Source of the DNA: a virus
Reading direction: 5' to 3' (one strand)
Length of the DNA stretch: 28,365 nt
IMG/VR virus record: IMGVR_UViG_3300017728_000079
Span: 1 to 28,365 of that record
The notes under the pieces were generated by a model, which saw only the letters and a program-made list of their open reading frames with translations, was not told where the DNA came from and searched no databases. A program made the position numbers and the translations under genes. This document shows, one piece after another, positions 1 to 28,365 of this stretch. Positions within the stretch are counted from its first letter, which is position 1. Every line of letters starts with the position of its first letter.

Positions 1-63
1 AAAGGTGTTAATAGTCACACTAAAAAAATTAGAAATATTATCAAGAAATATAAAAACCTTTAG
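1..63 (+). CDS. C-terminal end of an unrecognised protein (partial)
   Basis: The reading frame is open from the first base and ends at TAG 61-63, giving about 20 residues that finish in a very basic tail rich in Lys, Ile and Asn (ends KKYKNL). The start lies outside the window. A promoter and a new gene follow at once, so this is the end of the preceding plus-strand gene. The lysine-rich composition matches neighbouring genes. No family can be assigned from so short a tail, and chance openness cannot be ruled out. Confidence 0.5.
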   Translation, partial: KGVNSHTKKIRNIIKKYKNL

Positions 64-74
64 TTAATACATAA

Positions 75-105
75 GTGCAAATTTGTTTAAATACAATTTA
101 TAATA
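75..105 (+). promoter_or_regulatory. Phage promoter, GTGCAA-N18-TATAATA
   Basis: GTGCAA at 75-80 and TATAATA at 99-105 are separated by 18 bases, about 20 bases before the start at 124. It is one of a repeated set of matching promoters in this window; the four plus-strand copies all have an 18-base spacer. Confidence 0.7.
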
Positions 106-123
106 ATATAAAAGGACATTAAA

Positions 124-594
124 ATGAACCCTCAAACATACAAGAATCAATTTTATATTTTAATTAAATATATCAAAGACAACTACTCAGTTGACGTAAT
201 CCAAAAGCCTTATGAGGAAGATGCATGGTATCCTCAACTCAACATGATTCGAGTTAATCAAAACCTTAAATATCGTGAAAGATTTTTTACTCTTTTGCAT
301 GAAGCCGGACATATGATTATTGATAATCAAGTTAAAAGAAAAGGAGTGATTTGCTTTAACAAAAATATGCCATGGACAGTTCGATCTAAAAAAGGGTTTG
401 TTCATTTAATGAACGAAGAAATCCTAGCTTGGAATTACGGTAAAGAACTTGCTGAGAGATTAAACTTTATATACGGCAAAGAAAATCTTGACGATTATAT
501 GTCTGACTGTATTATGTCTCATGTAAGAAACGGCCTAGACAGTGTATACGGTTCCGAAATCAATGCGAGGATAATATATACTAAACGCGTGTAA
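124..594 (+). CDS. ImmA/IrrE-like zinc metalloprotease
   Basis: A 156-residue protein with a metallopeptidase motif HEAGH at residues 59-63, preceded by the hydrophobic run FFTLL, and a downstream NEEILAW segment (residues 97-103) whose glutamate is a candidate third zinc ligand. This arrangement is that of the M78/ImmA-IrrE family, whose known members cut repressors or regulators in phages, ICEs and Deinococcus. No helix-turn-helix is present, so it is a stand-alone protease domain, and no obvious repressor target is next to it. AAAGGA lies 7 bases before the ATG and a promoter lies just upstream. The substrate is unknown. Family assignment is fairly safe; role is inference. Confidence 0.75.
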   Translation: MNPQTYKNQFYILIKYIKDNYSVDVIQKPYEEDAWYPQLNMIRVNQNLKYRERFFTLLHEAGHMIIDNQVKRKGVICFNKNMPWTVRSKKGFVHLMNEEILAWNYGKELAERLNFIYGKENLDDYMSDCIMSHVRNGLDSVYGSEINARIIYTKRV

Positions 595-638
595 TTATTG
601 CAAATAGTTCATATAATTATCATATAAAGGAGGCTGTT

Positions 639-977
639 ATGGCATTATCTAGAAAACAGCTTAAAGAGCTAAAATCAAAGATGCAAAATACCAACCCTAC
701 TGGCTTGAAAGCAGCTAGACAAGCATCTAAGAAAACAAGACAAGTTTCTCCTCAGAAAGTTCTTAAAGATACAAACTTTACTCAAAGAAAGTCTGTTATT
801 AGATATTCATTTAAACCTAATCATCTAGTTGAGGTTAACTATGGTGCTGAAAAGGTTATTGGTTTGGTCGTATCTGATTTTGAATATTTCTCTAGAAGAG
901 TTGAAAAGAATTGCTTCTTTGTCTTAGTGAAAGGTGCAGTTACACAATTTGATGGCAGATATATTCGTCAGATTTAA
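639..977 (+). CDS. Small basic protein with probable SH3-like C-terminal domain
   Basis: A 112-residue protein that I do not recognise. The first 45 residues are very basic and low in complexity (many Lys, Gln, Ser, Arg). The last 60 form a likely small beta-barrel: HLVEVNYG, IGLVVSDFE, CFFVLVKG and TQFDGRYIRQI alternate in the way of the short 'property of a control element' domains seen repeatedly in this window (6586, 8857, 12325). A basic tail plus SH3-like fold suggests nucleic-acid binding, but this is inference. AAAGGAGG lies 8 bases before the ATG, one of the strongest ribosome sites here. It is probably co-transcribed with the protease at 124. Confidence 0.7.
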   Translation: MALSRKQLKELKSKMQNTNPTGLKAARQASKKTRQVSPQKVLKDTNFTQRKSVIRYSFKPNHLVEVNYGAEKVIGLVVSDFEYFSRRVEKNCFFVLVKGAVTQFDGRYIRQI

Positions 978-985
978 ACTTTTAA

Positions 986-1016
986 GTGTAATTAAGATCA
1001 ACCATTTAATATAATA
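986..1016 (+). promoter_or_regulatory. Phage promoter, GTGTAA-N18-TATAATA
   Basis: GTGTAA 986-991 and TATAATA 1010-1016 with an 18-base spacer, upstream of the RadA-like gene at 1061. A second TATAAT follows at 1020-1025. The block GTGTAATTAAG is nearly repeated in the promoter at 2158. Confidence 0.8.
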
Positions 1017-1060
1017 AAGTATAATCAATCAACAATCACTTTTCAAAGGATTAATTAATA

Positions 1061-1810
1061 ATGAAGCTTAAAGTAAAAAACGACGGTATTGTTTTTGGAA
1101 CTAACATTCTTGACATCAACGTTCCTAAAAAGCTAAGAGAGAGAAATCCGTGTGGCGTTGATTATATTGACGCAGCTTTTGGTGGAGAAGGATTTACTCC
1201 TTCAACCATCTCATTGTTTACTGGCGAGCCTGGCGCCGGAAAAACTACGCTTATGCTTACACTTGCAAATGCTTTAACATCACAAGGATATACATGTTTG
1301 TTTAACACAGCAGAGGAAAGCTTATACCAGGTAAAGCTTACATGTGAAAGACTCGAACTGTCTAGCGGCTTTATCGCAGGCCAAGAATCATACGTCCCAA
1401 GACTTCTTAAACAGTGTGATATGCTTCGAAAGAAAGCAGGAAACAAACCGTTTTTTCTTATTGTTGACTCTTTGCAAACTCTTAATGATGGCAAATACGG
1501 CGAAGAAAATACAAACAGCCAGTCTGCTGTAAGGTCTCTTCAAATGCTTACCGATTATGCTAAAGAGCATTACATTAATGTTATTTGTATTGGGCAAGTC
1601 AATAAGAGTGGTAACATGGCTGGCTCACAAAAGTTAAAGCATATGGTTGATGCAATGTTACATCTATCGATAGAAAAGAAAGATGAGGACTTCAAAGGCT
1701 TGCGTGTTCTAGAAACTATTAAAAATCGCTTTGGTGGCGCTGGTTGGACTTTCTTCTTAGATCTCAAGAAGGAAGGTTTTAATGAGGTAGCACGAGTGGG
1801 GTCTAAATAA
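1061..1810 (+). CDS. radA: RadA-like RecA-fold ATPase
   Basis: A 249-residue RecA-fold ATPase. Walker A is GEPGAGKTT (residues 55-63), Walker B is FFLIVDS (131-137), and the residues FNTAEESLYQVKLTCERL match the RadA segment that follows Walker A. The RadA signature KNRFG is present at 221-225. Bacterial RadA is about 450 residues with an N-terminal C4 zinc finger and a C-terminal Lon-like domain; both are missing here, leaving the ATPase core. RadA family proteins drive branch migration in recombination. In this phage it may replace UvsX or a DnaB-type helicase, but the KNRFG motif favours RadA. Own promoter at 986; AAAGGA lies 11 bases before the ATG. Followed after 3 bases by a membrane protein gene. 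Confidence 0.82.
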   Translation: MKLKVKNDGIVFGTNILDINVPKKLRERNPCGVDYIDAAFGGEGFTPSTISLFTGEPGAGKTTLMLTLANALTSQGYTCLFNTAEESLYQVKLTCERLELSSGFIAGQESYVPRLLKQCDMLRKKAGNKPFFLIVDSLQTLNDGKYGEENTNSQSAVRSLQMLTDYAKEHYINVICIGQVNKSGNMAGSQKLKHMVDAMLHLSIEKKDEDFKGLRVLETIKNRFGGAGWTFFLDLKKEGFNEVARVGSK

Positions 1811-1813
1811 TAT

Positions 1814-2149
1814 ATGACATATGCTTTAGCAGCTTACGTTTTTGCTGCAACACTAACTTTTTTGCAACAAAACTTACAGTTTATCGATGACTATTACAAA
1901 AACAAACAGGACTGGATCATCATACTGCTTAGCCTTCCTATTGCATATGGTTATCTTTATGCTTGGACTTATTTTGTTAACAATTTCAATGGTTCAGTTT
2001 GGTCTGCAAGGTTTATGTTTTTTGGACTATCCTACCTTGTCTACCCAATTTTAACTTATATGTGCCTAGGCGAAACACCTTTTACATTTAAAACAGCACT
2101 TTGTACTGCGCTTAGTGTTTTGATCTTAGTTATTCAATACAAATTATAA
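1814..2149 (+). CDS. Four-helix integral membrane protein, SMR/DMT-like
   Basis: A 111-residue protein with four predicted hydrophobic helices (about residues 1-18, 34-54, 65-82 and 92-110). The last helix begins CLGETPFTFKTALC, which resembles the last helix of small DMT/SMR transporters, where an 'LGE' motif precedes it. Size and topology also fit a holin, so this alternative should be kept. The gene starts 3 bases after the RadA-like gene stops and probably shares its transcript; GAGTGGGG before the stop is the only ribosome-site candidate. Function unknown. Confidence 0.65.
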   Translation: MTYALAAYVFAATLTFLQQNLQFIDDYYKNKQDWIIILLSLPIAYGYLYAWTYFVNNFNGSVWSARFMFFGLSYLVYPILTYMCLGETPFTFKTALCTALSVLILVIQYKL

Positions 2150-2157
2150 ACACTAAA

Positions 2158-2188
2158 GTGTAATTAAGTTCAACTACAAATTATAATA
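2158..2188 (+). promoter_or_regulatory. Phage promoter, GTGTAA-N18-TATAATA
   Basis: GTGTAA 2158-2163 and TATAATA 2182-2188, 18-base spacer, upstream of the MoxR-type ATPase. It is nearly identical to the promoter at 986, including GTGTAATTAAG and the second TATAATC box. Confidence 0.8.
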
Positions 2189-2233
2189 AAGTATAATCAA
2201 TAAAAAACAACTTCATTTTAAAAGGAATTTAAA

Positions 2234-3316
2234 TTGAATATTAATAATTTTCTTAAAGTAGCTCCTAATCTTCCTCCACATATCTCAATCCTTATGCGAG
2301 GTGGAACTGGTATTGGCAAGTCAGCGCTAGCAAATCATATTGCTGAAGATGTTTCATTGCCTCTTATTGATGTTCGAGCATCCATTATGTCTGAGGGTGA
2401 TGTTCAAGGTTATCCTGATATTGAAGGTATGAAGTCAAAAGGTGTTATGACGTTTTGTATGCCTTCATGGTTCGTTAGAGCTTGCAAAGAACCTGTTGTT
2501 TTGTTTTTAGATGAATTGAATCGAGGCTTGCCTGCTGTACAACAATCATTTTTCCAAATTGTATTGGATCGCTGTCTTGGTAATGATGAAGAAGGGAATG
2601 CTTATAACATTCATCCAGAAACCAGAATCATTGCAGCAGTTAATCATGGTAATGAATATGATGTTAATGAAATGGACCCAGCTCTCTTAAGACGATTTTG
2701 GACTGTTGATATTGAACCTTCAAAAAATGATTGGATGACATGGGCTAAGTCTAAAAACGTCGATCCAATGATCCTAGAATTTCTCAAGACAAGAAAATCA
2801 CATCTTTTTGTTGATCTTAGCAAAGTAAAACCAGGACAGGTATTTCCAACCCCAGCTTCATGGGCAAGATTTGATGAAGTCTTAAAGCATACTGGGACTA
2901 CTCTCATGGAAGACAGAAACAATTTTGATATTTATAACACAGCAATTGGTTTTATTGGTAACGAGGCATCAATTGAGTTTACCGACTTTGTCAAGAAATA
3001 CGAAGTTGTAGTAACACCTGAAGAGCTACTTCGATCATTTGTCAAGTGTAAAGATAAGATTGAAGCTATGTCTAACGACAGGATTAATTCTCTCATTGAA
3101 AGATTAGGTGAACATGGCGCCACAAACGATTGGACAGTCTCACAAGCTAAGAATGCAGCAAAACTAGGTAAATCTATTTCTGAAGAAATGATGATTCACT
3201 TCTGGTCTTGTATTACAAAAGGCAAGAACATTAAGACAATTCAAAACTTTCACAAAGAAGTTGGTCAATATGTAGTTGAGATTGTAAATAACAATAGAGA
3301 CATACTAGGCAAATAA
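2234..3316 (+). CDS. MoxR-type AAA+ ATPase
   Basis: A 360-residue AAA+ ATPase. Walker A GGTGIGKSAL is at about residues 23-32, Walker B VVLFLDELNR at about 89-98, sensor 1 AAVN near 135, and an arginine-finger region ALLRRFW near 150-156. The order and spacing match MoxR/RavA-type chaperones, which normally work with a VWA protein encoded next door, as is the case here at 3406. The start is TTG at 2234: AAAGGA lies 7 bases upstream and the next ATG would remove the strand before Walker A. Probable role: remodelling a protein or metal-containing target with its VWA partner; substrate unknown. It has its own promoter. Confidence 0.85.
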   Translation: MNINNFLKVAPNLPPHISILMRGGTGIGKSALANHIAEDVSLPLIDVRASIMSEGDVQGYPDIEGMKSKGVMTFCMPSWFVRACKEPVVLFLDELNRGLPAVQQSFFQIVLDRCLGNDEEGNAYNIHPETRIIAAVNHGNEYDVNEMDPALLRRFWTVDIEPSKNDWMTWAKSKNVDPMILEFLKTRKSHLFVDLSKVKPGQVFPTPASWARFDEVLKHTGTTLMEDRNNFDIYNTAIGFIGNEASIEFTDFVKKYEVVVTPEELLRSFVKCKDKIEAMSNDRINSLIERLGEHGATNDWTVSQAKNAAKLGKSISEEMMIHFWSCITKGKNIKTIQNFHKEVGQYVVEIVNNNRDILGK

Positions 3317-3336
3317 AACACCTAAATAATACTTAT

Positions 3337-3367
3337 GTGTATTTAAGACTATCTTTGTATTATAATA
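3337..3367 (+). promoter_or_regulatory. Phage promoter, GTGTAT-N18-TATAATA
   Basis: GTGTAT 3337-3342 and TATAATA 3361-3367 with an 18-base spacer, upstream of the VWA gene. It gives the MoxR partner an extra start of transcription. Confidence 0.7.
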
Positions 3368-3405
3368 AACCATAAGGCGATTAAACATCACAAAGGACAT
3401 TGTTT

Positions 3406-4692
3406 ATGGGAAATAAAAAAGAAAACAATAACAGCATACTAAAGAAAAACAAAGTCTCACAAGAAAAGATTGATAACTTTGAACTAACTAGTCACTTAGT
3501 TGACTTTCTCTGGAACGAACCGTTTTACAGCAGAATACTAAGGTCTTTAAATAAGATTGAGTCAATAACAATCCCGACTGCTGGTGTTTCTACGCATGAG
3601 TCTGAAATTACTTTATGGTGGAATAGAGAGTTTCTTGCCGGTCTCCCTAAAAAGCATATCGGCGGTTTACTAAAGCATGAATGCCTTCATCTAGTTTTTG
3701 GTCACACAACAGAAAGAAGACGTGAACCGCACATTATCTGGAACTATGGCACAGACTTGGCAATTAATTCTACAATACCTAGAAACGAATTACCTGAAGG
3801 TGGACTTATGCCAGGCACTGCTTTAAAAATATCACCCGAGCAGAACAAACAAATGTCTGACAAAGAACTGGAGACATTCATGAAGCTTTCTGCCCTTATT
3901 GAAAGTATGCCGACTAACAAGACATCTGAATATTATTTTGAAAAGCTTATGAGCGATAATGATGTTAAGGAGTTTCTCGAAGATCAAGAAAAAATGATAA
4001 GCTTAGGTTTTGATGATCATGAAGGCTGGGACGAAATATCTGAAGCTGAAAGAGAAATGATCTCTGGAAAAATTAAAGAAATAATAAAAGAAGCTGCAGA
4101 AGAAGCTAATAATAGAAACTGGGGATCTGTGTCTTCAGAAATGCGTCAAGAAATTATGAAGATGCTTTCTAACGAAATTAAATGGGAATCATTACTAAAA
4201 AGATTTTGTGGATTTACTCGAAGAGATGATAGAAGATCATCAGTTAGAAAGCTTAATAGAAAATATCCAGGTATTCATGCAGGTTTTAAGAAAGTTTACA
4301 AGCCCATGATTGCTGTTTATATTGACGAAAGTGGATCTGTTTCAAACCAAGAGCTAATGAAGTTCTATTCAGAGTTAGATAATTTATCAAACAGGACAGA
4401 CTTTTATGTATATAAGTTTGATCACACTGTAGATGAAAAATCATCTTTTCTTTGGAAGAAGAACACGAGACCCGACATGCAAAGAACTCTTACAGGCGGA
4501 ACAAGTTTTGAATCGGTTACAAAACATGCAATTAAAAACAGGAAAAAGTTTGACGGTTATATTGTTTTAACTGACGGTGGAGCTCCAAAACCTTCAATAT
4601 CTAGAGGTCTTAAACGATGCTGGGTATTAGCTACTGGCTGTAGTCTAATTTTTGATGCAGACCAAACAGACATCGTAATTAATATTAAATAA
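3406..4692 (+). CDS. VWA-like metallopeptidase-domain protein (MoxR partner)
   Basis: A 428-residue protein of the DUF2201 type. The N-terminal region carries LLKHECLHLVFGH, an HExxH zinc motif, near residues 93-105, with NYGTDLAIN shortly after. The C-terminal third is a VWA domain with a MIDAS motif: VYIDESGSVS near residue 305, TGGTSFES near 365 and LTDGGAP near 390. Together these bind zinc and a divalent cation. The VWA protein normally forms a complex with the MoxR ATPase encoded directly upstream. The start is ATG 3406, 8 bases after AAAGGA; an in-frame TTG at 3400 is too close to the ribosome site. The residues needed for metal binding appear intact. The target protein is unknown. Confidence 0.82.
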   Translation: MGNKKENNNSILKKNKVSQEKIDNFELTSHLVDFLWNEPFYSRILRSLNKIESITIPTAGVSTHESEITLWWNREFLAGLPKKHIGGLLKHECLHLVFGHTTERRREPHIIWNYGTDLAINSTIPRNELPEGGLMPGTALKISPEQNKQMSDKELETFMKLSALIESMPTNKTSEYYFEKLMSDNDVKEFLEDQEKMISLGFDDHEGWDEISEAEREMISGKIKEIIKEAAEEANNRNWGSVSSEMRQEIMKMLSNEIKWESLLKRFCGFTRRDDRRSSVRKLNRKYPGIHAGFKKVYKPMIAVYIDESGSVSNQELMKFYSELDNLSNRTDFYVYKFDHTVDEKSSFLWKKNTRPDMQRTLTGGTSFESVTKHAIKNRKKFDGYIVLTDGGAPKPSISRGLKRCWVLATGCSLIFDADQTDIVINIK

Positions 4693-4711
4693 ATTTATAA
4701 ACAGGAAAATT

Positions 4712-4876
4712 ATGTTATATTGTATAAATACAGAAACATTTAAAATTACTAAAGAAAAAAGTGTTTTTAAACTTTATCATAAAGCTGAAAACAGATGGTC
4801 CAGTGGTTGGACATTTGTAGGTAAGTACAATACCCAAGATAGGGCACAAACCGCAGCTCGGCTTTATACGAACTAA
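4712..4876 (+). CDS. Small unrecognised protein (54 aa)
   Basis: A 54-residue ORF fitting exactly between the VWA gene and the gene at 4888. It starts MLYCINTETF and ends with RWSSGWTFVGKYN and TQDRAQTAARLYTN, which look like a beta strand pair and a helix rather than random sequence. ACAGGAAA lies 7 bases before the ATG. I do not recognise the family. The reading frame, spacing and ribosome site support a real gene. Confidence 0.6.
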   Translation: MLYCINTETFKITKEKSVFKLYHKAENRWSSGWTFVGKYNTQDRAQTAARLYTN

Positions 4877-4887
4877 TAGGTAAGACA

Positions 4888-5121
4888 ATGAGAAAAAAGA
4901 ATAGATTTAAGATTACTATTGACAAGAATGGTTTAGGTGAATACGAGACAAGTATCGTTGCATATGCACTTAAGTCTTCATCACCACAAGATGCATTAAG
5001 AAGAGTTGAAGTAGTCTATGATAGCTGTCGCAAGGAAAACAAACGTATTCCTTATAAATCAAGGTTGTTTTTAGAAGCACTCGCAATATCAGCTGATGCT
5101 GATTTGTTTTACATAGAATAG
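4888..5121 (+). CDS. Small unrecognised protein (77 aa)
   Basis: A 77-residue basic protein starting MRKKNRFKITIDKNG. A strand-like N-terminus is followed by two helices (about 20-48 and 58-72). TAGGTAAGACA before the ATG is a moderate ribosome site. It ends with TAG one base before the next gene starts, so it is translationally close to the membrane protein at 5123. No recognisable family. The amber stop shows that TAG is a normal stop codon in this genome. Confidence 0.65.
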   Translation: MRKKNRFKITIDKNGLGEYETSIVAYALKSSSPQDALRRVEVVYDSCRKENKRIPYKSRLFLEALAISADADLFYIE

Positions 5122-5122
5122 C

Positions 5123-5323
5123 ATGCTTTATGCAGGTATAATTTTAATTCTGATCTTGAATGCTTTTTTGTATTACGATACTACACAGCGCAACAAAGAT
5201 CTTGTTAAGGACAAGAATCTTGCGGTTAACATAACAATTTTTATGTTTTCTATTATTGAGATTCTTGTTTTTTTATCTTTTTATGTCCTAGCAACTAAAG
5301 TTATAGGAGCTTTTTATGATTAA
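5123..5323 (+). CDS. Small two-helix membrane protein
   Basis: A 66-residue protein with hydrophobic helices at about residues 2-17 and 36-58, separated by a charged loop (TQRNKDLVKDKN). Both ends fit a helical hairpin in the inner membrane. It overlaps the ligase gene by 8 bases, and starts one base after the preceding stop, so the three are probably translated in coupling. Function unknown; a holin or accessory membrane role is possible but not supported by any specific motif. Confidence 0.65.
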   Translation: MLYAGIILILILNAFLYYDTTQRNKDLVKDKNLAVNITIFMFSIIEILVFLSFYVLATKVIGAFYD

Positions 5324-6608
5324 TGAAGTTAACTCTTTCCTGGAAGAGATGAATAAGTCTACTTCATCTAACGATAAAGTTAAAACTATTTCAACAGCAA
5401 GTAAAAACGTAAGAAAAGTTCTGTATTACACTTACAACAATTTTCTTCAGTATTATGTTACAGCAAAGCTTTTAGAAAAAAGGTCTGACATAACCCAGGA
5501 TTATACCAAATTTGACTCCATATTTCAGCTGCTTGAGTCTTTAAACCAGCGACTAATTACAGGACATAGAGCAATAAAAGAAATTAACGGGTATGTTTAT
5601 TGTAATCCTGAGATTAAGGACTTACTCTATCTAATTTTAGATAGAAACCTAAAGATTAGAGCCTCAGTTAAAATTATCAATAAAGCTTTGCCAGGCCTTA
5701 TTCCTACTTTTAATGTTGCATTAGCAAATAAGTATGATGAAAAAACAAAGAAGAAAGTTGATTTTGAAAAAGATGTTTGGTATGTATCAAGAAAACTCGA
5801 TGGTGTTCGCTGCCTTATTATTGTGGACGACAAAGGAAAAGCAAAATCATTCGCCAGATCAGGAAAACAATTTCATACATTATCCTTGGTCGAAAAAGAA
5901 CTCGAAGAATTAGGTGTTAAAAACGTTGTCTATGATGGAGAAATGTGTATTGTAGATGAAGAAGGTAATGAAGACTTTCAAAGTATTATGAAAGAAATCG
6001 GCAGAAAAGATCATGTAATACAAAATGGTTTATTTCAGATTTTTGACTTTATTCCTTATAGAATGTTTTCGAAAGGTTACGGCGAAACAGGTCTTTTTTC
6101 GCAGAGAATAAATGCACTACAACATATAGTGCTGGGAAAACAAAACAATTTAATTAACTTTCTTGAACAATCACCTATATCTTCTTTTAAAGAGTTAGAT
6201 GATCTAACAATAACAGCCTCTAAAAGAGGATGGGAAGGTTTAATGATAAGAAAGAACGTTCCTTATCAAGGAAAAAGGTCTAATGATATCTTGAAGGTAA
6301 AAACTTTTTACGATTCTGAGTATAAGGTGATAGAAACTTTTTTTGGCCCTCTTAGATATATCAAAGAAGGTGTAGAAATAGAAGAAGAAATGTTAAGCGG
6401 AGTAGCTATCGAGCACAAAGGTAACACAGTTAGAGTAGGCAGCGGATTTACTATAGATCAGCGCAAGAATTTATTTATAAACCCTCATGAAATATTAGGA
6501 AAAACAATTACAGTCCAATACTTTGAAGAATCTAAAAACCAATCAGGAGAATATTCGTTAAGATTTCCAGTAATAAAGGTTATTCATGGTAATGAAAGAA
6601 AATTTTAA
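5316..6608 (+). CDS. ATP-dependent DNA ligase
   Basis: A 430-residue ligase of the nucleotidyltransferase superfamily. Motif I is KLDGVR (residues 160-165) with Lys160 as the likely AMP-accepting residue; RSGKQF follows at 181. Motif III is VYDGEM (205-210), IIIa FDFIPY (243-248), motif IV EGLMIRK (307-313) and motif V LKVKTF (326-331). A C-terminal OB-fold domain begins after residue 335. It joins nicks in duplex DNA. The N-terminal 150 residues are a helical extension longer than in T7 ligase (359 residues) and comparable to T4 ligase (487). TAGGAG stands 6 bases before the ATG. It may act with the polymerase X-like protein at 19690, but that is inference. Confidence 0.9.
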   Translation: MINEVNSFLEEMNKSTSSNDKVKTISTASKNVRKVLYYTYNNFLQYYVTAKLLEKRSDITQDYTKFDSIFQLLESLNQRLITGHRAIKEINGYVYCNPEIKDLLYLILDRNLKIRASVKIINKALPGLIPTFNVALANKYDEKTKKKVDFEKDVWYVSRKLDGVRCLIIVDDKGKAKSFARSGKQFHTLSLVEKELEELGVKNVVYDGEMCIVDEEGNEDFQSIMKEIGRKDHVIQNGLFQIFDFIPYRMFSKGYGETGLFSQRINALQHIVLGKQNNLINFLEQSPISSFKELDDLTITASKRGWEGLMIRKNVPYQGKRSNDILKVKTFYDSEYKVIETFFGPLRYIKEGVEIEEEMLSGVAIEHKGNTVRVGSGFTIDQRKNLFINPHEILGKTITVQYFEESKNQSGEYSLRFPVIKVIHGNERKF

Positions 6609-6798
6609 AATAAATGAAAGTTTAGCTGGCAAGCTGTGCAATTTTAGAGGACATATAGTCTTAGTAGTTAAAAAGCTTAATATGATATTTAACATACATG
6701 ATAATGGTCTAGAAATGCCGCAAAGATACGAAGTTATGTTTAACGATGGCTCTATTGATGTTGTTTCTATTAATTCTTTAAAGATAATAAAAAAATAA
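6586..6798 (+). CDS. Small SH3-like phage protein (70 aa)
   Basis: A 70-residue protein overlapping the end of the ligase by 23 bases. LAGKLCNFRGHIVLVVKKL, then RYEVMFNDGSIDVVSINSLKII, gives a five-strand pattern common in tiny phage proteins with an SH3-like barrel. The gene at 8857 has the same layout. AAAGG lies 6 bases before ATG 6586; a second ATG at 6592 is less well placed. No specific function is known for this family. Confidence 0.65.
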   Translation: MVMKENFKINESLAGKLCNFRGHIVLVVKKLNMIFNIHDNGLEMPQRYEVMFNDGSIDVVSINSLKIIKK

Positions 6799-6846
6799 GA
6801 TATTTAAATGCATATATACTACATACATTTAAAGCCTGGAGTTAGT

Positions 6847-7203
6847 ATGAAAATTACTGAAAGAAAATTAAGAAGTATTATTAGAAGTGTTATCGCAGAA
6901 AACGTAGACAATATCGACATAACAGCAGATCCCGGATTGCCAGAATTTCAAGATACACATGACCCAAGTTATAAAGATTTTGATCCTGCAAGCTCTGCAG
7001 AAGAACATCCATTTCTTGACATTTTTTCACAAATGTGTTCATCTTGGATGAACTCTGACGCGATGATAAGAAAACAAATTGAGAATGCTGCACAATCTCT
7101 ATTAGACGAGTCTGAAAAGGATGTTGCAACCTTTAGAAGACGTCTTGAAGATACATGTGCTCCAGAGTCATTAGACGCTATCTTACCTAGAGACTTTTAT
7201 TGA
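6847..7203 (+). CDS. Small acidic protein with probable capsid-targeting leader
   Basis: A 118-residue protein if started at ATG 6847, where GGAG lies 5 bases upstream; the ATG at 6808 has no ribosome site. The leader, residues 1-18, is MKITERKLRSIIRSVIAE: basic, amphipathic and ending in I-A-E. The rest is acidic and includes an Asp/Pro-rich segment and a helical C-terminus with two cysteines. T4 internal head proteins start with a similar leader that ends in IAE or LxE and is cut by the prohead protease. The product at 20227 has a comparable leader. Head packaging is inference. Confidence 0.7.
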   Translation: MKITERKLRSIIRSVIAENVDNIDITADPGLPEFQDTHDPSYKDFDPASSAEEHPFLDIFSQMCSSWMNSDAMIRKQIENAAQSLLDESEKDVATFRRRLEDTCAPESLDAILPRDFY

Positions 7204-7349
7204 TAACAAAAAAAACTAAGTCATATGTAAAACCAGCTTATCGCTGGTTTTTTTGTATTTACAAAAAGCTTACTAGTTTTGACGAAGCCGCAGGTAAACA
7301 CTGTAAGACACATAAGATTTGTAAAACTTGGAATATACTTATAATATAG
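7200..7349 (+). CDS. Possible small protein read through a terminator-like hairpin
   Basis: A 49-residue frame starting at TTG 7200, which overlaps the previous TGA stop (TTGA), and ending at TAG 7347. It contains SYVKPAYRWFFCIYKKL and then FDEAAGKHCKTHKICKTWN, where two Cys and two His are closely spaced. The composition looks protein-like, but the hairpin at 7229-7254 lies inside it and the ribosome site is poor (AGAGAC). Either the hairpin is a terminator and this frame is open by chance, or the hairpin regulates the gene. Low to moderate confidence. Confidence 0.35.
   Translation: MITKKTKSYVKPAYRWFFCIYKKLTSFDEAAGKHCKTHKICKTWNILII
7229..7254 (+). terminator. Rho-independent terminator
   Basis: Stem AAAACCAGC (7229-7237), loop TTATC, stem GCTGGTTTT (7243-7251), followed by more T. 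The same stem recurs at 9469-9494 with a different loop. It would separate the replication genes from the secreted cassette at 7377. Confidence 0.75.
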
Positions 7350-7356
7350 TTATAAT
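7328..7356 (+). promoter_or_regulatory. Sigma70-like promoter of the secreted cassette, with tandem repeats
   Basis: TTGGAA at 7328-7333, 17 bases, TATAAT at 7351-7356. The sequence TTATAATATAG is repeated directly (7339-7349 and 7350-7360) and a shortened copy follows. It lacks the GTGTAA box of the other promoters, so it may be read by the host polymerase without a phage factor. Inference from sequence only. Confidence 0.5.
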
Positions 7357-7376
7357 ATAGTTATATAGGAGTTATT

Positions 7377-8207
7377 ATGAAGTATTTGATAATGTTGTTT
7401 TTAACATTTTTCACGTTTAGCTGTTCTGATCAATTGTCGTCTTATCAAGGGTATGAAATAAGTTATAGAGACAAGTCATATTCTAACACTAAACATGTGG
7501 GTGCATCCTGTGACGACCAGTGTATTTATTCAAGTTACGCTGTAACTTATAACATACAAGATAAACAATACGACTGTGTTGAAGGTCCTTGCGTTTGTGT
7601 AAAAGAAGGAGACGCATATACATTGTGTGATGTTAATGCATCACCTCAAAATTTATGGGAGCAACAACAGACGCAGCAACAAAGTGTTTTAACACAAATA
7701 TCCAGTATTCCTTATTACAATCAATATGACAATATAAACTATCCTTACTTAACATGTCAAAATACATCTATTGCGATGGTTTTAAGCCACTTCCAATACA
7801 GAATTTACCCTGATGAAATATTTTCTAGATGGGGCAAAGACACTGCACAGTCGCCGTCTGGTCTGAACTACGTATATAACAGTTATTCTGCAAATAGTAA
7901 AATCAATACATACACTAATGCAACGCCGGAAGATCTCACGTCAGCATTGTCGCAAGGCTACATTGCCATCGTTCACGGATATTTCACATCTTACGGTCAC
8001 GTCTTAGTTGTTAGAGGTTACGACAGCCAGCATTATTATGTTAATGATCCTGCAGGGAAATGGGACGGCTGTTTTAAATGTGGATACACATCAGGCAATT
8101 ATAACGGTGTTACAAAGTATTTAAAAAAAGCTTTTGAAAATGCAGTCTTTACTTCAGACGGAAGTTCTTATTTGCCCGGGTGGATTCACCTAGTTAAAGG
8201 AAATTAA
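7377..8207 (+). CDS. Secreted C39-like cysteine protease, lipoprotein
   Basis: A 276-residue protein. A signal peptide ends in a lipobox TFSC, giving Cys16 as the lipidated residue. Residues 40-85 hold several cysteines (CDDQC, CVEGPCVC) and probably form disulfides. The C-terminal half matches a C39-like papain-fold peptidase: IPYYNQ then TCQNTS, with the probable catalytic Cys, and later SYGHVLVVRGYD and YYVNDPAG, which supply the likely His and Asp. It would be anchored in the envelope facing the periplasm or surface. Target unknown: it could cut peptidoglycan crosslinks, a receptor or a bacteriocin-type leader. GGAG stands 8 bases before the ATG. Directly followed by the TSP3 gene, probably the same transcript. 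Very unusual phage cargo. Confidence 0.75.
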   Translation: MKYLIMLFLTFFTFSCSDQLSSYQGYEISYRDKSYSNTKHVGASCDDQCIYSSYAVTYNIQDKQYDCVEGPCVCVKEGDAYTLCDVNASPQNLWEQQQTQQQSVLTQISSIPYYNQYDNINYPYLTCQNTSIAMVLSHFQYRIYPDEIFSRWGKDTAQSPSGLNYVYNSYSANSKINTYTNATPEDLTSALSQGYIAIVHGYFTSYGHVLVVRGYDSQHYYVNDPAGKWDGCFKCGYTSGNYNGVTKYLKKAFENAVFTSDGSSYLPGWIHLVKGN

Positions 8208-8208
8208 A

Positions 8209-8826
8209 ATGAGGTTTTATTTTGGACTCTGCTTGACTATTTTTATTTTTATGAACAATATATCATGGGGGCAAAGTTATGAATGCGATAATAATTTTGA
8301 ACAATGTGGAACACCTGACCAGAGTGGTGGTGGAGGAAAAGGTTCAGTATTAATAGCAAATACAGACTTAGGTGATTCATATCAGAACGCTGATGATTAT
8401 GATGATGATGGTGTTGAAGATCCTTATGATAATTGCATGCGTTATCCTAACCCAGATCAATTAGACATGGATGGTGATAACACTGGTGATATGTGTGATA
8501 ATTGCCTTGAGTATTATAATCCAATGCAAGAAGATATGGACGGCGATGATTGGGGAGACGGCTGTGATGATGACAGTGATGGCGACGGCATTTTAAATGT
8601 TGAAGATGGCTGTCCTACACAATGGGGCAGCACGTGTGCTGAACTTGATTTAGTAATTAGTGATAGCAATAACATTATAAATCATGACAACAAAAACAAA
8701 ATAACAGTTAAAAGACAAGAAAGGCTTGGTATTAACGAAAGTCATGAAAGCTGTAATCAAAGTCGTGATAACAATCTCATGTGGGTTCTTCTTATTATCA
8801 TGATATCTTTTCTTTTTGTCAAGTAG
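8209..8826 (+). CDS. Secreted thrombospondin type 3 repeat protein with C-terminal anchor
   Basis: A 205-residue protein with an N-terminal signal peptide (about residues 1-21, ending near SWGQ), a Gly-rich linker, then TSP3-type calcium-binding repeats (residues 61-140): DYDDDGVEDPYDNC, NPDQLDMDGDNTGDMCDNC, MDGDDWGDGCDDD and SDGDGILNVEDGCP. A polar region follows and the end is one hydrophobic helix (190-204, LMWVLLIIMISFLFV) with a terminal Lys. Such repeats bind Ca2+ and stiffen surface proteins; they are common in predatory and gliding Gram-negative bacteria but rare in phages. It starts 1 base after the protease gene with AAAGGA upstream. Likely of host origin; role in lysis, attachment or superinfection exclusion cannot be decided. 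Confidence 0.78.
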   Translation: MRFYFGLCLTIFIFMNNISWGQSYECDNNFEQCGTPDQSGGGGKGSVLIANTDLGDSYQNADDYDDDGVEDPYDNCMRYPNPDQLDMDGDNTGDMCDNCLEYYNPMQEDMDGDDWGDGCDDDSDGDGILNVEDGCPTQWGSTCAELDLVISDSNNIINHDNKNKITVKRQERLGINESHESCNQSRDNNLMWVLLIIMISFLFVK

Positions 8827-8856
8827 ATTAGAATCAGATTTGACGAAGCGAAACCT

Positions 8857-9033
8857 ATGAAACGCAAAACAAGAAACAGGTTAGGTATTATTAATAGCGG
8901 CAATTATAAAGGCGATCCGTGTTTAGTAATAGATGAATACAATAATGTAACAACAGATAGACTTAAGTGGTTTAGAATTTTATTAAACAATAACATTTTA
9001 GTAATGTCAAATAAAAACATAACATTTTTATAA
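8857..9033 (+). CDS. Small SH3-like phage protein (58 aa)
   Basis: A 58-residue ORF with the layout basic N-terminus, GDPCLVIDEYNNVTTDRLKWF, then ILLNNNILVMSNKNITFL. It repeats the strand pattern of the product at 6586 (LCNF..IVLVV..RYEVMFNDGSIDVVS). No known function. The ribosome site is weak (GAAG 10 bases before the ATG). The frame is the same as that of the TSP3 gene, whose TAG stop lies 30 bases upstream. Confidence 0.55.
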   Translation: MKRKTRNRLGIINSGNYKGDPCLVIDEYNNVTTDRLKWFRILLNNNILVMSNKNITFL

Positions 9034-9083
9034 ACTTTGATAATATTGTATATAATTACCTCATAAAATAAGAGGTGATTACT

Positions 9084-9176
9084 ATGAAAAACGAATGCGA
9101 AAACGCACCAATTTATTTAGCTATAATATACTTTATAACATTTACTATTCCAGGAATTTGTCAATATTTAACGTAA
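9084..9176 (+). CDS. Small single-helix membrane peptide (30 aa)
   Basis: A 30-residue ORF, MKNECENAPI followed by a hydrophobic helix IYLAIIYFITFTIPGIC. AGAGGTGATTACT gives a good ribosome site 7 bases before the ATG. It fits between 9033 and the next gene at 9189. It is likely to insert in the membrane. Function unknown. Confidence 0.55.
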   Translation: MKNECENAPIYLAIIYFITFTIPGICQYLT

Positions 9177-9188
9177 GGAAAGGAAACA

Positions 9189-9446
9189 ATGACATCTAAA
9201 GGATTTACAGAGATAGACTATGTGCAGTCAAATGCAAGTGCTGACAAGAGAGTTAAGTATTTTTTAAATGATTTAAGAGCATTGCTAGATAAGCATAGAG
9301 TAAAACTATATAGTCATGAGTGCGAAGTCTATATAGAAGGAAAAGGTTATGTAGGTTATCTAGAAGATAACGTAGAAACTATAGATATTGTTGAAGGAGA
9401 AGAAACACTTTACGCTTCACAGAAGTCTATTACTATCGATCAATAA
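9189..9446 (+). CDS. Unrecognised small acidic protein (85 aa)
   Basis: An 85-residue protein. A helix (residues 20-37, KRVKYFLNDLRALLDKHRV) is followed by a strand-rich, acidic half (VKLYSHECEVYIEGKGYVGYLED, then VETIDIVEGEETLYA). AAGGAAAGGAAACA is a strong ribosome site. It is the last gene of the first plus-strand block and ends just before the terminator at 9469. I do not recognise it. Confidence 0.65.
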   Translation: MTSKGFTEIDYVQSNASADKRVKYFLNDLRALLDKHRVKLYSHECEVYIEGKGYVGYLEDNVETIDIVEGEETLYASQKSITIDQ

Positions 9447-9468
9447 TTTAATTCTTTTGCTAGATACA

Positions 9469-9494
9469 AAAAAACCAGCGTAAGCTGGTTTTTT
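9469..9494. terminator. Bidirectional terminator between convergent blocks
   Basis: Stem AAAAAACCAGC (9469-9479), loop GTAA, stem GCTGGTTTTTT (9484-9494). With A-runs on one side and T-runs on the other it can end transcription from both strands. It lies between plus genes ending at 9446 and minus genes ending at 9518. The stem core is the same as at 7229. Confidence 0.88.
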
Positions 9495-9517
9495 ATTGTT
9501 TACTTTTTTAAAAGTAT

Positions 9518-9919
9518 TTATTTAAAACTAATCTTCTTTTCTTTATAATCTTCTTTTAAAGGCATTGTGATTTTAAGGACGCCGTTTTCGAGTTCTGCAA
9601 AAGAAGACTTAACATCAATATCTTTTCTTAAAGGCAAAGAAATATTAACAGGTTTAAAATAAGATAAATCTTTTAATTCATCAATAGTCTTTACACAGAG
9701 CTTTCTATCTTTAAAAGTTATAGACAGATTTTCTTTTGTAATACTAGTCGCAATACAGTCAAAAATAAGATTACCGTCTATTTCTTTCAATGAATAAGAT
9801 AAAGTATTTGCTGAAGATGTAAGACTTAAAACATCATTTGTAATAGCATCAATTGCTTTACTGTAGTCTTTATAAAAATAGCGATTGGCTGGAAATTCTC
9901 CATAAACTGTGTTAAACAT
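9518..9919 (-). CDS. Hsp20-family small heat shock protein
   Basis: A 133-residue alpha-crystallin domain protein. After a 25-residue N-terminal arm, the beta-sandwich runs to the C-terminus; the family hallmark is the ending FAELENGVLKITMPL, followed by KEKKISFK (strand 9 plus tail). Hsp20 proteins hold unfolded proteins without ATP and are common in large marine phages, where they may help virion assembly. The ATG has TTAGGAG 8 bases upstream. It is the last gene of the minus-strand block, so it is at the far end of the transcript or has its own promoter; I see only a weak match upstream. Confidence 0.85.
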   Translation of the reverse strand: MFNTVYGEFPANRYFYKDYSKAIDAITNDVLSLTSSANTLSYSLKEIDGNLIFDCIATSITKENLSITFKDRKLCVKTIDELKDLSYFKPVNISLPLRKDIDVKSSFAELENGVLKITMPLKEDYKEKKISFK

Positions 9920-9964
9920 AATTTTTCTCCTAAAATGTTGTTATGTATAATTTAAACACTAAAT

Positions 9965-10216
9965 TTAAATTGGTAACCCTTTTATCTCATTTTTTTTATA
10001 ATTTTTTATTAAAGTATTTAAATCAAATAAATCAATATTTCCTCCCCAGCTTTCAACTAAAGACTTTATTTCAACGTAAGACATTTTATTTTTTTCAATA
10101 ATATCACATAGCTCTTCTTTGTACTCCTTTACATTGTCAAAAACGTAAATCTTTGTTTTGTTTGCAATTTCAAACGTATTGTTTTCATCATTAACAGTGA
10201 TTAATAAAGTGGACAT
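9965..10216 (-). CDS. Unrecognised small protein (83 aa)
   Basis: An 83-residue protein. An N-terminal beta hairpin (MSTLLITVNDENNTFEIANKT) is followed by helical segments with YKEELCDIIEKNKMSY and IKSLVESWGGNIDLFDLNTLI. The charged, mixed alpha/beta nature suggests a soluble protein. AAGGAGG precedes the ATG with a 19-base palindrome right against it (10226-10244), so translation may be controlled by a hairpin. Family unknown. Confidence 0.65.
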   Translation of the reverse strand: MSTLLITVNDENNTFEIANKTKIYVFDNVKEYKEELCDIIEKNKMSYVEIKSLVESWGGNIDLFDLNTLIKNYKKNEIKGLPI

Positions 10217-10225
10217 AATACACCT

Positions 10226-10244
10226 CCTTATATTAAATATAAGG
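10226..10244. promoter_or_regulatory. 19-base palindrome overlapping a ribosome site
   Basis: CCTTATATT-A-AATATAAGG is a perfect inverted repeat. In the minus-strand RNA its last AAGG is the beginning of the AAGGAGG ribosome site for the gene starting at 10216, so a hairpin would partly hide that site. It may be a regulator site or an RNA thermometer-like element, or a chance AT-rich palindrome. Confidence 0.4.
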
Positions 10245-10246
10245 GT

Positions 10247-10486
10247 TTATATTACGAGTTTAATAATATCTTTATGTCTGAGTATTATTATTTCCCCTTC
10301 ATATAATATTTCGCAAAATTGTTCGTCAATGTTCTTATTTAATAACATTTCATCAACAAAGCAGAGATATACACCTGTTTTTAAATAGATAGACTTTATT
10401 TTTTTTGCAGGGTTTTTGATACTATAACCAAAAACAGAGTTTACTTCTTCAATGTTAACTAAAAAATGAGAAGCTACTCTACTCAA
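10247..10486 (-). CDS. Unrecognised small protein (79 aa, TTG start)
   Basis: A 79-residue protein if it begins at TTG 10486; no later ATG would leave a complete fold. Strand-rich: FLVNIEEV, IKSIYLKTGVYLCFVDEM, FCEILYEGEIIILRHKDIIKLVI. It starts 6 bases after the YkuK-like gene stops, so it is probably translated from the same message. Ribosome site is weak, so the start is uncertain. I do not recognise it. Confidence 0.55.
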   Translation of the reverse strand: MSRVASHFLVNIEEVNSVFGYSIKNPAKKIKSIYLKTGVYLCFVDEMLLNKNIDEQFCEILYEGEIIILRHKDIIKLVI

Positions 10487-10491
10487 AGCTA

Positions 10492-10968
10492 CTATGTCTT
10501 TCTTGTATGAAGATCTGCGATTGATGAAGCAACAAAAGATTGAGGTTTAGTTTTAACTTTAAATCCGCATCCTGAAACGTAACCTTTAATCATGTTTTTA
10601 TATCTAGAAGAAAGATGGTTTGAACTTTCATTTACATCTGCATGAATTTCAATATTTGCTAATTTAAATTTATCTTTAATATCTAATGCAATCTTAATTG
10701 AATCTTCAGTTTCTTTAAGTAGTCTACGTGACAAGTCTAGATAGACGTTATTTTTAACTTTTTGCCTTACGTAAAAATAACGTCTATCATAAAATTCAGT
10801 ATTTAAAACGCATATAGCACTAGTAAAAATAAAGTTATAACCTAACTTAACACTATCAGTACCTACTATTATTTTATGACCTTTACTTTTAGACACAGTC
10901 TCTAATATTTGAAACATATCCTTAGTAGATATAAGTTCTCTTTTGCCTGTCTTCCAGTAGTCTTTCAT
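10492..10968 (-). CDS. YkuK/DUF458-like RNase H-fold protein
   Basis: A 158-residue protein with the full set of YkuK-type segments: IIVGTDSVK near residue 33 (first acidic residue), FTSAICVLN, DRRYFYVRQKVK, RRLLKETEDSIKIA, IEIHADVNESSNHLSS (second acidic cluster), MIKGYVSGCGFKVKTKP and SSIADLHTRK. These conserved Asp residues suggest an RNase H-like metal-dependent nuclease, though the activity of the family is not well defined. Many large phages carry it. Starts 14 bases before the zinc-finger gene's end, in the same operon. Confidence 0.8.
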   Translation of the reverse strand: MKDYWKTGKRELISTKDMFQILETVSKSKGHKIIVGTDSVKLGYNFIFTSAICVLNTEFYDRRYFYVRQKVKNNVYLDLSRRLLKETEDSIKIALDIKDKFKLANIEIHADVNESSNHLSSRYKNMIKGYVSGCGFKVKTKPQSFVASSIADLHTRKT

Positions 10969-10981
10969 TATTAAAATCTCG

Positions 10982-11179
10982 TTATCTACCTAATGTTTTT
11001 GCTTCACTTATATTTCCAATAAATTGGTAAGCACCTTTATTAAATAGGGGAGCAACACACTTAGATTTTCTTATTACTTCTTTTCTTGCAAATTTATCAC
11101 CGCAACTAATGCACGTTTTATAACCTAAGTCTTTTCTTTTGTTAGGATATTCTTCACCACAAACATTACAATAAGCCAT
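10982..11179 (-). CDS. Small zinc-ribbon protein (65 aa)
   Basis: A 65-residue protein with two CxxC pairs, YCNVCGEE and TCISCGDK, 17 residues apart, typical of a C4 zinc ribbon. The tail APLFNKGAYQFIGNISEAKTLG recurs in small phage proteins. The chosen ATG at 11179 has GAGGATAAC just before it; an upstream GTG at 11212 has no ribosome site and lies inside the previous gene. Zinc binding is likely; role could be DNA binding or transcription control but is unproven. Confidence 0.7.
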   Translation of the reverse strand: MAYCNVCGEEYPNKRKDLGYKTCISCGDKFARKEVIRKSKCVAPLFNKGAYQFIGNISEAKTLGR

Positions 11180-11180
11180 G

Positions 11181-11726
11181 TTATCCTCGCTGATAGTATT
11201 TAAGTGTCCCACAAATCTTTCTATAATAGTCTGTGCTGCTCAAACCAGAAGCAGCAACTTCTTCTGTCCAGTCCTTGTACATTGCATAACCAAGTTCAGT
11301 TAACTCTTCTTCAACAGCAGGATATTGAACTGGATCAATAAACCCGTCATCTGGCTTTTTCCACTGTCCTTTATTTTTTTCATCTGTTTTATATAACTTC
11401 AAAGATTTAGGCGTATTAGAAAGCATGTTAGCATTAAGAAGTGTCTCGGGCTTTAAGGCAACTTCTATTTTGTTGTTTTCTTTGTCGATAATGTTACATA
11501 CACAAACAAAGTTTTTTCTACCTTTTGTCTTTACAAACTTTAAAAAAGCTTTCTCATGAAACTTAAAAGACCTAGTAAGGCTTATTGCTTTTTTTGAAGA
11601 ATACTTTTTTTCATTAATTGCAAAAGTTATTTTGTCTAATATATGCTGAAACTCTTTAGTGTCTGTATGAAAGTATATCCATTTATGCTTAACACCACTA
11701 AATTTTTCTTTTATTTTGTCTTTCAT
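11181..11726 (-). CDS. Paralogue 1 of a local three-member family
   Basis: A 181-residue protein that seems related to the products at 12533 and 14452. Shared points in order: KEKFSGVKHKWIYF near the start (compare KYKGRGNTWVKI), a later AFLKFVKTKG (compare GFGWARFSKV), VALKPETLL and LSNTPKSLKL (compare LLGNTPVKLDI). The C-terminus, after QWKKPDDGFID, is specific to this copy: TELGYAMYKDWTEEVA. The C-terminal YYRKICG piece might be an added domain. AGAGGAAATC precedes the ATG. A promoter does not lie directly upstream. Function unknown. Confidence 0.7.
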   Translation of the reverse strand: MKDKIKEKFSGVKHKWIYFHTDTKEFQHILDKITFAINEKKYSSKKAISLTRSFKFHEKAFLKFVKTKGRKNFVCVCNIIDKENNKIEVALKPETLLNANMLSNTPKSLKLYKTDEKNKGQWKKPDDGFIDPVQYPAVEEELTELGYAMYKDWTEEVAASGLSSTDYYRKICGTLKYYQRG

Positions 11727-11742
11727 GATTTCCTCTTTTTAC

Positions 11743-11772
11743 TATTATAAGACAAAATTAATTTTAATGCAC
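11743..11772 (-). promoter_or_regulatory. Phage promoter variant, GTGCAT-N17-TATAATA
   Basis: On the minus strand GTGCAT (11772-11767) and TATAATA (11749-11743) are 17 bases apart, just upstream of the gene starting at 11726. The -35-like box differs from GTGTAA at two positions. Confidence 0.55.
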
Positions 11773-11774
11773 GC

Positions 11775-11987
11775 TTAATCCTCATCAAAAACTACTGACT
11801 CGACTTCAAAGCCGTATGTAGATTCAAGATATTCGACGATATCTTCTTCTTGCGCATCGCTATCAATATCATCTTCATTTATTTTTAACGACTTAGGTAA
11901 TACTGCAATCTTTCTTGATTCTTCGTAATCACAATCTTCAAAGTCTGTTCCATCAAACGACCAAACAATTTTCTTAACTTTAATCAT
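11775..11987 (-). CDS. Unrecognised small acidic protein (70 aa)
   Basis: A 70-residue, very acidic protein. VKKIVWSFDGTDFEDCDYEES is followed by a basic strand (RKIAVLPKSLKI) and an acidic helical end (IVEYLESTYGFEVESVVFDED). GGAGATTTAAT gives a good ribosome site. The acidic charge and phage context would fit a DNA mimic or inhibitor, but nothing specific supports that. Family unknown. Confidence 0.65.
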   Translation of the reverse strand: MIKVKKIVWSFDGTDFEDCDYEESRKIAVLPKSLKINEDDIDSDAQEEDIVEYLESTYGFEVESVVFDED

Positions 11988-12038
11988 ATTAAATCTCCTA
12001 TTTTGAGTCTATATATAACATAAAAATTGTATTTGTTT

Positions 12039-12323
12039 TTACTTTTTTAAAGAATTAATTTCGTAAGTAATATACCAGACAGCTTTTTCAAGATCTTCTA
12101 TAGCTTTATCTGGATTCTTTTTTCCTGCTCTACCAATATATTTAACTGCATTACCTAAATTAAAATCAAGTTGCCATGCATCAATCACGTCGATGACTTC
12201 ATGGCCTGATGCCTTCATATAGTGATCAGGATGATTTACGCTTGATCTTTCTTTCTTTTTTGATTTACCACATTGACACATAATGCCAGCAGTACAGGTT
12301 GTACATCGAGCACACTTTGACAT
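12039..12323 (-). CDS. DUF3310 protein with an extra N-terminal cysteine cluster
   Basis: A 94-residue protein. The core NHPDHY (residues 30-35), GHEVIDVIDAW, FNLGNAVKYIGRAG and KAIEDLEKAVWYITYEI is the DUF3310 family, often named a SaV-like nucleotide kinase though its activity is not established. Many phages carry it next to nucleotide or replication genes. The N-terminal 18 residues add six cysteines (CARCTTC and CQCG) that are not part of the usual domain and could bind a metal. AAAAGG stands 9 bases before the ATG. The gene starts one base before the stop of the gene upstream. Confidence 0.85.
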   Translation of the reverse strand: MSKCARCTTCTAGIMCQCGKSKKKERSSVNHPDHYMKASGHEVIDVIDAWQLDFNLGNAVKYIGRAGKKNPDKAIEDLEKAVWYITYEINSLKK

Positions 12324-12324
12324 A

Positions 12325-12540
12325 TTAATTTACCTTTTCTATCTTAGATGAATTTTTACAAGAACTGTTCCAGAATCTAAATTTATGAATAGATTCTGGA
12401 CAAAACAAACTATACTGAAGAAAATAATCCTTAGTGGGAATATTATATATCTTATCAATAGAAATTATTAAGCACAACAAACCTTTACGATATACAGGTG
12501 ATTTAAATAAAACAATTTCTCCAACTGCTATATCATGCAT
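12325..12540 (-). CDS. Small SH3-like phage protein (71 aa)
   Basis: A 71-residue protein: AVGEIVLFKSPVYRKGLLCLIISIDKIYNIP with a C-terminal QYSLFCPESIHKFRFWN strand. The layout is that of the tiny barrel proteins at 6586 and 8857. The ATG overlaps the previous stop by 8 bases, so it is probably coupled to the paralogue at 12533. No function known. Confidence 0.6.
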   Translation of the reverse strand: MHDIAVGEIVLFKSPVYRKGLLCLIISIDKIYNIPTKDYFLQYSLFCPESIHKFRFWNSSCKNSSKIEKVN

Positions 12541-13153
12541 TTATTAAATCTTCTAGTCTTACAATACCTAATGCACCTAAATCTTCAGTGACAACAGGTA
12601 CGTCTATTATTTCTTTTACAGATTTATTGTTCTCAAATATTCCTGGCTCTAGTCCTAAATTATGAGGCACTCCTTCAAGATTAACTACGTTACTATTTAA
12701 TAAATCCAAATTATCTATTCTTACTTTTATATGGTCTTCTAACTTTGAGCCTTTTGTTCTTATTTGAAATCTTGAAAATCCTTTTGATGAAGAAGAAAAT
12801 CTCATCCAAGCAAAACCATTACTTTCAAATATATCAATCATATTACTACATTCTCTAAACGTGCTCGAATTTTTATCTGATGTTGACATCTCATGACTTA
12901 GAGTGTTTCTTATCTCAACCCATACTGGGTTATTATTGCCTACATTAACTCTAGCCCAAGCGCGACCTCTGCCTGAAAACATTGATTTAATACTCACATT
13001 ACTTATATGGCTAATGTTTAAGTGACTATTAATTGCGTCATTGAATATTTCTCGAAGTAACGTTAGTTTGATTTCATGTTGATCTTCTTCAAGTTTAACA
13101 ATGATATCATGCACTTTTGGAAAAATAATTTTTCTGATTGATTGAATGTCCAT
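12533..13153 (-). CDS. Paralogue 2 of a local three-member family
   Basis: A 206-residue protein with clear similarity to the product at 14452. MFSGRGRAWARVNV matches its KYKGRGNTWVKIPK, NGFAWMRFSSSSKGFS matches EGFGWARFSKVEGTD, and FQIRTKGSKLEDH matches FEVRYKGSKFDQP. A helical N-terminus of about 55 residues (KVHDIIVKLEEDQHEIKLTLLREIF) is unique to this copy. CAAAGGAA lies 8 bases before the ATG, and a GTGTAA promoter lies just upstream. Function unknown; the conserved Trp/Arg pattern suggests a shared binding site. Confidence 0.7.
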   Translation of the reverse strand: MDIQSIRKIIFPKVHDIIVKLEEDQHEIKLTLLREIFNDAINSHLNISHISNVSIKSMFSGRGRAWARVNVGNNNPVWVEIRNTLSHEMSTSDKNSSTFRECSNMIDIFESNGFAWMRFSSSSKGFSRFQIRTKGSKLEDHIKVRIDNLDLLNSNVVNLEGVPHNLGLEPGIFENNKSVKEIIDVPVVTEDLGALGIVRLEDLINA

Positions 13154-13178
13154 ATAAATTTCCTTTGTATGTTTTTAT

Positions 13179-13208
13179 TATTATAAATTAACAATATAAA
13201 AGTTACAC
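13179..13208 (-). promoter_or_regulatory. Phage promoter, GTGTAA-N17-TATAATA
   Basis: Minus strand: GTGTAA 13208-13203, TATAATA 13185-13179, 17-base spacer, just before the gene starting at 13153. Confidence 0.8.
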
Positions 13209-13212
13209 TTAA

Positions 13213-13482
13213 TTATTTTTTTTCTTTCATCATCTCATTATACTCTTTTCGAGACTGTAAGTGTTTATTCACCATTCGTATGTTTGGCTTTTTTATTATT
13301 TGGTCTATCCTTCCGCATCTTTGTCCACCATTAACAAGACAATGAAATTCAAAGTATTCATATCCTGTCTCGCTATCTTTCCAAACTTCAAAAACTTCGC
13401 CATATCCAAAATTTTGGTCAGGTCCTTTTAACTCTACCCATAACATATCGCCAATCTTAATATCATCGATAGAGTATGACAT
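13213..13482 (-). CDS. Unrecognised small protein, SH3-like (89 aa)
   Basis: An 89-residue protein starting at ATG 13482; the TTG at 13503 has no ribosome site. The N-terminal IKIGDMLWVEL, EVFEVWKDSETGYEYFEFHCL and RIDQIIKKPNIRMV are strand-like, and a basic Lys/Glu helix ends the protein. The GYEYFEFH segment resembles GYEYYEVMI at 15686. It overlaps the end of the previous gene by 20 bases. It ends next to the promoter at 13179. Confidence 0.65.
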   Translation of the reverse strand: MSYSIDDIKIGDMLWVELKGPDQNFGYGEVFEVWKDSETGYEYFEFHCLVNGGQRCGRIDQIIKKPNIRMVNKHLQSRKEYNEMMKEKK

Positions 13483-13693
13483 AATCACCAAACCACTTAT
13501 CAAAAGTTTGAATTAACATTTCGTAGTCTGAAAGCATCATTTCATCTTGAATACATTTTATTCTAAACTTTGACATATTTAATTGACTACCTAATGATCC
13601 AGCTAAGCCAATGAGATTAAAAGCATTGCCTTCTGGACCGTTTAAATCAATCTCTATTTCTTTGCTTTTTAATTCATGTCGAGATTTAATCAT
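13463..13693 (-). CDS. Conserved phage protein of unknown function (76 aa)
   Basis: A 76-residue protein with the conserved pattern EIDLNGPEGNAFNLIGLAG, then SDYEMLIQTFDKWFGDYVILY. I recognise this from memory as a recurring small phage family ('IDL.GP.GNAF.L'), with no known function. ATG 13693 has GAGAGG 7 bases upstream and overlaps the previous stop as ATGA; the upstream start at 13717 lies deeper in the previous gene. The two helices around a GNAF turn suggest a compact fold. Confidence 0.75.
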   Translation of the reverse strand: MIKSRHELKSKEIEIDLNGPEGNAFNLIGLAGSLGSQLNMSKFRIKCIQDEMMLSDYEMLIQTFDKWFGDYVILYR

Positions 13694-13947
13694 TTGCAGC
13701 CTCTCAAGTTTATACACTCAACAAGCTTTCTATCTTGCTTTCTTAGTTTTATTTCACACATTTTCAAACCAAACTCAATGTTCTTGATCTTAAATTCAAG
13801 TTGACGTACTTCTTGTGTTAGAAAGTCGTTTCTTTTAATTGTTTTCATAATGTCTTTATTTTCACTTAATACTCTTTCATATTCATGATGAGGAACACAA
13901 GAGTATAAAGATATTACTAATAAACACGCCATGTAAAAGTACTTCAT
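13690..13947 (-). CDS. Small lipoprotein with a coiled coil
   Basis: An 85-residue protein with a signal peptide and lipobox (LYSC, Cys17), then almost entirely a charged heptad-like helix: VLSENKDIMKTIKRN and LEFKIKNIEFGLKMCEIKLRKQ. It ends with two cysteines. Short lipoprotein plus coiled coil is the make-up of outer-membrane spanins (Rz1), but those are usually Pro-rich and lie near an Rz partner and lysin, which are not seen here. Therefore a lipoprotein of unknown role, outer membrane or periplasmic. Confidence 0.7.
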   Translation of the reverse strand: MKYFYMACLLVISLYSCVPHHEYERVLSENKDIMKTIKRNDFLTQEVRQLEFKIKNIEFGLKMCEIKLRKQDRKLVECINLRGCK

Positions 13948-13956
13948 GATTAATCC

Positions 13957-14289
13957 TTAGAAATTGTAGCTACCTAAGCTGCTTTTATCTGATTTTGCAA
14001 AATATGACATCAAGTTCATCTCAGAGATGAAGAAGCTTTTGTTGTCAGAGAGTCTTAATAACTCACATTTAATAACTCTTGATGTACCAGAAGCAGCCTG
14101 AACTGTACTACCGCTAAAGATAAACTCTTCATGAGCTGCAATGGGCTTTTTAATACCTTTAATTCTCATGCCAACTTTTGCTGGCATGAAATAGTTTCCT
14201 CTGTTAAACGTAAAAACAACTGACCCTTTTCCAGACTTTTCTTTAAAAAAAATAGTGTCACCTTGTCGAATTTCAACCCATTGTGTCAT
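13957..14289 (-). CDS. Unrecognised beta-rich protein (110 aa)
   Basis: A 110-residue protein that seems mostly beta: WVEIRQGDTIFFKEK, GSVVFTFNRGNYFMP, VGMRIKGIKKPIAAHEEFIFSG, SRVIKCELLRLSDNKSFFISEMNLMSYF. The repeated strand-turn-strand suggests an SH3-like or OB-like barrel. AAAGGACTTAACT gives a good ribosome site. It follows the small membrane protein gene at 14301. No function recognised. Confidence 0.65.
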   Translation of the reverse strand: MTQWVEIRQGDTIFFKEKSGKGSVVFTFNRGNYFMPAKVGMRIKGIKKPIAAHEEFIFSGSTVQAASGTSRVIKCELLRLSDNKSFFISEMNLMSYFAKSDKSSLGSYNF

Positions 14290-14300
14290 AGTTAAGTCCT

Positions 14301-14459
14301 TTATTTAAATAAGCTTTGAAAATTAAAATAAGTAAACAATAAAGTTAGTTCAGTAAATAAAAATACAAAATAAACGTCTGTTCTTTTTCTACGATTATGA
14401 AAAGAGTGTAGATAACTAAACACAAAAACAAACGAAGTTAAAACATAAAAGTTAAACAT
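14301..14459 (-). CDS. Small two-helix membrane protein (52 aa)
   Basis: A 52-residue frame, not a routine call. MFNFYVLTSFVFVFSYLHSF and DVYFVFLFTELTLLFTYF form two hydrophobic helices separated by the basic loop HNRRKRT, giving an N-out or hairpin topology. The ATG overlaps the previous stop (AATGTTTAA), with GAGG 3-4 bases upstream, so coupled to 14452. It ends 11 bases before the next ribosome-site ATG at 14289. Function unknown. Confidence 0.6.
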   Translation of the reverse strand: MFNFYVLTSFVFVFSYLHSFHNRRKRTDVYFVFLFTELTLLFTYFNFQSLFK

Positions 14460-15006
14460 TTTCCTCATAAAGATCATTAAGTTTTAAAAATTCATACCAG
14501 TTTTCCAGCTCAGCATTTGAAGGCTTAGTTAACACAGACTCCTTGATAATTTGAATTTCTTGTGCTACGTCTTGAAAGTCTTCAATAACTTCTTCACTGT
14601 TTTTAGTAACTTTACGTTTAAAAGCAGGCACCGTTTTTTTGGCTTTCCTATATTCAGGCAAAATTTCAATATCAAGCTTAACGGGTGTATTTCCTAAAAG
14701 GGGAAAGTTTTTCGATATAGAATGAGCAACTGTGAGTATGTTATCAGGCTGGTCAAATTTAGAGCCTTTGTATCTAACTTCAAATATCTCAACAGGATCT
14801 AAATCAGTTCCTTCAACCTTAGAAAATCTAGCCCACCCAAAGCCTTCACGATTAACATGATTAAGAAAAGTAGAACCTTCACTGCAGTCAGGAATAAGGT
14901 TTAAAAAACTTTGAAAAGCTTGTGAGTCTTTTGGGATCTTGACCCATGTATTTCCTCTTCCTTTATATTTCTCTTGTATTTGTTTTTTAAATTTATTTTT
15001 TGACAT
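14452..15006 (-). CDS. Paralogue 3 of a local three-member family
   Basis: A 184-residue protein. The core from residue 13 (KYKGRGNTWVKIP), through GFGWARFSKVEGTD, FEVRYKGSKFDQ and LLGNTPVKLDI, is shared with 12533 and, less clearly, 11181. The C-terminus is a Lys/Glu-rich linker and a short helix (ENWYEFLKLNDLYEEN). Promoter at 15039 and AAGGACAATA ribosome site. A single basic-to-acidic change along the chain suggests a linker domain. No function known; triplication in 4 kb suggests a gene family that expands within this phage. Confidence 0.7.
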   Translation of the reverse strand: MSKNKFKKQIQEKYKGRGNTWVKIPKDSQAFQSFLNLIPDCSEGSTFLNHVNREGFGWARFSKVEGTDLDPVEIFEVRYKGSKFDQPDNILTVAHSISKNFPLLGNTPVKLDIEILPEYRKAKKTVPAFKRKVTKNSEEVIEDFQDVAQEIQIIKESVLTKPSNAELENWYEFLKLNDLYEENV

Positions 15007-15038
15007 ATTATTGTCCTTGGTGGTTATTGGTTACATTA

Positions 15039-15068
15039 TATTATAAACATTAATTTTGAAAATTACAC
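15039..15068 (-). promoter_or_regulatory. Phage promoter, GTGTAA-N17-TATAATA
   Basis: Minus strand: GTGTAA 15068-15063, TATAATA 15045-15039, 17-base spacer, upstream of the gene starting at 15006. The -35-like box overlaps the last codons of the upstream gene. Confidence 0.8.
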
Positions 15069-15332
15069 TTTGAATATCTTCCTAAAAAAACTTGAAACTA
15101 CATCTTCTAGCTTGACAAAACTAACTTCCATCCATATCACAATTCTTAAAACAATCGAAGGATTTACAGAAATTAACATACGCTCAGCAGTTTTTGATTG
15201 CAACTTAGTTATATTTCCTGATGTTAATAATGTAACATTACCGTCAGCATTTACATAAACTAATATTGCGCCGTTTTCTTTTATTTCGTCAATAACTTGT
15301 CTCTGGACTTCGTTTCTATCTTTATCTTTCAT
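15063..15332 (-). CDS. Unrecognised small protein (89 aa)
   Basis: An 89-residue protein: a charged helix (RNEVQRQVIDEIKENG) then AILVYVNADGNVTLLTSGN, a strand pair with a turn, and a hydrophobic end (IVLRIVIWMEVSFVKLEDVVSSFF). ATG 15332 follows the previous stop by one base and AGAGATATAGC is a modest ribosome site. Its last bases carry the promoter box of the next gene. I do not recognise it. Confidence 0.6.
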   Translation of the reverse strand: MKDKDRNEVQRQVIDEIKENGAILVYVNADGNVTLLTSGNITKLQSKTAERMLISVNPSIVLRIVIWMEVSFVKLEDVVSSFFRKIFKV

Positions 15333-15333
15333 G

Positions 15334-15573
15334 CTATATCTCTATATCTATGTCAACAAAAACAAGTCTGTTCCACTTCGGTCCTAGCACTAAACTCGTT
15401 ATTTTACCCTTCCTACTTGTAATAATTTTCTTAAATTCATGATAAGACATTGTTCTGTTTTTCTTATTAAGACCTCTTACTTGAAAAAGCTGTAGCATTC
15501 TTTTTTTTTGTCTTTTGCTAAGCTTTAACTTATTAATACTATAAAAAAACTCTTTAACGTTTTCTTCTGTCAT
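15334..15573 (-). CDS. Unrecognised small basic protein (79 aa)
   Basis: A 79-residue basic protein: a helical start (TEENVKEFFYSINKLKLSKRQKKRMLQLF), SYHEFKKIITSRKGK, and a strand end (ITSLVLGPKWNRLVFVDIDIEI). The helix-rich Lys/Arg pattern suggests nucleic-acid contact. It stops with TAG one base before the next ATG. The ribosome site is weak and translation may depend on the gene upstream (15579). No family recognised. Confidence 0.6.
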   Translation of the reverse strand: MTEENVKEFFYSINKLKLSKRQKKRMLQLFQVRGLNKKNRTMSYHEFKKIITSRKGKITSLVLGPKWNRLVFVDIDIEI

Positions 15574-15578
15574 TTGAT

Positions 15579-15689
15579 TTATAAAATTCCTAAAATAGAT
15601 AACGCAGTGCCTGACATAACTAATGCAACAGGTAAAAATGTTAGGCAGAAAAAAATGAACGATACTATACTGAGATTATCAATTTTCAT
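15579..15689 (-). CDS. Single-helix membrane peptide (36 aa)
   Basis: A 36-residue frame overlapping the previous stop as ATGA. After MKIDNLS it is hydrophobic throughout (IVSFIFFCLTFLPVALVM, then a Gly/Ser turn and LSILGIL). It may be a small membrane protein made by re-initiation after the 15686 gene, without its own strong ribosome site. Confidence moderate because the frame is short. Confidence 0.5.
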   Translation of the reverse strand: MKIDNLSIVSFIFFCLTFLPVALVMSGTALSILGIL

Positions 15690-15895
15690 AGAAAACTTTC
15701 TATTTTATCTGCATCAATGTAGCAAGTAAAGAAGTCATGTGATGGAATCATTACTTCATAATACTCATATCCATCTTCACGATACCCGTGAATTATTTTT
15801 GCATGCGCAAAAATATTTTCAAGCTTATCTCCCGAGACATATAAATAATCAACCAAGACTGGAATCCACTCATGTTTGTTTGAATCTTTCTTCAC
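15686..15895 (-). CDS. Unrecognised small protein, SH3-like (69 aa, GTG start)
   Basis: A 69-residue protein: WIPVLVDYLYVSGDKLENIFAH, AKIIHGYREDGYEYYEVMIP and FFTCYIDADKIESF give a strand-rich small domain, similar in plan to the product at 13213. The start is GTG at 15895; AAAGAAA lies about 8 bases upstream and no ATG is available in front. Function unknown. Confidence 0.6.
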   Translation of the reverse strand: MKKDSNKHEWIPVLVDYLYVSGDKLENIFAHAKIIHGYREDGYEYYEVMIPSHDFFTCYIDADKIESFL

Positions 15896-15911
15896 TTACA
15901 TTTCTTTCTAT

Positions 15912-16208
15912 TTAATAGAGATCACCTGGGTTTGGTGTCGGATTATGTGAAGGATATAATATATCACGAGGAGTTTTTTTGATATCTGTATAAATATGTT
16001 TAACAGAAACTCCCTGGATGTAATAGTCGTTTATTGTAATGTCACAATAAGTTTTTGGTTGATAATTTTCAAACGATATACTGTCAACTGGTGTAAAATT
16101 AAATCTTGAGCATATCTTAGCAAGTTCTTTTTCTGGCGGATCGTTTGAGTCTATACGCCTTTGTACGTAACCTTTACCATCAAAATATATCTTGTTTAAT
16201 TGAATCAA
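15912..16208 (-). CDS. Unrecognised protein (98 aa, TTG start)
   Basis: A 98-residue protein starting at TTG 16208, with AAGGAG 6 bases upstream and a promoter just before that. IYFDGKGYVQRRIDS, an acidic helix (EKELAKICSRFN), then TYCDITINDYYIQGVSVKHIYTDI and a Pro-rich end (HNPTPNPGDLY). It could be a small structural or binding protein; not recognised. The good ribosome site makes the TTG start credible. Confidence 0.65.
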   Translation of the reverse strand: MIQLNKIYFDGKGYVQRRIDSNDPPEKELAKICSRFNFTPVDSISFENYQPKTYCDITINDYYIQGVSVKHIYTDIKKTPRDILYPSHNPTPNPGDLY

Positions 16209-16226
16209 TTTTTTCTCCTTATATAA

Positions 16227-16256
16227 TATTATAAATACAATATATTTAAATTACAC
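16227..16256 (-). promoter_or_regulatory. Phage promoter, GTGTAA-N17-TATAATA
   Basis: Minus strand: GTGTAA 16256-16251, TATAATA 16233-16227, 17-base spacer, upstream of the gene starting at 16208. Confidence 0.8.
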
Positions 16257-16664
16257 ATAAAAAGACTTTTTAGTTTTTCTTTTTTTAGGAACGTAGTGCG
16301 GATTTTCTCTATAAGTGTTCCATCTTTCATGTACGTCTAAAACTTTGTTTCCTTCTCTTTTTACTAAATACATTTTAGTAGCGGAGACCTTTGTTCCATT
16401 ATACCACTTGCTAAACTCTTTAAATATATTCTTAAGTCTTATGTGATGGTAATTACTTTCGTTGTTTAGAACTCTACTTTTACAAAAGTCACTGAAAACT
16501 AAATCAATATTCTGATGGCTGTCATAATCCAGTAAATCTTTCATTAAGTTTTTTAATATCAATGTTGAAGATTTTGTTTCTCCAATGTCAAAAAACTTAT
16601 ATTTTCCTTCTGGCAATTCTTCACATAGTCTAGGATGTGTAATTCCAAATACTACACTAATCAT
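16251..16664 (-). CDS. Unrecognised protein (137 aa)
   Basis: A 137-residue protein. A strand start (ISVVFGITHPRLC), then helices with conserved-looking charge patterns (ILKNLMKDLLDYD, IDLVFSDFCKSRVLN), SKWYNGTKVSATKMYLVKREG and a very basic tail (VPKKRKTKKSFYV). AGGAG lies 9 bases before the ATG. The basic tail suggests nucleic-acid binding. It overlaps the previous gene by 8 bases. No family recognised. Confidence 0.65.
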   Translation of the reverse strand: MISVVFGITHPRLCEELPEGKYKFFDIGETKSSTLILKNLMKDLLDYDSHQNIDLVFSDFCKSRVLNNESNYHHIRLKNIFKEFSKWYNGTKVSATKMYLVKREGNKVLDVHERWNTYRENPHYVPKKRKTKKSFYV

Positions 16665-16875
16665 TATAGTTAACTCCTGTTATTTTATGTAAGTCTGAAA
16701 CTAAAGCTGTTTCTATTCTATTTTCTAATAAGACTTCAACAAAGTCTAAAGACATATTATATACAATATCTTCGTCATATCTCAATTCTCTTTCAGATTC
16801 TAAAGCAATAATAATTTCAATTGGATCAAAACCGTTATCAAGAATATAAATTTTACCTTTTTTTATTTGTGCCAT
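16657..16875 (-). CDS. Unrecognised small acidic protein (72 aa)
   Basis: A 72-residue protein from ATG 16875; the longer frame starts inside the zinc-finger gene and lacks a ribosome site. QIKKGKIYILDNGFDPIEIIIALESERELRYD, then VYNMSLDFVEVLLENRIETALVSDLHKI. Strands then helix. It overlaps the upstream gene by 23 bases and the downstream gene by 8. Not recognised. Confidence 0.6.
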   Translation of the reverse strand: MAQIKKGKIYILDNGFDPIEIIIALESERELRYDEDIVYNMSLDFVEVLLENRIETALVSDLHKITGVNYND

Positions 16876-17038
16876 TAACCCAATCTTTATTGCAGTGAAT
16901 GCACCAGTCGTCACATTTATTGCAGCCGTAATACTCTGACATTGATCTTTCACATTCATGCATATAGAAAGCAACTGTTTTATTTTTGCAATACGGGCAT
17001 TTTTCTAGTTTATTTTCTACTTCTTTTTTTTTAGCCAT
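16853..17038 (-). CDS. Small zinc-binding protein (61 aa)
   Basis: A 61-residue protein with CPYCKN, then MHECERS, YYGCNKCDDWCIHCNKDW: two CxxC motifs plus a further cysteine cluster, about 8 cysteines and 2 histidines in 40 residues. This suits two zinc sites. The N-terminus is basic. It overlaps the nucleotidyltransferase-like gene by 8 bases. Zinc binding is likely; the partner is unknown. Confidence 0.7.
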   Translation of the reverse strand: MAKKKEVENKLEKCPYCKNKTVAFYMHECERSMSEYYGCNKCDDWCIHCNKDWVNGTNKKR

Positions 17039-18014
17039 TTTGTTGACTCATTTCATGTGTTGCCCAATCAACTTCAATAATTTTACTTCGCATAAAACCA
17101 TACCCGCAGTTACTTTTTATTCTATTCATATGAGTAAACATCCCTAGGAAAAGACAGAGCTCATTACTGTCTAGATTAATACTAGAATGAAGATTCTTTA
17201 TAACGCTAGCAATATCAAATGTTCCATGATAAATATCAGGCCACTTCCCTTGTAGTATCTTATATAGATAGTCTTTTATTTGATTTCTAAAATTCTCATT
17301 ATCATCAATGTTAAACATATACTTTCTTGTATACTTTGTTATTCTACCAGATAGGTATGGAGATTCAACTTTCTCAATGTTCAAAAGTCCTCTGGAATTA
17401 TAAAACTCTGCAAAGCCTGTGTAGTGCAAGTAGTATTCACCATTCTTAAAAGATATTGCGAGTTTAGAATTAGAAAAATCAAAGTTATCAAAGCATTCTT
17501 TAATATCCTTAAAGATGAATTTATTAATAAATTGTGTTTGTATTACACTAAACGCTAGATTTTCTTTCGATACTTCGTCAACATATTTAACCTTATTTTG
17601 CTTGCAAATTTTATTTAATGCATTTAGATTTCTTTCATAATTAAAAGTAAAAGGAAGATCAAAGCTATTTACATCTTTAATTGTATCACTTACTCTGCTA
17701 AGATAAAAACCATCAGACATTATTTCTTCTCTAATAGCTTTGACTCTATTACTAATTGTACTAGTGATATCTCTGACTTTATCTTCATTACTTGAAAAGA
17801 CATCAATGTCTCCTGTGTTATAAAAATACTTATATACTTTTTCTAAAGTCTGACTAGCGTTAGAATTAAGTTCCTTACTGATGATTCTTGGAAAGCCACC
17901 TGCAATCCAAGCATCTTCTTTTAGATAGTCATAAATGTCAATTGTTTTAAACAAATTAGAAAGCACATATTGAATGTGGCTAGGAAGTTTAACAGAGTTG
18001 ATATGATTATTCAT
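17031..18014 (-). CDS. Nucleotidyltransferase-fold phage protein
   Basis: A 327-residue protein. The N-terminal segment AWIAGGFPRIISKE (about residues 35-48), then TGDIDVFSSNE, gives the G-G...D-x-D plan of the polymerase-beta/poly(A)-polymerase-head superfamily. A later FDFSNSKLAISFKNG also recurs in viral members. A glycine-rich residue set and an acidic pair remain, so metal binding is possible. Substrate unknown; CCA addition cannot be assumed. AAAGGAC precedes the ATG. Long helical C-terminus (SVIKNLHSSINLDSNELCLFLGMF). Other members occur in giant viruses and phages. Confidence 0.6.
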   Translation of the reverse strand: MNNHINSVKLPSHIQYVLSNLFKTIDIYDYLKEDAWIAGGFPRIISKELNSNASQTLEKVYKYFYNTGDIDVFSSNEDKVRDITSTISNRVKAIREEIMSDGFYLSRVSDTIKDVNSFDLPFTFNYERNLNALNKICKQNKVKYVDEVSKENLAFSVIQTQFINKFIFKDIKECFDNFDFSNSKLAISFKNGEYYLHYTGFAEFYNSRGLLNIEKVESPYLSGRITKYTRKYMFNIDDNENFRNQIKDYLYKILQGKWPDIYHGTFDIASVIKNLHSSINLDSNELCLFLGMFTHMNRIKSNCGYGFMRSKIIEVDWATHEMSQQNG

Positions 18015-18120
18015 TTATTTTTAGTCCTTTAAAACAGGATTAACGTATAATTATTTTTGATTTAATTTGCTGTCTATAACACGCTACTATTAGATTGCTT
18101 TAACTTGATAATATTATACG

Positions 18121-18939
18121 TTAGAACAGTCTGGAATAGTCCTCAACCAAGTCAGACATGCTAATTGAAGGATTTCCAACAGTGTCATATTTATGCGTGT
18201 CATTGTTTTCTTTACTATACATTTTTTCAAACAGCTTTCTAAAATTATCAAATACTTGCGAATCGCATTTTATAAAGTAGTGTGAAGACGGTGATATATT
18301 TTTATCAAATTTAAAAATCTTACCAGCGTTAACGCCGACTCTTCTTATAGCAAATTTTGGATTTTCTTCTTTTGAAACCCAAGACCAATCTTTATGGTTT
18401 TTGCTTCTTAATATAGCTTTTCGCTTGAAGCTTTTCCATTCCCAGACTTGAAAGGTGCACGGCACAGAATAATCAGTGTTGTCAACTAGCTTGAACGATT
18501 TTTTTTCTAAAATTTCTTCATATACTAAATGGAAGTGTTTATTTAACCTATTAATTACTGACTCTTTGCGAAACGTTCTAGGAACAATAAAAGCTATATA
18601 TTTGGCAAATGAAGCGCTATGATTGAAAAATTTAATTGCTAAAGATGAGTTTTTACCAAAAGGAGGATTTCCTACTACGCAAATGCTGCTGTATGATTTT
18701 ATTAAGTTACTGCTATCGAAACTAAAAAAGTCTTGCTTTTTTATTTCTTTATGTTTAGGGTCAATATCTAGACCAATTCTTTTCCCTTTAGGCAAAAAGT
18801 TATAAAAAGAACCAGACCCAGCTGATGGTTCTATATACATGTCTATGTTTTTGTATTTGTTTTGTAACTTTTTAATTAAGGTATGCGCAACTGCATCTTT
18901 TGTATAAAATTGATCGTTCGTTACTTCGCTCTTAATCAT
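18121..18939 (-). CDS. N6-adenine DNA methyltransferase
   Basis: A 272-residue class I methyltransferase. DQFYTKDAVAHTLIKKL precedes motif I (IEPSAGSGSF, about residues 36-45) and LDIDPKH forms motif II. The catalytic NPPFGK (about 91-96) marks N6-adenine methylation. A target-recognition region follows, with conserved pairs (WSWVSKEENPKFAIRRVG). It overlaps the endonuclease-like gene by 4 bases (ATGA), and AAAGGAAATACA is its ribosome site. It would protect sites cut by its partner. Sequence specificity cannot be read from the sequence. A type II arrangement is inferred. Confidence 0.85.
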   Translation of the reverse strand: MIKSEVTNDQFYTKDAVAHTLIKKLQNKYKNIDMYIEPSAGSGSFYNFLPKGKRIGLDIDPKHKEIKKQDFFSFDSSNLIKSYSSICVVGNPPFGKNSSLAIKFFNHSASFAKYIAFIVPRTFRKESVINRLNKHFHLVYEEILEKKSFKLVDNTDYSVPCTFQVWEWKSFKRKAILRSKNHKDWSWVSKEENPKFAIRRVGVNAGKIFKFDKNISPSSHYFIKCDSQVFDNFRKLFEKMYSKENNDTHKYDTVGNPSISMSDLVEDYSRLF

Positions 18940-19598
18940 TGTATTTCCTTTAAAATATGAAAAAACTTTGATGGGTACATCATTATATTGTTTTCATGCC
19001 CAGATTTTATTATCTGAAACGTTCTTGTTTCTTTGCTTGTAGTTGACATATTAGGCGGCTCATTGCAAACTATAGTATGGAATTTCCAGCCATTAGCATG
19101 ACATATATCATATAAGCTGTTTTTTTCAATAGAGTTATATTTTTCGCCCCTGTTTAGCTGTTGACCTCCACCCCAAAGACTTACTTGAATATAGCAGACT
19201 GCATTATAGTCTTTGCTTTTAATTAAGAGATCAATCTTGTCTATTGGAATATCTTTTTTCAAGAAGTCAGGGAATAAACAGCTTTTCTTATCTATCTGAG
19301 TATATATTTCAACATCTTTTCCCGCTGTTATTTTTAAAGAATTGCTAAGTATAAATTCTTCAAAGAGGTCACCACGTTTTTTTGCTATAGCTTGCGACTT
19401 TATTAAGCTTATATTTAGTTTTTCTAAATCTAGCAAGATATCCGCGCCATACTTTTCAGTTAATAAAGATATGTTTTTCTGCCTTAATAAAAGCTTTTTA
19501 ATTTCTTCAAGTTTTAAATCACTAAATCCTTTATAATCAAATGATTTTTTCCACTGTTCTATTAGATCATACTTTATGTTGTTTAGTTTTTTTTTCAT
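18936..19598 (-). CDS. Probable type II restriction endonuclease
   Basis: A 220-residue protein encoded directly before the methyltransferase. The core KIDLLIKSKDYNAVCYIQVSLW (residues 121-142, Asp123 and Gln138) is followed by GGGQQLNRGEKY (143-154). This is a PD-(D/E)xK-like layout in which the usual E-x-K is replaced by Q-x-S, while GGQQ-NRG-KY looks like a conserved finishing motif. N-terminal 100 residues are helical. A helix-strand end (GWKFHTIVCNEPP) follows. Its own promoter lies at 19648. Family call rests on position beside the methyltransferase and the D...Q pattern. Confidence 0.6.
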   Translation of the reverse strand: MKKKLNNIKYDLIEQWKKSFDYKGFSDLKLEEIKKLLLRQKNISLLTEKYGADILLDLEKLNISLIKSQAIAKKRGDLFEEFILSNSLKITAGKDVEIYTQIDKKSCLFPDFLKKDIPIDKIDLLIKSKDYNAVCYIQVSLWGGGQQLNRGEKYNSIEKNSLYDICHANGWKFHTIVCNEPPNMSTTSKETRTFQIIKSGHENNIMMYPSKFFHILKEIQ

Positions 19599-19647
19599 TT
19601 TTTAAATTTTTCTTTTAATTTAAATTTAATATTGTTTTTGTTTTTTA

Positions 19648-19677
19648 TATTATAATATAAATATTTTTATTTTACAC
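19648..19677 (-). promoter_or_regulatory. Phage promoter, GTGTAA-N17-TATAATA
   Basis: Minus strand: GTGTAA 19677-19672, TATAATA 19654-19648, 17-base spacer, directing transcription of the restriction operon starting at 19598. It is in the divergent gap with the gene at 19690; no GTGTAA promoter is seen on the plus side. Confidence 0.75.
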
Positions 19678-19689
19678 ACAAGGAAAAAA

Positions 19690-20226
19690 ATGAGGATCAA
19701 ACAAAACAGAATATCTTGGGAAAGTGCAAACAGTTTATATCAATTAGAATCAAAAGATATTGTTTTTGTTCTCGAGCAGAATGGAGTTCAAGTTAAAAAC
19801 ATTTCACCAGCTGGATCTTTAAGAAGAGGTAGAAAAACAATAGGTGACTTAGATATTGTTGTTGAAGTAGACAACCCCCAGCTCGCTGGCAAAACATTAA
19901 AAGACATAATGAATTACCAGTTTTTCACTAAAGGATCTTTTTATAAAGGCCGAATACTTGATATGGGTATTGATTTATTTATTGCTGGTCATCATAATTA
20001 TTATTCTATGCTTTTCTTTTTAACTGGTTGTGAAGACTGGAACTTAAGAATTATGAAGCACTTAAGAAATAACACAGACTTAAGATATACACCTTTTAGA
20101 TTTATTAACAAAATCAACAAAGAAGTCTATGACTTTAAGTCAGAAGAAGACATATTTAGACTTATTAATCATAATTATATATTACCAAAAGATAGAATAC
20201 CACAAAATATAAATTTCGGAGAATAA
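19690..20226 (+). CDS. Minimal family X DNA polymerase-like protein
   Basis: A 178-residue protein matching the palm and thumb of family X polymerases. SPAGSLRRGRKTIGDLDIVVEV has the GS residues 42-43 and catalytic Asp53 and Asp55; MGIDLFI gives the third acidic residue, Asp95. YYSMLFFLTGCEDWNLRIMKHL and the closing EEDIFRLINHNYILPKDRI match the last part of PolX. The usual helix-hairpin-helix finger domain and PHP domain are absent, so it is a core of half the size of Pol beta (335 residues). It could fill short gaps, with the ligase at 5316 sealing them. AAGGA lies 6 bases before the ATG. It is directly followed by the 20227 gene. Confidence 0.8.
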   Translation: MRIKQNRISWESANSLYQLESKDIVFVLEQNGVQVKNISPAGSLRRGRKTIGDLDIVVEVDNPQLAGKTLKDIMNYQFFTKGSFYKGRILDMGIDLFIAGHHNYYSMLFFLTGCEDWNLRIMKHLRNNTDLRYTPFRFINKINKEVYDFKSEEDIFRLINHNYILPKDRIPQNINFGE

Positions 20227-22413
20227 ATGAGAAAGTTATTAAGAGAGCATTATCAAGAGTTGCTTAAAGAAGAAATTGACTACAGCTCAAAGATAGCAAC
20301 TGTATATCACCTAACAGGATTTAAAACAGCGCAGTATGATCCTGTCTATAAGGAAAAGCTGACCAAAACAAATAAAGGCTTAAGCGATGAAGTTAAATCA
20401 AAAAGATCAGACAAGAAAAAAACAAGAGCGCAAAGTATTTTATCTAATATAGAATATAAAGCTGCTGCAAAAGACCTTAAGAAGTTTAAGACGCCTCAAG
20501 GTCAAGCATATTATATAGCAAACAATATTAGAAAAGCGCCTTATGACTTAGGAAGTTATTACATACCTGGCGGCGGCAAAATGTACGGGAAAGGTCTTTA
20601 CACTTGTTATAAACTAAATCCAGCAATTGCAAGAACATACGGCAGTGTTATTTTAAGATTTGACGTTGATATATCTTCAATGCTAATTTTCAATGCAGGA
20701 ATAGCAAAAGGTATTTATGGAGATAACTTTAAATTAGAAGACCAATTTCTAGAAATCTGCAAGAAAAAGAACGTGGACATTCGAGGTTTTTACAATCAGA
20801 AAGTTTCCCTAGACATATCAGATGATTCTAATGATGCTATAGGTCAATTCCTCGAATTCCTATCAAAAATGTCAAATAAACCTGAGTTCTTAGATAGTAC
20901 TTTTGATACTGATCTTAGAACTGCGCCAATGGCACTCCAGTCTATATTAGATTATAGCAGGCAATTTAAAAATGGTAAAGCTTCTATTCTAAGAGATGTT
21001 ATAGACGGTGTAATCTTTCACGGGCAAGGTGACGGACCTGTTTGTGTTATTTATCACCCGGGAAGTTTAAAGAATTACCAACTTACAGGTGCTGGATATT
21101 TTGATGACGAAGGAAACCCAGTAATAGAATCAGAAATTGAAAGGTTAGTAGGTAGGTCTGGAACAAGTCTTAAAGATACATTTAGTTTCACGCAAGAATT
21201 AGATGAGGAGGCAAGGGAAATTGATTTGCAACGCGGATTAAGTTTTAAATCAACTCTTGCAAACTTTTCAAAAGAAATTAATGACGAAGATGACTTCTTT
21301 TTTGAAAGATTTCCTGATGAACTTAACAGCATGTTAGATCCTTTAGTCAGAGATTTTGATTATGTCTGTGAAGATCTTATTACTTCAAGAGTAGAAAGTT
21401 CGCAGCCTGGTTTTGACAATTATTGTAGTGATATATCTAAAGCATATAAGTACGTACAATTTATCTGTTCTATCTTAGCTGAACCTTTCCTGGCTTTTGT
21501 TGATACTTTTGGACCAGGACTTGACATTGTTAGTAAAGATGAATTTGAAAAGTATTGTTATATATTAAAACAGTATGCTTTCTCAAAGAACACACCAAGT
21601 TTAGCTGACTTTGAACTTAAAGGTTTAAAATGTGTAGCTCAAAATGAAGAAGAATTTGCAAGACTTGTTGAAAAAGAGCTTGACCCTTTAATAGGTAAGT
21701 TTTATGTAATGAATGACGAAGGCCTTGCTGATGAATTTGTATATACAATTTCTGATGACGTCATTTGTGGCGGAGGCACTTGTGTAATCAATAATTCTAT
21801 TTCTAAATTTGAAATAGGTGATTTTAGTTTAAATACAAAAAAAGATGCACAAGCTTTAAAAGACTCACTTGCAAGTAATTCGTCAACAATAAGTGATGTA
21901 GAGCAAAATTTGATTAAGCTATTTAGCGACGAAAGACTTCGAACGCAAGAAGGTATTGGGTTTCTAGAACAATTATTTAAATACAGCTCAGTTATCAACT
22001 TTGGAAAAGAAGGATTAATCAATGGCACTCTTAATTTTGACGAGATTGCTAATAATTTAGGTTATTATTCAGACAGTTGCGGTGGCGGCGGCGACTTATT
22101 CTACACTCTTTCAGAGCAAATAGGAGTAATGGATTTTGGCGCATCAGCTTATATTATAGATAGAACTAAGTTTGATCCTGAGTTTATACTACAAAGAATG
22201 TATGACGTAAAAGATGTAAATGGCGTTTTACGCGATGCTGCTGGTTTATCTAAACAAATGTTTAAAGAAGGTATAAAGGCATTTAATAGTGCTAATGCTC
22301 TTTCAAGAGATTTTGTTAAGGGAAAAGTTGTGGAAGATAAAGTAGGTAATCTTAGCTGGGTCGTTGAAGATACATTTAACTTGCCTGCTAGAAAAGATGA
22401 AATACTTATTTAA
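20227..22413 (+). CDS. Large ADP-ribosyltransferase-like protein with head-targeting leader
   Basis: A 728-residue protein. The leader MRKLLREHYQELLKEEI (1-17) is basic, amphipathic and includes L-K-E, resembling the T4 capsid-targeting sequence. The region 25-285 has VYHLTG (His28), YGKGLY (120-125), ARTYGSVILRFDVD (135-148) and DGVIFHGQGDGPVCVIYHP (about 260-278). This HxT...GxGLY...Y pattern is that of PARP/ART-type transferases, which modify proteins with NAD+. A linker and a C-terminal part with CGGGGDLFYTL (about 618-628) follow. T4 Alt (682 residues) is an injected virion ART of similar size. Starts right after the polymerase's stop (TAA then ATG), with GGAG upstream. ART activity and packaging are inference. 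Confidence 0.6.
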   Translation: MRKLLREHYQELLKEEIDYSSKIATVYHLTGFKTAQYDPVYKEKLTKTNKGLSDEVKSKRSDKKKTRAQSILSNIEYKAAAKDLKKFKTPQGQAYYIANNIRKAPYDLGSYYIPGGGKMYGKGLYTCYKLNPAIARTYGSVILRFDVDISSMLIFNAGIAKGIYGDNFKLEDQFLEICKKKNVDIRGFYNQKVSLDISDDSNDAIGQFLEFLSKMSNKPEFLDSTFDTDLRTAPMALQSILDYSRQFKNGKASILRDVIDGVIFHGQGDGPVCVIYHPGSLKNYQLTGAGYFDDEGNPVIESEIERLVGRSGTSLKDTFSFTQELDEEAREIDLQRGLSFKSTLANFSKEINDEDDFFFERFPDELNSMLDPLVRDFDYVCEDLITSRVESSQPGFDNYCSDISKAYKYVQFICSILAEPFLAFVDTFGPGLDIVSKDEFEKYCYILKQYAFSKNTPSLADFELKGLKCVAQNEEEFARLVEKELDPLIGKFYVMNDEGLADEFVYTISDDVICGGGTCVINNSISKFEIGDFSLNTKKDAQALKDSLASNSSTISDVEQNLIKLFSDERLRTQEGIGFLEQLFKYSSVINFGKEGLINGTLNFDEIANNLGYYSDSCGGGGDLFYTLSEQIGVMDFGASAYIIDRTKFDPEFILQRMYDVKDVNGVLRDAAGLSKQMFKEGIKAFNSANALSRDFVKGKVVEDKVGNLSWVVEDTFNLPARKDEILI

Positions 22414-22430
22414 CCTTAGATATTGATATA

Positions 22431-22637
22431 TTAATCTTTAGTATCTGGAAAAGGGACTGTGATGTCATGAACATAGTCACCTGCTTTTTCTAACCCAAAA
22501 ACCTAAAACAATTCTGCAACAGGATGACCAATCATATTATGTATACAATAAGAAAACCTTCCAAGTTTACTTAGCGTTTTTGGAATAATCTTAGGACTAA
22601 GTAACTCTTGATTGTTGAACGCATCTGTGTCTTTCAT
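22431..22637 (-). pseudogene. Small conserved protein interrupted by in-frame TAG
   Basis: The minus-strand ATG at 22637 has AAAGGAATAAAT upstream. It reads 44 residues, including GRFSYCIHNMIGHPVAELF, to a TAG at 22505-22503. The same frame continues without a break for 23 codons (VFGLEKAGDYVHDITVPFPD ...) to TAA at 22433-22431. The two halves join into a coherent 68-residue protein: I recall small phage proteins with HN-x-x-GHP and then G-x-x-x-HD-x-T-x-P. So this is one gene with an amber codon: mutation, assembly error or programmed readthrough. TAG is a normal stop elsewhere (5119, 8824), and no suppressor tRNA is visible. Confidence 0.65.
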
Positions 22638-22657
22638 ATTTATTCCTTTCATATAGT

Positions 22658-22728
22658 ACACTCGGTAAGATTTGAACTTACGACATTCGGTTTAGAAGAC
22701 CGACGCTCTTCCCCTGAGCTACGAGTGC
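22658..22728 (-). tRNA. tRNA-Arg (TCT)
   Basis: 71 bases form a full cloverleaf: acceptor GCACTCG with CGAGTGT, D-arm GCTCAGGGGAAGAGC, anticodon loop CTTCTAA with TCT, and T-arm GTAAG-TTCAAAT-CTTAC. The anticodon reads AGA and AGG. No CCA is encoded after the acceptor. G-U closes the acceptor's first pair. Confidence 0.93.
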
Positions 22729-22733
22729 TGAAT

Positions 22734-22805
22734 GGGACATGTAGGACTCGAACCTACACTCAAGGGATTAAAAGTCCCCTGCTTTACCAATTAAGCTAAT
22801 ATCCC
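22734..22805 (-). tRNA. tRNA-Lys (TTT)
   Basis: 72 bases: acceptor GGGATAT with ATGTCCC, D-arm GCTTAATTGGTAAAGC, anticodon loop CTTTTAA with TTT, and T-arm GTAGG-TTCGAGT-CCTAC. It reads AAA/AAG. No CCA encoded. Only 5 bases separate it from tRNA-Arg. Confidence 0.95.
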
Positions 22806-22809
22806 TTAG

Positions 22810-23076
22810 TTATTTTATTACAAAAGTATTATAACCTTTTTTAAAGTTAGCGTAAACATCTTCTTCAACAAGAACCCAATACTTTTGACACTTTACGTTT
22901 TTAAACATCTTATCTCTATTTCTATAGTGATCAACACCGTTTAAAAACTTTATGCAGCCTAATGCTTTTACTTGTGAGCCAGAAGCACCTATGCATACTG
23001 CATAAACGAAGTCATCAAGTTCTAAGCAAGCTTTAAGATAATTGTTTTCTCTTAAAACATCTTGATAGAAGTTCAT
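22810..23076 (-). CDS. Unrecognised small protein between tRNAs (88 aa)
   Basis: An 88-residue protein: FYQDVLRENNYLKACLELDDFVYAVCIG, ASGSQVKALGCIKFLN, then basic HYRNRDKMFKNVKCQKYWVLVEEDVYANFKK. It looks mixed alpha/beta and soluble. It sits between tRNA-Leu and tRNA-Lys and ends 4 bases before the latter, so it is probably part of the same processed transcript. Ribosome site weak. Not recognised. Confidence 0.6.
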   Translation of the reverse strand: MNFYQDVLRENNYLKACLELDDFVYAVCIGASGSQVKALGCIKFLNGVDHYRNRDKMFKNVKCQKYWVLVEEDVYANFKKGYNTFVIK

Positions 23077-23098
23077 AATTTAAACTCACTTTTTAATT

Positions 23099-23179
23099 GC
23101 TCTGAGCGGGATTCGAACCCGCAAGCCTGAAAGGCGGAAGATTTTAAGTCTTCTGTGTATACCGTTCCACCACCAGAGC
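23099..23179 (-). tRNA. tRNA-Leu (TAA)
   Basis: 81 bases, class II: acceptor GCTCTGG with TCAGAGC, anticodon stem GAAGA/TCTTC with loop CTTAAAA (anticodon TAA), a long variable arm CGCCTTTCAGGCTT and T-arm GCGGG-TTCGAAT-CCCGC. It reads TTA and TTG. No CCA is encoded. Confidence 0.95.
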
Positions 23180-23190
23180 TGAAAATTTGA

Positions 23191-23358
23191 TTACTTGTGA
23201 TGCACATAATCAATATAAGCACCAAGTAACATTATAACTGAAGAACATAAGGTCAACGCTGCACTAAGATACGCACCTTCATATAGATTTAATCCTGTTT
23301 CAACAACATGAAAAATTCCATGTAAACTTAATAATAATCTTACGACCTTGTGCAGCAT
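23191..23358 (-). CDS. Small membrane protein (55 aa)
   Basis: A 55-residue frame: MLHKVVRLLLSLHGIFHVVE and YLSAALTLCSSVIMLLGAYI are two hydrophobic helices joined by TGLNLYEGA. The histidines may lie in the membrane part. ATAGG lies about 5 bases before ATG 23358. It follows the gene at 23368 by 9 bases and precedes tRNA-Leu by 11. Likely a small integral membrane protein; unknown function. Confidence 0.6.
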   Translation of the reverse strand: MLHKVVRLLLSLHGIFHVVETGLNLYEGAYLSAALTLCSSVIMLLGAYIDYVHHK

Positions 23359-23367
23359 AAAAACCTA

Positions 23368-23571
23368 TTACTTCTTGGATACAAATTCGTATAAAGTCTC
23401 AGCAGTCTTTAAAACTTCATTTACATCATACGGTTGAATTTCTTGTTGTTGTCCTTCGGGCTTTAGATACTCATTTTCACGCAATGTCGCGTTTCTTGTA
23501 TCCAAAATTCCGACTGCAAGTCCAAGTAAGCTTTCTCTAATCTCGTAACCGTTTTTATTTAAATCTCCCAT
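23368..23571 (-). CDS. Conserved phage protein of unknown function (67 aa)
   Basis: A 67-residue protein: LNKNGYEIRESLLGLAVGILDTRNA, then DVNEVLKTAETLYEFVSKK. The NKN-YEIR start and the 'A..LY.FVSKK' end recall a family found in T4-like marine phages, of unknown role. GAAAGGAG lies 6 bases before the ATG. Two helices joined by a Gln-rich loop. It lies between tRNA-Thr and a membrane protein gene. Confidence 0.75.
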   Translation of the reverse strand: MGDLNKNGYEIRESLLGLAVGILDTRNATLRENEYLKPEGQQQEIQPYDVNEVLKTAETLYEFVSKK

Positions 23572-23620
23572 ATCAAACTCCTTTCTGTGTCTGTGTCTGT
23601 AATTGTTTAATTACGGGAAA

Positions 23621-23692
23621 GCTGGTAAGGGGACTCGAACCCTTAACCTGCTGATTACAAATCAGCTGCTCTGCCAATTGAGCTACACCAGC
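23621..23692 (-). tRNA. tRNA-Thr (TGT)
   Basis: 72 bases: acceptor GCTGGTG with TACCAGC, D-arm GCTCAATTGGCAGAGC, anticodon loop TTTGTAA with TGT, T-arm AAGGG-TTCGAGT-CCCCT with one A-C mismatch. It reads ACA and ACG. No CCA encoded. Confidence 0.92.
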
Positions 23693-23718
23693 ATATTTGA
23701 TTTTTAATTTAAAAGAAT

Positions 23719-23790
23719 GGGCCCTCTGGGGTTTGAACCCAGGACCTGCCGATTATGAGTCGGATGCTCTAACCACTGAGCTAAAGGCCC
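23719..23790 (-). tRNA. tRNA with CAT anticodon, probably tRNA-Ile2 (lysidine)
   Basis: 72 bases: acceptor GGGCCTT with AGGGCCC, D-arm TTAGCTCAGTGGTTAGAGCA, anticodon stem CCGA/TCGG with loop CTCATAA (CAT), T-arm CTGGG-TTCAAAC-CCCAG. From memory the D-arm and anticodon arm resemble E. coli ileX rather than elongator Met, so it probably reads AUA after TilS makes lysidine. AUA is common in this AT-rich genome. Met remains possible. Confidence 0.85.
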
Positions 23791-23795
23791 TAAGT

Positions 23796-23819
23796 TGGCT
23801 TATCCCGATGGATAAGCCA
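23796..23819. promoter_or_regulatory. Perfect 10-base stem between gene and tRNA array
   Basis: TGGCTTATCC, loop CGAT, GGATAAGCCA: a perfect hairpin between the gene at 23863 and tRNA-Ile2, without a following T-run. It may be an RNA-processing or terminator site at the start of the tRNA transcript. Confidence 0.55.
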
Positions 23820-23862
23820 TAGTTACATTATATAACTAATAAGTTAAAAGTTTAAACAAATT

Positions 23863-24249
23863 TTAACGAGGCGTTGTAATAATTGTTTGACCATCTGCAT
23901 TGACAACGTTCATAGTCTGTCCTGTCGAATAGAAAGCTCCTACCTCTTGAATGCGACCGAGTTGGTCTGATAAACGATGAAGCTTTACAAAGCCACCATT
24001 ACCTGGTTGACGATAATTTACAGAATATGATCGTGTACGTGGTCGAACAAGTTGACTAGTAGTATTAGTACCATCAGATGTTACAATTGTCTCGTTAGTC
24101 TTGATTACTCTATTGATGTTTCCGTTACGATGAGTTGTGTAATAAACTCCAGGATTTTGTGTGTCCATAAATTGTATTGTGCCATTCTTCAGTTGGTTTA
24201 CAGAAGTGTTCTCAACAAAACGATTAGTATCAAAAAGTGTATTTCCCAT
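23863..24249 (-). CDS. Unrecognised beta-rich protein, possible virion component (128 aa)
   Basis: A 128-residue protein unlike its neighbours in composition: rich in Thr, Asn, Gly, Val and Gln with few Lys. Repeating strand-like segments include NGTIQFMDTQNPGVYYTTHRN, NINRVIKTNETIVTSDGTNTT and YSTGQTMNVVNADGQTIITTP. This composition suits a small virion decoration or host-surface protein, but that is inference. The start is ATG 24249, with AAAGGAAAAAGC upstream; an upstream TTG lies in the ribosome site. Promoter is not the GTGTAA type; a TATAATA box is at 24307-24301 and palindromes sit upstream. Family unknown. Confidence 0.65.
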   Translation of the reverse strand: MGNTLFDTNRFVENTSVNQLKNGTIQFMDTQNPGVYYTTHRNGNINRVIKTNETIVTSDGTNTTSQLVRPRTRSYSVNYRQPGNGGFVKLHRLSDQLGRIQEVGAFYSTGQTMNVVNADGQTIITTPR

Positions 24250-24324
24250 GCTTTTTCCTTTCAAGTGGTGTGTTTAAGTTTGGGCAGCCTAGAAAAACTA
24301 TATTATAATTTAACTAAGGCAATT

Positions 24325-24372
24325 CGTAATAAACTTATTATTACGTTTTTTATAACTGCAATTGCAGTTATA
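24325..24372. promoter_or_regulatory. Inverted repeat plus 22-base perfect palindrome
   Basis: CGTAATAA (24325-24332), 5-base loop, TTATTACG (24338-24345), followed by six T on the plus strand, then a perfect palindrome 24351-24372 centred on CAATTG (TATAACTGCAA and its mirror). They sit between divergent-looking signals upstream of the 24249 gene. The 22-base palindrome fits a dimeric regulator's operator; the first looks like a terminator on the plus strand though no plus gene is seen. Confidence 0.55.
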
Positions 24373-24375
24373 TTA

Positions 24376-24663
24376 TTAAAGCAAGCGATTTAGAGCTTGG
24401 TAACCAATGATTATAACTTTCTTTCCAGGATAAAACGCAAAAGCACTTCCTGAAATGTTACGAAAGACTACATCAAAAAAGTCGCCGTTATGTTTGAGAT
24501 TAAGTGTTCCCATCTTAATAGATTTGTTAATTAAACTTTCATAAGAGCTTGACTCTTGACATATCAAGAGATCTTCTGGCTTCGAGCTTAGAAGTTGACT
24601 ATATTTTTTTGTATGTTCGAATTTATCAAGGTCCAGTTTTTTAAAGTCTTCTTTAGTAATCAA
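24376..24663 (-). CDS. Unrecognised small protein (95 aa, TTG start)
   Basis: A 95-residue protein begun at TTG 24663; AGAGG lies 6-7 bases upstream. A helical acidic start (ITKEDFKKLDLDKFEHTKKYSQLL), a middle strand (GTLNLKHNGDFFDVVFRN) and a close SAFAFYPGKKVIIIGYQALNR. Soluble mixed fold. It follows the 24665 gene by one base, so coupled. Unknown. Confidence 0.6.
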   Translation of the reverse strand: MITKEDFKKLDLDKFEHTKKYSQLLSSKPEDLLICQESSSYESLINKSIKMGTLNLKHNGDFFDVVFRNISGSAFAFYPGKKVIIIGYQALNRLL

Positions 24664-24664
24664 A

Positions 24665-24826
24665 TTAGCCTCTTGTTTTAAGTAAATTTTTATATAGTTT
24701 TAAAGAATAAGTAGAAGATTTCCAGTCATTATAATATGATTCTATAATAGGTTTGTCTATGTTAATTGCTTTTTCATAGCCAAATAATTCACAAGCAAAC
24801 TCGAACTTTGAAATATACCTTGCCAT
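24665..24826 (-). CDS. Small unrecognised protein (53 aa)
   Basis: A 53-residue frame, not a routine call: MARYISKFEFACELFGYEKA, INIDKPIIESYYNDWKSS, TYSLKLYKNLLKTRG. Helical, basic at the end. AAAGGTATAAAAA lies just before ATG 24826 and a GTGTAA promoter (24870-24899) lies upstream; it fits exactly between the promoter and the next gene. Good evidence for a real gene; family unknown. Confidence 0.65.
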   Translation of the reverse strand: MARYISKFEFACELFGYEKAINIDKPIIESYYNDWKSSTYSLKLYKNLLKTRG

Positions 24827-24869
24827 TTTTTATACCTTTAAAGAATTTATTTTTGTTGCCTTATACCAT

Positions 24870-24899
24870 TATTATATTTGTATTTAATCTAATTTACAC
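24870..24899 (-). promoter_or_regulatory. Phage promoter, GTGTAA-N17-TATAATA
   Basis: Minus strand: GTGTAA 24899-24894, TATAATA 24876-24870, 17-base spacer, upstream of the gene starting at 24826. Confidence 0.8.
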
Positions 24900-24900
24900 A

Positions 24901-25200
24901 TTATGTTTCAATTAGTTGTTCTTCATCTTCTTCATAACCTTTTTCGTGTAAGGTAATTGAAATGCCACCATAGTTTTTACACTGCAGGTATGCTTCGAAT
25001 GCATCTTCTAAAAGTCTAACTAAAGATTCAGCGTCGCCGATAGTAGCATTTGTGTGATCTAAAAAAGGTTTCTCTTCAGACTCATAAACAGAAAACATTA
25101 TTTCGTCTTCATTATTTGTTGCGCCTTCAATGAGCATCCACCCGTTTGAAACCTTTTTAATAGAAATATCACCAAATTTGTATTTAATTAAGTCTTTCAT
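24901..25200 (-). CDS. Unrecognised small acidic protein (99 aa)
   Basis: A 99-residue protein. Strand pair KFGDISIKKVSNGWMLIEGATNNE and MFSVYESEEKPFL, an acidic helix (GDAESLVRLLEDAFEAYLQC) and strand GGISITLHEKGYEEDEEQL. Mixed alpha/beta, acidic end. GAAGGG lies 6 bases before ATG 25200. It ends one base before the next promoter box. Not recognised. Confidence 0.65.
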   Translation of the reverse strand: MKDLIKYKFGDISIKKVSNGWMLIEGATNNEDEIMFSVYESEEKPFLDHTNATIGDAESLVRLLEDAFEAYLQCKNYGGISITLHEKGYEEDEEQLIET

Positions 25201-25209
25201 AAGAACCCT

Positions 25210-25401
25210 TCAATAAAAATAAAAAGAAGACGCAATGCCCAAAGATAAGATTGGCGCTGCACATTTCTCAACAATTACAAAGTAGTCGCCTTTCTTTATT
25301 CTTTCTGACATATCTTTGATGTCTTGAACTGAGCTAAGAATTAGCATTGCGCTGATTGGAATAAGATAAAGCATCATTAAGCCTACATAGGGAATGTTCA
25401 A
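25210..25401 (-). CDS. Small two-helix membrane protein (63 aa, TTG start)
   Basis: A 63-residue protein with hydrophobic helices at about residues 3-24 (VGLMMLYLIPISAMLILSS) and 45-61 (KCAAPILSLGIASSFYF), separated by the charged KDMSERIKKGDY. TTG 25401 has AGGAG 7 bases upstream. It stands first after a GTGTAA promoter. Likely an inner-membrane protein of unknown role. Confidence 0.65.
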   Translation of the reverse strand: MNIPYVGLMMLYLIPISAMLILSSVQDIKDMSERIKKGDYFVIVEKCAAPILSLGIASSFYFY

Positions 25402-25439
25402 ATATTTGCTCCTAAATTAATTGTTTATTTGTTGTGTTT

Positions 25440-25469
25440 TATTATAGCTTGCTATTTAATAATTTACAC
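25440..25469 (-). promoter_or_regulatory. Phage promoter, GTGTAA-N17-TATAATA
   Basis: Minus strand: GTGTAA 25469-25464, TATAATA 25446-25440, 17-base spacer, upstream of the gene starting at 25401. Confidence 0.8.
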
Positions 25470-25475
25470 ATAAAA

Positions 25476-25850
25476 TTACTCTTTTATGTCTAGAAAATAG
25501 TCTGTGTTGAAAGTTAGTAAAGCGCGGTCTCTTTTAAATTCTTTATTGAAAATTTCGTTATCATGAAATCTTTGACAAAGAACTTTAGCGGGTGTAAAAC
25601 TATCTTCTATTACTTCAAAACTACAATCACTTTCATCACACCTTGCTAGAAGCATTTCAAGTTTAGCGTTTTTTGGAACAATATTAGCTGTAAAGTCGTA
25701 TGAATTAACAACTTTGTTGTAGCTAAGATCACATGATAAGTTTTGATAACCGGCGTCTTTTAAGAATGCTATGAAGTCCAAAGGTTTAGGATTTGCTTCA
25801 CAACCAAATTGCAAAGCGATGAGAAGGACAAGATTTTTTTTAAACATCAT
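25476..25850 (-). CDS. Small lipoprotein (124 aa)
   Basis: A 124-residue protein with signal peptide and lipobox LQFGC (lipidated Cys17). The mature part has several cysteines (NLSCDLS, ARCDESDCSFEV) and reads as strands with a helical insert. Outer-membrane or periplasmic. It starts in a good minus-strand run of envelope genes. The role is unknown; small phage lipoproteins often block further phage infection, but no evidence for that here. Confidence 0.7.
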   Translation of the reverse strand: MMFKKNLVLLIALQFGCEANPKPLDFIAFLKDAGYQNLSCDLSYNKVVNSYDFTANIVPKNAKLEMLLARCDESDCSFEVIEDSFTPAKVLCQRFHDNEIFNKEFKRDRALLTFNTDYFLDIKE

Positions 25851-25876
25851 TAATTTGATTCTCTTTTCTTTCTTTA

Positions 25877-26170
25877 TTAATCGATATAGATTATATCACA
25901 ATCGCTTGAAAGTGTTGCAGGTCTAATATCACCAGCCTTTGCATGTCTGTATTCAGGCGCAGAAATTACTTCCCACTTTGCAAAGTAGCCATCACTATTT
26001 TTTTCATTAGCTACTTTGCCCGTCGAAATACCGTGGAAAGAAATTTTACCACCCGACCTGCAAATTATTTCTGCACGTTGTCCAAGTGTGGTGTAACGAC
26101 TAAATTCAGCATCAGTGCAGCTAACTGAAACTGTTAAAAGGATTAAAGTTAACAATAACATCTTATACAT
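25877..26170 (-). CDS. Small lipoprotein (97 aa)
   Basis: A 97-residue protein with a signal peptide ending in lipobox SVSC (Cys18). The mature domain carries LGQRAEIICRSGGKISFHGIS, DGYFAKWEVISAP and GDIRPATLSSDCDIIYID, with two cysteines that may pair. The ordered, strand-like segments suggest a well conserved small domain. GGAGACTTTTA is the ribosome site. It starts 8 bases inside the previous gene. Function unknown. Confidence 0.72.
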   Translation of the reverse strand: MYKMLLLTLILLTVSVSCTDAEFSRYTTLGQRAEIICRSGGKISFHGISTGKVANEKNSDGYFAKWEVISAPEYRHAKAGDIRPATLSSDCDIIYID

Positions 26171-26273
26171 TAAAAGTCTCCATTAAAAAATAAATAATTT
26201 CACTTACAGGTATCTGCTCTATTTTTTCTTCACAGATACATGCATTAATAAAGTAATCATAGTAACAACTCAT
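26163..26273 (-). CDS. Small Cys-containing protein (36 aa)
   Basis: A 36-residue frame: MSCYYDYFINACICEEKIEQ, then IPVSEIIYFLMETFNV. The ATG has an ideal AGGAGG with a 5-base gap and overlaps the previous stop as ATGA, and the last 8 bases overlap the lipoprotein's start. Three cysteines in the first 14 residues. Strong translation signals support it despite its length. Not recognised. Confidence 0.6.
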   Translation of the reverse strand: MSCYYDYFINACICEEKIEQIPVSEIIYFLMETFNV

Positions 26274-26464
26274 AAAAGCCTCCTAATGATCATTAATAAA
26301 ATTATAGGTAACAATACAAAACCAGCCGACACAATTCTTTCAGTATGAAAAATTATTTCTATTAACCACGTACAAAAACAAAACAGCCAGACAAAAAAAG
26401 CATACTTGATAATGTTAAATTCTAAAATTGAGCTATTTTTTTTCAATAAATTATTTTGCTCCAA
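26270..26464 (-). CDS. Small two-helix membrane protein (up to 64 aa)
   Basis: Residues 18-36 (IIKYAFFVWLFCFCTWLIE) and 45-60 (VSAGFVLLPIILLMII) are hydrophobic, joined by a short loop, and the C-terminus is basic (IRRLL). The start is uncertain: TTG 26464 has no ribosome site and another TTG at 26446 is 12 bases after GGAG. It overlaps the previous gene by 22 bases. Inner-membrane location likely. Confidence 0.55.
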   Translation of the reverse strand: MEQNNLLKKNSSILEFNIIKYAFFVWLFCFCTWLIEIIFHTERIVSAGFVLLPIILLMIIRRLL

Positions 26465-26670
26465 GTAAGATTTGAGTCTAAGATAAGGATTGAAAGAAGT
26501 TTATTTTCACAAACAGCAGTCAATCTTTTATCTTCCAAGATTATTTTTGAACTATTTTTTAAATCATAATACATTTTTTTTAGTTCTAAAACTTTGATTG
26601 TCGCTTCTTCGTTTATGTCTTCATTGTTAGACACAGCACAGTCTGTAACGATTCTTACTTCACAAAACAT
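26443..26670 (-). CDS. Unrecognised small protein (75 aa)
   Basis: A 75-residue protein from ATG 26670, just 2 bases after the stop of the previous gene; the GTG at 26688 has no ribosome site. MFCEVRIVTDCAVSNN, then an acidic region and a helix (TIKVLELKKMYYDLKNSS), then IILEDKRLTAVCENKLLSILIL. It is mixed alpha/beta. Not recognised. Confidence 0.55.
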   Translation of the reverse strand: MFCEVRIVTDCAVSNNEDINEEATIKVLELKKMYYDLKNSSKIILEDKRLTAVCENKLLSILILDSNLTWSKIIY

Positions 26671-26672
26671 AA

Positions 26673-26948
26673 CTATTCTTGATAACACATTTCGTGACTA
26701 TAATCGACGTAATTTTCTAGTATCTCGTTCATACGATAACTGTAGTTTGCTGACATTGCGTTAACTATGTCAATTGATGCTGTACCTTTGTCAACTTCAA
26801 AATTTAATGTAATAACATCTTCAGCATAATCATACCTGTAATTAAAGTAATGATTTAAATCATTACTAAAGATAATGTCAAGATGCATATCTACACCAAT
26901 CTCTTGTTCAACGCCGTCAGCAATTTCGTAAAAGTCTGTCACAAACAT
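26673..26948 (-). CDS. Unrecognised small acidic protein (91 aa)
   Basis: A 91-residue acidic protein: FVTDFYEIADGVEQEIGVDMHLDIIF, HYFNYRYDYAEDVITLNFEVD, and a helix (ASIDIVNAMSANYSYRMNEIL). AGGAGATACA precedes the ATG. Tyr and Asp/Glu rich. It is co-directional and tightly packed with its neighbours. I do not recognise it. Confidence 0.6.
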   Translation of the reverse strand: MFVTDFYEIADGVEQEIGVDMHLDIIFSNDLNHYFNYRYDYAEDVITLNFEVDKGTASIDIVNAMSANYSYRMNEILENYVDYSHEMCYQE

Positions 26949-26956
26949 TGTATCTC

Positions 26957-27154
26957 CTAAATAATCTGGTCAAAAGTAGTTAATTCGTTAAAGTTTTCAA
27001 ATGAAAACAGTTTATATTTATTCTCTCCAAATTTTTTATTGCAAAGTTTTATTGCAAAAGTTTTATCACCTGACTTAAAAGTAGATGTGTTAATTTGAGA
27101 TTTTCTACTTTCTTCAAGTGTTTTGTCTCCTGAATAAGCATAATAATTTATCAA
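26957..27154 (-). CDS. Unrecognised small protein (65 aa, TTG start)
   Basis: A 65-residue protein from TTG 27154, with AGGGG 7 bases upstream. INYYAYSGDKTLEESRKSQIN, TFKSGDKTFAIKLCNKKFGENKYKLFSFENFN. Basic and Phe/Tyr rich, probably soluble. The promoter at 27182 lies upstream. Family unknown. Confidence 0.6.
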   Translation of the reverse strand: MINYYAYSGDKTLEESRKSQINTSTFKSGDKTFAIKLCNKKFGENKYKLFSFENFNELTTFDQII

Positions 27155-27181
27155 AATTATTCCCCTTTTTTGTTGACTTTA

Positions 27182-27211
27182 TATTATAAATAATAATTTC
27201 ATTTGTTACAC
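27182..27211 (-). promoter_or_regulatory. Phage promoter, GTGTAA-N17-TATAATA
   Basis: Minus strand: GTGTAA 27211-27206, TATAATA 27188-27182, 17-base spacer, upstream of the gene starting at 27154. The -35-like box overlaps the end of the upstream gene. Confidence 0.8.
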
Positions 27212-27507
27212 GTAATAAAACATATATTAGGATCTATACTTTCTGCTTGCATATGAATAAGATAGACTACTTTATCTTTAAGCAAACATTTGTAAGCATA
27301 AGGAATAGACTTTTTCTTTTTCGTAAAAGATTCTAAAACAAGAAGAGCGTCGCCTTCTAGCGCAAATCCATCATGATGTGGGCCTAAGTAATAAGGAATA
27401 ACATCAAACTTTTCAGTAAAGTCAGGCAGACTTTTTGCTAAAGGAAAGCTACCCATATCTTTTCTTAATGTTATCAAACTTTTAACTTTAAAGGCTTCTA
27501 TTTTCAT
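27199..27507 (-). CDS. Unrecognised protein (102 aa)
   Basis: A 102-residue protein from ATG 27507; the longer frame to 27630 is an overlap with the membrane protein. MKIEAFKVKSLITLRKDMGSF, DVIPYYLGPHHDGFALEGDALLVLESF, then SIPYAYKCLLKDKVVYLIHMQAESI. Strand-rich with a GPHHDG loop. It might be a small barrel with a histidine-containing loop. Not recognised. Confidence 0.6.
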   Translation of the reverse strand: MKIEAFKVKSLITLRKDMGSFPLAKSLPDFTEKFDVIPYYLGPHHDGFALEGDALLVLESFTKKKKSIPYAYKCLLKDKVVYLIHMQAESIDPNICFITCNK

Positions 27508-27512
27508 TTGAT

Positions 27513-27680
27513 TTACAAGTCTTTCTTTATAATCGCGTCTACAAAAGAATAAAACAATAGACCGAAAAAGAATCCAGAAAAATAAGTTGGAAAAGTGATA
27601 ACTAGATAAAAAGTCATAAATGACGCACAAACTAAAAATATAATAAATACAATGCTTTTCAATTCTTCGTTATTCATCAT
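27513..27680 (-). CDS. Small two-helix membrane protein (55 aa)
   Basis: A 55-residue protein: MMNNEELKS, helix IVFIIFLVCASFMTFYLVITF, a short PTYFSG loop, helix FFFGLLFYSFVDAI, basic end. The start is chosen at ATG 27680 (the second ATG at 27677 is also possible) because upstream residues belong to the previous gene; GGAG is 14 bases upstream. Its stop is 6 bases before the next ATG. Membrane protein, role unknown. Confidence 0.6.
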   Translation of the reverse strand: MMNNEELKSIVFIIFLVCASFMTFYLVITFPTYFSGFFFGLLFYSFVDAIIKKDL

Positions 27681-27684
27681 AAAA

Positions 27685-27987
27685 CTACTTAATCTCCAAT
27701 GGACACTCTTCTTCAAATAAGTCCTTCCAAAATACTTTGCTTGCGTCATCATGTGTAGGTTTACATCTTAAAAGTTTAAAACTTTTTGAACCTTGAACTC
27801 TATGCAAACTTAATTCTATCTCTTTTCCTTTACACTCTACTAATGCCTTGTAATTATGAGATTCATAGTAAGCATGATAAAAGTAATATGTTTCTTTAAT
27901 AAAGTTAAGTTTAATACCAGCAGGCATAATATGTCTATAACCATCACAATTTAACTCAAAAGAACTTTTTACTGTTAGTAATTTCAT
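27685..27987 (-). CDS. Unrecognised small protein (100 aa)
   Basis: A 100-residue protein from ATG 27987, which overlaps the previous stop as ATGA. MKLLTVKSSFELNCDGYRH, IKLNFIKETYYFYHAYYESH, KALVECKGKEIELSLHRVQG, then FKLLRCKPTHDDASKVFWKDL. Strand-rich with Tyr and Cys residues. AAAGG lies 12 bases before the ATG, so coupling may matter. Not recognised. Confidence 0.6.
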   Translation of the reverse strand: MKLLTVKSSFELNCDGYRHIMPAGIKLNFIKETYYFYHAYYESHNYKALVECKGKEIELSLHRVQGSKSFKLLRCKPTHDDASKVFWKDLFEEECPLEIK

Positions 27988-28262
27988 CTCTTTATAAAGC
28001 CTTTCATTGTAGAGTCTGTATAGCATCCTAAACTAGATTCAACTAAAACACCATTGATATCTCTAAAAAACCAGATAGATTTTCTATGTTTATACGGTCT
28101 TATATTTTTGTAAACATCTTTGACAAAATGAGATACATAACCTTTATGTGGGTGTTTACATATAACTTTAAACACTGGGATTTTAGCCTTGCCGTCTCGA
28201 CGTGGCTCTTTAAAATTGCAACCGCATATTACAAGCAAAGCTGAAAGTATGAGTGTTTTCAT
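27984..28262 (-). CDS. Small lipoprotein (92 aa)
   Basis: A 92-residue protein with a signal peptide and lipobox VICGC (lipidated Cys15), followed by the basic FKEPRRDGKAKIPVFKVICKHPHKGY and strand-rich YVSHFVKDVYKNIRPYKHRKSIWFF. The mature part carries a net positive charge. AGGAGGCAC gives a strong ribosome site. Probably in the outer membrane. Several other lipoproteins lie within 15 kb. No function assigned. Confidence 0.72.
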   Translation of the reverse strand: MKTLILSALLVICGCNFKEPRRDGKAKIPVFKVICKHPHKGYVSHFVKDVYKNIRPYKHRKSIWFFRDINGVLVESSLGCYTDSTMKGFIKR

Positions 28263-28269
28263 GTGCCTC

Positions 28270-28365
28270 CTATTTCAAAGTGTCAAGGTAGTCACCAATA
28301 TCAGCTGTTACATCGCTCATCGACTCGGCGACGTGAACACACTTTCCGCTATGGAACCAAATCCA
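28270..28365 (-). CDS. C-terminal end of an unrecognised protein (partial)
   Basis: The minus-strand frame is open to the window edge and ends with TAG at 28272-28270. The 31 visible residues read WIWFHSGKCVHVAESMSD, then VTADIGDYLDTLK. Its stop lies inside the ribosome site of the next gene (AGGAGG). The SGKCVHV segment looks like a short beta turn. Start lies outside the window. No family recognised. Confidence 0.6.
   Translation of the reverse strand, partial: WIWFHSGKCVHVAESMSDVTADIGDYLDTLK

Follow-up and report, generated by a model that had tools for sequence, protein, structure and literature searches.

In phage T4, a handful of genes, including those for IPI, IPII, IPIII and Alt, encode proteins that begin with a capsid-targeting sequence, a short N-terminal leader with an (L/I)xE-like end that is common to unrelated proteins. 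These propeptides target the cargo to the core and gp21 removes them; in IPIII, the 10 N-terminal residues are enough for targeting, the internal proteins are basic, and gp21 makes a further cut at the C-terminus of Alt (PMC9026906). Alt is a packaged, injected mono-ADP-ribosyltransferase with a very short propeptide, and phage ADP-ribosyltransferases have been proposed to be often packaged (PMC9503650). When the T4 genes are translated, the starts read MAKINELLRES (gp24), MKTYQEFIAEA (IPII and IPIII), MLKEQLIAEA (gp22) and MELITELF (Alt), while gp23 has LTE at residues 63–65. In the phiKZ-like giant phages SPN3US and phiKZ, N-terminal propeptides of head and ejection proteins are likewise cut after Glu by the prohead protease (PMC5694885, PMC9026906), at A-x-E or S/A-x-E sites.

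The window studied here, a virus record of 28,365 bases, represents part of the genome of a marine T4-superfamily phage. Its close sister G004 (107,300 bases) overlaps it at 124–7203. In two larger contigs, G014 (239,550 bases) and G040 (211,364 bases), we matched 44 and 39 of the 62 window gene calls, respectively, nearly all in colinear order. The initial annotation had noted that two proteins of the window, of 118 and 728 residues, share a short basic, amphipathic leader with an (I/L)xE. Both N-termini are as it quoted them, MKITERKLRSIIRSVIAE at 6847 and MRKLLREHYQELLKEEI at 20227, and the features are listed in Table 1. For the smaller protein we preferred the start at 6847 over the in-frame ATG at 6808 because a TGGAG precedes it and because the shorter form aligns in the homologues.

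Table 1. Features of the two leader genes and their surroundings in the window.
Feature	Position	Strand	Evidence
RBS-like TGGAG, 5' of the 118-aa gene	6837..6841	+	sequence
Type A leader MKITERKLRSIIRSVIAE, cleavage predicted after E18 (codon 6898-6900)	6847..6900	+	41.3 bits, out-of-sample profile
Small leader-bearing protein, 118 aa, predicted head cargo	6847..7203	+	homologues in L004, L005, L006, L007
Nucleotidyltransferase-like gene, 178 aa, without leader	19690..20226	+	abuts the 728-aa gene; weak hits (E 3e-4) to palm and thumb of DNA polymerase beta
Type B leader MRKLLREHYQELLKEE, cleavage predicted after E7 (20245-20247) and/or E15 (20269-20271)	20227..20274	+	16.1 bits, out-of-sample profile
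728-aa ADP-ribosyltransferase-like protein	20227..22413	+	family of 26 loci, invariant columns, model, best BFVD match
Motifs of the 728-aa protein: YHLT 20305-20316; GLYTCY 20593-20610; DGPVC 21031-21045		+	

The shared (I/L)xE is weak evidence when taken alone, because 611 of 2,202 N-termini of related contigs (28%) have an [LI]xE within residues 5–24. We built leader profiles from seeds in G012, G014 and G027, excluding the window and its closest sister. The wider leader proved significant in both window proteins, although as two related types rather than as the single leader first described. The 118-aa protein starts with the type A consensus, M(K/R)ITExxLRxxIRxxIxE, and its leader ends in IAE-18, an (L/I)xE. 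The 728-aa protein starts with the type B consensus, KLLREYIxELLxE, and holds two (L/I)xE, LRE-7 and LKE-15. Basic and amphipathic is a better description of the first leader, with a net charge of +3 and a hydrophobic moment at the 99th percentile, than of the second, whose net charge over 18 residues is −1 and whose moment lies at the 83rd percentile. Internal control windows, scored in five rounds, gave no type B score of 14 bits or more; for type A, about 1 window in 1,712 scored that high.

An alignment of N-termini had been proposed as a check, and across the relatives it showed the leader again on many proteins that are not otherwise related. After addition of a third profile, picked by eye (type C, LLxExWRxFLxE), leaders were found at 120 of 2,202 N-termini versus 21 of 15,240 internal windows, a rate about 40 times higher. 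The 120 are not a count of independent events, because about 40 of them are seeds and some contigs are near-duplicates. An [LI]xE lies in residues 5–24 of 115 of the 120, versus 611 of the 2,202 overall, the seeds partly selecting for it. Up to 28 leader genes occur in one genome, and in G012 the gene starts between 146121 and 152467 read MRITEKKLRKLIRETIES, MRITEKKLRNIIRYVLAE, MRITERKLRNIIKSIICE, MYMTECRLRQIIRSVLIE, MLLREYVSRYIKEAIS, MRISERRLRCMIREIIIE, MNRKETKLLVEGWRNLLKE and MRITESKLRSLIRSVIKE. By blastp, the bodies behind the leaders are mostly unrelated: the type A leader DNA pattern alone was found in 25 viral contigs, on about 14 different bodies.

We also compared N-termini pairwise, using only pairs without body similarity and scoring them against mid-protein, C-terminal and shuffled windows. 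High-scoring N-terminal pairs lay far above all three controls in G012, G014 and G027; the excess was weaker in G004, and there was little or none in G021, G023, G024 and the isolate Mel-JY01. The largest N-terminal cluster, found in G027, comprises 37 proteins, although a few of these clearly lack a leader; in other contigs some clusters, lipoprotein signals for example, have nothing to do with the leader. Judged by these profiles and pairwise scores, the leader of the window's two proteins is real and no chance resemblance.

The leader appears to belong largely to viruses. In 257 Gb of prokaryote contigs the type A DNA pattern had only 2 matches, both on MAG contigs, and these are probably phage because further leader genes and a Peptidase_S77 (S77) lie in the same bin. 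A short-peptide tblastn search of INPHARED returned only the 484-kb uncultured phage LR756508.1 (E 1–3). Mel-JY01 has no leader above threshold, though it has the same head operon and some of its starts look alike by eye. Flavobacterium phage immuto also has this operon, with a run of leader-like starts, seen by eye only, just upstream of terminase. Full-text searches of open papers, made by words rather than by motif sequence, found no description of the leader.

How is the leader linked to the head? The initial annotation had likened it to the leaders cut by gp21, and a gp21-like protease, Peptidase_S77, is indeed encoded in the T4-type head operon of the large relatives, including the colinear G014 and G040; the window and G004 stop short of this operon. 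S77 was found in 7 of the 28 records of the first set (including G012, G014 and G027), many of the others being fragments. It was seen in only 5 of 17 leader contigs because many of these are fragments, and the HK97-type protease S78 was found in none of 17 contigs. In Mel-JY01 both S77 (E 6e-30) and Gp23 (E 1e-79) are recognizable. Around S77 the relatives encode, in this order, terminase, portal, a ~275-aa protein, S77, small proteins, scaffold and capsid protein, where roles other than S77 and Gp23 are named from gene order and likeness to annotated phages. Near residue 60 the capsid proteins share a conserved ENQAxxxLxE, with LISE in Mel-JY01, immediately ahead of the conserved Gp23 domain; the capsid propeptide of the relatives also ends at a conserved (L/I)xE.

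Beyond the checks that had been proposed, we found the leader on small proteins encoded beside S77. The 142-aa product adjoining S77 in G012 begins MAKVSRSMLKGIVKECLVELLAEG, and from K3 onward it aligns without gaps with MKITERKLRSIIRSVIAE from K2: K, I/V, S/T, three variable positions, L, K/R, one variable, I, I/V, K/R, two variable, I/L, one variable, E. Homologues occupy the same position in G014, G021, G023, G024, G027 and G040. A small protein near S77 also begins MKLT..LL..II.EE in G039 and G048, and in G043 leaders stand on four genes between portal and S77 and on one beyond S77. The leader is thus tied to the head, because small proteins beside the protease carry type A residue for residue.

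Taken together, these comparisons suggest that the leaders act as capsid-targeting sequences and are cut off by the prohead protease, and we consider head targeting with leader removal quite probable. A tag on many unrelated proteins, including small proteins of the capsid operon, therefore probably sends protein cargo into the head for delivery to the host; that the window's two proteins are themselves injected is fairly likely. The leader would dock each protein to the core or scaffold during prohead assembly, and S77 would then cut after (L/I)xE, at E18 in the 118-aa protein and at E7 and/or E15 in the 728-aa protein. Once mature, the proteins would remain in the head alongside the DNA and be ejected into the host. 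As in T4, a short N-terminal leader with an (L/I)xE-like end is common to unrelated proteins, an S77 protease and a Gp23-type capsid protein are present in the same lineage, and LLRE-S of T4 gp24 is close to LLRE-H here. Unlike in T4, the leaders read MKIT..LR..IR..I.E and LLREYI.ELL.E, their targeting and cutting are predicted from sequence, and they number up to 28 per genome rather than a handful. They share a Glu-ending site with the phiKZ-like propeptides, whereas the propeptides of SPN3US are mostly longer than 100 residues with Ala or Ser at P3 and the leader here has 7–18 residues with Leu or Ile. Several findings count against head cargo: the window contains no head operon, S77 was seen in only 5 of 17 leader contigs, the S77-bearing G021, G023 and Mel-JY01 show few leaders or none, and some type A members, such as MKITKRQLRRIIREEAEA, have no clear (L/I)xE at residues 16–18.

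Such members would also fit a leader that is never cut and serves, like other cargo-loading peptides, as a docking helix for the scaffold, the portal or another virion part, in which case the proteins would be packaged but maybe not injected. Conservation of the whole helix-like stretch, beyond its last three residues, points the same way. However, a protease of the right family is encoded in the same genomes, and the site-like ending is kept where leaders otherwise differ. The N-terminal 320 residues of the 728-aa protein have 26 related loci in two subfamilies; L5 and E7 are invariant across 23 members, and L5-x-E7 is retained between the subfamilies although their leaders (MRKLLREH, MKNSIRWLLTES and MKYSLKES) have diverged. 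We thus regard an uncut helix as unlikely.

Less likely still is that the leader targets its proteins elsewhere, for instance to a membrane or to a compartment of replication or transcription, and stands in the head operon incidentally. MKITERKLRSIIRSVIAE is basic and amphipathic, as membrane-binding helices are, and many leader genes are distant from the head operon, but the leader's occurrence on head-operon small proteins in several contigs and its likeness to T4 head propeptides argue otherwise.

Leader genes are often clustered, and upstream DNA is common to two pairs of them (146516 and 147318 in G012, and a pair in G050), as would be expected if the shared start were a duplicated or recombined promoter, ribosome-binding site and first codons, and the peptide had no role. 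In 37 type A genes, however, codons differ at 50% of identical residues, nearly the 56% expected if they were independent, and the upstream DNA has a mean identity of 33%. We therefore rejected DNA copying as the origin of the shared starts, and a purely DNA-level feature is very improbable; with bodies that are for the most part unrelated and with diverged codons, what is kept is the peptide. That the window's two leaders are alike by chance, as the frequency of (I/L)xE alone might allow, is practically negligible given the profile and pairwise controls.

Under the favored reading, a capsid-targeting leader removed in the prohead, the larger cargo would be comparable to T4 Alt. The 728-aa protein is probably ADP-ribosyltransferase-like, to judge from its conserved motifs and its predicted structure. 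Invariant columns of its family, besides the leader positions, are YHLT27-30, GLYTC123-127, NP131-132, YG138-139 and DIS148-150, and we read the invariant H28 and Y125 as matching the H and Y of ADP-ribosyltransferase motifs; near DGPVC, at the third catalytic position, no Glu is evident, unlike in the usual H-Y-E or R-S-E triad. The AlphaFold model has a mean pLDDT of 73, with residues 1–14 and 107–122 poorly modelled. The top BFVD match of its N-terminal domain is A0A8S5RYQ5, a PolyVal ADP-ribosyltransferase (E 1.2e-3, probability 0.99, with low TM-scores of 0.27 and 0.39), and the second match, not significant, has the same name. The PF18760 (ART-PolyVal) HMM, in contrast, gave no hit on the protein and none in 17 records. 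A fold search of the PDB with the model gave nothing significant, which does not exclude an ADP-ribosyltransferase fold; sequence searches gave no match in Pfam, PHROGs or INPHARED phages for the protein and none of significance in the PDB for the family. The comparison with Alt thus rests on ADP-ribosyltransferase-like motifs and the best, albeit weak, structural match: both proteins are large with a very short propeptide (predicted here), but the 728-aa protein has H-Y type motifs and is without a sequence match. It would act in the host as Alt does.

The 728-aa gene and its nucleotidyltransferase-like neighbor are also adjacent in L001. Together with a methyltransferase-like gene (with NPPF) and its neighbor they occupy 18121–22413, which looks like a variable island because it has no counterpart in the colinear G014 and G040. 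The 118-aa gene lies near a DNA ligase gene, as alt does in T4. Its homologues, found by position or pattern, keep the leader while overall identity falls to 27–61% (89% for the G004 copy); Pfam and PHROG searches gave no match for the protein, and INPHARED phages gave chance-level matches only. Elsewhere, leaders precede HAD_SAK RNA-repair phosphatases, an HD_4 domain, DUF192 and nicotinamide-nucleotide adenylyltransferase-like domains, and most leader proteins match no known family. Two leader proteins of G004 are lysine-rich, comparable to the basic internal proteins of T4.

We lean, with some reserve, toward a broader proposal: that this marine T4-superfamily lineage made the capsid-targeting sequence a general head-import code, with as many as dozens of unrelated effector genes in a genome, among them an undescribed ADP-ribosyltransferase-like family. 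Because the leaders, of three related types, would be interchangeable on unrelated effector genes, the injected proteome would be readable from sequence. If so, one N-terminal motif would list the proteins that reach the host from these uncultured phages within the first minutes of an infection, yield host-takeover and counter-defence candidates straight from metagenomes, and offer a tag that can be tested for the loading of foreign proteins into non-T4 heads.

Several further observations were made. Three Mel-JY01 proteins (at 60276, 62056 and 79976; L024), without a Pfam or PHROG match, begin with a leader-like stretch followed by WHLT, WHVT or YHYT and are possibly more ADP-ribosyltransferase-like cargo. 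The long subfamily of the 728-aa family (L013, L178, L192 and L195) shares a conserved LDLSHRKIFGNSLKEVY at the C-termini, where an LxE lies close to the end; T4 Alt, too, is cleaved C-terminally by gp21. On the minus strand of G004, 81229–94371 (L013) is a dense block of leader genes encoding two lysine-rich small proteins, a 591-aa protein and two ADP-ribosyltransferase-like paralogues of 920–945 aa. Tail-sheath-like proteins of about 890–1,480 aa, several in a row, are encoded in G004 (1–6626), G010 and G012 (42209–53711), more than one per genome, the name being similarity-based in one case only. At 7377–8826 of the window, a lipoprotein-like C39-type peptidase gene precedes that of a thrombospondin type 3 repeat protein; both products have signal-like starts, and the pair is also present in G014 and G040.
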